DNA of 32,620 nucleotides from positions 1 to 32,620 of the forward strand of contig VGZG01000036.1 of assembly GCA_016872675.1 (NCBI GenBank), in the 5' to 3' direction. The notes under the pieces are model-generated. The model did not search any database and was not told the DNA's origin. It saw only the letters and a program-made list of their open reading frames with translations. Shown here piece after piece: positions 1 to 32,620 of this stretch (position 1 is the stretch's first letter; the number at the start of each line of letters is the position of its first letter). Source of the stretch: Planctomycetota bacterium. Its GTDB lineage: Bacteria; Planctomycetota; UBA1135; UBA2386. A program made the translations under genes and the position numbers.

Positions 1-2
1 CG

Positions 3-2807
3 GCCTTGGTGGTCGGCGACGACGGCAAGCGCACCGAGGCGGCGCCGTCGCCGGCCGCGTCCGTCGCGACGGTGATGGTCCGCGGCCGCGTCATCGACCC
101 CGCCGGCAACCCGCGCGCCGGCGTCGATCTGACGCTGCCGAGTTGGCGCACCAACGACTTCGACCCGGACTTCGTCTTCGACCTGCCCGCGAGCGAGCTT
201 GGCGCGGCGTCGAGCGCGCCGCGCGCGCGCACCGGCGACGACGGACGCTTCGCGCTGGCGTTGGCCGCTGACCGCAGCGGCGCGCTCGAACTCGTCGGCG
301 ACGGCTTGGTGTTCGTCGGCGCCGCTCCGCGCGCTCGCGGCGGCAAGGGCGACCAAGACCTCGGCGACGTGAGCGTCGTGCGCGCGGCCGTGGTCCGCGG
401 GCGCGTGCAGGACGAGGCCGGCAAGCCGGTCGCCGGCGCCAGGGTCGTCGCCGAGCGCGGGCTGTTCGGGCGCGCGGACCAGAACCGCGTCGTCACGGCG
501 GTGGACGGCGCGTTCGCGGTCGGCAAGCTGCGGCCCGGCGCGTTCACGCTGCGCATCGCGGTCGCCGGCTACCTGCCGCACGCGGTCGAGCTCGAACTGC
601 AGGCCGAAGAGCAGCGCGACGGCGTCGTCGTCACGCTGCGCACCGGCAAGGCCATCGCCGGTCGCGTCGTCGACGACCGCGGCGTTGGCGTCGCCGGGGC
701 CAAGGTCGGCGCCAAGCGCAAGGAGGTGCGCACCGGCATGGACGTCGAGCGCTTCGCCAGCGACGAAGCCGCGCAGACCGACGCCAACGGCTGGTTCACG
801 CTCGCCGGCCTCGGCGACGACGTCGTCACCGTCAGCGCCTTCGGCAAGGAGCACACCACGGCGACGGCAGCGGACGTCGCGCTCGGCACCCTGGACCTGC
901 TGCTGCGCGTCGAGCGCCTCGGCGCGATCGAGGGCACGCTGGTCGGCGCCGACGGCGCGCCGATCGCGGGCAGCGAGGTGCGTCTCGGCGCGCCGAACGG
1001 CGATGGCGCGTTCGAGTTCGTCGGCGAGGAGATCGACGTCGGCATGGCGCCGATGCGGCGCAATCGCCCGGCGCGCAGCGGCGCCGATGGTTCCTTCCGG
1101 CTCGAAGGCGTGAAGCCCGGCACAGTCACCGTCAGCGCCAGCGGCAAGGGCCACCGGCCGGCGCGAGCCGACGGCGTCAAGGTCGTCGCCGCGCAGACCA
1201 CGGCCGAAGTGCGTCTCGTCGCCGACCGCGGCGCGGTCGCGCGCGTGCGCGTCGTCGATCCCGCCGGCGCGCCGGTGGCCGGCGCCAAGGTGCGCGCCGC
1301 GAGGCCGCCGGCGCGCCCCGGGTTCGTCGCTGCGGGCGGCGAGAACGTCGAGGTGTCGATGCGGGCGACGTCGGTCGCGGTCGGCGGCGAGATCGGCGAC
1401 CTGGAGATCCTGGGGGGCGGGCCGCTTGCCTCCGGCGTCACCGACGCGGATGGCCGCTGCGAACTCACCGGCCTGCCGGCCGGTGACACCCAGTTCACGG
1501 CCAAGCACAAGGACCACGCCGACGCGGCGCCGACGACGGTCGTGCTGCCGGATTCGGGCGGCGTCGACCTGGCGCTGGCGCTGCGCGTGCCGGGGTTCGT
1601 CGCGGTCACCGTGCTCGGCGTCGATGGCAAGCCGGTTGCCGAGGCCGAGGTGATGATCGAGCCCGCAGGCGGCGGGGGTGGCGGTCGTCGCAAGCTCGCG
1701 ACCGACGCCGAGGGCAAGGCGACGTCGGCGGCACTCGCGCCCGGCGACTACAGCGCCGTGCTGGCGCGCGCGGCCAAGAGCCGTTCGGTCGGCGCCGGCA
1801 GCAATCACATCATGATGGTGGGCGGTGAGTCGGACGTCCTCGACGAGACGCGCGCGGCCATCGTCGTCGTCGCCGGCAAGACCGCCGAAGTGACGCTGCG
1901 CCAGCCGGTGCTGGCGCGCGTCCATGGCGTCGTCACCGGCGCCGATGGCCCCGTCGCCGGGTGCGTCGTCGAGTTGGAGCGCGGCAGCGCGATGCAGATG
2001 AGCATTCCGGGGTTCGGTGGTGGTGGGCTGTCGACGACCACCGGCGCCGACGGCACCTTCGCGTTCGAGGGCGTCGCGTCCGGCGACTACACCGCCAGCT
2101 ACGGTCGTGAACAGGCGATCGTGAAGGCGGAGGCCGAATGCGCCGTCCCGCCCGGCGTCGCCGACGTCCGGCTCGATCTCGCGTTGCGCACCGGCGTCGT
2201 GCGGGTGCGCGCGCTCGACGAGGCCACCGGCAAGCCGGTCGTGGGCGCCGAGGTCGAGATCCGCCGCAGCCAGAACGGTGCGCGCGGCGGCACGACGCGC
2301 AGCGCGATGGTCGTTACCCTGTCGATGACGGCCGACGACGAAGGCGGCGAAGGCATGACGACGATGACGCTGGGCGCGCAGAAGGCGCGCACCGACGAGC
2401 AGGGTGTCGCGGTGTTCGACGACGTGCCCGAAGGCGAATGGTCGCTCTCGGTCACGCACAAGAGCCACGCGCCCGCCGATGCGCGGCCGGTTGTCGTCGC
2501 CGAGCGCCAGACCGCCGATGCCGGCGACGTCGCGATGGCGGCCGCCGGCGAGGTTCGTGGCGCGGTGGTCGGGGCGGACGGCCGGCCTGAGCGCATGGCG
2601 ATGGTGCAGCGCCGAGCGGTCGGCGAGACCGACTGGACCGCGCCCGAGATGGCGATGGGCGGCAAGTACCGCATGCGCGGGCTCGCGCCAGGGCGCTACG
2701 AGTTGCGCGCGCGCGCCCTCGGCCCCGACGAGAAGCCGGACGGCGATCCGGTCGTCGTCGAGGTCAAGGCCGGCGAGACGGCCCAGGTCGAGTTGCAGAC
2801 GAAGTGA
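3..2807 (+). CDS. Secreted protein of repeated carboxypeptidase-regulatory-like (Ig-fold) domains, 5' partial
   Basis: The reading frame is open from the window edge, so the true start and any signal peptide lie upstream. The visible 934 or so residues consist of about nine repeats with a consensus like 'V-x-G-x-V-x-D-x-x-G-x-P-V-A-G-A-x-V', followed by 'T-D-x-x-G-x-F-x-L-x-G-L-x-x-G' and a short beta strand. This is the pattern of CarboxypepD_reg-like / Cna-B-like beta-sandwich domains. These domains are usually found in surface or secreted proteins, and strings of them are common in Planctomycetota. No catalytic domain is visible in this portion, so a structural or adhesive role is inferred. 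The gene ends just before a hairpin shared with the convergent gene downstream. Codon use is strongly GC-biased and matches the neighbours. The repeat nature is clear; the biological role is unknown. Confidence 0.85.
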   Translation, partial: ALVVGDDGKRTEAAPSPAASVATVMVRGRVIDPAGNPRAGVDLTLPSWRTNDFDPDFVFDLPASELGAASSAPRARTGDDGRFALALAADRSGALELVGDGLVFVGAAPRARGGKGDQDLGDVSVVRAAVVRGRVQDEAGKPVAGARVVAERGLFGRADQNRVVTAVDGAFAVGKLRPGAFTLRIAVAGYLPHAVELELQAEEQRDGVVVTLRTGKAIAGRVVDDRGVGVAGAKVGAKRKEVRTGMDVERFASDEAAQTDANGWFTLAGLGDDVVTVSAFGKEHTTATAADVALGTLDLLLRVERLGAIEGTLVGADGAPIAGSEVRLGAPNGDGAFEFVGEEIDVGMAPMRRNRPARSGADGSFRLEGVKPGTVTVSASGKGHRPARADGVKVVAAQTTAEVRLVADRGAVARVRVVDPAGAPVAGAKVRAARPPARPGFVAAGGENVEVSMRATSVAVGGEIGDLEILGGGPLASGVTDADGRCELTGLPAGDTQFTAKHKDHADAAPTTVVLPDSGGVDLALALRVPGFVAVTVLGVDGKPVAEAEVMIEPAGGGGGGRRKLATDAEGKATSAALAPGDYSAVLARAAKSRSVGAGSNHIMMVGGESDVLDETRAAIVVVAGKTAEVTLRQPVLARVHGVVTGADGPVAGCVVELERGSAMQMSIPGFGGGGLSTTTGADGTFAFEGVASGDYTASYGREQAIVKAEAECAVPPGVADVRLDLALRTGVVRVRALDEATGKPVVGAEVEIRRSQNGARGGTTRSAMVVTLSMTADDEGGEGMTTMTLGAQKARTDEQGVAVFDDVPEGEWSLSVTHKSHAPADARPVVVAERQTADAGDVAMAAAGEVRGAVVGADGRPERMAMVQRRAVGETDWTAPEMAMGGKYRMRGLAPGRYELRARALGPDEKPDGDPVVVEVKAGETAQVELQTK

Positions 2808-2818
2808 CGCGAGCGTTG

Positions 2819-2850
2819 GCGGTGGCGCGCCGAGCGCCGGTCGCCACCGC
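2819..2850. terminator. Hairpin between convergent genes, probable bidirectional terminator
   Basis: A perfect 9-bp inverted repeat (GCGGTGGCG at 2819-2827 and CGCCACCGC at 2842-2850) encloses a 14-nt loop. It fills the 45-nt gap between two converging stop codons. There is no clear T-tract, so intrinsic termination is inferred from position and stem strength only. Confidence 0.5.
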
Positions 2851-2852
2851 GG

Positions 2853-3617
2853 TCACTTCGGCGCGTTCTTCTTTAGCCACGCCGTCGCTTCGGCGGCGCT
2901 GCTGAAGCGCTGGCCGGTCACGGCGAACAGGGCGTCCTTGACCTTGCCCCTCCAGGCGTGCCACGACTTCCAGCGCGCTTCCCAGTACTCGGCCGGCGGG
3001 TTGTTGGCGCCATCGACGTTCTCGGCGAGCGGCTCGTCCATGTTGCGCAGCAGCGTCGGCAGCGCCTGCGCCTCCTTGTGCGCGATCACCAGCTCGAGGA
3101 TCGCCTCCTGCACGACGACGCGATCGAGGTGGTACTCGCCGTCGAACAGGCCGTCGATCTCGCCCCACTGCGCCGTGCTGTAGCCGCAGCGGGAGAGGGT
3201 CTTCACCAGCTCAGCCATCACCGTCGGATGCGGCGCGACCTTGCTGTTCTTCAGCAGGCTGCGGATCGTCGGGTTCGCGTCGACCTTCGGCTGATTCGCC
3301 AGCAACTCGGCAGCGCGGCGACGAATAACGACGGACTTGTCGGTCTCGACAACCGTGGCGAGGGGCTTCACGAGCAGCTTGTTGGAGCCCTCGGCGAGCG
3401 CATTGAGGCCGCGGCTCTTTTCGGCCATCGACGCATTGCCTTTGGCCAACTTGGTCCACTCGGCGATCGCCGCCTTCGCCTTCTTGTCGTCCCAGGCCTC
3501 GACCAGGACCGTCGGCGCCGGGGCCGCCGCAGCCGGCTTGTTGGCCGGCGGCGCCGGCGTGGGGGCAGGCTGCGGTTCCTGGGCGGCGAACAGGCAGGCG
3601 ACGAGGGCGGCCAGCAT
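2853..3617 (-). CDS. Secreted HEAT-like repeat protein of unknown function
   Basis: The 254-residue product starts with a short hydrophobic segment (about residues 1-12), which suggests export. A low-complexity Pro/Ala linker follows at about residues 13-36. The rest is alpha-helical with HEAT-like character: 'IRRRAAELLANQPKVDANPTI' style helix pairs around residues 95-120, then 'VVVQEAILELVIAHKEAQALPTLL' style pairs around 165-190. The C-terminal part has a Trp-rich stretch (residues 207-222, W-E-A-R-W-K-S-W-H-A-W pattern) before 'LFAVTGQRF'. That combination is also seen in planctomycete proteins that carry HEAT repeats with a vWA domain. The gene about 1.2 kb away (4803-6674) has a comparable 'Y-R-A-D-Q-P-A-E-W-R-T-F-W' element. 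A scaffolding or protein-interaction role outside the cytoplasm is inferred; no enzyme motif is visible. Confidence 0.7.
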   Translation of the reverse strand: MLAALVACLFAAQEPQPAPTPAPPANKPAAAAPAPTVLVEAWDDKKAKAAIAEWTKLAKGNASMAEKSRGLNALAEGSNKLLVKPLATVVETDKSVVIRRRAAELLANQPKVDANPTIRSLLKNSKVAPHPTVMAELVKTLSRCGYSTAQWGEIDGLFDGEYHLDRVVVQEAILELVIAHKEAQALPTLLRNMDEPLAENVDGANNPPAEYWEARWKSWHAWRGKVKDALFAVTGQRFSSAAEATAWLKKNAPK

Positions 3618-3713
3618 GGCGGTGAATGATACCGACAGATGTGTCTAGGAAGTCGACACCGGCGCCCCCGACCCGACTTCATTCCTTCGGCGGCATCGGC
3701 CGATCAAGGACGC

Positions 3714-4436
3714 ATGCGCACCTTCCCCCAGCTTGCTGCGTTGCTGTCGCTGTTCCTCGCCGGCTGCCTCGAAATGGACCAGACGATCACGCTGGCCGCC
3801 GACGGCAGCGGCACGCAGACCGTCAAGATGACCATCCGCGACGCGACGCTCGCCGAGGTGCAGCGCGTCAGCGCCGCCGCCGGCGCCGTCAGCGAGGCGA
3901 CGAAGGCGCTCTTCGACAAGGAGCTCGCGCGCCGCGATCTCGAGGCCGCCGGCATGACGCTCGTGTCGCACGTGACCGAGGCGAAGGACAAGACACGCCG
4001 CGTCGAGGTGACGGCGGCGTTCCAGACATTCGACGCGCTGCAGGCGAGCCCGCTTGCCGGCACGCGCGCGGAGTGGACGCTTGGCGCCGGGCCGAAGCCG
4101 GGCACCGTCAAGCTGACGCTCTACCCTCAGGGCAAGACGGCATGGACCGAGGCGCGCGCCAAGGCCGAGGCGATGCAGGCCGCGAGCGACCCGATCGCGG
4201 AGTCGTTCTTCCGCAAGAAGCAGGCGGAGCTGAGTGGGCTCGACCTCGTCGTGCGCTTCCAGCTGCCCGGCGACGTGTTCGTCTACACCGCCAACATGGA
4301 GAAGACCGGCGACCGCGAGGTCACCGCGCGCATCGCCGCCGAGCAGATCAAGACGCCGCAGGACCTCGTGCGCCGGCTCGCGCCGCGCTTCGAGGTGATC
4401 TTCGACGGCAAGGACTGCAAGCTGCCGCTGCAGTGA
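3714..4436 (+). CDS. Lipoprotein of unknown function
   Basis: The ATG at 3714 was chosen because it begins a canonical lipoprotein signal peptide. It has a short basic start (MR), a hydrophobic core, and a lipobox L-A-G-C with the lipidated Cys at residue 18. A longer frame starts upstream, but it would bury this signal. The mature protein of about 222 residues begins E-M-D-Q-T-I-T-L and alternates beta strands with a long charged helix. This layout resembles bacterial lipoproteins whose start reads 'C...xxTxxxxDGSG', but I cannot assign a named family with confidence. Its stop is 11 nt before the start of the small membrane protein downstream, with a GGAGG site between them, so the two are probably co-transcribed and may act together at the envelope. 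Confidence 0.75.
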   Translation: MRTFPQLAALLSLFLAGCLEMDQTITLAADGSGTQTVKMTIRDATLAEVQRVSAAAGAVSEATKALFDKELARRDLEAAGMTLVSHVTEAKDKTRRVEVTAAFQTFDALQASPLAGTRAEWTLGAGPKPGTVKLTLYPQGKTAWTEARAKAEAMQAASDPIAESFFRKKQAELSGLDLVVRFQLPGDVFVYTANMEKTGDREVTARIAAEQIKTPQDLVRRLAPRFEVIFDGKDCKLPLQ

Positions 4437-4447
4437 GTGGAGGCCGC

Positions 4448-4783
4448 ATGCGCGCCCTCCTGCGCTGGATGCTGACGACGCTCGGAGGCCTAGTCGCCGG
4501 CGTTGGCGTGACGCTGCACAGTCAGGTCGCGTTCGCGCGGTTCCTGCAGGATGAGGTCGACGGCACGTTCTTCGTCTGGCGCGCCATCGGCCGCGCGACG
4601 TTTTGGTTCCAGGGCGAGTCGACGCAGTTGGCGCTGGCGATGGCCGAGGTGCCGGCGTCGGCGCTGCGCGCGTCCGACATCGCGGCCTGGACCTTGGTCG
4701 CCGTTGGCGGCCTGGTCGCGTTCGCCGGCCTGCTGTTGCCACGGCACGCGCCGCCGCCGGCCAAGGGCCGCCGCGGTCGTTGA
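4448..4783 (+). CDS. Small two-helix membrane protein
   Basis: This 111-residue product is translated from an ATG preceded by GTGGAGG (4437-4443), one of the few clear ribosome-binding sites in the window. That site decides the start. A hydrophobic segment lies at about residues 8-27 and a second at about 80-98. The segment between them is mostly polar with two aromatic patches (F-F-V-W and F-W-F). The basic C-terminal tail (K-G-R-R-G-R) is predicted to be cytoplasmic. It follows the lipoprotein gene by 11 nt. No family was recognised. Confidence 0.65.
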   Translation: MRALLRWMLTTLGGLVAGVGVTLHSQVAFARFLQDEVDGTFFVWRAIGRATFWFQGESTQLALAMAEVPASALRASDIAAWTLVAVGGLVAFAGLLLPRHAPPPAKGRRGR

Positions 4784-4802
4784 ACCGCAGCAGCCCCGCG
4801 CT

Positions 4803-6674
4803 TCAGAGCTTGCGGAATTGGCCGCCGTTCTGCTGCGCCATGCGGCGCATCAGCTCAGCCGGCGGGATCGACAGGTCGGGCTGCGCCTGGCGCGCTTCGG
4901 GCGGCGTCGCCGAGTCGATGAAGATCGTGTTGATGCGCACGCCGGCCCAGCGGTTCGACTCCTGCACGAGGCGAAGGATCTCCAGCGGGTCGAGCACCTC
5001 GCCGACCGTCGGCGCGCCGTCGGAGATCACGAACACCTCGTCGACGTGCGTGTCGTAACGCGAGCCGTAGACCAGCGACTTGATCTTCAGCGCCGTCTCC
5101 ATGCCCGCCCAGACGTTGGTGCCGCCGTCGGCGCGCATGTCGTCGACGTGCTTCTTGAACAGCTCGCGGTTCTTGTCGGTCGCCGGCACGAGGTCGTCGC
5201 GCCACGACTTCGACTTCGGCAGGCCGTTGAACGAGACGAGGTTGAACTGCGAGTTCGGCGGCAGCGCGTCGCAGGCGCGCTTGAGCTCGCGCTTGGCGAA
5301 GTCGAGGCGCACCGAGCGCTGCTTCTTGCCATTGCCGTCGTCCTCGTCCATCGGCCACTGCATGCTGCCTGACAGGTCGACGACGAACACGACGCGCGTG
5401 CCGGTGACCGGGATGCCGCAGAAGCCGCCGGCCGACGTGCCGGGGCCCTTCTTGGCGTCCGGCGCTTGCTTCTGCGCGACGGTGATCTTGGCCTTCTCGG
5501 TCTCCCAGAATGTGCGCCACTCGGCCGGCTGGTCGGCGCGATAGACGGCGCCGGTCATCGCGACGAGCAGCTCGTGCGACTGCGTCAGCAGCAGGCCCGA
5601 GAGTTTGCCAGACTTGACGTCGGCGGGATTGGCGGCGAAGCGCTCGAGCACGCCGATCAACGCCGGCACGACGTCCGCCGTGCGGAAGTCGTCGAGGAAG
5701 CGCACTAGCTCCATGTCGGCGCGCCACGACGTGCGGCCGAGCGCGCCGATGCACGCGCGCACGGCGGTCTGCAGCGCCGCCGGCGGCGGCGTCGGTTCGG
5801 CCTTCGCCGGCGGATTCGCGCCGTCGCCGGCCGGCTCCGTGCCGTCCGCGGGCTTGCTCTCCGCGGCCTTGCCGGCACCCGGGTTAGTCGCCTCGGCGTC
5901 CTTCTTGCCGTCCTTGTCGGCCTTCGCTGCGTACTTGCCGAACGTCGCCCGCAGCGCCTTCGCCGCCGCCATCACGACGGCGTGCGACGCATCCTTCTCG
6001 ACGGCCGCGGTCAGCGCCGGCGCCGTGGCTTCGTCGTCAAGTGCGCCCAGCGCTTCGGCGGCGCTGGCGCGCACCACGGCGTCGGGATCGACCAGAGCCG
6101 CCTCCAAGGCCGGCCGCTGCGCCTTGTCCTTCGTCGCGCCGAGGCATCGCACCGCCGCCGTCTGCAGGGCGACCGCCTGCGCCTTGTCGGCCTTGGTCTC
6201 GCCGCGCGCGTTCTTGGCCAGCTCGGCGATCGCCGCCGCGCTCTTGAAGCGGCCGGCAGCGGTCTCGGCGAGCGAGCGGACCTCGTGCGGCGCCATCGCG
6301 TACTCGTACTTGCCGTTGTCGATGCCGACCGCGGCCACAGCGAGCACGGCGCGCGCAGCGGCTTCGTCGTCGAGCGCCACGACCGCGCGCAGGATCTCCT
6401 CGAGGTCGCCGCCCCACGTCGGCGTCGTCAGGCCGTTCTTCACCAGCCCGAACTTGACCGAGAATGCGTCCTTGGTCGCGATGCCCTTGGCGCGGAAGTC
6501 CATCTTTCCGGTGCGATAGAACTTCAGCCACGCTTCGAGCGCCTTGATCGCCTTGTCCTCGGCGGTGGCGGCGCTCGCGACGGCAGTGTGAGCGTGCGTG
6601 GTCGGCGCGGGGGCGGCGACCAGCAGCGAGACGACGGCGAGGTAGGCGAGCATGGTGGCGCGAGGTTGCGCCAT
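4803..6674 (-). CDS. Secreted HEAT-repeat plus von Willebrand factor A (vWA) domain protein
   Basis: The 623-residue protein has an N-terminal signal peptide. An alternative ATG 7 codons further in, at 6653, is possible, but the first start supplies the basic residue expected in the signal. Residues of roughly 40-250 form HEAT-like helical repeats ('A-L-V-D-P-D-A-V-V-R-A-S-A-A-E-A-L-G-A-L'). A Pro/Ala/Glu-rich linker follows, then more helices. The C-terminal vWA domain begins near residue 420 and has a complete metal-ion-dependent adhesion site: D433-x-S435-x-S437, T519 in 'GGTN', and D552 in 'ISDGAP'. vWA domains bind protein partners through a divalent cation. The gene starts 45 nt after the anti-sigma gene stops on the same strand, so it probably belongs to the sigma/anti-sigma operon. 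Envelope stress or surface assembly is a plausible but unproven role. Confidence 0.85.
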   Translation of the reverse strand: MAQPRATMLAYLAVVSLLVAAPAPTTHAHTAVASAATAEDKAIKALEAWLKFYRTGKMDFRAKGIATKDAFSVKFGLVKNGLTTPTWGGDLEEILRAVVALDDEAAARAVLAVAAVGIDNGKYEYAMAPHEVRSLAETAAGRFKSAAAIAELAKNARGETKADKAQAVALQTAAVRCLGATKDKAQRPALEAALVDPDAVVRASAAEALGALDDEATAPALTAAVEKDASHAVVMAAAKALRATFGKYAAKADKDGKKDAEATNPGAGKAAESKPADGTEPAGDGANPPAKAEPTPPPAALQTAVRACIGALGRTSWRADMELVRFLDDFRTADVVPALIGVLERFAANPADVKSGKLSGLLLTQSHELLVAMTGAVYRADQPAEWRTFWETEKAKITVAQKQAPDAKKGPGTSAGGFCGIPVTGTRVVFVVDLSGSMQWPMDEDDGNGKKQRSVRLDFAKRELKRACDALPPNSQFNLVSFNGLPKSKSWRDDLVPATDKNRELFKKHVDDMRADGGTNVWAGMETALKIKSLVYGSRYDTHVDEVFVISDGAPTVGEVLDPLEILRLVQESNRWAGVRINTIFIDSATPPEARQAQPDLSIPPAELMRRMAQQNGGQFRKL

Positions 6675-6719
6675 GCTAGCGGGCGGCGGCCCCGGCGGAT
6701 CGTCCGCGCTCGCCGGTCG

Positions 6720-7808
6720 TCACCGGCGGGCGGGCAGGGTCGCTGGCGCAGGGGTCGGGGTCGGCGCGCCGGTACGGTCGCGCACGAGCCGCCACAGGCT
6801 CTCGCGTGCCTCGACCTCGCTGCGCGGCGCGACCCAGCTCGGGCCGCAGTCGTCTTCGATGCGGAAGGCGCCACCGGCGCGCAGCAGCGCGAGGTTGCCA
6901 GCGGCGACGTCGTCGCTGCCGACGATGATGAATAGCTTCGGGAAGATGTCCGGCCGCTGCACGGTCAGCTGCTGCAGCACGTCGATTTCCTCGCCGCGTT
7001 CGAGATGCACCGGCGCGATGGTGCGCGAGACGGACGCGAGGCGGTTGCTGCGCAGGGCAGGCGCGACGAGCGACTGCACGCCCTGTAGGTCGCGGCGGCC
7101 GCGGCGGCTCTCGCCGAGCATGCGCACGGCGAAGCGCAGATCGGGCTCGACGTCGCTCTCGGTGAACAGCAGGCGCTTACGGTCGCGCAGGTCGAGCAGC
7201 AGCTCGCCGAGCGCGAGCACTTCGTCGGCGTTCTCGAGCACTATCGGCACGGCGCGGTTGTCGCCGCCGTCGACGCGGCGCATCGCCGACGCTGCGGCGT
7301 CGTAGCGCTGGTCGAGTTGGCGCGCGGCCTCGCGCGCGACGAGGTGGAAGCCGAGCGGTTGCGTCGCTGCCAACAGCGCTGGTTGGACCTCGGGCGCCGC
7401 TTCCTGGTGCAGGTTGCTCGCACGCACCGCCGTCGCGGCGGCGAGATCCGCCGGCTGCGGCGCTGAGCCCGGCATCAGCCAAGACGCGCAGAGGATCGCC
7501 GCGGCGGCTGCCGCCGCGCCGGTGACGGTGTAGCGCACCTTGGTCAGCGTCGGCACCGGCTCGCGGAACACCGCCTCCGGCGTGCCCTCGCCCGATTCGA
7601 TGCGCGCAAACAGCATCTCGCGGAAGTCGGCCCCGACGCGCGGCTGCTGCAGCCGCAGCGTCAGCTGCTGCGCCTTCTGCAGGTCGGCCCAGAAGCGGCC
7701 ACAATCATCGCATTCCTCGGCGTGCCGGAGGACGATCGTGCGCCGGCTCGGCGCCAGCCGGCCGTCGAGGCACTGCGACAGGTCGAAGCGGAAGGTGTTG
7801 CAGTTCAT
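6720..7808 (-). CDS. Zinc-finger (ZAS/zf-HC2) transmembrane anti-sigma factor
   Basis: The N-terminus carries the ZAS motif H29-x3-C33-x2-C36, with an earlier Cys3. In this family the motif binds zinc and holds an ECF sigma factor. A single hydrophobic segment at about residues 90-112 would cross the cytoplasmic membrane. It is followed by an extracytoplasmic domain of about 240 residues that I do not recognise and a Pro/Thr-rich tail. The start is 10 nt after the stop of the ECF sigma gene. This is the usual cognate arrangement, in which the anti-sigma protein sequesters its sigma factor until an envelope signal triggers release. At 362 residues it is longer than many anti-sigma factors because of its large sensor domain. 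Function is assigned from motif and context; the signal is unknown. Confidence 0.85.
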   Translation of the reverse strand: MNCNTFRFDLSQCLDGRLAPSRRTIVLRHAEECDDCGRFWADLQKAQQLTLRLQQPRVGADFREMLFARIESGEGTPEAVFREPVPTLTKVRYTVTGAAAAAAAILCASWLMPGSAPQPADLAAATAVRASNLHQEAAPEVQPALLAATQPLGFHLVAREAARQLDQRYDAAASAMRRVDGGDNRAVPIVLENADEVLALGELLLDLRDRKRLLFTESDVEPDLRFAVRMLGESRRGRRDLQGVQSLVAPALRSNRLASVSRTIAPVHLERGEEIDVLQQLTVQRPDIFPKLFIIVGSDDVAAGNLALLRAGGAFRIEDDCGPSWVAPRSEVEARESLWRLVRDRTGAPTPTPAPATLPARR

Positions 7809-7818
7809 CGGTGCAGAC

Positions 7819-8382
7819 TCAGACCTTGATTAGTCGGCTGACGAGTGACTGGAAGCGCGCGCGGGCGCGGAACAGGCGGGTCGAAATGGTCTTGACGGGG
7901 CAGCCCATGACGGCGGCCGCGTCTTCGTAGCTGAGGCCTTCGATCTCGCAGAGCAGGAAGGCCTCGCGGAACTTGAGTGGCAGCTGCTCGATGGCCTGCT
8001 CGATCGCGGCGTTGGCCTCGCGCGTTTCGGCGATCTCGTCCGGCCGGTTGCCGTCGCGGTCGACCGGCGTGAATGGCGTCTCGTCGTCGTCGCGCTGTAG
8101 GTCGCGAAACAGGCTGAGCTTGAACTTGCGGCGGCGCAGTTGGTCGAGGCAGAGGTTGCGCGCGACGCGGAACAGCCAGGGCCGGTAGGCGGCGGCGGGC
8201 ACCTGGTTGAGGTGCCGGTACAACGCCAGGAAGGCATCCTGGGCGACGTCCTCGGCGGCGATGCTGTCGCCGAGCAGGCGCGTGGCGTAGGCATTGAGGC
8301 TGTCGGCGTGCTCGGCCAGCGCGCGATGGTAGGCCACCATCGTCACTGGGTCGGGCTGGTATTCGGTGTTCGCCTTGGCCAT
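7819..8382 (-). CDS. ECF-type RNA polymerase sigma factor
   Basis: The 187-residue length is normal for the extracytoplasmic-function group. Sigma region 2 spans about residues 22-88, with the conserved 'A-E-D-V-A-Q-D-A-F-L-A-L-Y' helix (43-55) and 'P-W-L-F-R-V-A-R-N-L-C-L-D' (68-80). Region 4 spans about 127-183, with 'L-P-L-K-F-R-E-A-F-L-L' and the helix-turn-helix 'G-L-S-Y-E-D-A-A-A-V-M-G-C-P-V-K-T-I-S-T-R' (149-169) for -35 recognition. There is no region 3, as expected. The start lacks a Shine-Dalgarno site. The anti-sigma gene follows by 10 nt. Such pairs usually autoregulate from the upstream promoter, which here lies in the divergent spacer 8383-8547. Confidence 0.92.
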   Translation of the reverse strand: MAKANTEYQPDPVTMVAYHRALAEHADSLNAYATRLLGDSIAAEDVAQDAFLALYRHLNQVPAAAYRPWLFRVARNLCLDQLRRRKFKLSLFRDLQRDDDETPFTPVDRDGNRPDEIAETREANAAIEQAIEQLPLKFREAFLLCEIEGLSYEDAAAVMGCPVKTISTRLFRARARFQSLVSRLIKV

Positions 8383-8394
8383 GGGAGGTGGTTA

Positions 8395-8469
8395 TCGGCG
8401 CAAAACGCGGTCGCGCCAACGGCGGATCGGCCGGGCGCACCACCAGGACGGCAGCCCTCGGCGCAAAAC
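8395..8469 (+). promoter_or_regulatory. Paired direct repeats in the divergent sigma / DUF4097 spacer
   Basis: The 12-mer TCGGCGCAAAAC occurs at 8395-8406 and again at 8458-8469. The copies are 63 bp apart start to start, about six helical turns, so both face the same side of the DNA. The spacer separates the ECF sigma gene (minus) from the DUF4097-like gene (plus). An operator or sigma-recognition element is possible; this is inference from repeat and position. Confidence 0.35.
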
Positions 8470-8547
8470 TCCGACTGGACGAAAAACCGCCCCCCGGACA
8501 CAGTTCGTTCGCTGCCTTGCCCCACGCGCCCCTGGTGCGCCCTTGCC

Positions 8548-9438
8548 ATGGCCGACTCGAATCCCTCCTTCCGGCGTCCTGCGTTCCTGGGCGGCGTCGT
8601 GGTCATCGCGACGGCGGCCGTTCTGTGGTGGTTCGCCGGCGGCGGTCTCGGGCACCGCTCGGTTGCCGAGACCAAGGGCAGCCTGCCGATCTCTGCGGCG
8701 GTCGATACCCTCCGCATCGAGTTGCAGAACGGCACGATTGGGGTCGACAGCCCGTTCGACGCATCGGCGCCAGCGGTTGTGAGCTATGCCGGAGGCGTTC
8801 GCCGCGCGGCCGACTCGGCGGCGGAACTCCAGCAGATCGAGAAGGTTGCGATCGTCCTGACGCCAGTCGAGGACGCCGCGCGACCGCGCACCTTGGTGTT
8901 GCGCGGTCCGGCCATGCCGGCCGGGGTCAGCGGCCTGCTGGCCTTCGATCTGGGGGTCCGCGTGCCCGCCGGCCTCAATCTGGAGATCGTCATCACCGGC
9001 AACGGCCACGTCACCCTCGGCAACCGCACCGGCCGGTCGGTCGTAGCCACCGGCCGCGGCGACCTACGGTTCGAGCGCTGCAAGGCGGCGATCCGCGGCA
9101 AGACCGGCTACGGCAACGTCATCGCCTTCGACCACGAGGGCGACATCGATCTCTTCACCAGTGCTGGCGACATGCAGGCGTTCGTCCGTAAGCCAGGTGG
9201 CGAAATCAGGTTGACGACGGGCAAGGGCACGGTGCAGTGCGGCGTGCCCGAGGACTGCGAGTTCGACCTCGACGGCCGCGCGACGACTGGCAAGATCGGC
9301 GCTGACTTCGGCCTTGTCGCCGAAAAGGTCGGCGAGTTCGGCGCCGCGGTCGTTGGCAAGCGCGGTTCGGCCCGCACCAAGGTCGTGCTGCGGACCGAGA
9401 CCGGGCACCTGGCCTTCCGCGCCAAGGCGGCCGGCTGA
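8548..9438 (+). CDS. Membrane-anchored DUF4097-like (putative adhesin, beta-helix) protein
   Basis: The ATG at 8548 was chosen because it places a transmembrane anchor at about residues 12-33 directly after a short polar start. The longer open frame upstream runs antisense through the sigma gene and is not credible. After the anchor, the 296-residue protein is built of short beta strands with regular Gly/Asp/Asn turns: 'G-N-G-H-V-T-L-G-N-R-T-G', 'G-R-G-D-L-R-F-E', 'G-Y-G-N-V-I-A-F', 'G-D-I-D-L-F'. This is typical of DUF4097 / DUF2807 right-handed beta-helix proteins. Such proteins are often encoded near anti-sigma or PspC-type envelope-stress genes. Being divergent from the ECF sigma operon, it is a candidate target of that sigma factor. 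The biochemical role of the family is not established. Confidence 0.75.
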   Translation: MADSNPSFRRPAFLGGVVVIATAAVLWWFAGGGLGHRSVAETKGSLPISAAVDTLRIELQNGTIGVDSPFDASAPAVVSYAGGVRRAADSAAELQQIEKVAIVLTPVEDAARPRTLVLRGPAMPAGVSGLLAFDLGVRVPAGLNLEIVITGNGHVTLGNRTGRSVVATGRGDLRFERCKAAIRGKTGYGNVIAFDHEGDIDLFTSAGDMQAFVRKPGGEIRLTTGKGTVQCGVPEDCEFDLDGRATTGKIGADFGLVAEKVGEFGAAVVGKRGSARTKVVLRTETGHLAFRAKAAG

Positions 9439-9556
9439 TCGCCGCAGGTTTCAGTTGCCCGAAAATTACGGCCCATCGCAACTCTGGGACGTTACCCGGA
9501 AAAGTCTCCTGCCTATTGGGATCACCGCCAGCACGCACTCGCGTGGGTGCGATGGC

Positions 9557-9591
9557 GTGTGGCCCTGCGCCCTGCCATGACAGGCCCACAC
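9557..9591. other. Inverted repeat downstream of the DUF4097-like gene
   Basis: An 11-bp stem with one mismatch (GTGTGGCCCTG at 9557-9567 and CAGGCCCACAC at 9581-9591) encloses a 13-nt loop. It lies in the 239-nt spacer before the Fis-type gene. It could be a terminator (no T-tract is seen) or an operator. The rest of this spacer holds no recognisable gene. Confidence 0.35.
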
Positions 9592-9677
9592 GGTTTCGTA
9601 GTCCGCCCCCAGCCCCCAAACCGCTTGCTGCTCTGGCGGCGTCACGCAGACCAGCCAGTGTTGCGCCTTCCTCGCCC

Positions 9678-10088
9678 ATGACTCTCGGCAAGCGCCTGCT
9701 CCTCTTCTCCGCCCACGATCCGGTCGCAGCTGGGTTGGCGAAGATCACTGCGGACTGGAGTTGCCTCGCCCACGTCTGCGCCTCGGCCGACGAGTTGCGC
9801 GGCCGACTGGAGGGCGGGGGCTACGACATGGTTCTCGTCGACCCGGCCAGCAGCCTGACGAAGCTGATCGCCGACAACACGCTCCAGGACAACCTCAAGC
9901 TGACCCTCGCTGACACCGAGAAGCGCCACATCCTGCGCGTGCTCGCCGCCAACAACGGCAACAAGACGCGCTCGGCCCGCGTGCTCGGGATCGACACCAA
10001 GACGCTCTACAACAAGCTGAAGGGCTACAAGGCGTCCGAGGATCTCGTGCGCAAGCTCGCCGGCCAGACCTCGCCGCCGCAAGCCTGA
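9678..10088 (+). CDS. Small Fis-type helix-turn-helix protein with a receiver-like N-terminus
   Basis: The ATG at 9678 gives a 136-residue protein. The upstream extension of the same frame is low-complexity and was rejected. The C-terminal part (about 77-118) is a clear Fis/NtrC-type DNA-binding domain: 'A-D-T-E-K-R-H-I-L-R-V-L' then the HTH 'N-K-T-R-S-A-R-V-L-G-I-D-T-K-T-L-Y-N-K-L' (95-114). The first 60 residues start 'K-R-L-L-L-F-S-A-H-D' and contain 'Y-D-M-V-L-V-D-P-A-S-S' (49-59). This looks like the first half of a response-regulator receiver that stops where the phospho-acceptor region lies. There is no AAA+ domain, so it is not a sigma-54 activator. It may be a nucleoid-associated or repressor-type regulator. 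The DNA-binding call is strong; the receiver remnant is an inference. Confidence 0.8.
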   Translation: MTLGKRLLLFSAHDPVAAGLAKITADWSCLAHVCASADELRGRLEGGGYDMVLVDPASSLTKLIADNTLQDNLKLTLADTEKRHILRVLAANNGNKTRSARVLGIDTKTLYNKLKGYKASEDLVRKLAGQTSPPQA

Positions 10089-10238
10089 CCGGCGTTAGGT
10101 AGGCGGCTCTGGCGCCCTGTCTCGCGGGGCCGCGCGCAGGGAGCGACCAGGTGTCGCGTCGACGCACAGTGGCGCAAACTGCAAACCCGCCATCGCAACG
10201 GCCATCCAGGCTTCCTGGCGGCCGGTTGTCCGCTGGCG

Positions 10239-10403
10239 GTGGCCATCGTTGACGAGCGCACGCCGTCCCATGCCCGCGCGCAGGCGCTCGAGCGGCTGGC
10301 CGAGACGTTCGAGCGCGACCGGCGCAACCGCGGCGACTTTGCCCAGGCGCAGGCGGCGTGGCGCCGCCACATCGGCGACCTGAGGCGCCTGCTCGGACGC
10401 TGA
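10239..10403 (+). CDS. Possible small protein, 54 residues
   Basis: This frame continues from the stop of the Fis-type gene and is open to 10403. From GTG 10239 onward the third codon positions become strongly GC-biased, as in real genes of this window, whereas the stretch before it is not. The product is highly charged and helical ('A-L-E-R-L-A-E-T-F-E-R-D-R-R-N', 'A-W-R-R-H-I-G-D-L-R-R-L-L-G-R'), like a small coiled-coil protein. There is no clear ribosome-binding site and no family was recognised, so the start and the reality of the gene remain uncertain. Confidence 0.35.
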   Translation: MAIVDERTPSHARAQALERLAETFERDRRNRGDFAQAQAAWRRHIGDLRRLLGR

Positions 10404-10805
10404 ATTCCCGTGCCCGACGGTGGTGTCGCGCAGCGCGCCGGCTCGGCGCCGCGGGCCGCGCCGCGTCCCGTCGCGGAAGTTGTCGCGTCGCCAGCAAAAT
10501 CGCGTCGCTGCAGCGAACCGCCGATGCGACCGTCGATCCCGCGCCCGCCCGCCCCAAGCGGCGCGAAATCCGTGTGTTCCGTCGCTCAGGTCGCGGCGAC
10601 TTCCGCCGAGGATCAGCCATCGGCGCACGCGCCGGGAACCGCACTCGGAACCCGCGACGGGCCATGATTCGCCGACTTCGATCCTTTGCCTGCAGTGCCC
10701 GTCGCGGGTCCCACTTCTCCCGCTGCTGACCGCGAGCCGAACGCGCGCCGGATGCGCGCCTGCTGCCTGGAAAACGACCCAGGCCGCCGCTCCGATCTTC
10801 GCCCC
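10404..10805. other. 402-nt stretch upstream of prfB without a credible gene
   Basis: Several frames are open here on both strands, but none has the GC3 bias or composition of the neighbouring genes, and their products are Arg/Pro-rich noise. The stretch presumably holds the promoter and leader of the prfB-purH-yggS-nth cluster. Its one notable feature is the long inverted repeat at 10647-10712. Confidence 0.5.
10647..10712. repeat. Long inverted repeat in the prfB upstream region
   Basis: Thirteen bases pair perfectly (ACCCGCGACGGGC at 10650-10662 with GCCCGTCGCGGGT at 10697-10709). After one mismatch two more pairs follow outward, giving 15 of 16. The spacer is 34 nt. It ends 93 nt before the prfB start. 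It could fold in a leader RNA or be bound as a dyad operator; function unknown. Confidence 0.6.
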
Positions 10806-11916
10806 ATGGGTCTGAACGATCACGAGCAGGCGCTGAAGGCAGCAGAGCAGCGAGTCGAGTCGCTCAAGGTGTCTCTTTGACTACGTTCGCCGCCACCGCG
10901 AACTAGCCGACATCGAACACCAGATGGCCCAGCCGGGCTTCTGGGAGGAAGCCGAGAAGGCGCAGCTCGTCGTCGTCAAGAAGAAGGCCTGCTTCAGCGT
11001 CGTCGAGCCGATCGAGAGCCTGCTCAAGCTCATCGAGGACGGCCGCGTGCTGATCGAACTCGGCGCCGACGACCCCTCGGCCGTCGAGGCTGACCTCGTC
11101 GAGACGCACCGCAAGATCAACGAGCGCCTCGACCAGCTCGAGTTCCAGCTGATGCTCGGCGGCGAGCACGACGGCATGAACGCCATCGTCACCCTGCAGC
11201 CCGGCGCTGGCGGCGTCGACGCCTCGGACTGGGCCGAGATGATGCTGCGCATGTACGTGAAGTGGGCGACGAAGAACGACTACGTCATCGAGGAGTCGGA
11301 CTTCCAGAAGGCCGAGGAAGCCGGCATCAAGAACGCGACGATCGTCATCCGCGGCCCGTACGCCTACGGCAAGCTCAAGGCCGAGCAGGGCGTGCACCGG
11401 CTGGTGCGCATTTCGCCGTTCGACGGCCAGGGCCGCCGCCAGACGTCGTTCGCGTCGGTCGAAGTCGTGCCCGAGTTCGACGACACGATCGACATCGAGA
11501 TCAAGAAGGAGGACCTCAAGGTCGACACCTTCCGCGCGTCGGGCGCCGGCGGCCAGCACGTCAACAAGACGGAGTCGGCGATCCGCCTGACGCACATTCC
11601 GACCGGGCTCGTCGTCGCCTGTCAGGCGGAGCGCAGCCAGCACAAGAACCGCGAGACGGCGATGCGTATGCTGAAGTCGAAGCTGTACCAGCTCGAGCTC
11701 AGCAAGCGCGAAGCGGAGCTCGCCAAGTTCTACGGCGACCGCGGCTCGATCAGCTGGGGCAACCAGATCCGCAGCTACGTGCTGCAGCCGTACCAGATGT
11801 GCAAGGACCTGCGCACCGACGTCGAGACGTCGGATGTGCACGGCGTGCTCGACGGCCGCCTCGACCCGTTCATCGAGGGTTACCTCAAGCAGAAGAAGGA
11901 CCAGGCGAAGAAATGA
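10806..11916 (+). CDS. prfB: Peptide chain release factor 2, with programmed +1 frameshift
   Basis: RF2 recognises UAA and UGA stops and triggers peptide release. The gene is in two frames. Codons 1-24 run from ATG 10806 to an in-frame TGA at 10878-10880, and the remainder continues in the +1 frame from GAC 10879. The slip site is CTT-TGA-C (10875-10881), preceded by the Shine-Dalgarno-like AAGGTG (10866-10871) at the same spacing as in E. coli. This is the classic autoregulatory signal by which low RF2 promotes its own synthesis. The joined product is 369 residues (E. coli 365). It contains the UGA-recognition tripeptide S-P-F (203-205) and the catalytic G-G-Q (248-250). The stop overlaps the purH start by 4 nt (ATGA), so the two are translationally coupled. 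Certainty is very high for both identity and recoding. Confidence 0.97.
10866..10881 (+). promoter_or_regulatory. prfB: prfB programmed +1 frameshift signal
   Basis: AAGGTG acts as an internal Shine-Dalgarno-like stimulator. After a three-base spacer it is followed by the slippery CTT codon and TGA-C. The ribosome slips from CTT to TTT when RF2 is scarce. This matches the arrangement known for bacterial prfB genes. Confidence 0.93.
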
Positions 11917-13493
11917 GACGCGCACTGCTGTCGGTCACTGACAAGACCGGGATCGTCGAGTTCGCGCGCGGGCTGCTCGATGCGGGCTTCGCGTTGCTGT
12001 CCACGGGCGGCACGGCGCGCACGCTCGCCGACGCCGGCATCCCGACCCAGGAGGTCGCCGACTACACCGGCTTCCCCGAGATGATGGACGGCCGCATCAA
12101 GACGCTGCACCCCAAGGTGCACGGCGGCCTGCTGGCGCGGCGCGACATGCCGACGCACGTCGCCGCGATGGGGCAGCACGGCATCGACCCGATCGACGTG
12201 CTGTGCGTCAACCTCTACCGCTTCCGCGAGACGCTGCGGAAGCCCGGCATCGGCCGCCAGGAGATCGTCGAGCAGATCGACATCGGCGGGCCGGCGATGC
12301 TGCGCAGCGCCGCCAAGAACCACGCCAGCGTCGCCGTCGTCGTCGATCCGGCGGACTACGCCGGCGTGCTGCAGGCGCTGCGCGCCGGCAGCGGCAAGCT
12401 GCCCGAGGCGACGCTGCGCAAGCTCGCGGCCAAGGCCTTCGCGCACACCGCCTCGTACGACGCCGCGATCGCGCAGTGGTTCGACGCCGAGCGCCGCGTG
12501 CAGCCCGACGAGCCGTTCTTCGCGCCGCGCACGGCGTTCGCCGGCGAGAAGCTGCAGGACCTGCGCTACGGCGAGAACCCGCACCAGAAGGCCGCTTTCT
12601 ACAGCATGGGCGATGCCGGCCCGTGCCTCGCCAACGGCAAGCAACTCGGCGGCAAGGAGCTCAGCTACAACAACATCCTCGACGCCGACGGCGCGCTGGC
12701 GCTGGCGCTCGAGTTCGAGCAGACGGCGTGCGTCGTGGTGAAGCACAACAACCCGTGCGGCGCTGCCATCGCCGGCTCGCTCGCTCGCGCCTGGGAGCTC
12801 GCGCTCGCCAGCGATCCGGTGTCGGCGTTCGGCGGCATCCTGGCCACCAACCGCACGTTCGACGAAGCGACGGCGAAGGCGATCGTCGCCACCGGCACGT
12901 TCCTCGAAGTGATCGTCGCGCCGCACGTCGAGCCGGCCGCGCTCACCGCGCTGCAGCAGGCCAAGTGGGGCCCCAACGTGCGCGTGCTCGACCTCGGCGG
13001 CCTGCCGGACCTCGCCGCGCGCCAGCGCTTCGTCGCGCGCCAGGTCTCCGGCGGCTTCCTGCTGCAGACCGCCGACGTGCCGCGCGAGCAGCCCGGCAAG
13101 GCGGTCGCCACCAAGCGCCAGCCGACCGCCGCCGAGTCGGCGACGCTGCGCTTTGCGTGGCTCGTCTGCAAGCACGTCAAGTCCAACGCCATCGTGCTGG
13201 CGCGCACCGCCGATGACGGCGCGTCGCACACCGTCGGCGTCGGCGCCGGCCAGATGAGCCGCGTCGACAGCGCCAAGATCGCCGTCGACAAGGCCGGCGC
13301 GAAGACCAAGGGCTGCGTCGTCGCCAGCGACGCGTTCTTCCCGTTCACCGACGGCCTGCTGGTGTGCGCCAAGGCCGGCGCGACCGCGGCCATCCAGCCC
13401 GGCGGCAGCAAGCGCGACGACGAAGTCGTCGCCGTCGCCGACGCGCATGGCATGGCTATGGTGATGACCGGCCAGCGGCACTTCCGCCACTGA
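11913..13493 (+). CDS. purH: Bifunctional AICAR formyltransferase / IMP cyclohydrolase
   Basis: PurH catalyses the last two steps of purine synthesis: formyl transfer from 10-formyl-THF to AICAR, then ring closure to IMP. The ATG at 11913 overlaps the prfB stop. The frame continues upstream inside prfB but that part is out of context. The 526-residue length matches the family (E. coli 529). The N-terminal MGS-like cyclohydrolase domain is seen in 'L-S-V-T-D-K-T-G', 'S-T-G-G-T-A-R-T-L' and 'G-R-I-K-T-L-H-P-K-V-H-G-G-L-L'. The formyltransferase domain has the catalytic K277-H278 in 'K-H-N-N-P-C-G', then 'S-A-F-G-G-I', and ends 'H-G-M-A-M-V-M-T-G-Q-R-H-F-R-H'. Its need for 10-formyl-THF links it loosely to the 5-formyl-THF cyclo-ligase gene 4 kb downstream. 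Confidence 0.98.
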   Translation: MRRALLSVTDKTGIVEFARGLLDAGFALLSTGGTARTLADAGIPTQEVADYTGFPEMMDGRIKTLHPKVHGGLLARRDMPTHVAAMGQHGIDPIDVLCVNLYRFRETLRKPGIGRQEIVEQIDIGGPAMLRSAAKNHASVAVVVDPADYAGVLQALRAGSGKLPEATLRKLAAKAFAHTASYDAAIAQWFDAERRVQPDEPFFAPRTAFAGEKLQDLRYGENPHQKAAFYSMGDAGPCLANGKQLGGKELSYNNILDADGALALALEFEQTACVVVKHNNPCGAAIAGSLARAWELALASDPVSAFGGILATNRTFDEATAKAIVATGTFLEVIVAPHVEPAALTALQQAKWGPNVRVLDLGGLPDLAARQRFVARQVSGGFLLQTADVPREQPGKAVATKRQPTAAESATLRFAWLVCKHVKSNAIVLARTADDGASHTVGVGAGQMSRVDSAKIAVDKAGAKTKGCVVASDAFFPFTDGLLVCAKAGATAAIQPGGSKRDDEVVAVADAHGMAMVMTGQRHFRH

Positions 13494-13503
13494 TCCAGCC
13501 GCG

Positions 13504-13863
13504 ATGAACCTCCAGGCCGCGGTCAAGGACGTGCTCTACGGCGCTTCGCTGTCGCAGGTCGCCGCCGGCCTGCGTGAGCAGCTGATCAAGGACTTTGGGT
13601 TTCGGCCCGACGAGGTCCAGCCCGACACGTTCCAGGCGGAGGTCGCGGCGTTCATGCGCAAGCTGGCGCGCCACCTCGGCGATCGCCACGCCGGCGACGT
13701 GCGCGTCGGCAGCGCGCTCAAGGACTGGGTCATGCGCTGCGACCACTACGAAGCGTGGGACGCGCTGCTGTCGGGCTTCCCGGTCGAAGGCCGTCCGGCG
13801 CTGCTGCGCCGCGGCCGCACGCTGTTCCCCGGTCCGCTGACGGCGCACTGGGGCGACGAATGA
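13504..13863 (+). CDS. Conserved-looking small protein of unknown function
   Basis: This 119-residue product starts 10 nt after the purH stop and overlaps the yggS start by 4 nt (ATGA at 13860-13863), so it is clearly part of the operon. It is soluble and mixed alpha/beta with no signal or membrane segment. The N-terminal half is helical, with 'L-R-E-Q-L-I-K-D-F-G' and 'F-M-R-K-L-A-R-H-L-G' segments. The C-terminal half has 'W-V-M-R-C-D-H-Y-E-A-W-D-A-L-L'. I did not recognise a family. GC3 matches the neighbours, so it is a resident gene rather than an insertion. Confidence 0.75.
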   Translation: MNLQAAVKDVLYGASLSQVAAGLREQLIKDFGFRPDEVQPDTFQAEVAAFMRKLARHLGDRHAGDVRVGSALKDWVMRCDHYEAWDALLSGFPVEGRPALLRRGRTLFPGPLTAHWGDE

Positions 13864-14561
13864 GCGCCGCGCCCGACGACGTCCGCCACAACCTCGCCGC
13901 GCAGCGCCAGCGCCTCGTCGCCGCCTGCCGCGCCGCCGGCCGCGCCGCCGACGCCGCAGCGCTGCTCGCCGTCAGCAAGACGCATCCCGCCGCCAGCGTG
14001 CGCGCGGCCTACGCCGCCGGCCTGCGCGCCTTCGGCGAGAACCGCGTGCAGGAGCTCGCGCAGAAGGCCGCCGAACTCGCCGACCTGCCCGGCCTGCAGT
14101 GGCACCTGATCGGCTCGCTGCAGACCAACAAGGCGCGCGAGCTGCTGGCGGTGCCGGGCCTAGCGCTGGTGCACAGCCTCGACCGCGGCAAGCTCGCCGA
14201 CGAGCTGCAGCGCGAGTGCGTCCGCGCCGGCCGCACGCTCGACGTGCTGCTGCAGGTGCACGCCACCGACGAGCCGACCAAGCACGGCTGCCCGCCGGAG
14301 CAGGCGCCGGCGCTGCTCGAGCACGTGCGCGCCCGCTGCCCAGCGCTCGCGGTGGTGGGGTTGATGGCGATGGGGCCGCTGGTCGGCGATCCGGCGCCGA
14401 CCTTCGCCGCCGTTGCGGCGCTGCGCGAGCGGCTGCGCGCGGCGACTGGCCTGCCGCTGCCGGTGCTCAGCCTGGGCATGTCCGGCGACCTCGAGCCAGC
14501 CGTCGCCGCTGGTTCGACCTTGGTGCGTATCGGCACCGCCGTGTTCGGCGCGCGCGATTGA
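13860..14561 (+). CDS. yggS: YggS/PLPBP-family pyridoxal-phosphate homeostasis protein
   Basis: Members bind pyridoxal 5'-phosphate and help keep free PLP and amino/keto acid pools in balance; no enzymatic reaction is known. The ATG at 13860 overlaps the upstream stop. A longer frame inside the upstream gene was rejected because the family starts close to the 'R-x-N-L-A' helix. The 233-residue length fits. The PLP-binding lysine is K40 in 'L-L-A-V-S-K-T-H-P'. Other family signatures are 'F-G-E-N-R-V-Q-E', 'W-H-L-I-G-S-L-Q-T-N-K', 'S-K/T-K-H-G' and the phosphate-binding 'L-S-L-G-M-S-G-D' with 'V-R-I-G-T-A-V-F-G'. It is a fold-type III TIM barrel. The operon links it with purH and nth. Confidence 0.95.
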   Translation: MSAAPDDVRHNLAAQRQRLVAACRAAGRAADAAALLAVSKTHPAASVRAAYAAGLRAFGENRVQELAQKAAELADLPGLQWHLIGSLQTNKARELLAVPGLALVHSLDRGKLADELQRECVRAGRTLDVLLQVHATDEPTKHGCPPEQAPALLEHVRARCPALAVVGLMAMGPLVGDPAPTFAAVAALRERLRAATGLPLPVLSLGMSGDLEPAVAAGSTLVRIGTAVFGARD

Positions 14562-14595
14562 GGGCGGCGGTCCCGTTCCCTAGCCTTCCCGCCTC

Positions 14596-15342
14596 GTGGC
14601 CACGCGCAAGAAGACCGAACCGCAGCTGCCGAGCGGCCCGCCCGCCGCCGCCAAGGAAGTCGCCGCGCGCCTCGCCGTGGCGATCCCCGCGCCGCGCTGC
14701 GAACTCGACCACAAGGACGCGTGGACGCTGCTCATTGCGACGATCCTCAGCGCGCAGAGCACCGACCGCACCGTCAACACGGTGACGCCGCTGCTGTTCG
14801 AGAAGTACCCCACACCCGCAGCGCTCGCCGCCGCGCCGCGCGAGGACGTCGAGGCCGTGGTGCACCGCACCGGCTTCTTCCGCAACAAGGCCAAGGCCAT
14901 CCAGGGCGCCAGCCTCGCGATCGCGCAGCAGCACGACGGCGCGGTGCCCAAGGACATGGCCGCGCTGATGGCGCTGCCCGGCGTGGCGCGCAAGACCGCC
15001 AATCTCGTCCTCGGCACCGCGTTCCGCATCGCGTCGGGCGTCGTCGTCGACACGCACGTAACCCGCGTCGCGCAGCGCCTGGGCCTGTCGGCGGCGAAGA
15101 CCGCCGAGAAGATCGAACAGGACCTATGCCAGCGCCTGCCGCAAGACCAATGGATCGACGGCGGCCACCGGCTGCTGCTGCTCGGCCGCTATGTCTGCCT
15201 CGCCAAGGGCCCCAAGTGCGAGGACTGCCCGCTCGCGGAGCTGTGCCCGTCGCGCGTCGGCGACCCGCTCGGCAGTTGGCAGCAGCGCGCCGAGCACTTG
15301 CAGCAGGCGGTGCAGCCCGGCGACGCGCCGGGCGAGGGGTAG
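14596..15342 (+). CDS. nth: Endonuclease III (DNA glycosylase/AP lyase)
   Basis: Nth removes oxidised pyrimidines from DNA and cleaves the resulting abasic site in base excision repair. Translation starts at GTG 14596, 34 nt after yggS. The 248-residue product has the helix-hairpin-helix 'L-P-G-V-A-R-K-T-A' with catalytic K133, the catalytic D152 in 'V-V-D-T-H-V', and the C-terminal [4Fe-4S] motif C201-x6-C208-x2-C211-x5-C217. It is longer than E. coli Nth (211) because of an N-terminal basic extension of about 20 residues and a polar tail of about 30 residues. Both extensions are common in high-GC bacteria. It ends the prfB cluster. Confidence 0.96.
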   Translation: MATRKKTEPQLPSGPPAAAKEVAARLAVAIPAPRCELDHKDAWTLLIATILSAQSTDRTVNTVTPLLFEKYPTPAALAAAPREDVEAVVHRTGFFRNKAKAIQGASLAIAQQHDGAVPKDMAALMALPGVARKTANLVLGTAFRIASGVVVDTHVTRVAQRLGLSAAKTAEKIEQDLCQRLPQDQWIDGGHRLLLLGRYVCLAKGPKCEDCPLAELCPSRVGDPLGSWQQRAEHLQQAVQPGDAPGEG

Positions 15343-15447
15343 CGGCGGGCGGTGCGCGCCGCTAGCGCGCAGCAGCGCGTCACCAGCTACGGTATGGTTG
15401 GATATGCCACCACGGATGCACAAACTAGATGACATGGAGAACTGAAG

Positions 15448-16077
15448 ATGTCCGACCTCACGAGACGAACGGTTGTTCTTGGCGTTGCCGCCGCGACGGC
15501 TGGCAGCCTGCCCTCATGCAGCACTACGCAATCAGGAGGTCCAGCCGTGGCCGATTCCGACTTGCAGAAGAAGATCGACGCCGTCTTTAAAGCTCACATG
15601 GACGCCGAACTTTCCGGCGACCTCGAAAAGACGTTGGCGACGATGACGTCCAATCCACACCTCGTGAACGTGCCGACGATGGTGGGAGGCCAGGGCCCGG
15701 AGAGCGTGCGAACGTTCTATGCGAAGCGGTTGATCGGCCAGTTCTTCCCGCCCGACGTGAAGTTCGAGACGATCTCGCGAACCTACAGCAAAGAGCGTCT
15801 TGTCGATGAGCTCATCATTTCCTTCACGCACACGACCAAGATCGATTGGATGCTCCCGGGCATCAAACCGACCGGCAAGAGTGTGGAGGCGGTCTTCGTC
15901 GTGATCGTCGGCTTTGACGGCGACAAGGTTTCCTACGAGCACATCATGTGGGACCAGGCGAACGTGCTGGTCCAGATCGGCTTGCTCGACCCGACCGGCC
16001 TCCCGGTCACCGGCGCCGGCGCAGCGGCGAAGCTCAGAAATCCTGCCTTGCGCGATCCTTTCTTCAACGAAGGCTAG
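15448..16077 (+). CDS. Exported SnoaL/NTF2-like protein with Tat-type lipoprotein signal
   Basis: The ATG is preceded by GGAG (15436-15439) with 8-nt spacing. The signal has a twin arginine pair (R6-R7 in 'T-R-R-T-V-V-L-G'), a hydrophobic run, and a lipobox-like L-P-S-C with Cys24. This suggests export by the Tat route and lipidation. The mature part (about residues 35-205) starts 'K-I-D-A-V-F-K-A-H-M-D-A-E-L-S-G-D-L-E-K-T-L-A-T-M' and has the layout of the NTF2-like/SnoaL fold. In that fold a conical cavity binds small molecules; some members are polyketide cyclases or dehydratases. The substrate is unknown. GC3 is visibly lower than in flanking genes and the ribosome-binding site is better, which suggests recent acquisition. 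Fold assignment is by pattern only. Confidence 0.65.
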   Translation: MSDLTRRTVVLGVAAATAGSLPSCSTTQSGGPAVADSDLQKKIDAVFKAHMDAELSGDLEKTLATMTSNPHLVNVPTMVGGQGPESVRTFYAKRLIGQFFPPDVKFETISRTYSKERLVDELIISFTHTTKIDWMLPGIKPTGKSVEAVFVVIVGFDGDKVSYEHIMWDQANVLVQIGLLDPTGLPVTGAGAAAKLRNPALRDPFFNEG

Positions 16078-16236
16078 GTGCGGCAGAAAGGCCGTCGAAA
16101 AATGCGCTTCAAATTGCGGCGGGCTGAGGGCCGCTGCAGAGCCTGGATGACGAAGCGCATCGGCGGCCACGACGTCAGTCTGGCGGACTACGAAAGCTGG
16201 GTTGCCGTTCTCGTCGCGAAGCAAACGCCAACATAA
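16078..16236 (+). pseudogene. Short ORF abutting the SnoaL-like gene, possible gene remnant
   Basis: A GTG follows the previous TAG directly and opens a 52-codon frame to TAA at 16234-16236 (an internal ATG lies at 16102). The product is basic at the start and ends 'H-D-V-S-L-A-D-Y-E-S-W-V-A-V-L-V'. Codon GC3 is about 73 percent, like the gene before it and unlike the rest of the window. No ribosome-binding site is evident. It is either the tail of a decayed gene from the same insertion or non-coding; I cannot name a parent family. Confidence 0.3.
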
Positions 16237-16281
16237 CCCAGGCCAGCAACGGCATGCGTTGGACGGCGCTGCGCGCCCCGC

Positions 16282-17424
16282 TCACTCGAACTTCGCCTGC
16301 CGCGCCATGCGCTTGCGGATGATGTCGATGCGCTCCATCTGGCCGCGCGCCGGGAAGCGCTCGTAGAAGCCTTCGCGCCGGAACTCGTGCGTCATCTCGG
16401 CGATCGCCTTGAAGCGCGCCTCCAACAGCTTGACGAGGTCGGCGCCCGGCATGACCGCGGCGTCGATGCGCGCGGCGACGTCGCCGCACAGGCGCAGCAT
16501 CGCCTCGATGGCCACGTCGCGCGTGACCATGAAGTTCTTGTTGTCGCCCCACGCCGTGGCGAACGTCGTGCGCAGCGCCTTGAGCACGTCGCGGATCAGG
16601 CCATAGCCGCGGTCCTTGCTCCAGCCGCGGCCGTCCTTGAAGCGGTGCTGCGCGTCCTTGCGGCCGATCAGGCGCAGGACCTCGCCGAAGATCTGCGCCT
16701 GATTGATCCACATCTCCTGGTGGCTGCGGCCGCCGAGCATGTTGATGTGGTACTGCAGCGGGCTGTCGCCCTCCTCGTAGCAGGCGCGCACGAGCGACGC
16801 GGCGTACTTCTTCTCCGGGTCGGTGCCCCACTCGATGCGCTCGTAGAGGTCGATCAGGTGCGAGCGGTTGATGCGCGTGTGCGTGCTGTTGATCACGACG
16901 AACATCTCCGTCGCGAAGTCGCTCGTCTTGCCGTCGAAGATCACGACCGGCACGTCGATGCGGCGGTCGGCATCCTTCTCCTGCAGGTAGAAGTGCAGGC
17001 CGGCGAGGCGGTGCTGGCCGTCGATGATCAGGAAGTCGCTGCGCGGCTCGATCAGGTTGCCGGCGCGCTCCATGCCCTTCAGCGGCTGGAACTCGAGCTT
17101 CTCCGGGGTGAACAGCAGCACCGCGCCGGGGATCACCGGCTGGCGCGACTCGTTGCGGTAGAAGTCTTTGATCTGGCGAATCTTGCGTCGGTTCAGCTCG
17201 CGCTGGAACGACTTGCTGTTCTTCTCGATCGCCTGCACGTAGCGCTCGACCTCGTCGGGCTCGCTGGTCTTTCCTTTCTGCTCGCTGAGCGCATCGCCAC
17301 CGATCACCTGGCCGCGTTCGCCGTAGAAGCGCGTGACGAACCGCACCTTGCGCAGCAGATCCTCGGCGGGATAGCTGACGAAGTAGAACTCCGACTCCTT
17401 CTGGCGCATGCGCTGGGCAAACAC
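16282..17424 (-). CDS. Stand-alone DGQHR-domain protein (DndB-related)
   Basis: The GTG at 17424 is chosen because AGGAG lies 8 nt upstream; an ATG five codons later would leave that site too far away. The 380-residue protein carries the family signature D135-G-Q-H-R139 followed by 'L-A-G-L-H-F', preceded by 'F-L-I-I'. Further motifs are 'V-P-V-V-I-F-D' and 'E-M-F-V-V-I-N-S-T-H-T-R-I-N-R-S-H-L' (173-190). The DGQHR family includes DndB-type proteins linked to DNA phosphorothioation, but many members stand alone with unknown function. No dnd, restriction or toxin gene is adjacent here; its neighbours are the low-GC islet and the folate gene. A DNA-related or defence function is possible but unproven. 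GC3 is like the host genome. Confidence 0.85.
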   Translation of the reverse strand: MFAQRMRQKESEFYFVSYPAEDLLRKVRFVTRFYGERGQVIGGDALSEQKGKTSEPDEVERYVQAIEKNSKSFQRELNRRKIRQIKDFYRNESRQPVIPGAVLLFTPEKLEFQPLKGMERAGNLIEPRSDFLIIDGQHRLAGLHFYLQEKDADRRIDVPVVIFDGKTSDFATEMFVVINSTHTRINRSHLIDLYERIEWGTDPEKKYAASLVRACYEEGDSPLQYHINMLGGRSHQEMWINQAQIFGEVLRLIGRKDAQHRFKDGRGWSKDRGYGLIRDVLKALRTTFATAWGDNKNFMVTRDVAIEAMLRLCGDVAARIDAAVMPGADLVKLLEARFKAIAEMTHEFRREGFYERFPARGQMERIDIIRKRMARQAKFE

Positions 17425-17534
17425 GGGCGAGTCTCCTGCGGTAGGGGTGTCTTGAGGCGGAGAGTCTCCGCTGTGCGCGCAGCCTTTGGAAGGGGCTGCG
17501 CGCGCGCCAGCGCTGGCGGCGTACGATCACGGCG

Positions 17535-18116
17535 ATGACCGGCAAGCCGGAACTGCGGGCGGCCCTGCGCGCAACGCGCGATGCCATCGACACCTCGGCG
17601 CGGGCGGCGCGTTCGACTCGCCTCGCCGAGCACGGTGCGGCCGTGCTGGCGCCGCGCGCTCGATCCGGCGCCATCGTGGCGGCGTATTGGCCGATCCGCA
17701 GCGAGGCCGATTCGCGGCCGCTCGCGCGGCTGCTGGCCGCTGCCGGCGCGCGGCTGTGCCTGCCGGTCGTCGACGGCGAGGTGATGACCTTCCGCGCGTG
17801 GCATTCCGACCGCGACCTCGTGCCTGCCGGCTTTGGCGCGCTCGGTCCGGCCGCCGACGCGCCCGAGTGCGCGCCCGACGTCGTGTTGGCGCCGTTGCTC
17901 GCCTGCGACCGGCGCGGCGGGCGGCTCGGCTGGGGCAGGGGCTACTACGACCGCATGCTCGCCGCGCGCGACGGGGCGGCGGCGCGCGGCGCGGGGCAAC
18001 GGCCGTTCGTCGTCGGCGTCGCGTTTGCCTGCCAACTCGTCGCCGCCGTGCCGATGGACGCGCACGACCGCCGCCTCGACGCGATCGTCACCGAGGAGGG
18101 CTGGCTGCCGTGCTGA
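17535..18116 (+). CDS. 5-formyltetrahydrofolate cyclo-ligase
   Basis: The enzyme converts 5-formyl-THF with ATP to 5,10-methenyl-THF, returning a stored or inhibitory folate to the one-carbon pool. The 193-residue length is typical. The ATP/folate-binding signature G129-R-L-G-W-G-R-G-Y-Y-D-R140 is present, as is the early 'K-P-E-L-R-A-A-L-R' helix that corresponds to the usual 'K-x-x-L-R' start. The ending 'P-M-D-x-H-D-x-x-L-D-x-I-V-T-E' also fits the family. The stop overlaps the start of the radical SAM gene by 7 nt, so the two are translationally coupled. This enzyme is known as Fau/YgfA in E. coli and MTHFS in eukaryotes. Identity is secure. Confidence 0.95.
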   Translation: MTGKPELRAALRATRDAIDTSARAARSTRLAEHGAAVLAPRARSGAIVAAYWPIRSEADSRPLARLLAAAGARLCLPVVDGEVMTFRAWHSDRDLVPAGFGALGPAADAPECAPDVVLAPLLACDRRGGRLGWGRGYYDRMLAARDGAAARGAGQRPFVVGVAFACQLVAAVPMDAHDRRLDAIVTEEGWLPC

Positions 18117-19369
18117 CCGTCGTCTGGGCCTACCGCCGCACCGGCAAGTTCGCGTTCCACGTGCTGACCGGCGCGCTCGAGACCGACCCGCGCACGGCCG
18201 GCGTGCCGGTCGTGTTCGCCAACGGCGTCGACGCCGTCGTCGCCGCGGTGCGCGAAGCCTTGGCGCGCGCCGGCGGCCGCGTGCTCGTCGGCTGGTCGTT
18301 CTACTCGCCAGACGCCGCGCAGATGTTCGACGAACTGCGTGCCGTCAAGGCGCAGATCGACGACCCGCGCGCGCTGCACGTCTGCGGCGGCGTGCACGCC
18401 AGCGCCGAGCCGGCAGCGACGCTGCGCGCCGGCTTCGACCTCGTCGCCGTCGGCGAAGGCGAACGGCTGGTGCGCGACCTCGTCGATTGCCTGCAGCACG
18501 GCGGCGAACCGCGCGACCTGCCGGGCGTCGCGTCGCTGCGCGACGGCGCGCTGCGCAAGAACGCCCGCGCCGACCGCATCGCGCTCGACGACTTCCCGCC
18601 ATTTGGGCCAGGCCACGGACGCTACGGCCCGATCGAGATCACGCGCGGCTGCGTGTACGCCTGCCGCTTCTGCCAGACGCCGTACTTCGCCGGCGCCAAC
18701 TTTCGCCACCGCAGCGTCGACAACGTGCGGCAATGGGCGCGCTGGCTCGTTGGCCGCGGCTTCCGCGACTTCCGCTTCCTGACGCCGACATCGCTGAGCT
18801 ACGGCGCGCACGGACCCGAGCCGGACCTCGCCGCCGTCGAAGCGCTGCTCGCCGGCGTGCGCGAGGACATCGGGCCCGCGCGCAAGCTGTGGTTCGGCAC
18901 GTTTCCGAGCGAGGTGCGGCCCGAGCACGTCAGCGACGCGAGCCTGCGCCTGCTCAAGCGCTGGGTCAGCAACCGCTCGCTGATCGTCGGCGGCCAGTCG
19001 GGCAGCGACCGCGTGCTCGCGCACAGCAAGCGCGGCCACGACGCCGCCGAGGTCGAGCGCGCGGCCGCCAAGTGCGTCGAACACGGCTTCGTGCCGCACG
19101 TCGACTTCCTGTTTGGTTTGCCACACGAGACCGCCGACGATGTCGCGGCTACGCTTGCCCTGATGGATCGCCTCGTCGCGCGCGGCGCCAAGGCGCACGG
19201 CCACACCTTCCTGCCGTTGCCGGGCACGCCCTATCGGCGCGCGGCGCCGGGCGCGATCGACGCGACCACGCGGCAGAGGTTGCTGCACCTGGCCTCGAAG
19301 GGCCAACTGTACGGGCAGTGGGAGCAGCAGGCCGCCACGGCGGCGCGCCTGCAGGCGGCGACGCCGTGA
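18110..19369 (+). CDS. B12-binding domain / radical SAM protein (MJ_1487-like)
   Basis: The GTG at 18110 lies 10 nt after GAGGAGGG (18092-18099), which decides the start; upstream sequence in the same frame is antisense-like noise inside the previous gene. The 419-residue protein has a Rossmann-like cobalamin-binding-type N-terminus (about 1-125), with 'V-G-W-S-F-Y-S' and 'H-V-C-G-G-V-H-A-S'. The radical SAM domain starts with C181-x3-C185-x2-C188 ('R-G-C-V-Y-A-C-R-F-C'), which binds the [4Fe-4S] cluster that cleaves S-adenosylmethionine. The C-terminus has 'F-L-F-G-L-P-H-E-T' and 'F-L-P-L-P-G-T-P'. The layout matches the family described as B12-binding/radical SAM of the MJ_1487 type, whose substrate is unknown. 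Co-translation with a folate enzyme hints at one-carbon or methyl chemistry. Confidence 0.88.
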   Translation: MLTVVWAYRRTGKFAFHVLTGALETDPRTAGVPVVFANGVDAVVAAVREALARAGGRVLVGWSFYSPDAAQMFDELRAVKAQIDDPRALHVCGGVHASAEPAATLRAGFDLVAVGEGERLVRDLVDCLQHGGEPRDLPGVASLRDGALRKNARADRIALDDFPPFGPGHGRYGPIEITRGCVYACRFCQTPYFAGANFRHRSVDNVRQWARWLVGRGFRDFRFLTPTSLSYGAHGPEPDLAAVEALLAGVREDIGPARKLWFGTFPSEVRPEHVSDASLRLLKRWVSNRSLIVGGQSGSDRVLAHSKRGHDAAEVERAAAKCVEHGFVPHVDFLFGLPHETADDVAATLALMDRLVARGAKAHGHTFLPLPGTPYRRAAPGAIDATTRQRLLHLASKGQLYGQWEQQAATAARLQAATP

Positions 19370-19469
19370 AGGCTATGCGTCGACGCCGGGGCCTGCGCTG
19401 CGCTACCGGCGCGCGCGCGCCAACGGTGGGACTGTTTCGCCAGCCCACCCGACCCGACGGCGTGCCCAC

Positions 19470-20009
19470 ATGAACGGCGAACTGCGCGAGGCGCTGCGCA
19501 TCGTCGGCACGTGCGTCGGCGGCGCCGTGCTCTACGGCGTCCTGCACGACCTCGTCACCGCGCACCTGAGCGTCGAGTACTTCACCGTCGCGCATCCGTG
19601 GATCGGCACCGACGACCCGATCTTGCTGGCGCTCGCCTGGGGCGTGCTGGCGACGTGGTGGGTCGGCGTATTGCTCGGCGTGCCGCTCGCGGCAGCGGCA
19701 CGGCTGGGACGCGCGCCGCGCGTCACCGCCGTCGAACTGCGAGCGGCGATCCTGCGCCTGCTGGTCGTCATGGGCGTCGCTGCCGTCGCGGCGATGTTGT
19801 TCGCGGCGCTGGCGACGGGCGAGACGTTCTACCTGCCGGATCCACTGTTCGAGCGCGTGCCGCGCGACCGCCACGGACGCCTCGCCGTCGCCGCCGTCGG
19901 CCATGCGGTCAGCTACTTCGCCGGATTCGTCGGCGGCATCGCACTGATCGTGCGCACCGTGCGCGACCGCCGCCGCGCCGCTTGCGCGGCCGCCACCGGC
20001 GTCCCGTAG
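19470..20009 (+). CDS. Four-helix membrane protein of unknown function, upstream of SelW-like gene
   Basis: The 179-residue protein starts at ATG 19470 and has hydrophobic segments at about 11-30, 51-73, 92-115 and 138-161. Between the first and second lies 'H-D-L-V-T-A-H-L-S-V-E-Y-F-T-V-A-H-P', a His/Tyr/Glu-rich loop that looks conserved and could bind a metal or ligand. The loop near residues 118-130 ('P-D-P-L-F-E-R-V-P-R-D-R-H') is also polar and distinctive. The C-terminus is Arg-rich and probably cytoplasmic. It ends 8 nt before the selenoprotein gene and is probably co-transcribed with it. I have seen this general 'D-L-V-T-A-H-x-x-V-E-Y-F-T' pattern in bacterial proteins of unknown function but cannot name a family. 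Confidence 0.75.
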   Translation: MNGELREALRIVGTCVGGAVLYGVLHDLVTAHLSVEYFTVAHPWIGTDDPILLALAWGVLATWWVGVLLGVPLAAAARLGRAPRVTAVELRAAILRLLVVMGVAAVAAMLFAALATGETFYLPDPLFERVPRDRHGRLAVAAVGHAVSYFAGFVGGIALIVRTVRDRRRAACAAATGVP

Positions 20010-20017
20010 ACGCACCG

Positions 20018-20272
20018 ATGAAGGTCACCATCAAGCACTGCGTCTCCTGAGGATTTGGGTCGCGCGCGGCGGGTCTCGCCGCGCACATCGAGGACGCCCT
20101 CGGCATCCAGGTCGTGCGCGAGCGCGGCAGCCTCGGCCAGTTCGACGTTCTTGCCGATGACACGCTGATCGCCAGCCGAGGCGGCAGCATGCTGAAGAAG
20201 GCGCTTGGCGGCGGCTGGCCCGACCCCGAGGAAGTGCTCGCCAAGATCGAGGCGATACAGCGCGCGAACTAG
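20018..20272 (+). CDS. SelW-like (Rdx family) selenoprotein with in-frame UGA
   Basis: Translated with TGA 20048-20050 as selenocysteine, the ATG at 20018 gives an 84-residue protein with C8-V-S-U11 right after the first beta strand ('M-K-V-T-I-K-H'). This is the CxxU redox motif of the Rdx/SelW thioredoxin-like family. It is followed by the typical 'R-A-A-G-L-A-A-H-I-E' helix, 'G-Q-F-D-V-L-A-D-D-T-L-I-A-S-R' strands and 'W-P-D-P-E-E-V-L-A-K-I' helix. Reading normally would stop after ten codons. A strong hairpin follows the UGA (see next entry). These proteins are thought to carry out thiol or selenol redox reactions in the cytoplasm. The gene is 8 nt after a membrane protein gene. It requires SelA, SelB, SelC and SelD, none of which are in the window. 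A real stop with a decayed gene is the alternative, but the frame, motif and hairpin argue against it. Confidence 0.9.
20064..20084 (+). promoter_or_regulatory. Candidate bacterial SECIS hairpin
   Basis: GCGCGGCG (20064-20071) pairs perfectly with CGCCGCGC (20077-20084) around the loop GGTCT (20072-20076). The stem begins 13 nt after the TGA and the loop lies 22-26 nt after it. This is within the window used by bacterial SECIS elements, and the loop contains the conserved early guanine. The same GGUCU loop is known from E. coli fdhF. SelB would bind this loop to deliver Sec-tRNA. Confidence 0.85.
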
Positions 20273-20419
20273 CGTGCATCGCGGACGGCGCCGCGGATCC
20301 CGGCCTTTGCGCCCGCTTCTTCGCCGCGCCGACCACTTCGGGTCGCGGGCAGTCGCCGGTGACGATGCGAAGGCTGGCTGACCGCGACGCAGTGTGGCAG
20401 TTTGCGACCGACGCCCGCG

Positions 20420-21526
20420 TCAGACGTTGAACTTGAACAGCAGCACGTCGCCGTCCGCGACGACGTACTCCTTGCCTTCGATGCGATAGAGGCCCTTCTC
20501 GCGCGCCACCGCGACGCTGCCGCAGGCGACGAGATCCTTGTAGGCGACCGTCTCGGCCTTGATGAAGCCGCGCTCGAAGTCGGTGTGGATCACGCCCGCC
20601 GCCTTAGGCGCGGTGTCGCCGGCGCGGATCGTCCAGGCGCGCACCTCCTTCTCGCCGGCGGTGAAGTACGTGCGCAGGCCGAGCAGGTGGTAGGTCGCGC
20701 GGATCAGCGCGCCGACGCCGGACTCCTTGACGCCGAGGTCGGCGAGGAAGGCCTTGGCGTCGTCGGGCTCGAGGTCGACGAGGTCGCTCTCGATCTGCGC
20801 CGAGATCACGATCGCCTCGCAGGCGAGGTGGCTCTTGGCGTACTCGCGCACCTTCTGCACGTACGGGTTCTGGTCCGCCGTCGCGAGCTGATCGTCCTTC
20901 ACGTTGCAGGCGAAGATCGTCGGCTTGTCGGTCAGCAGCTGGAAGTTCTTCGCGATCGCCTTCTCCTCGTCGTTGAGTTCGACGAGCAGCGCCGGCTTGC
21001 CGGCGTTGAGCGCCGGCAGCACCTTCTGCAACACCGGCATCTCGGCGATCGCCTCCTTGTCGCCGCGCTTGGCCTGCTTCTGCTGCCGGTCGATGCGCTT
21101 CTCGACGGCCTCGAGGTCGGCGAGCACCAATTCGGTCGTGATGACCTCGATGTCGCGCACCGGGTCGACGCCGCCGGCGACGTGGTGGATTTCCGGGTCC
21201 TCGAAGCAACGCACGACCTGGACGATCGCGTTCACCTCGCGGATATGGCTGAGGAACTTGTTGCCGAGGCCCTCTCCCGACGAAGCGCCCTTGACCAGGC
21301 CGGCGATGTCGACGAATTCGATCGCCGCCGGGATCACGACGTTGGTCTTGGCGATCTTCTGCAGGACCTGCAGGCGCTCGTCCGGCACCGTCACGACGCC
21401 GACGTTGGGGTCGATCGTGCAGAAGGGGTAGTTCGCCGCCTGCGCTTTGCGCGTGCGGGTGACGGCGTTGAAGAGCGTGGACTTGCCGACGTTGGGCAGC
21501 CCGACGATGCCAGCCTTGAGGGTCAT
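20420..21526 (-). CDS. ychF: YchF / Obg-like ATPase (Ola1 family)
   Basis: YchF is a conserved P-loop protein that associates with ribosomes and prefers ATP over GTP. The 368-residue length matches (E. coli 363). The Walker A motif is G9-L-P-N-V-G-K-S-T17; switch II is '[12 protein letters not shown]'; and the nucleotide-specificity position reads 'A-C-N-V-K-D' in place of the canonical GTPase NKxD. '[11 protein letters not shown]' is a strong family signature. The C-terminal TGS domain is visible in '[13 protein letters not shown]' and '[15 protein letters not shown]'. It begins 22 nt after the etfA stop on the same strand and may be read through from the etf promoter. Confidence 0.97.
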
Positions 21527-21548
21527 GCGGTCTGCCTGTGCGTGCGGG

Positions 21549-22532
21549 TCACTTACCCTTCATCACGTCCGCAATCGCGGCCGTGAGCGCCGGGACGACC
21601 TCGAAGGCGTCGCCGACGATGCCGAAGTCGGCGACCTTGAAGATCGGCGCGTCGGCGTCCTTGTTGATCGCGACGATCGTGCGCGCGGTGCGCATGCCGG
21701 CAAGGTGCTGGATTGCGCCGCTGATGCCGACGGCGATGTAGAGCGGCGGGCTGACGACCTTGCCGGTCTGGCCAACCTGCTCGGCGTGCGGACGCCAGCC
21801 GGCGTCGACCACCGCGCGCGACGCGCCGACCGCGGCGACGCCGGGGCCGAAGGCGGCGGCGAGGTCCTCGATCAGCTTGAAGTGCTGCGGCTCCTTGAGG
21901 CCGCGGCCGCCCGACACGATGACCTTGGCCTCCTGCAGCGGCACCTTGCCGCCGGCGGACGCGACGATCTCCTTGACCACGGCCAGCAGGTCGCCGGCCG
22001 GGGTTGCGGCCTTGCTGACCTCGGCGTCGCTCGTGCTGCACGCCGGCGCGAACGCGCCCGGGCGCACCGTCGCGCAGAACGGCGCCTTCGCCGCGCGCGC
22101 GGTCATCGTCGCCTTGCCGGCAAACACCGGCTTCTTCGCCGTGAAGGCGCCGCCTTCGTGCCCCAGCCCGACGACGTCCGTGATCACGGCTGCGTCGAGC
22201 AGCGCTGCGACGCGCGGCAGCAGGTCCTTGCCCATCGCGGTGTGCGCCATCAGCACGGCCGTGGCGCCGTTTGCCGCGCACTGCTCGACGACGGCCTTGG
22301 CGAAGCCGTCGCCCGAATAGTTGGCGAACGCCGGGCCGTCGACGGCGACGACCTTGTGCGCGCCGGTCTTGCGCAGCTCGGCGCAGGCGCCGTCGAGCCC
22401 GCTGCCGCAGGCGACCACGATGACCTTGCCGCCGGTCGCGGTGGCGAGCTGCAGGGCCGCGGTGACGGTCTCGAGCGACGGGCGCTTGGCGGCGCCGCCG
22501 CGGACCTCGGCAATCACGAGGATGTTGCTCAT
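21549..22532 (-). CDS. etfA: Electron transfer flavoprotein subunit alpha
   Basis: EtfA with EtfB forms a soluble FAD-containing carrier that takes electrons from acyl-CoA and related dehydrogenases to the quinone pool through ETF:quinone oxidoreductase. The start ATG is preceded by GGAG. The 327-residue protein has the alpha-subunit FAD signature '[17 protein letters not shown]' near residue 265 and the 'V-S-G-G-R-G-L-K' motif near 209. The C-terminal '[11 protein letters not shown]' and 'D-F-G-I-V-G-D' are also typical. It is 22 nt downstream of etfB. No dehydrogenase is adjacent, so its partner is encoded elsewhere. Confidence 0.97.
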
Positions 22533-22554
22533 GGGGGTGCTCCGTGGTCTCGGG

Positions 22555-23304
22555 TCAGAGGGCCTTGGTCTCGCGCAGGGCGGCGATCAGCGCTGGCACC
22601 GCGCCGGCGCCGTTGCCGACGATCTTGCCGGCGGCGCGCGGCGCGGGCAGCGACAGCGCGACGATCTCCATGCCGCGCGCGCCGAGCTGGGCGGGCTGCT
22701 CGACGAACGGCTTCTTCTTCGCCGCCATGATGCCCTTGAGGTTGGCGTAGCGCGGCTCGTTGAGGCCCTTCTGGCAGCTGATCACCGCGGGCGTCTTGCA
22801 CGCGACGACCTCGCGCGCGCCCTCGATGTCGCGCTCGGCGGTGAACGCGCCGTCGGCCAGCGTCAGTTTGCCGACCTCGGTCACGCACGCGAAGCCCAGG
22901 CGTCCGGCGAGGTTGGCCGGTAGCTGGTTGTTGTCCGAGTCGACGGCCTGGCGGCCGCACAGCACGAGGTGGCACGGCACGGTCTTGATCCACGCAGCGA
23001 GCGCGCTGGCGACCTGCATGCCGTCGTACATCCAGTCCGTCGTGCTCAGCAGCACGGCCTTGTCGGCGCCGCGCGCGAGCGCGTCGTCGAGCTGCTTCTT
23101 GCAGTCCTTCGGGCCGACCGTCACCACCGTCACCGAGCCGGCGTTCAGCTGTTCCTTGATGCGCAGCGCCTGCTCGAGCGCGAATTCGTCGTACGCATTG
23201 AGTTCGAAGGTGACGCCGGCGGTCTCGATCGACTTGCCATCGGCGGCGATCTTGATCGCCGTGTCCGTGGCGGGAACTCGCTTGATGCAGACGACGATGT
23301 CCAT
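22555..23304 (-). CDS. etfB: Electron transfer flavoprotein subunit beta
   Basis: The ATG at 23304 gives 249 residues starting 'M-D-I-V-V-C-I-K-R-V-P-A-T-D-T', the normal start for EtfB. The frame is open far upstream, but that extension is antisense to the neighbouring lipoprotein gene and was rejected. Family signs include 'N-A-Y-D-E-F-A-L-E-Q-A-L', 'V-L-C-G-R-Q-A-V-D-S-D', 'Q-L-P-A-N-L-A-G-R-L-G' and 'N-E-P-R-Y-A-N-L-K-G-I-M-A-A-K-K-K'. The beta subunit binds AMP structurally and docks the partner dehydrogenase. Its gene precedes etfA by 22 nt in one operon. Confidence 0.97.
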   Translation of the reverse strand: MDIVVCIKRVPATDTAIKIAADGKSIETAGVTFELNAYDEFALEQALRIKEQLNAGSVTVVTVGPKDCKKQLDDALARGADKAVLLSTTDWMYDGMQVASALAAWIKTVPCHLVLCGRQAVDSDNNQLPANLAGRLGFACVTEVGKLTLADGAFTAERDIEGAREVVACKTPAVISCQKGLNEPRYANLKGIMAAKKKPFVEQPAQLGARGMEIVALSLPAPRAAGKIVGNGAGAVPALIAALRETKAL

Positions 23305-23655
23305 GGTCAACGTGCCGGGCGTCGGCCCGGGTCGGGCGGGAGTTTGAGGGGCGAAGAGTCTAGCGACGGCGGCGCGGCGGGCGACCTTGCATTTTGGCCA
23401 GCGCCGGGGCGCGCCCGGCGGGCGGTCGTTCGCCGCCGCCGTCCGCCCGGACGCAACCCGGGGGATGGCGCGGGATTTCACCGGGGCGGCGGAGTCGGCG
23501 GACGCGCCGGCCGTCGCCGTGCGCGCGGCCGTGCCGACCTCAGAAGGCGGCGGTTCGCGGGCGACGGCGGGGCGATGCCGCGGCGATGTTGTCGGGCGGG
23601 CCGGTCGCCGCGCGCCTGCGTGGCCGCACCCGCGCCGCCGCGCTAGCGTGCGCCG
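23305..23655. other. 351-nt divergent spacer between etfB and a lipoprotein gene
   Basis: No credible gene is seen. The open frames on both strands are GC-driven and yield Ala/Arg/Pro-rich products. The spacer must hold the promoters for the etf operon (leftward) and the lipoprotein gene (rightward), but no clear -35/-10 pair or operator was recognised. Confidence 0.5.
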
Positions 23656-24288
23656 ATGCGCCGCGCCGTCCGCCGCCTTGCTTGCCTCCTGCCGCTCGCC
23701 GTCGCCGCCACGGCGCCGGGCTGCGCGTACTGGCGCGCGCGCGCCGTCGACTTCGACGACAGCTTCCTCTACCGCTGGCACGACGGCGCGCTCGGCGGCG
23801 CGCTCGAAGCCAAGGCCGGTCCGCTCGACGCGGCGCTCGGCGCGTGGATCGCCGACGGCGGTTGGGGCAAGGACACGTTCTGGCAGACGCCCGGCGAGAC
23901 GCTGACGCGGCAGGGCATGGGCGTGCCGTTCACGACGCTCGGGCCGTTGCTGTGGCGCGCGCCGCTCGGCCAGTTCCTCGCCACCAGCTCGCTCGGCAAC
24001 CATCCCGCCGACCCGCAGACGTTTCAGGACGTGCGCGCGTACCTCGGCGTCAGCGACGTGTTCGACCTCGACGACCGCTACCCGTTCGTGCTGTCGCCGC
24101 AGCGCCGCATCGCCGACCTGTTCGGCGTCGAGGTCGGCGTGGTGCCGGTGTTCGTCGGCGCGCGGCTCGGCTTCAACGTCGCCGAGTTCGCCGACTTCCT
24201 GCTCGGCTTCGCGTTCGTCGACCTGCTCGGCGACGACGGCGTGGCCCGCCCGCCGACGCTGCCGTACGTGCCGGTCGGCGGCGGCTGA
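23656..24288 (+). CDS. Lipoprotein of unknown function
   Basis: The 210-residue product begins with a basic n-region (R-R-A-V-R-R), a hydrophobic core, and a lipobox-like A-P-G-C with Cys23. The mature protein has 'D-D-S-F-L-Y-R-W-H-D-G-A-L-G', 'P-F-T-T-L-G-P-L-L-W' and 'L-G-F-N-V-A-E-F-A-D-F-L-L-G-F-A-F-V-D-L-L-G-D-D'. The last segment resembles small planctomycete and myxobacterial lipoproteins with 'R-x-G-x-N-x-x-E-x-x-D-F-x-x-G'. No catalytic motif is evident. It stands alone between the etf operon and the convergent repeat-protein gene. Confidence 0.75.
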   Translation: MRRAVRRLACLLPLAVAATAPGCAYWRARAVDFDDSFLYRWHDGALGGALEAKAGPLDAALGAWIADGGWGKDTFWQTPGETLTRQGMGVPFTTLGPLLWRAPLGQFLATSSLGNHPADPQTFQDVRAYLGVSDVFDLDDRYPFVLSPQRRIADLFGVEVGVVPVFVGARLGFNVAEFADFLLGFAFVDLLGDDGVARPPTLPYVPVGGG

Positions 24289-24325
24289 GCCGCAGCGCGC
24301 CGCCGGCGGACGGGCTCGCGGTTGT

Positions 24326-26758
24326 TCAGTAGCTGCCGACGACGAGGTCGAGCGCGTTGGTGGCGCCGACGGCGAGCGACGGATCGAGCGCGAAGCTGAC
24401 GACCTGCTGGCGGAAGGCGGCCCCGGCGAGCGCGGGCACGTTGGGGATGACGAACGCGAGCTGCGCTTCGCCATTGACGGCGAGCTGCACGGTGGTGACG
24501 TCCGGCTGCACGAGCAGCGCGCAGCCCGGCAGCGCGGTCGCGAACACGCTGGCGAGCGGCAGGTTGGCGGCTTGCGTGCTGCCGACCGTGATCGCGAACG
24601 CGGCGTTCGGCAGGCCGCTCGCCTGCAGGCGCAGCGTCTGGCCGAGCCACGGCGCATCGCTCGCGAGGTCGCCAGCGGGCGACGCGCAGCCGGGCGCGAC
24701 GGCGTTCGCGGCGCTCGGGCAGCCGGTCGCGAAGCGCGCCGCGGCGGCGACCCGCGTCGCGTCGAGGACCGCAGTGCCGACGATCAGCACGTCGCCGTTG
24801 CGCAGCGCGATCGGCTTCACGAACCCGCTCGCGTGCAGCGGCGTCCAGGCGGTCCCGTCCCAGCGCAGCGTCGTGCGCACCTGCGGCGCGGCGCCGGACG
24901 CGATGTTGGCGACGAGGCCGCCATCAGGCAACGCGGCGACGCCGATGGCGTTCGGGGTGGCCAGGGCGCCGAGCGTCTGGAACGTGGCGCCGTCGTAGCG
25001 CAGCACGCCGCTATTCGACGTCGTGAGCGCGATGCTGCCGTCGCGCAGTTCGACGACTTCCTGCGGCGTCGGCGCGCCCGGCACGGCGGTCGAAGTGCGC
25101 GTCGCGCCGACCCAGCGGTCGAGCAAAGTCGTCAATCCAGGGCTCCCGCTCGTGCGCCGCAGCACGACGAACGCGCCGTCGCGGCACGCAGCGAGCGCGA
25201 TGTTGCCTTCGCCCGCCGCGGCCGTCGCGACCGTCAGCCACTGGGCGCCATCGAAACGGCGGATGGACTGATCCACCATCAGCACGACGAGATCCCCGTT
25301 GGGCAGTTGCACGGCGCGGTTCACGGCCCCGCCGAGGCCGCCGACCGGTTGCCAGCTCGTGCCGTCGAAGCGCGCGACGCCGATCGCGGCGACGCCGCCG
25401 ATCGACGTGAAGGTGCCGGCGACGATGTAGCTGCCGTCGTCTTGCGGCAGGATGGCGTTGACTTGCGCCGGCGCTCCGATCGCGTTCTGCGGGCGTGCGC
25501 CGGTCGGTTCGACCGTCCAGCCCGCGGCGCCGTAGCGCACGAAGCCGCCCGGCGCTGGCAAGTTGCTCAGCGCTGGCGTCGTGCTGGCAGCGCTGGTGAA
25601 CACGTAGGCCACGATGCTGCCGTCGCGAGTTTCCGCCGCAGCCAGCACGGAGCCGACGACGCCGTCGGCGACGGGGCGCGCCGTCCCGCCCTGCGCGAAG
25701 TAGCCGAATGGCGGCACGACCGTGGTGGCGTTGGTGCTGGTGCCGAACAGCAGCGCGCCATTGGGCTGCAACTGGGCGTGGGTCGTGAAGACGGCGTTGG
25801 CGAAGATCGTCTGCCACGCGCCCGCGACATACTGCGCGCTGCCGAGCGTGCCGAAGGCGATCGGTTCGCCCGCGGCGTTGACGCCACCGCCGCTGATGCC
25901 GACCAATAGCATCGGCGACGGGTACGGCTGCCAGCCGGCCGCCGTCCAGCGCGCGACGCCACCCGCAGCGACGCCGCCGCCGACCGTGGTGAAGGTGCCG
26001 AACGCGAAGAACTCGCCGTTCGGCAGCGGCTCGACGTCGCGAACGAGGTTGTTGGCGCCGCCTTGCAGCGTGCGCACCACGCCGGTCGCCCACTCGTAGA
26101 TGGCGACGTTGTTGGCCGGTTGGCCGGCGACCGACGAGAACGAGCCGGCGATCAGCAGGTCGCCGTTGGGCAGGCGCGCGACGTCGGTGGCGCTGCCGCC
26201 GAAGCTGCCGCTGGCCGGGCCCAGGGCGACGCCGAACGCCGACGTGCCGTCGAAGTAGCCGAGCCCCGCGCTCTCGACGTAGCTGAGTTCGCTGGCGCCG
26301 AGCGGAGCCAGCGCGGTGACCTGGCCGACCAGCGCCGGCGGCGGCGACGCCAGCGCGGTCCACTGGGCGCCGTCGAAGCGCGCGATGCGCGGCGCGGTCA
26401 CGCCGCCGGCCGTCGTGAAGCTGCCGCCGACCACGAGGCGGTTGGCGCCGTCGATCGCGAGGCTGAACACGGCGCCGTCGCAGCCGGCGCCGAGTGGCTG
26501 CCAGCCGAGCGCGGCATCGAGGCGCGCGACGCTGTTGGCGACGACGCCGCCGACGCGCCGGAAGGCGCCGCCGATCACGAGTTCGGCCGGCAGCGGGCCG
26601 CTGCCGTCGCGGTCCCAGAGGACGCTGTCGTGCAGCGCGCCGTCGAGGCCCGACGGCACGTCGAGCGTCTGCAGCTGGCTGCCGCACGGCGACTGGGCGA
26701 AGAGGGCGCTGGCGAAGCAGAGGGCCAGCGCGGAACGCAGGGCGAAGGGTGTGGGCAT
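24326..26758 (-). CDS. Large secreted beta-propeller-like repeat protein
   Basis: The ATG at 26758 is used because it begins a standard signal peptide ('M-P-T-P-F-A-L-R-S-A-L-A-L-C-F-A-S-A-L-F'). A longer frame adds only an Arg-rich stretch. The 810-residue product has many repeats of the form 'G-G-S-F-T-T-A-G-G-V-x-A-x-x-I-A-R-F-D-G-x-x-W-x-x-L', each about 45-55 residues, like kelch or delta-60 repeats that build beta-propellers. The last 110 or so residues form a separate beta domain, starting 'W-L-G-Q-T-L-R-L-Q-A-S-G-L-P' and ending 'N-A-L-D-L-V-V-G-S-Y'. I associate both parts with Planctomycetota secreted proteins. No enzyme site is visible; a cell-surface or extracellular role is inferred. 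Confidence 0.82.
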   Translation of the reverse strand: MPTPFALRSALALCFASALFAQSPCGSQLQTLDVPSGLDGALHDSVLWDRDGSGPLPAELVIGGAFRRVGGVVANSVARLDAALGWQPLGAGCDGAVFSLAIDGANRLVVGGSFTTAGGVTAPRIARFDGAQWTALASPPPALVGQVTALAPLGASELSYVESAGLGYFDGTSAFGVALGPASGSFGGSATDVARLPNGDLLIAGSFSSVAGQPANNVAIYEWATGVVRTLQGGANNLVRDVEPLPNGEFFAFGTFTTVGGGVAAGGVARWTAAGWQPYPSPMLLVGISGGGVNAAGEPIAFGTLGSAQYVAGAWQTIFANAVFTTHAQLQPNGALLFGTSTNATTVVPPFGYFAQGGTARPVADGVVGSVLAAAETRDGSIVAYVFTSAASTTPALSNLPAPGGFVRYGAAGWTVEPTGARPQNAIGAPAQVNAILPQDDGSYIVAGTFTSIGGVAAIGVARFDGTSWQPVGGLGGAVNRAVQLPNGDLVVLMVDQSIRRFDGAQWLTVATAAAGEGNIALAACRDGAFVVLRRTSGSPGLTTLLDRWVGATRTSTAVPGAPTPQEVVELRDGSIALTTSNSGVLRYDGATFQTLGALATPNAIGVAALPDGGLVANIASGAAPQVRTTLRWDGTAWTPLHASGFVKPIALRNGDVLIVGTAVLDATRVAAAARFATGCPSAANAVAPGCASPAGDLASDAPWLGQTLRLQASGLPNAAFAITVGSTQAANLPLASVFATALPGCALLVQPDVTTVQLAVNGEAQLAFVIPNVPALAGAAFRQQVVSFALDPSLAVGATNALDLVVGSY

Positions 26759-26962
26759 CGCGGGACTTCGAGAGGGCGGGGCGGCGCGCCGCCGCCGCCG
26801 CGTACGTGGCGACACGATGTCATAGTCGACTTCGCCCGGGAGTAACCCCCCCGGTCCTCCCTCGGCGGCGGCAACTGGCGGGTCCCTGCGGTCGTGCGAG
26901 GGGCGCGCCGCGCCCGCCGCATCGTGGCGTTCGCCCTTCGGTCCACCCGACCGCGTCCCCCC

Positions 26963-28627
26963 TCACACCGGCGGCAGGTCCAGCCGGTTGGCCGCTGCGA
27001 GGTCGTCGGCGCTGCCGATGTCGAGCCAGCGGCCGTCGAGCCGCGTGGCGGCGAGCCGCATGCGCGTCGACAGCCAGGCGAGCAGGTGGCCCGGCGCGTC
27101 GGGGTTGCCGCCGCCGTCCAGGTAGGCGCGCACGAGTTCGGGCAGCGCGCGCGGCAGCAGGTACACGGCGATCGCCGACAGGTTGCCCTGCGGGTCCGGC
27201 GGCTTCTCGCGGAAGCGCGCGACCTTGTCGCCATCGAGCTGCACTTCGCTGTACTTGCCCGGCGGCACGGGCTGCGGCACCTCGCGCACGACCAGCTGGC
27301 CGTCGCCGGTCGCGCCAAAGCGTGCGACGAGCCGGCCGAGGTCGAACTCGAAGAGGTTGTCGCACGCGAGCACGAGGTAGCCGTCGGGCGCGTCGGTCGC
27401 CGGCTGCTTGCCGAGGGCGAGCGCGAGGTCGCGCACGGCGCCGAGCCGCGTCTCGTTGCTGGTGGCGCCGTCGTCGACGACCTGCAGCGGCAGGCGCGCG
27501 CCGCAGCGCTGCGCCCACGCGGCGAAGTCCGCGTGGAAGCGGCCGTTGCTGACCACGACGCCGCGCTCGACGCCGCCGGCCGCTTCGACCTGCCGCAGGA
27601 TGCGCGTCAGCAGCGGTTGGCCGCCGACCTCGAGCAGCGGCTTCGCCCGGTGCAGCGTCAGCGGGTAGAGCCGCGTCGCGAAGCCGGCGGCGAGGAACAC
27701 CGCGCACAGCCGCGGCGTCGGCGGCGCGACCGTCGGCCGCAGCGTCGAGTGGTGGTGCTTCCTGCACGCGGCCTCGACGGCGTCGCGCTGCGCCTCGTCG
27801 CGGCAGGCGAACAGCACGGCTCCGCCCGAACCGGGCAGCTTCGCCGCCGCGCCGAGCCCGCGGCCGAGCTGCGCGAGCTCGCGGTCGGCAGGCGCGATGG
27901 TGAACACCTGCGCGCGCAGGTCGAGGTTGCGGTCGACGCACGCCAGGAAGCCCGCGCGGTCGCCGGCCAGCAGCGCCTCGCGGCCGCGTTCGGCGTTGTG
28001 CGCGAGGTCGTGCATCGTCGCGCGCACGGCGCGATCGCCGGCCTGGAAGCGCGCCCACACCGGCGCGTGCACGTCGCCCGAGCTCTGGCTCGGCACGCCG
28101 TGCCACGCCAGCAGCAGCGGCGGCAGCAGCGCAGGATCGAGCCGCTGCACCGCGCCCTCGGCGAACGGCTGCGCGAAGTCCATCGCCAACAACCCGCCGT
28201 GCGCCTGCACGAGCCGGTCGAGCGCGCCCGCGCGGATGCCGAGCGTCTCGTTCTCGGCGCGCCAGGCGAGTTCGGCGATCCGGGATGGCGTCAGCGGCAG
28301 TCCGTGCCAGCGCGACCACGCGCGCAGTGCGGCGACCAGCAGGGCGCTCGATCCCGACAGCCCCGCCTGGAACGGGATGTCGCTCGCGCACGACGCGACG
28401 AACGGCCGCGCCGCTGCGTCGATGCCGTGCTGCGCCAGCGTGCGTCGCCACTGCGTCCAGCCGGCGGCCAGCAGTTCGTTGGGCAGCGCGATCGCCGGCG
28501 CGTCCGCCAACGTCACCGTCGCGCGCAGCTCGGCGACCGCGAAGCCCAGGCCCTTGCCGCCGTAGAGGTCGGACGGGTTGCCGAGCAGGCCGACGCGCGC
28601 GTGCGCGTGGGACGAGAGGGTCGCCAT
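26963..28627 (-). CDS. Fused GHMP sugar kinase (glucuronokinase-like) and sugar nucleotidyltransferase
   Basis: The 554-residue protein joins two enzymes. Residues 1-300 are a GHMP kinase: 'A-R-V-G-L-L-G-N-P-S-D-L-Y' (10-22), the ATP loop 'G-L-S-G-S-S-A' (89-95) and the third motif 'K-L-P-G-S-G-G-A-V' (263-271). The first two motifs closely resemble plant glucuronokinase, which makes glucuronate 1-phosphate. Residues 308-554 are a nucleotidyltransferase with 'L-A-A-G-F-A-T-R-L-Y-P-L-T' and 'A-K-P-L-L' (K329). The protein could therefore turn a free sugar into its 1-phosphate and then an NDP-sugar. That is the same logic as the bacterial fucose enzyme Fkp but with the domain order reversed. 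The actual sugar is not known. It starts 47 nt from a divergent transporter-like gene. Confidence 0.88.
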   Translation of the reverse strand: MATLSSHAHARVGLLGNPSDLYGGKGLGFAVAELRATVTLADAPAIALPNELLAAGWTQWRRTLAQHGIDAAARPFVASCASDIPFQAGLSGSSALLVAALRAWSRWHGLPLTPSRIAELAWRAENETLGIRAGALDRLVQAHGGLLAMDFAQPFAEGAVQRLDPALLPPLLLAWHGVPSQSSGDVHAPVWARFQAGDRAVRATMHDLAHNAERGREALLAGDRAGFLACVDRNLDLRAQVFTIAPADRELAQLGRGLGAAAKLPGSGGAVLFACRDEAQRDAVEAACRKHHHSTLRPTVAPPTPRLCAVFLAAGFATRLYPLTLHRAKPLLEVGGQPLLTRILRQVEAAGGVERGVVVSNGRFHADFAAWAQRCGARLPLQVVDDGATSNETRLGAVRDLALALGKQPATDAPDGYLVLACDNLFEFDLGRLVARFGATGDGQLVVREVPQPVPPGKYSEVQLDGDKVARFREKPPDPQGNLSAIAVYLLPRALPELVRAYLDGGGNPDAPGHLLAWLSTRMRLAATRLDGRWLDIGSADDLAAANRLDLPPV

Positions 28628-28674
28628 CGCGCGGAGGATACGGTGGGGGCGCGCGACTACACTGCTCGTCTCGC

Positions 28675-30099
28675 ATGACGTCCGCTCCGCACCGTCCCGA
28701 CGCGCGCAGCCTGCCGATGGTGCGCCCGGTCGACGAAGCGCGCCTCGCCGCCGACCGCGCGTGGCTGGCCGAGACCGCGCAACTGCCGTGGGCCGCGCGC
28801 CAGCTGCGGTACCTGCGCCGCGGCGGTCCTGGCTACCTGCAGAGCGCTTTGACGCTCGGCGGCGGCACCGCGTCGGCCTGCCTGCTGTCGGGCGCGGCCT
28901 TCGGCTACCAGCTGCTGTGGGTCGCGCCGCTGGCGATGGTGCTCGGCGGCGTGGTCTTTGCCGCGATCGCGCACCAGACGCTGTCGACCGGCATGCGGCC
29001 GTTCGATGCGATGCGCACGTACGCGGGGCCGGTCACGGCGTGGGGCTGGGCGATCGGCACCGTGCTGGCTTCGTGCGTCTGGCACTTCGCGCAGTACTCG
29101 CTCGCATCGGCCGTGCTCGTCGACCTCGGCGCCGTCGCCGGCGTCGAACTGCCGCGCTTCGGCATGGGCCTGGTGGTGCTCGCGTGGGCGGTGCCGACGG
29201 CGTTCAGCTTCGGCGCCGCCGGCGCGATGCAGCGCGCGTTCGACCGCGTCATGCGCTGGATGGTGTGGGCGATCGTGCTGTTGTTCGCCGTCGTCGCCGT
29301 GCGCCTTGGCGTCGCCGACCCCGCCGCCGTCGCCGCGGGCTTCGTGCCGAGCCTCCCGGCCGACCGCGCCGTTCCGAACGGCGAGCCCATCGCGGCGCTG
29401 CCGATCCTGATCGCCGGCCTCGCCACGGCAGTCGGCGTCAACATGACGTTCCTCTACCCGTACTCGCTGCTCGCGCGCGGCTGGGGTCGCGAACACCGCG
29501 AACTCGCGCGCGCCGACATCGCGTTCGGCATGGTGATCCCGTACGTCGTCGCCACGACGCTGATGGTCGTCGTCGCCGCCGGCACGATGCACCAGGGCTT
29601 CACCGGCAAGGACTGCGGTCCGCTCGACGCCGCCGCGACGCTCGGCGGCCTGCTCGGCCCGGTGTGGGGCCGCGTGCTGTTCGACCTCGGCCTGCTCGGC
29701 ATGCTGCTGACGACGATCACCATGCACATGGTGTGCTCGGGACTCGCGTGCGCCGAGATGTTCGGCCTGCGCGCCGGCTCCGTCGGCTACCGCGTCGCCA
29801 CGCTGCTGCCGACTCCCGGCGTGCTCGGCAGCCTGTTCTGGTCGCAGCTCAAGCTGTGGCTCAACGTGCCGACCAGCATCATCGCCGGCTGCATGCTGCC
29901 GCTCGCGTACGTCGGCTTCTTCAAGCTGCAGACCAGCAAGGCGTATCTCGGCGCCGATCGGCCGACCGGCTGGAAGGCGGCCGTGTGGCTCGCGCTGATG
30001 GGGCTCGCGACCGCGGTGCTGGTGGTGTTCCTGGCGATGTATCTGATGGACGAGGCGCCGAAGTTCTTGGCGCAGGTGCGGGCGGCGATGGGCTGGTGA
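28675..30099 (+). CDS. Nramp-family-like transporter without canonical metal motifs
   Basis: The ATG at 28675 is used; the upstream frame is antisense to the fused kinase gene. The 474-residue protein has about eleven hydrophobic helices and the overall layout of the Nramp (LeuT-fold) family. The first helix reads 'G-P-G-Y-L-Q-S-A-L-T-L-G-G-G-T-A-S' where metal-transporting members have D-P-G-N. The sixth reads 'N-M-T-F-L-Y-P-Y-S-L-L-A-R-G-W-G' where classical members have M-P-H. Loss of both metal-binding segments suggests a different substrate or an Nramp-related subgroup. The cytoplasmic N-terminus (about 45 residues) is hydrophilic. It is divergent from the fused sugar kinase; the two may share a control region of 47 nt. 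Family membership is likely; substrate unknown. Confidence 0.78.
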   Translation: MTSAPHRPDARSLPMVRPVDEARLAADRAWLAETAQLPWAARQLRYLRRGGPGYLQSALTLGGGTASACLLSGAAFGYQLLWVAPLAMVLGGVVFAAIAHQTLSTGMRPFDAMRTYAGPVTAWGWAIGTVLASCVWHFAQYSLASAVLVDLGAVAGVELPRFGMGLVVLAWAVPTAFSFGAAGAMQRAFDRVMRWMVWAIVLLFAVVAVRLGVADPAAVAAGFVPSLPADRAVPNGEPIAALPILIAGLATAVGVNMTFLYPYSLLARGWGREHRELARADIAFGMVIPYVVATTLMVVVAAGTMHQGFTGKDCGPLDAAATLGGLLGPVWGRVLFDLGLLGMLLTTITMHMVCSGLACAEMFGLRAGSVGYRVATLLPTPGVLGSLFWSQLKLWLNVPTSIIAGCMLPLAYVGFFKLQTSKAYLGADRPTGWKAAVWLALMGLATAVLVVFLAMYLMDEAPKFLAQVRAAMGW

Positions 30100-30179
30100 G
30101 CGGGGCTGGGTGGGTGGCGGCTCGCGCGCGGCGCACGGCGTCGACGTGGCGTGCCGCCGCCGTCCTCACGCTGCCATGG

Positions 30180-31208
30180 TCACACCGCCGCCAACTCCCA
30201 GATCTCGACCTTCTCGCGCGTCCGTCGCCGCAGCGGCTTCACGCGCCGCGTCATCTTCTCCACCAGCCGGAAGCGCCCGCGCTCCAGCTCGGTCGTGATC
30301 GGATGCGGCACGTCGGGCTGCGACAGCTCGATGATGTTGGAGAACACGAACACCACGCGGCCGCCGGGCGCGAGCCGCTGCAGGCACTGCGCGTAGAAGC
30401 GCTCGAAGAAGCCGTCCTGGAAGTACATCGCCAGGTCGAGCGTGCGGCCGACTTCGCCCTTCATCCACGGCGGGTTGGACACGATGAGGTCGATGGGGCC
30501 GCGGTCCGCGCCGAGCAGGTCGGCGTGCTGCAGTTCGATCGGCGGCGGCTGGGGCAGGCGCCGCAGCTGCCGCGCGACGCTCTCGATCGCGTTGGGGTTG
30601 ATGTCGGTCGCGAGCACGTGCTGGAAGCCCGCCTTCGCCATCTGCAGCGCCAGCACGCCACTGCCGGTGCCGACGTCGATCGCGCGGCGGCGGGCGCCCT
30701 GGTACTTGGCGAGCCACGTGCCGAACAGCTCCAGGTGTTCCATGCGCGCCGGGATGTACGCGCCGTAGAACGGGTGCACGCGGTAGCCGAGCACGGGGAA
30801 GTGCACGCCCTTGTCGTACCAGTCCCACGCGCTGCTCAGCACGCGCGCGTCCTCGACGGGCAGCGCGAAGTCGGCGTGGTCGGGGTACAGCTCGGCGAGG
30901 AAACCCGGGCGCGGCGCGTCGGGCAGCGCAACCTTGCGGCCGACGACGGGCACGAGCAGGCGCTGCGACGCGGCGGCAAACGCTTCGCGGAAGGCGCGCT
31001 TCTTGACGTAGCCGCCGTCTTCGCCCGGATCGTCGAGCAGCAGGCGCAGTGCGGCGAGGATGCCGAGCCCGGTGCCGAAGCGATCGGCGACGAGCAGCGA
31101 ACGCCCGTCGCGCAGCCACGCCGCGGCTTGTGCGGGCGGGGTGGTCTCGTCGACGGGTTGCGCGCGGTGGCGCAGGACGGGCTCGGGGCGGTGCAGGGCA
31201 GCGGACAT
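30180..31208 (-). CDS. Class I SAM-dependent methyltransferase (small-domain MTase type)
   Basis: The ATG at 31208 is preferred over a longer frame because the extra 30 residues are Pro/Arg-rich and unlike the rest. The 342-residue product has an N-terminal domain of about 165 residues, then the SAM-binding motif I 'A-I-D-V-G-T-G-S-G-V-L-A' (176-187), the acidic end of beta-2 'A-T-D-I-N-P-N-A-I' (200-208) and the catalytic 'S-N-P-P-W' (244-248). NPPW/NPPY motifs occur in enzymes that methylate exocyclic or amide nitrogens, such as HemK/PrmC and RsmC types. It is therefore probably an RNA, DNA or protein amino-group methyltransferase; the target is unresolved. It converges on the transporter gene with an 80-nt gap that shows no clear terminator. 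Confidence 0.88.
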   Translation of the reverse strand: MSAALHRPEPVLRHRAQPVDETTPPAQAAAWLRDGRSLLVADRFGTGLGILAALRLLLDDPGEDGGYVKKRAFREAFAAASQRLLVPVVGRKVALPDAPRPGFLAELYPDHADFALPVEDARVLSSAWDWYDKGVHFPVLGYRVHPFYGAYIPARMEHLELFGTWLAKYQGARRRAIDVGTGSGVLALQMAKAGFQHVLATDINPNAIESVARQLRRLPQPPPIELQHADLLGADRGPIDLIVSNPPWMKGEVGRTLDLAMYFQDGFFERFYAQCLQRLAPGGRVVFVFSNIIELSQPDVPHPITTELERGRFRLVEKMTRRVKPLRRRTREKVEIWELAAV

Positions 31209-31456
31209 CAGGCGGATGCGGGCGGGCGCGGGGCAGGCGCGGCGCGGAGGTGTGATACCTCGCGCGCGGGCTGGCGGCACGCGCGCTTCGGCGTGCATCT
31301 CGCCGCCGGTGGCGCCGCCGCCTGGCGTCGCCGCCGTCGCCGGGCGGGCGTCACGCCCGTTCGCTACTTCGCCCTGCCGCCGCCTCGCCCGTAGCGCCGT
31401 CGGTCCCTTCGGCTACCGTGCTAGCGCCGCGCGCGGCCGCGGCCCCTCGCCCCGTG

Positions 31457-32620
31457 ATGCAACGCTCCCTCAAGGTCGTCCTGTTCGGCACCGGCTTTCT
31501 CGCGCGCACGCGCGCCCGCTGTTGGAAGCGTGTGCACGGCGCGCAGGTGGCCGTCGTCGTCGCCGCGCGCGATCGCGCGAAGGCCGCGGCGTTTGCGCAG
31601 CAGCACGGCCTGCACGGCGCGTGCACCATCGACGAAGCGCTCGCCGATCCTTCCGTCGACCTCGTGGACCTGTGCGTGCCCAACCGCGCGCACCGCGAAC
31701 TCGCCGAACGCGCGTTCGCCGCCGGCAAGCACGTGCTGTGCACCAAGCCGCTGACCGCGTACTGGGGCCAGGGCCTGCCCGCCGATGCCAGCGCCGCCGC
31801 CGTCGCCGCCGTGCCGCGCGCGCAGATGCTCGCCGCCGCCGTCGCCGACGCCGAGGCGATGGTCGCCGCCGCCGCGCGCGCCGGTCGCCGGCTCTTCTAC
31901 GGCGAGAACTGGCTGCACGCGCCCGCCATCCGCCGCGCCATGCAACTCGCCGCCGCGTCGAGTGGGGTCGTGCTGGAGATGCGCGGCTGGGAGAGCCACT
32001 CGGGGTCGCATTCGCCGTACGCCAAGGACTGGCGCGCGACCGGCGGCGGGGCGCTGCTGCGCCTGGGCGCGCATCCCATCGGCGCCATGCTGTGGTGGAA
32101 GCGCCACGAAGGCCTGCGCCTGCGCGGCCAGCCCACGCGCTGCATCGCCGTGACCGCCGAGGTCGCCGACACCACCGCCGCCGTGCGCGCGACCCGCGCG
32201 CAGTGCGATGTCGTGAGCGGCTGGGAACACGTCGAGAACTGGGGCAGCTGCGTGCTGCACTTCGACGACGGCTCGCGCGGTGTCGCGTACGGCGCGGACA
32301 CGTACCTCGGTGGCATGCAGAGCCATCTCAGCGTGCTCGGCAGCACGTTCCGGTTCGAGTGCGCGTTGTCGCCGGTGGATGCGCTGCGCGCGTACGCGGT
32401 GCGGGATGGCGCGTTTGGTGGCGAGTACGTGATGGAGAAGGTGAGCGGGCAGGCCGGGTGGTCGACGCCGATTCCGGATGAGGATGAGGTGTCCGGGCAG
32501 CAGGGGTTGGTGCAGGCGGTGGCGGGGGAGGTGGTAGGAGGTGGAGGTGGTGAGGGTGGTGGCTGCGGAGATGGCGGGTTGGGGCTGGAGGTGGTGAGGG
32601 TGGTGTATGCGGGGTATGTG
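31457..32620 (+). CDS. Gfo/Idh/MocA-family oxidoreductase, 3' partial
   Basis: The frame starts at ATG 31457 (a GTG one codon earlier is possible) and remains open for 388 codons to the window edge. Residues 5-20 form the NAD(P)-binding Rossmann loop 'V-V-L-F-G-T-G-F-L-A'. Residues 68-100 contain 'V-D-L-V-D-L-C-V-P-N-R-A-H' and 'G-K-H-V-L-C-T-K-P-L', the family's 'E-K-P' helix with Cys-Thr in place of Glu. 'G-G-G-A-L-L-R-L-G-A-H-P-I' (about 196-208) marks the substrate half. Members oxidise or reduce sugars and related polyols. Near the visible end, about residues 358-375 become a Gly/Glu stretch of unusual composition before 'L-G-L-E-V-V-R-V-V-Y-A-G-Y', which is the expected C-terminal helix of the family. 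Confidence 0.9.
   Translation, partial: MQRSLKVVLFGTGFLARTRARCWKRVHGAQVAVVVAARDRAKAAAFAQQHGLHGACTIDEALADPSVDLVDLCVPNRAHRELAERAFAAGKHVLCTKPLTAYWGQGLPADASAAAVAAVPRAQMLAAAVADAEAMVAAAARAGRRLFYGENWLHAPAIRRAMQLAAASSGVVLEMRGWESHSGSHSPYAKDWRATGGGALLRLGAHPIGAMLWWKRHEGLRLRGQPTRCIAVTAEVADTTAAVRATRAQCDVVSGWEHVENWGSCVLHFDDGSRGVAYGADTYLGGMQSHLSVLGSTFRFECALSPVDALRAYAVRDGAFGGEYVMEKVSGQAGWSTPIPDEDEVSGQQGLVQAVAGEVVGGGGGEGGGCGDGGLGLEVVRVVYAGYV

Follow-up and report, generated by a model that had tools for sequence, protein, structure and literature searches.

A predicted SelW/Rdx-family selenoprotein with an in-frame TGA and a bacterial SECIS hairpin in a planctomycete genome

The window, as we call the 32,620-nucleotide stretch of planctomycete DNA analyzed here, very probably (with a probability of about 96%) encodes a small thioredoxin-fold redox protein of the SelW/Rdx family with a Cys8-x-x-Sec11 site, in which UGA is decoded as selenocysteine (Sec) by means of SelB and a hairpin. 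The computational analysis reveals homology to this family, retention of the TGA across relatives, selection on the hairpin at the level of the RNA, and the presence of all four Sec genes in the host genome; on the strength of these sequences, we strongly infer that the TGA is recoded in the cell. Because SelW-like selenoproteins are already a known family, the gene is not a new kind of protein but an addition to a long-known bacterial group, for which a literature search returned no description from Planctomycetota.

A concealed frame and its family

The gene (20018 to 20272, forward strand) starts at an ATG at 20018, passes through an in-frame TGA at 20048 to 20050 and ends with a TAG at 20270 to 20272. 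With the TGA read as Sec, the frame (20018 to 20269) specifies 84 residues, MKVTIKHCVSUGFGSRAAGLAAHIEDALGIQVVRERGSLGQFDVLADDTLIASRGGSMLKKALGGGWPDPEEVLAKIEAIQRAN, thereby confirming, coordinates included, the hidden frame with U11 in a C8-V-S-U11 motif that the initial annotation had described. Standard gene finders would miss this gene because an in-frame TGA, here predicted to encode Sec, reads as a stop.

The same annotation had assigned the product to the Rdx/SelW family, an assignment borne out by three kinds of comparison. With U written as C, the protein scores 36.7 bits against the Pfam Rdx profile (PF10262; gathering cut-off 22.6; E 5.1e-9), and a PDB search with a profile of 22 relatives matched SelW-related chains. 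An AlphaFold model (pLDDT 90.7) has the element order b-a-b-b-b-a and places the CxxU motif directly after the first strand (residues 3 to 7), as is characteristic of SELENOW-like proteins. The folds nearest to the model are the SelW-related 2fa8 and 2p0g; Rdx proteins of known structure come first, followed by mouse SelW, and the top 22 PDB fold matches are all SelW-family entries (best E 4e-6). Profile, PDB sequence search and predicted fold thus all agree on membership in the SelW/Rdx family. The Rdx structures 2fa8, 2p0g, 2obk, 2oka and 3dex, which presumably carry Cys in place of Sec, share the model's fold (TM about 0.75) at 18-28% identity, while eukaryotic SelW (2npb) and MIEN1/C17orf37 (2ljk) belong to the same Rdx family by profile but are distant in sequence. 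The closest parallel is with the bacterial SELENOW-like selenoproteins (PF10262, CxxU; Zhang et al. 2006, PMC1794560; review PMC13188914), which are alike in fold, N-terminal CxxU, short length, a bSECIS just downstream and few or no Cys forms. Against the NCBIfam profile TIGR02174 (CXXU_selWTH subfamily), the window protein scores 30.6 bits, just below the cut-off of 34.2; it therefore represents a divergent subfamily, and annotation by TIGR02174 would pass over it.

In a tree of 80 rows, this subfamily (hereafter A) is split by a long branch (100/98) from the commoner SelW-like subfamily (B); the first sorting into A and B was a rough one, in which L037, called A, adjoins the dividing branch and L128, called B, falls among A. 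The host genome holds one gene of each, the window's being separate from its own B paralogue (L055; G000:C28:31957-32169), which has the site CVAU. Subfamily A is Sec-only within the sample, is found also in an Acidobacteria MAG (L054) and displays the signature GxRAAGLAAxIED ... GQFDV ... GGGWPDP. Among 22 aligned relatives, the invariant positions include C8, U11 and G40-Q41-F42; in one of the 22 (L024), position 8 is a second TGA, written as C for the alignment.

A hairpin under selection as RNA

The feature that we interpret as a bacterial SECIS (20064 to 20084, forward strand) begins 13 nucleotides past the TGA, as the initial annotation had stated, and consists of an 8-bp stem without mismatch (20064-20071 with 20077-20084) and the loop GGTCT (20072 to 20076), which starts 21 nucleotides past the TGA. 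In eukaryotes, the SECIS instead sits in the 3' UTR. The published bSECIS limits (PMC13188914) are a loop of 3-9 nt, a stem of 4-16 bp, a G at loop position 1 or 2 and a UGA-to-loop distance of 16-37 nt; the window's hairpin, with its 5-nt loop, 8-bp stem and 21-nt spacing, lies within all those checked, making its earlier description as a perfect SECIS a fair one. The likeness to the E. coli fdhF SECIS also stands: there too a UGA precedes a hairpin, whose tip is AGGTCT, and the 5-mer GGTCT is hence common to both, although the stem is a different one, the protein is unrelated and the window's stem is without the bulged base.

The hairpin overlaps the codons of a conserved AAGLAA or AASLAA stretch, which raises the alternative that the protein is a true selenoprotein whose hairpin is a by-product of these codons, with the real SECIS elsewhere. 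Ala-rich codons pair easily at 72% GC (71.7% in the window), and 5 of the window's 487 TGAs (about 1%) have a bSECIS-like stem of at least 8 bp downstream, making the hairpin by itself only moderately rare; among those five, the TGA of this gene alone is combined with a loop whose first bases are GGT or NGT. The folding energy of a 56-nt stretch is not lower than that of shuffled sequences (z 0.29), a comparison that is uninformative at the window's GC content, and a search of the window with Rfam at the gathering threshold gave no match. As read from the sequences, the evidence for the hairpin is therefore that of conservation (homology, TGA retention, silent-site covariation and codon constraint) and not that of stability.

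This conservation, with covariation at silent third positions of the stem and a loop codon held to GGT or AGT, argues strongly against a by-product, which we regard as very improbable. In subfamily A, GGT encodes the loop Gly in 18/18 genes, as against 30/310 Gly codons elsewhere after the TGA (p 4e-17), and AGT encodes the loop Ser in 15/15, as against 10/113 elsewhere (p 2e-13), these p values, like those for covariation, being inflated by kinship among the sequences. The loop codons of subfamily B behave likewise (AGT 21/21, GGT 17/17), and in five genes of the window GGT makes up 5 of 178 Gly codons. Stem covariation is 0.284, compared with 0.117 in shuffles, none of the 500 of which reached as high a value, and it vanishes when the partner is slid; 92% of the stem cells are paired, and 25 have changed on both sides versus 9.5 in shuffles. 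In three relatives, the closing pair has gone from G-C to A-T through two silent changes in different codons (GCG>GCA with CTC>CTT), a double-change pattern that would be hard to explain otherwise despite the inflated p values. The fixed Gly codon and the compensatory changes together indicate that the RNA itself is under selection. Further, in three Cys homologues the loop codon specifies Asn (AAC or AAT) and the hairpin loop is lost.

Retention of the TGA and the Sec-decoding machinery

A homologue was found in 55 of the 101 genomes searched, and among the matches listed all but one have the TGA; within the planctomycete order, 122 of 154 genomes have a homologue, and among the matches listed only three, all from a single genus, are without it. 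In the subfamily A genes that were read, drawn from many genera, the codon at position 11 is TGA in 38/38, answering in favor of Sec the question, raised by the initial annotation, of whether relatives have Cys or Sec there. Of the 42 subfamily B genes read, 39 have TGA at a CxxU or UxxU site and 3 have CxxC. Among the order's listed homologues, only L074, L130 and L131 of one genus (g49) are Cys forms (CGGC); their genomes keep both tRNA-Sec and a type A gene in Sec form, and this Cys paralogue, which is without the hairpin loop, is a case of Sec-to-Cys change. The nearest named relative is a Phycisphaerales MAG (L048).

These observations bear on whether the locus is a decayed Rdx gene with the TGA as an ordinary nonsense mutation, a reading that would fit a short frame with an in-frame stop. 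The same TGA at the same site in genes of so many genera speaks against it, as does the frame downstream of the TGA, which is under purifying selection (dN 0.09 versus dS 0.29) and accumulates no further stops; close relatives, inspected for the decay that the initial annotation had named as a possible refutation, retain an intact frame. Hence, decay is extremely improbable. Equally so is selenium-free decoding through genome-wide reassignment of TGA or read-through by a near-cognate tRNA, which would explain the open TGA in this frame, because TGA is the terminal stop in 28 of the 38 subfamily A genes and therefore is not reassigned, and because a dedicated tRNA-Sec, SelA, SelB and SelD accompany a hairpin under selection. 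Decay, chance and general reassignment were accordingly all rejected, given the retained TGA, the selected frame and hairpin, and the continued use of TGA as a stop.

That the organism encodes Sec machinery, as had been predicted from the window, proved correct, and the second refutation named by the initial annotation, a genome devoid of selA, selB, selC and selD, therefore did not materialize either. The host, a Planctomycetota MAG of 3.58 Mb in 182 contigs (95% complete, 0.9% contaminated; the window is contig C36), has SelA (447.5 bits), SelB (343.5 bits), SelD (344.3 bits) and tRNA-Sec (72.7 bits), all on contigs other than the window's: selA and selD adjoin on C131 (G000:C131:35-2190; L001, L075), SelB is on C1 and tRNA-Sec is on C14. 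Consistent with this, ARAGORN found no tRNA in the window. The host selD itself contains one in-frame TGA, like the known Sec-form SelD. In the order at large, tRNA-Sec was found in 138 of 154 genomes; of the 16 without a match, 12 have SelB and 10 have a TGA-bearing homologue, three of these ten (G091, G137 and G145; 64-88% complete) being without both tRNA-Sec and SelB. Gaps in the assemblies, or a strict filter that passed the gene over, look like the cause of most of these absences. With tRNA-Sec so nearly universal in the order, its co-occurrence with the homologue is not discriminating.

In bacterial Sec decoding, Sec is brought to the UGA by SelB-GTP with Sec-tRNA, which binds the hairpin. 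For the window gene, we propose that SelA and SelD would produce the tRNA in charged form together with the selenium donor, and that SelB carrying Sec-tRNA-Sec would bind the hairpin just 3' of the UGA, with codon 11 being decoded as selenocysteine. The function of bacterial SelW-like proteins has been given as unclear (PMC1088965). Together, a CxxU motif and a thioredoxin-like fold imply redox chemistry, and a redox role through Cys8-Sec11, with Sec11 as the probable nucleophile, is the best inference; the most likely, putative activity is the reduction or exchange of a small thiol, peroxide or protein disulfide, in the course of which a Cys8-Sec11 selenenylsulfide would form.

Genomic context, UxxU variants and implications

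Upstream of the gene lies a possible promoter (19982 to 20010, forward strand), composed of TTGCGC (19982 to 19987) and, after 17 nt, CGTAGA (20005 to 20010), which ends 7 nt before the ATG; the place of this -10-like box is similar in 11 near relatives. In the window and these relatives (L019-L028, L030), a CGATA-like box starts 12-15 nt upstream of the ATG, in many cases preceded by a TTG hexamer at a distance of about 16-17 nt, and there is no Shine-Dalgarno sequence, whereas certain less closely related members do carry Shine-Dalgarno-like stretches in place of this arrangement. The position of the box and the lack of a Shine-Dalgarno sequence suggest a transcription start at or beside the ATG, and hence a candidate leaderless mRNA.

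The ORF immediately upstream (19470 to 20009, forward; 179 aa) has no family match and a counterpart only in the nearest relative, and we do not claim it as part of a unit. Beyond it is a B12-binding radical SAM protein (TIGR04013; 17486 to 19369, forward), and downstream is the convergent gene for the YchF ATPase (20420 to 21526, reverse); since synteny with these two is kept only within the family, we claim no functional link. The window also encodes a DGQHR/DndB-like protein (TIGR03187; 16285 to 17526, reverse). The radical SAM ORF and that at 22555 to 24657 (reverse) are far longer than their homologous parts, which begin at residue 212 and, for ETF beta, at residue 453; their true starts are probably internal.

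Three relatives have a UxxU site, with two TGAs nine nucleotides apart and a single hairpin downstream: L024 in subfamily A (MDITIFHUTSU; L024:1501-1746), and L068 (MKVSITYUGQU; L068:1267-1476) and L129 (MHITVTYUGVU; G081:C74:159221-159430, reverse strand) in subfamily B. All three genomes have tRNA-Sec; each case comes from one assembly, in which base errors are possible. A 2026 review describes SELENOW-like proteins as CxxU with one Sec, UxxU being known from other families (PMC13188914). One tentative possibility, which we consider somewhat doubtful, is that the window's gene, transcribed as a leaderless mRNA, belongs to a separate Rdx subfamily that is Sec-obligate and has a role of its own beside the ordinary SelW-like paralogue, and that in L024, L068 and L129 a single hairpin directs the decoding of two UGAs to yield UxxU.

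Taking the SelW/Rdx selenoprotein reading as a whole, the window adds a well-supported selenoprotein, together with a subfamily whose member here falls under the NCBI cut-off, for a planctomycete order rich in tRNA-Sec. The uncommon features in its relatives deserve follow-up: UxxU is a site absent from the published motif list for SelW-like proteins, the paired subfamilies offer a test of why Sec persists in the absence of Cys forms, and the variants with UxxU offer one of how a single SECIS could serve two UGAs.

Follow-up and report, generated by a model that had tools for sequence, protein, structure and literature searches.

A GHMP sugar kinase and a nucleotidyltransferase are fused in a single protein encoded on a contig of a Planctomycetota draft genome. 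We think it reasonably probable that this protein is a bifunctional uronate salvage enzyme, which would convert glucuronate to glucuronate-1-phosphate and then to UDP-glucuronate. Plants and lower animals are known to salvage glucuronate to UDP-glucuronate. Bacterial versions of the route appear to be undescribed, and no publication on the bacterial members was found in the open-access literature searched. What is new here is a known pair of activities in a new architecture, in a new domain of life and with new partner genes.

In the proposed mechanism the N-terminal GHMP domain would use ATP to phosphorylate the anomeric C1 hydroxyl of a free uronic acid, D-glucuronate being the likeliest. 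The C-terminal domain would then join the sugar-1-phosphate to a nucleotide, for which UTP is the likeliest donor, yielding UDP-glucuronate and pyrophosphate. A neighbouring Gfo/Idh/MocA oxidoreductase would either feed in the free sugar or further oxidise the product. Since most relatives make the two halves as two coupled proteins, the two domains probably work one after the other, with no strict channelling between them.

The fusion gene and its protein

The stretch of DNA analysed (the window) is the whole fusion-gene contig of 32,620 bases. The host genome is a 3.58-Mb draft of 182 contigs with a completeness of 95%. The fusion gene (26963-28627, minus strand) encodes 554 aa from an ATG start, and the G+C content at its three codon positions (0.79/0.53/0.96) has the pattern of a coding frame. 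Pfam matches, motifs and an AF2 model define the N-terminal sugar-1-kinase domain (residues 1-304; 27716..28627, minus strand), a member of glucuronokinase subfamily A. Pfam, motifs and a structural match define the nucleotidyltransferase domain (residues 305-554 plus the stop codon; 26963..27715, minus strand). GHMP_kinases_N (2.2e-13, residues 74-145 of the fusion protein), GHMP_kinases_C (8.9e-6, residues 217-291) and NTP_transferase (2.7e-21, residues 309-549) all scored above their gathering scores. The initial annotation, which started from the kinase motifs LLGNPSD and GLSGSSA, had proposed a kinase fused to an NDP-sugar pyrophosphorylase-type domain. Both motifs are present, at residues 14-20 and 89-95, and the fusion was borne out by Pfam, by the single frame and by its recurrence in relatives.

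A search of the host genome revealed one fusion-type gene; three further matches were weak and partial. The fusion protein had no match in PADLOC, and a role in a defence system was dropped for that reason. Elsewhere in the window a gene on the minus strand (16282-17424) encodes a DndB/DpdB-like protein (Pfam DndB 1.3e-12, PADLOC DpdB 7.8e-15), with no obvious defence cluster among the frames examined around it.

Structure prediction, one of the checks proposed for both halves, was carried out on the whole fusion protein with AF2 from 34 aligned rows, 15 of them fused, 9 kinase and 10 nucleotidyltransferase. The result was a confident model of two domains (mean pLDDT 94.0, pTM 0.87). Residues 1-303 match GHMP sugar kinases with Z of approximately 32-33 and rmsd of approximately 2.2 over 284-297 residues, the top matches being the WcbL heptokinase (Z 32.9) and galactokinases, tied within 1. 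Residues 305-553 best match UDP-glucose pyrophosphorylase 8b31 (Z 27.3, rmsd 2.3, 236 residues). A fold held in common with known sugar enzymes is no guide to substrate.

Placement of the kinase half

Scanning a single genome for each species yielded 178 kinase relatives. The best 80 of the 178 were retained as loci and scored with profiles built in this analysis, which assigned 55 to subfamily A and 25 to subfamily B. Among 392 Planctomycetota genomes 44 had a kinase match at E<=1e-15, and those read fall into the same two subfamilies. The window kinase is in subfamily A. Subfamily B, the plant-type one, has hosts in Armatimonadota, Planctomycetota, Actinomycetota and Pseudomonadota and on a Bacteroidota plasmid; L120, L133 and L140 are among its loci. 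A viral-contig scan for plant-type kinases returned a single locus, L192, an IMG/VR contig filed as viral that carries a subfamily B-like kinase 36% identical to L048.

The motif GNP[SG]D occurs in 79/80 of the family rows (best 80 of 178), the sole miss being the truncated L122, and S19 is replaced by G in six subfamily A rows. GNPSD was found in 0/21 other-GHMP loci, including the HddA-like ones; these loci had been collected by HddA and mevalonate-kinase profiles or were GHMP genes of the host's own genome. Throughout the family the motifs GNPSD, GLSGSSA, DR (137-138) and GSGG are invariant or nearly so. The plant enzyme was represented by a sequence that we take to be Arabidopsis glucuronokinase 1 (GLCAK1). 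Because it is 47-50% identical to the bacterial L133, L120 and L140, this presumed sequence appears to be sound. R11, GNPSD, Y22, E125, D137, R138, H187, N234, R238 and GSGG, as well as G24 and G266-G269, are common to this plant row and nearly all A and B rows. R11, H187 and R238 are candidates for the residues that hold the substrate carboxylate. Position 86 is less constant, with arginine in 23/25 B rows and 26/55 A rows and phenylalanine in 16 A rows and the window. Because of this phenylalanine, kinase specificity may have shifted. The spacing between the first two motifs is also shorter in many subfamily A members than in B.

The presumed Arabidopsis sequence aligns with the window kinase over its full length (326 aligned positions, 31% identity, E 5.5e-39), and its identity with B rows reaches 50% over 332 positions. 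The HddA-like, galactokinase-like and other GHMP rows tested all gave E >= 0.003 against it, and the HddA-like rows matched in short pieces only. Phylogeny rested on one quick tree and one finished 40-row tree, with the cut-off rows L105 and L122 left out of the 87-row set. In both trees the Arabidopsis row lies inside subfamily B beside Armatimonadota rows, and the window lies in subfamily A next to B and the plant row, with weak deep support (57/75) and long outgroup branches. The arrangement looks as if a glucuronokinase gene had been exchanged between plants and bacteria. By these comparisons the window kinase is a member of a sister subfamily of the plant-type glucuronokinase and not the plant-type enzyme itself. 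The initial annotation was thus right to call the motifs glucuronokinase-like, and went too far in assigning them to the plant enzyme; the kinase phylogeny that it proposed places the window beside subfamily B and the plant row and leaves the deep root weak.

That weak root bears on another identity for the protein, in which the kinase half is an HddA-type heptose-phosphate kinase and the whole an HddA-HddC-like GDP-heptose enzyme. HddA and HddC are a GHMP kinase and a small nucleotidyltransferase of one pathway, encoded by separate genes. An AU test did not reject a clade of subfamily A plus HddA-like rows (p 0.448). When the kinase half was compared by sequence with solved structures, heptose kinases came out best, and in the structural comparison WcbL stands in the leading group. 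However, no solved glucuronokinase is present among these matches, and the nearest PDB match is therefore not diagnostic. The window kinase scored 47 bits with NCBIfam HddA (NF049969), far under the cut-off of 600, HddA-like loci lack GNPSD, and their similarity to the presumed plant enzyme is confined to the short pieces noted above. We consider the heptose reading improbable. The NCBIfam mevalonate kinase models gave 39 of 403 and 32 of 163 bits and the galactokinase model 39 of 443 bits. Among the matches listed no NCBIfam equivalog reached its cut-off, the nearest being HddA, galactokinase and mevalonate kinase, and membership in these three groups was rejected on scores so far under the cut-offs. 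Placement with heptose or mevalonate kinases had been named at the outset as evidence against a glucuronokinase; the full-length similarity is instead to glucuronokinase-type sequences, not to heptose, mevalonate or galactokinases.

The nucleotidyltransferase half and known enzymes

The nucleotidyltransferase half carries the motifs AAGFATR, AKPLL, CDNLFEFD, REKP and WLDIGS. In 12 homologues from several phyla A10, G11, T14, R15, K25, P26, D119, N120, E170, K171, P172, D232, I233 and G234 (A4 numbering) are invariant. Loss of catalytic residues, a further point on which the first reading was to be judged, was not seen, the signature residues being kept in both halves. A profile comparison puts GDP-mannose and dTDP/UDP-glucose pyrophosphorylases closest among solved structures. 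Judging from structural and family kinship, UTP is most likely the donor. The nearest plasmid-borne matches are mostly haloarchaeal NDP-sugar synthases, among them those of Natrinema pellirubrum, Natronorubrum bangense and Halopiger xanaduensis (31-34% identity). These three species appear in a published tree of the zebrafish DrUP group (PMC3938481). The likeness, which is one of species name and not of DrUP sequence, suggests that the window nucleotidyltransferase may belong to the DrUP group.

The closest known enzyme is zebrafish DrGKUP. In the work of Gangl et al. 2014 (PMC3938481), glucuronate was the only substrate that DrGKUP phosphorylated (Km 31 uM), and UDP-glucuronate was formed only in traces, after 70 h; the DrUP domain was nearly inactive with glucuronate-1-phosphate and UTP, and the role of the domain is left unsettled there. 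DrGKUP and its Xenopus counterpart XtGKUP resemble the window protein in joining a glucuronokinase-type GHMP kinase and a short bacterial-type nucleotidyltransferase in one chain, and in the glucuronate to UDP-glucuronate salvage proposed for them (PMC3938481). They differ in domain order, as the nucleotidyltransferase is N-terminal in the fish protein and C-terminal in the window protein. Bacteria and archaea, according to the same paper, have only the nucleotidyltransferase, as a stand-alone protein (PMC3938481). The bacterial pair described here, unlike DrGKUP, is usually an operon, has been fused at least twice independently and is accompanied by Gfo/Idh/MocA and Nramp-like genes. The window protein is a separate fusion with another architecture. 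The enzyme type, which had been introduced as best known from plants and algae, is not confined there, as DrGKUP shows (PMC3938481).

Other comparisons are more distant. Plant glucuronokinase (EC 2.7.1.43, Arabidopsis GLCAK1) has the same family and, by the presumed Arabidopsis sequence, the same invariant residues; it is a single kinase that works with a separate UDP-sugar pyrophosphorylase, and the window kinase belongs to its sister subfamily. Fkp/FKGP (L-fucokinase/GDP-fucose pyrophosphorylase) also has a kinase and a pyrophosphorylase in one chain and serves sugar salvage. The initial annotation contrasted the window protein with Fkp. The opposite order stands, the Fkp kinase aligning at residues 582-948 of a protein of approximately 950 aa; the profile similarity of the kinases is distant (E 4e-4 to 6.5e-5), and the nearest known architecture is that of DrGKUP, not that of Fkp.

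The near inactivity of DrUP in vitro (PMC3938481) raised the question of whether one half of the window protein is inactive, for example a kinase joined to a regulatory domain of nucleotidyltransferase fold. The active-site motifs are nevertheless invariant in the 12 homologues of several phyla, and a separate nucleotidyltransferase gene is kept beside the kinase in relatives. An inactive half is thus very improbable.

Fusion history, partner genes and substrate

In the window's family 13/34 genomes have a kinase match at E<=1e-15, and 12/13 of these have one frame long enough for both halves. In an independent genome collection both domains are in one frame in 15 loci (best 80 of 178 relatives). 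Chance or faulty assembly as the origin of the fusion was ruled out by the presence of the same fusion in many genomes. Besides the 15 loci with the cognate nucleotidyltransferase in the same frame, 30 more have it directly behind the kinase, which amounts to 45/55 subfamily A loci. Inspection of 15 split junctions showed an ATGA or GTGA overlap in 10 (L087, L088, L091, L093, L094, L095, L096, L118, L130 and L131). Such an overlap is the usual sign of coupled translation, and fusion is therefore a short step from the overlapping junctions.

In the 40-row tree, the five members sampled from the main fused clade form one group (100/91). The split Pla86 locus (L087) is sister to the sampled fused clade in this tree (99/97) and lies inside the clade in the quick tree. 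The fused L109 pairs with the split L096 (100/97). The AU test rejected a single common clade of all fused genes (p 9.3e-5), and the history calls for two changes of state. On these trees the fusion arose at least twice. Planctomycetes bacterium Pla86 has a complete genome, in which the split pair overlaps as ATGA and is adjoined by Nramp-like and Gfo genes. With the split version on a complete chromosome, it is a possible experimental host. The record of L082 is headed Candidatus Kuenenia stuttgartiensis; its fused gene sits deep within the fused clade, and the label or bin may be wrong.

No cognate nucleotidyltransferase adjoins the kinase in 10/55 A loci (L089, L090, L105, L110, L117, L123, L127, L135, L150 and L153). 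The sequence ends within 150 bases of the kinase in L105 and L153, and the other eight are real exceptions. L089 and L090 have kept the Nramp-like and Gfo neighbours. L110, L123, L127, L135 and L150 are A-type kinases of Actinomycetota; SDR genes (L110, L127, L150) and thiolase-like genes (L110, L123, L127) recur near them.

Upstream of the fusion gene, and divergent from it, is a gene for an Nramp-like (PF01566) membrane transporter (28675..30099, plus strand; Pfam Nramp 1.9e-20). A methyltransferase-like gene (30180-31298, minus strand) separates it from a Gfo/Idh/MocA oxidoreductase gene (31457..32620, plus strand; PF01408 GFO_IDH_MocA 1.8e-20), which is cut by the contig end. This last gene had already been pointed out as a nearby gene that may act on sugars, and it turned out to be a conserved partner. 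Homologues 48-72% identical to it lie near the kinase in 35/55 A loci, all 35 being among the 40 Planctomycetota A loci, which were assigned by record title or, for L079 and L092 with titles lacking a phylum, by the tree. The five Planctomycetota loci without it are L074, L086, L093, L122 and L153; the contig breaks off to one side of the kinase in L074 and L122 and close behind the kinase in L153. No such homologue was found near the kinase in the 15 A loci with titles that name other phyla, so the partner is a Planctomycetota trait. None was found near the kinase in 25 B loci at the threshold used; one B locus, L148, has a distant 28% match.

Nramp-like homologues lie within 8 kb of the kinase in 13/55 A loci and 0/25 B loci. 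Canonical Nramp proteins have the motifs DPGN and MPH. The window transporter reads GGGT at the DPGN position and lacks MPH, and to judge from these motifs its cargo may be other than metal ions. Near B-type kinases, a GalU-like nucleotidyltransferase was found in 9/25 loci; on a Rufibacter tibetensis plasmid (L194) the gene behind a B-type kinase is annotated as galU. Sulfatase-like genes, named from sequence, lie near the kinase in 7 loci. Because such genes are abundant in these bacteria, they were not counted as linked.

A strong match to PF05153, myo-inositol oxygenase, was found in genome G031 (locus L095), 124 bases from the kinase and divergent from the kinase-nucleotidyltransferase pair (L095 7160-7954). 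L093, the sister row of L095, has a homologue at the same place (7159-7953), and no other of the 80 loci (best 80 of 178) has one beside the kinase. The gene is rare in the phylum, with strong PF05153 matches (E<1e-90) in 12/392 Planctomycetota genomes. Since the product of myo-inositol oxygenase is glucuronate, its position supports glucuronate as the kinase substrate in the L093/L095 lineage. The two species are closely related and therefore represent one evolutionary case. No match was found in the window's genome or in the other fused genomes tested. On the evidence of the family and of this adjoining gene, glucuronate is most likely the substrate. UDP-sugar dehydrogenase-family genes are present in the window's genome, and a uronate route may therefore be redundant there.

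The Gfo/Idh/MocA partner counts against our best reading, because a plain UDP-glucuronate route needs no such enzyme. A model of the L077 homologue (pLDDT 82.0) is nearest to KanD2, GenD2, levoglucosan dehydrogenase and inositol dehydrogenase (Z 35.7 to approximately 33). To judge from the entry titles, these enzymes presumably have free or glycosidic sugars and inositols as substrates. The fusion protein could thus perform the same chemistry on another sugar, such as galacturonate, a 3-keto or otherwise oxidised sugar from the Gfo/Idh/MocA partner, or an aldose, and form an NDP-sugar other than UDP-glucuronate. The presence of the partner in 35/40 Planctomycetota A loci and the change from R to F at kinase position 86 in the fused clade are consistent with this. 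Because DrUP is nearly inactive with glucuronate-1-phosphate and UTP (PMC3938481), the true product may likewise be another NDP-sugar. The residues that remain invariant through subfamily B and the presumed plant glucuronokinase, however, argue for glucuronate, as does the myo-inositol oxygenase beside the kinase in L093 and L095. We regard another sugar as possible but doubtful, and salvage of glucuronate to UDP-glucuronate as the better account.

A wider proposal, which is decidedly speculative and unlikely to hold in full, is that these genes form a whole bacterial uronate-activation system. A glucuronokinase-family kinase would be coupled or fused to a DrUP-type nucleotidyltransferase and served by a dedicated Gfo/Idh/MocA enzyme. 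An Nramp-like carrier without metal-binding motifs would import the organic substrate, myo-inositol oxygenase would feed the system in some lineages, and the product would be a modified, for example 3-oxidised, NDP-uronate. If real, such a bacterial system would be where the plant and animal routes of glucuronate salvage came from, and it would explain the apparent inactivity of the animal nucleotidyltransferase on plain glucuronate-1-phosphate. With its place among Armatimonadota rows, the presumed Arabidopsis sequence hints that the plant enzyme has a bacterial background. The bacterial family, which is coupled and repeatedly fused and is linked to an oxidoreductase and, in a single lineage, also to myo-inositol oxygenase, offers tractable proteins for settling substrate and product.
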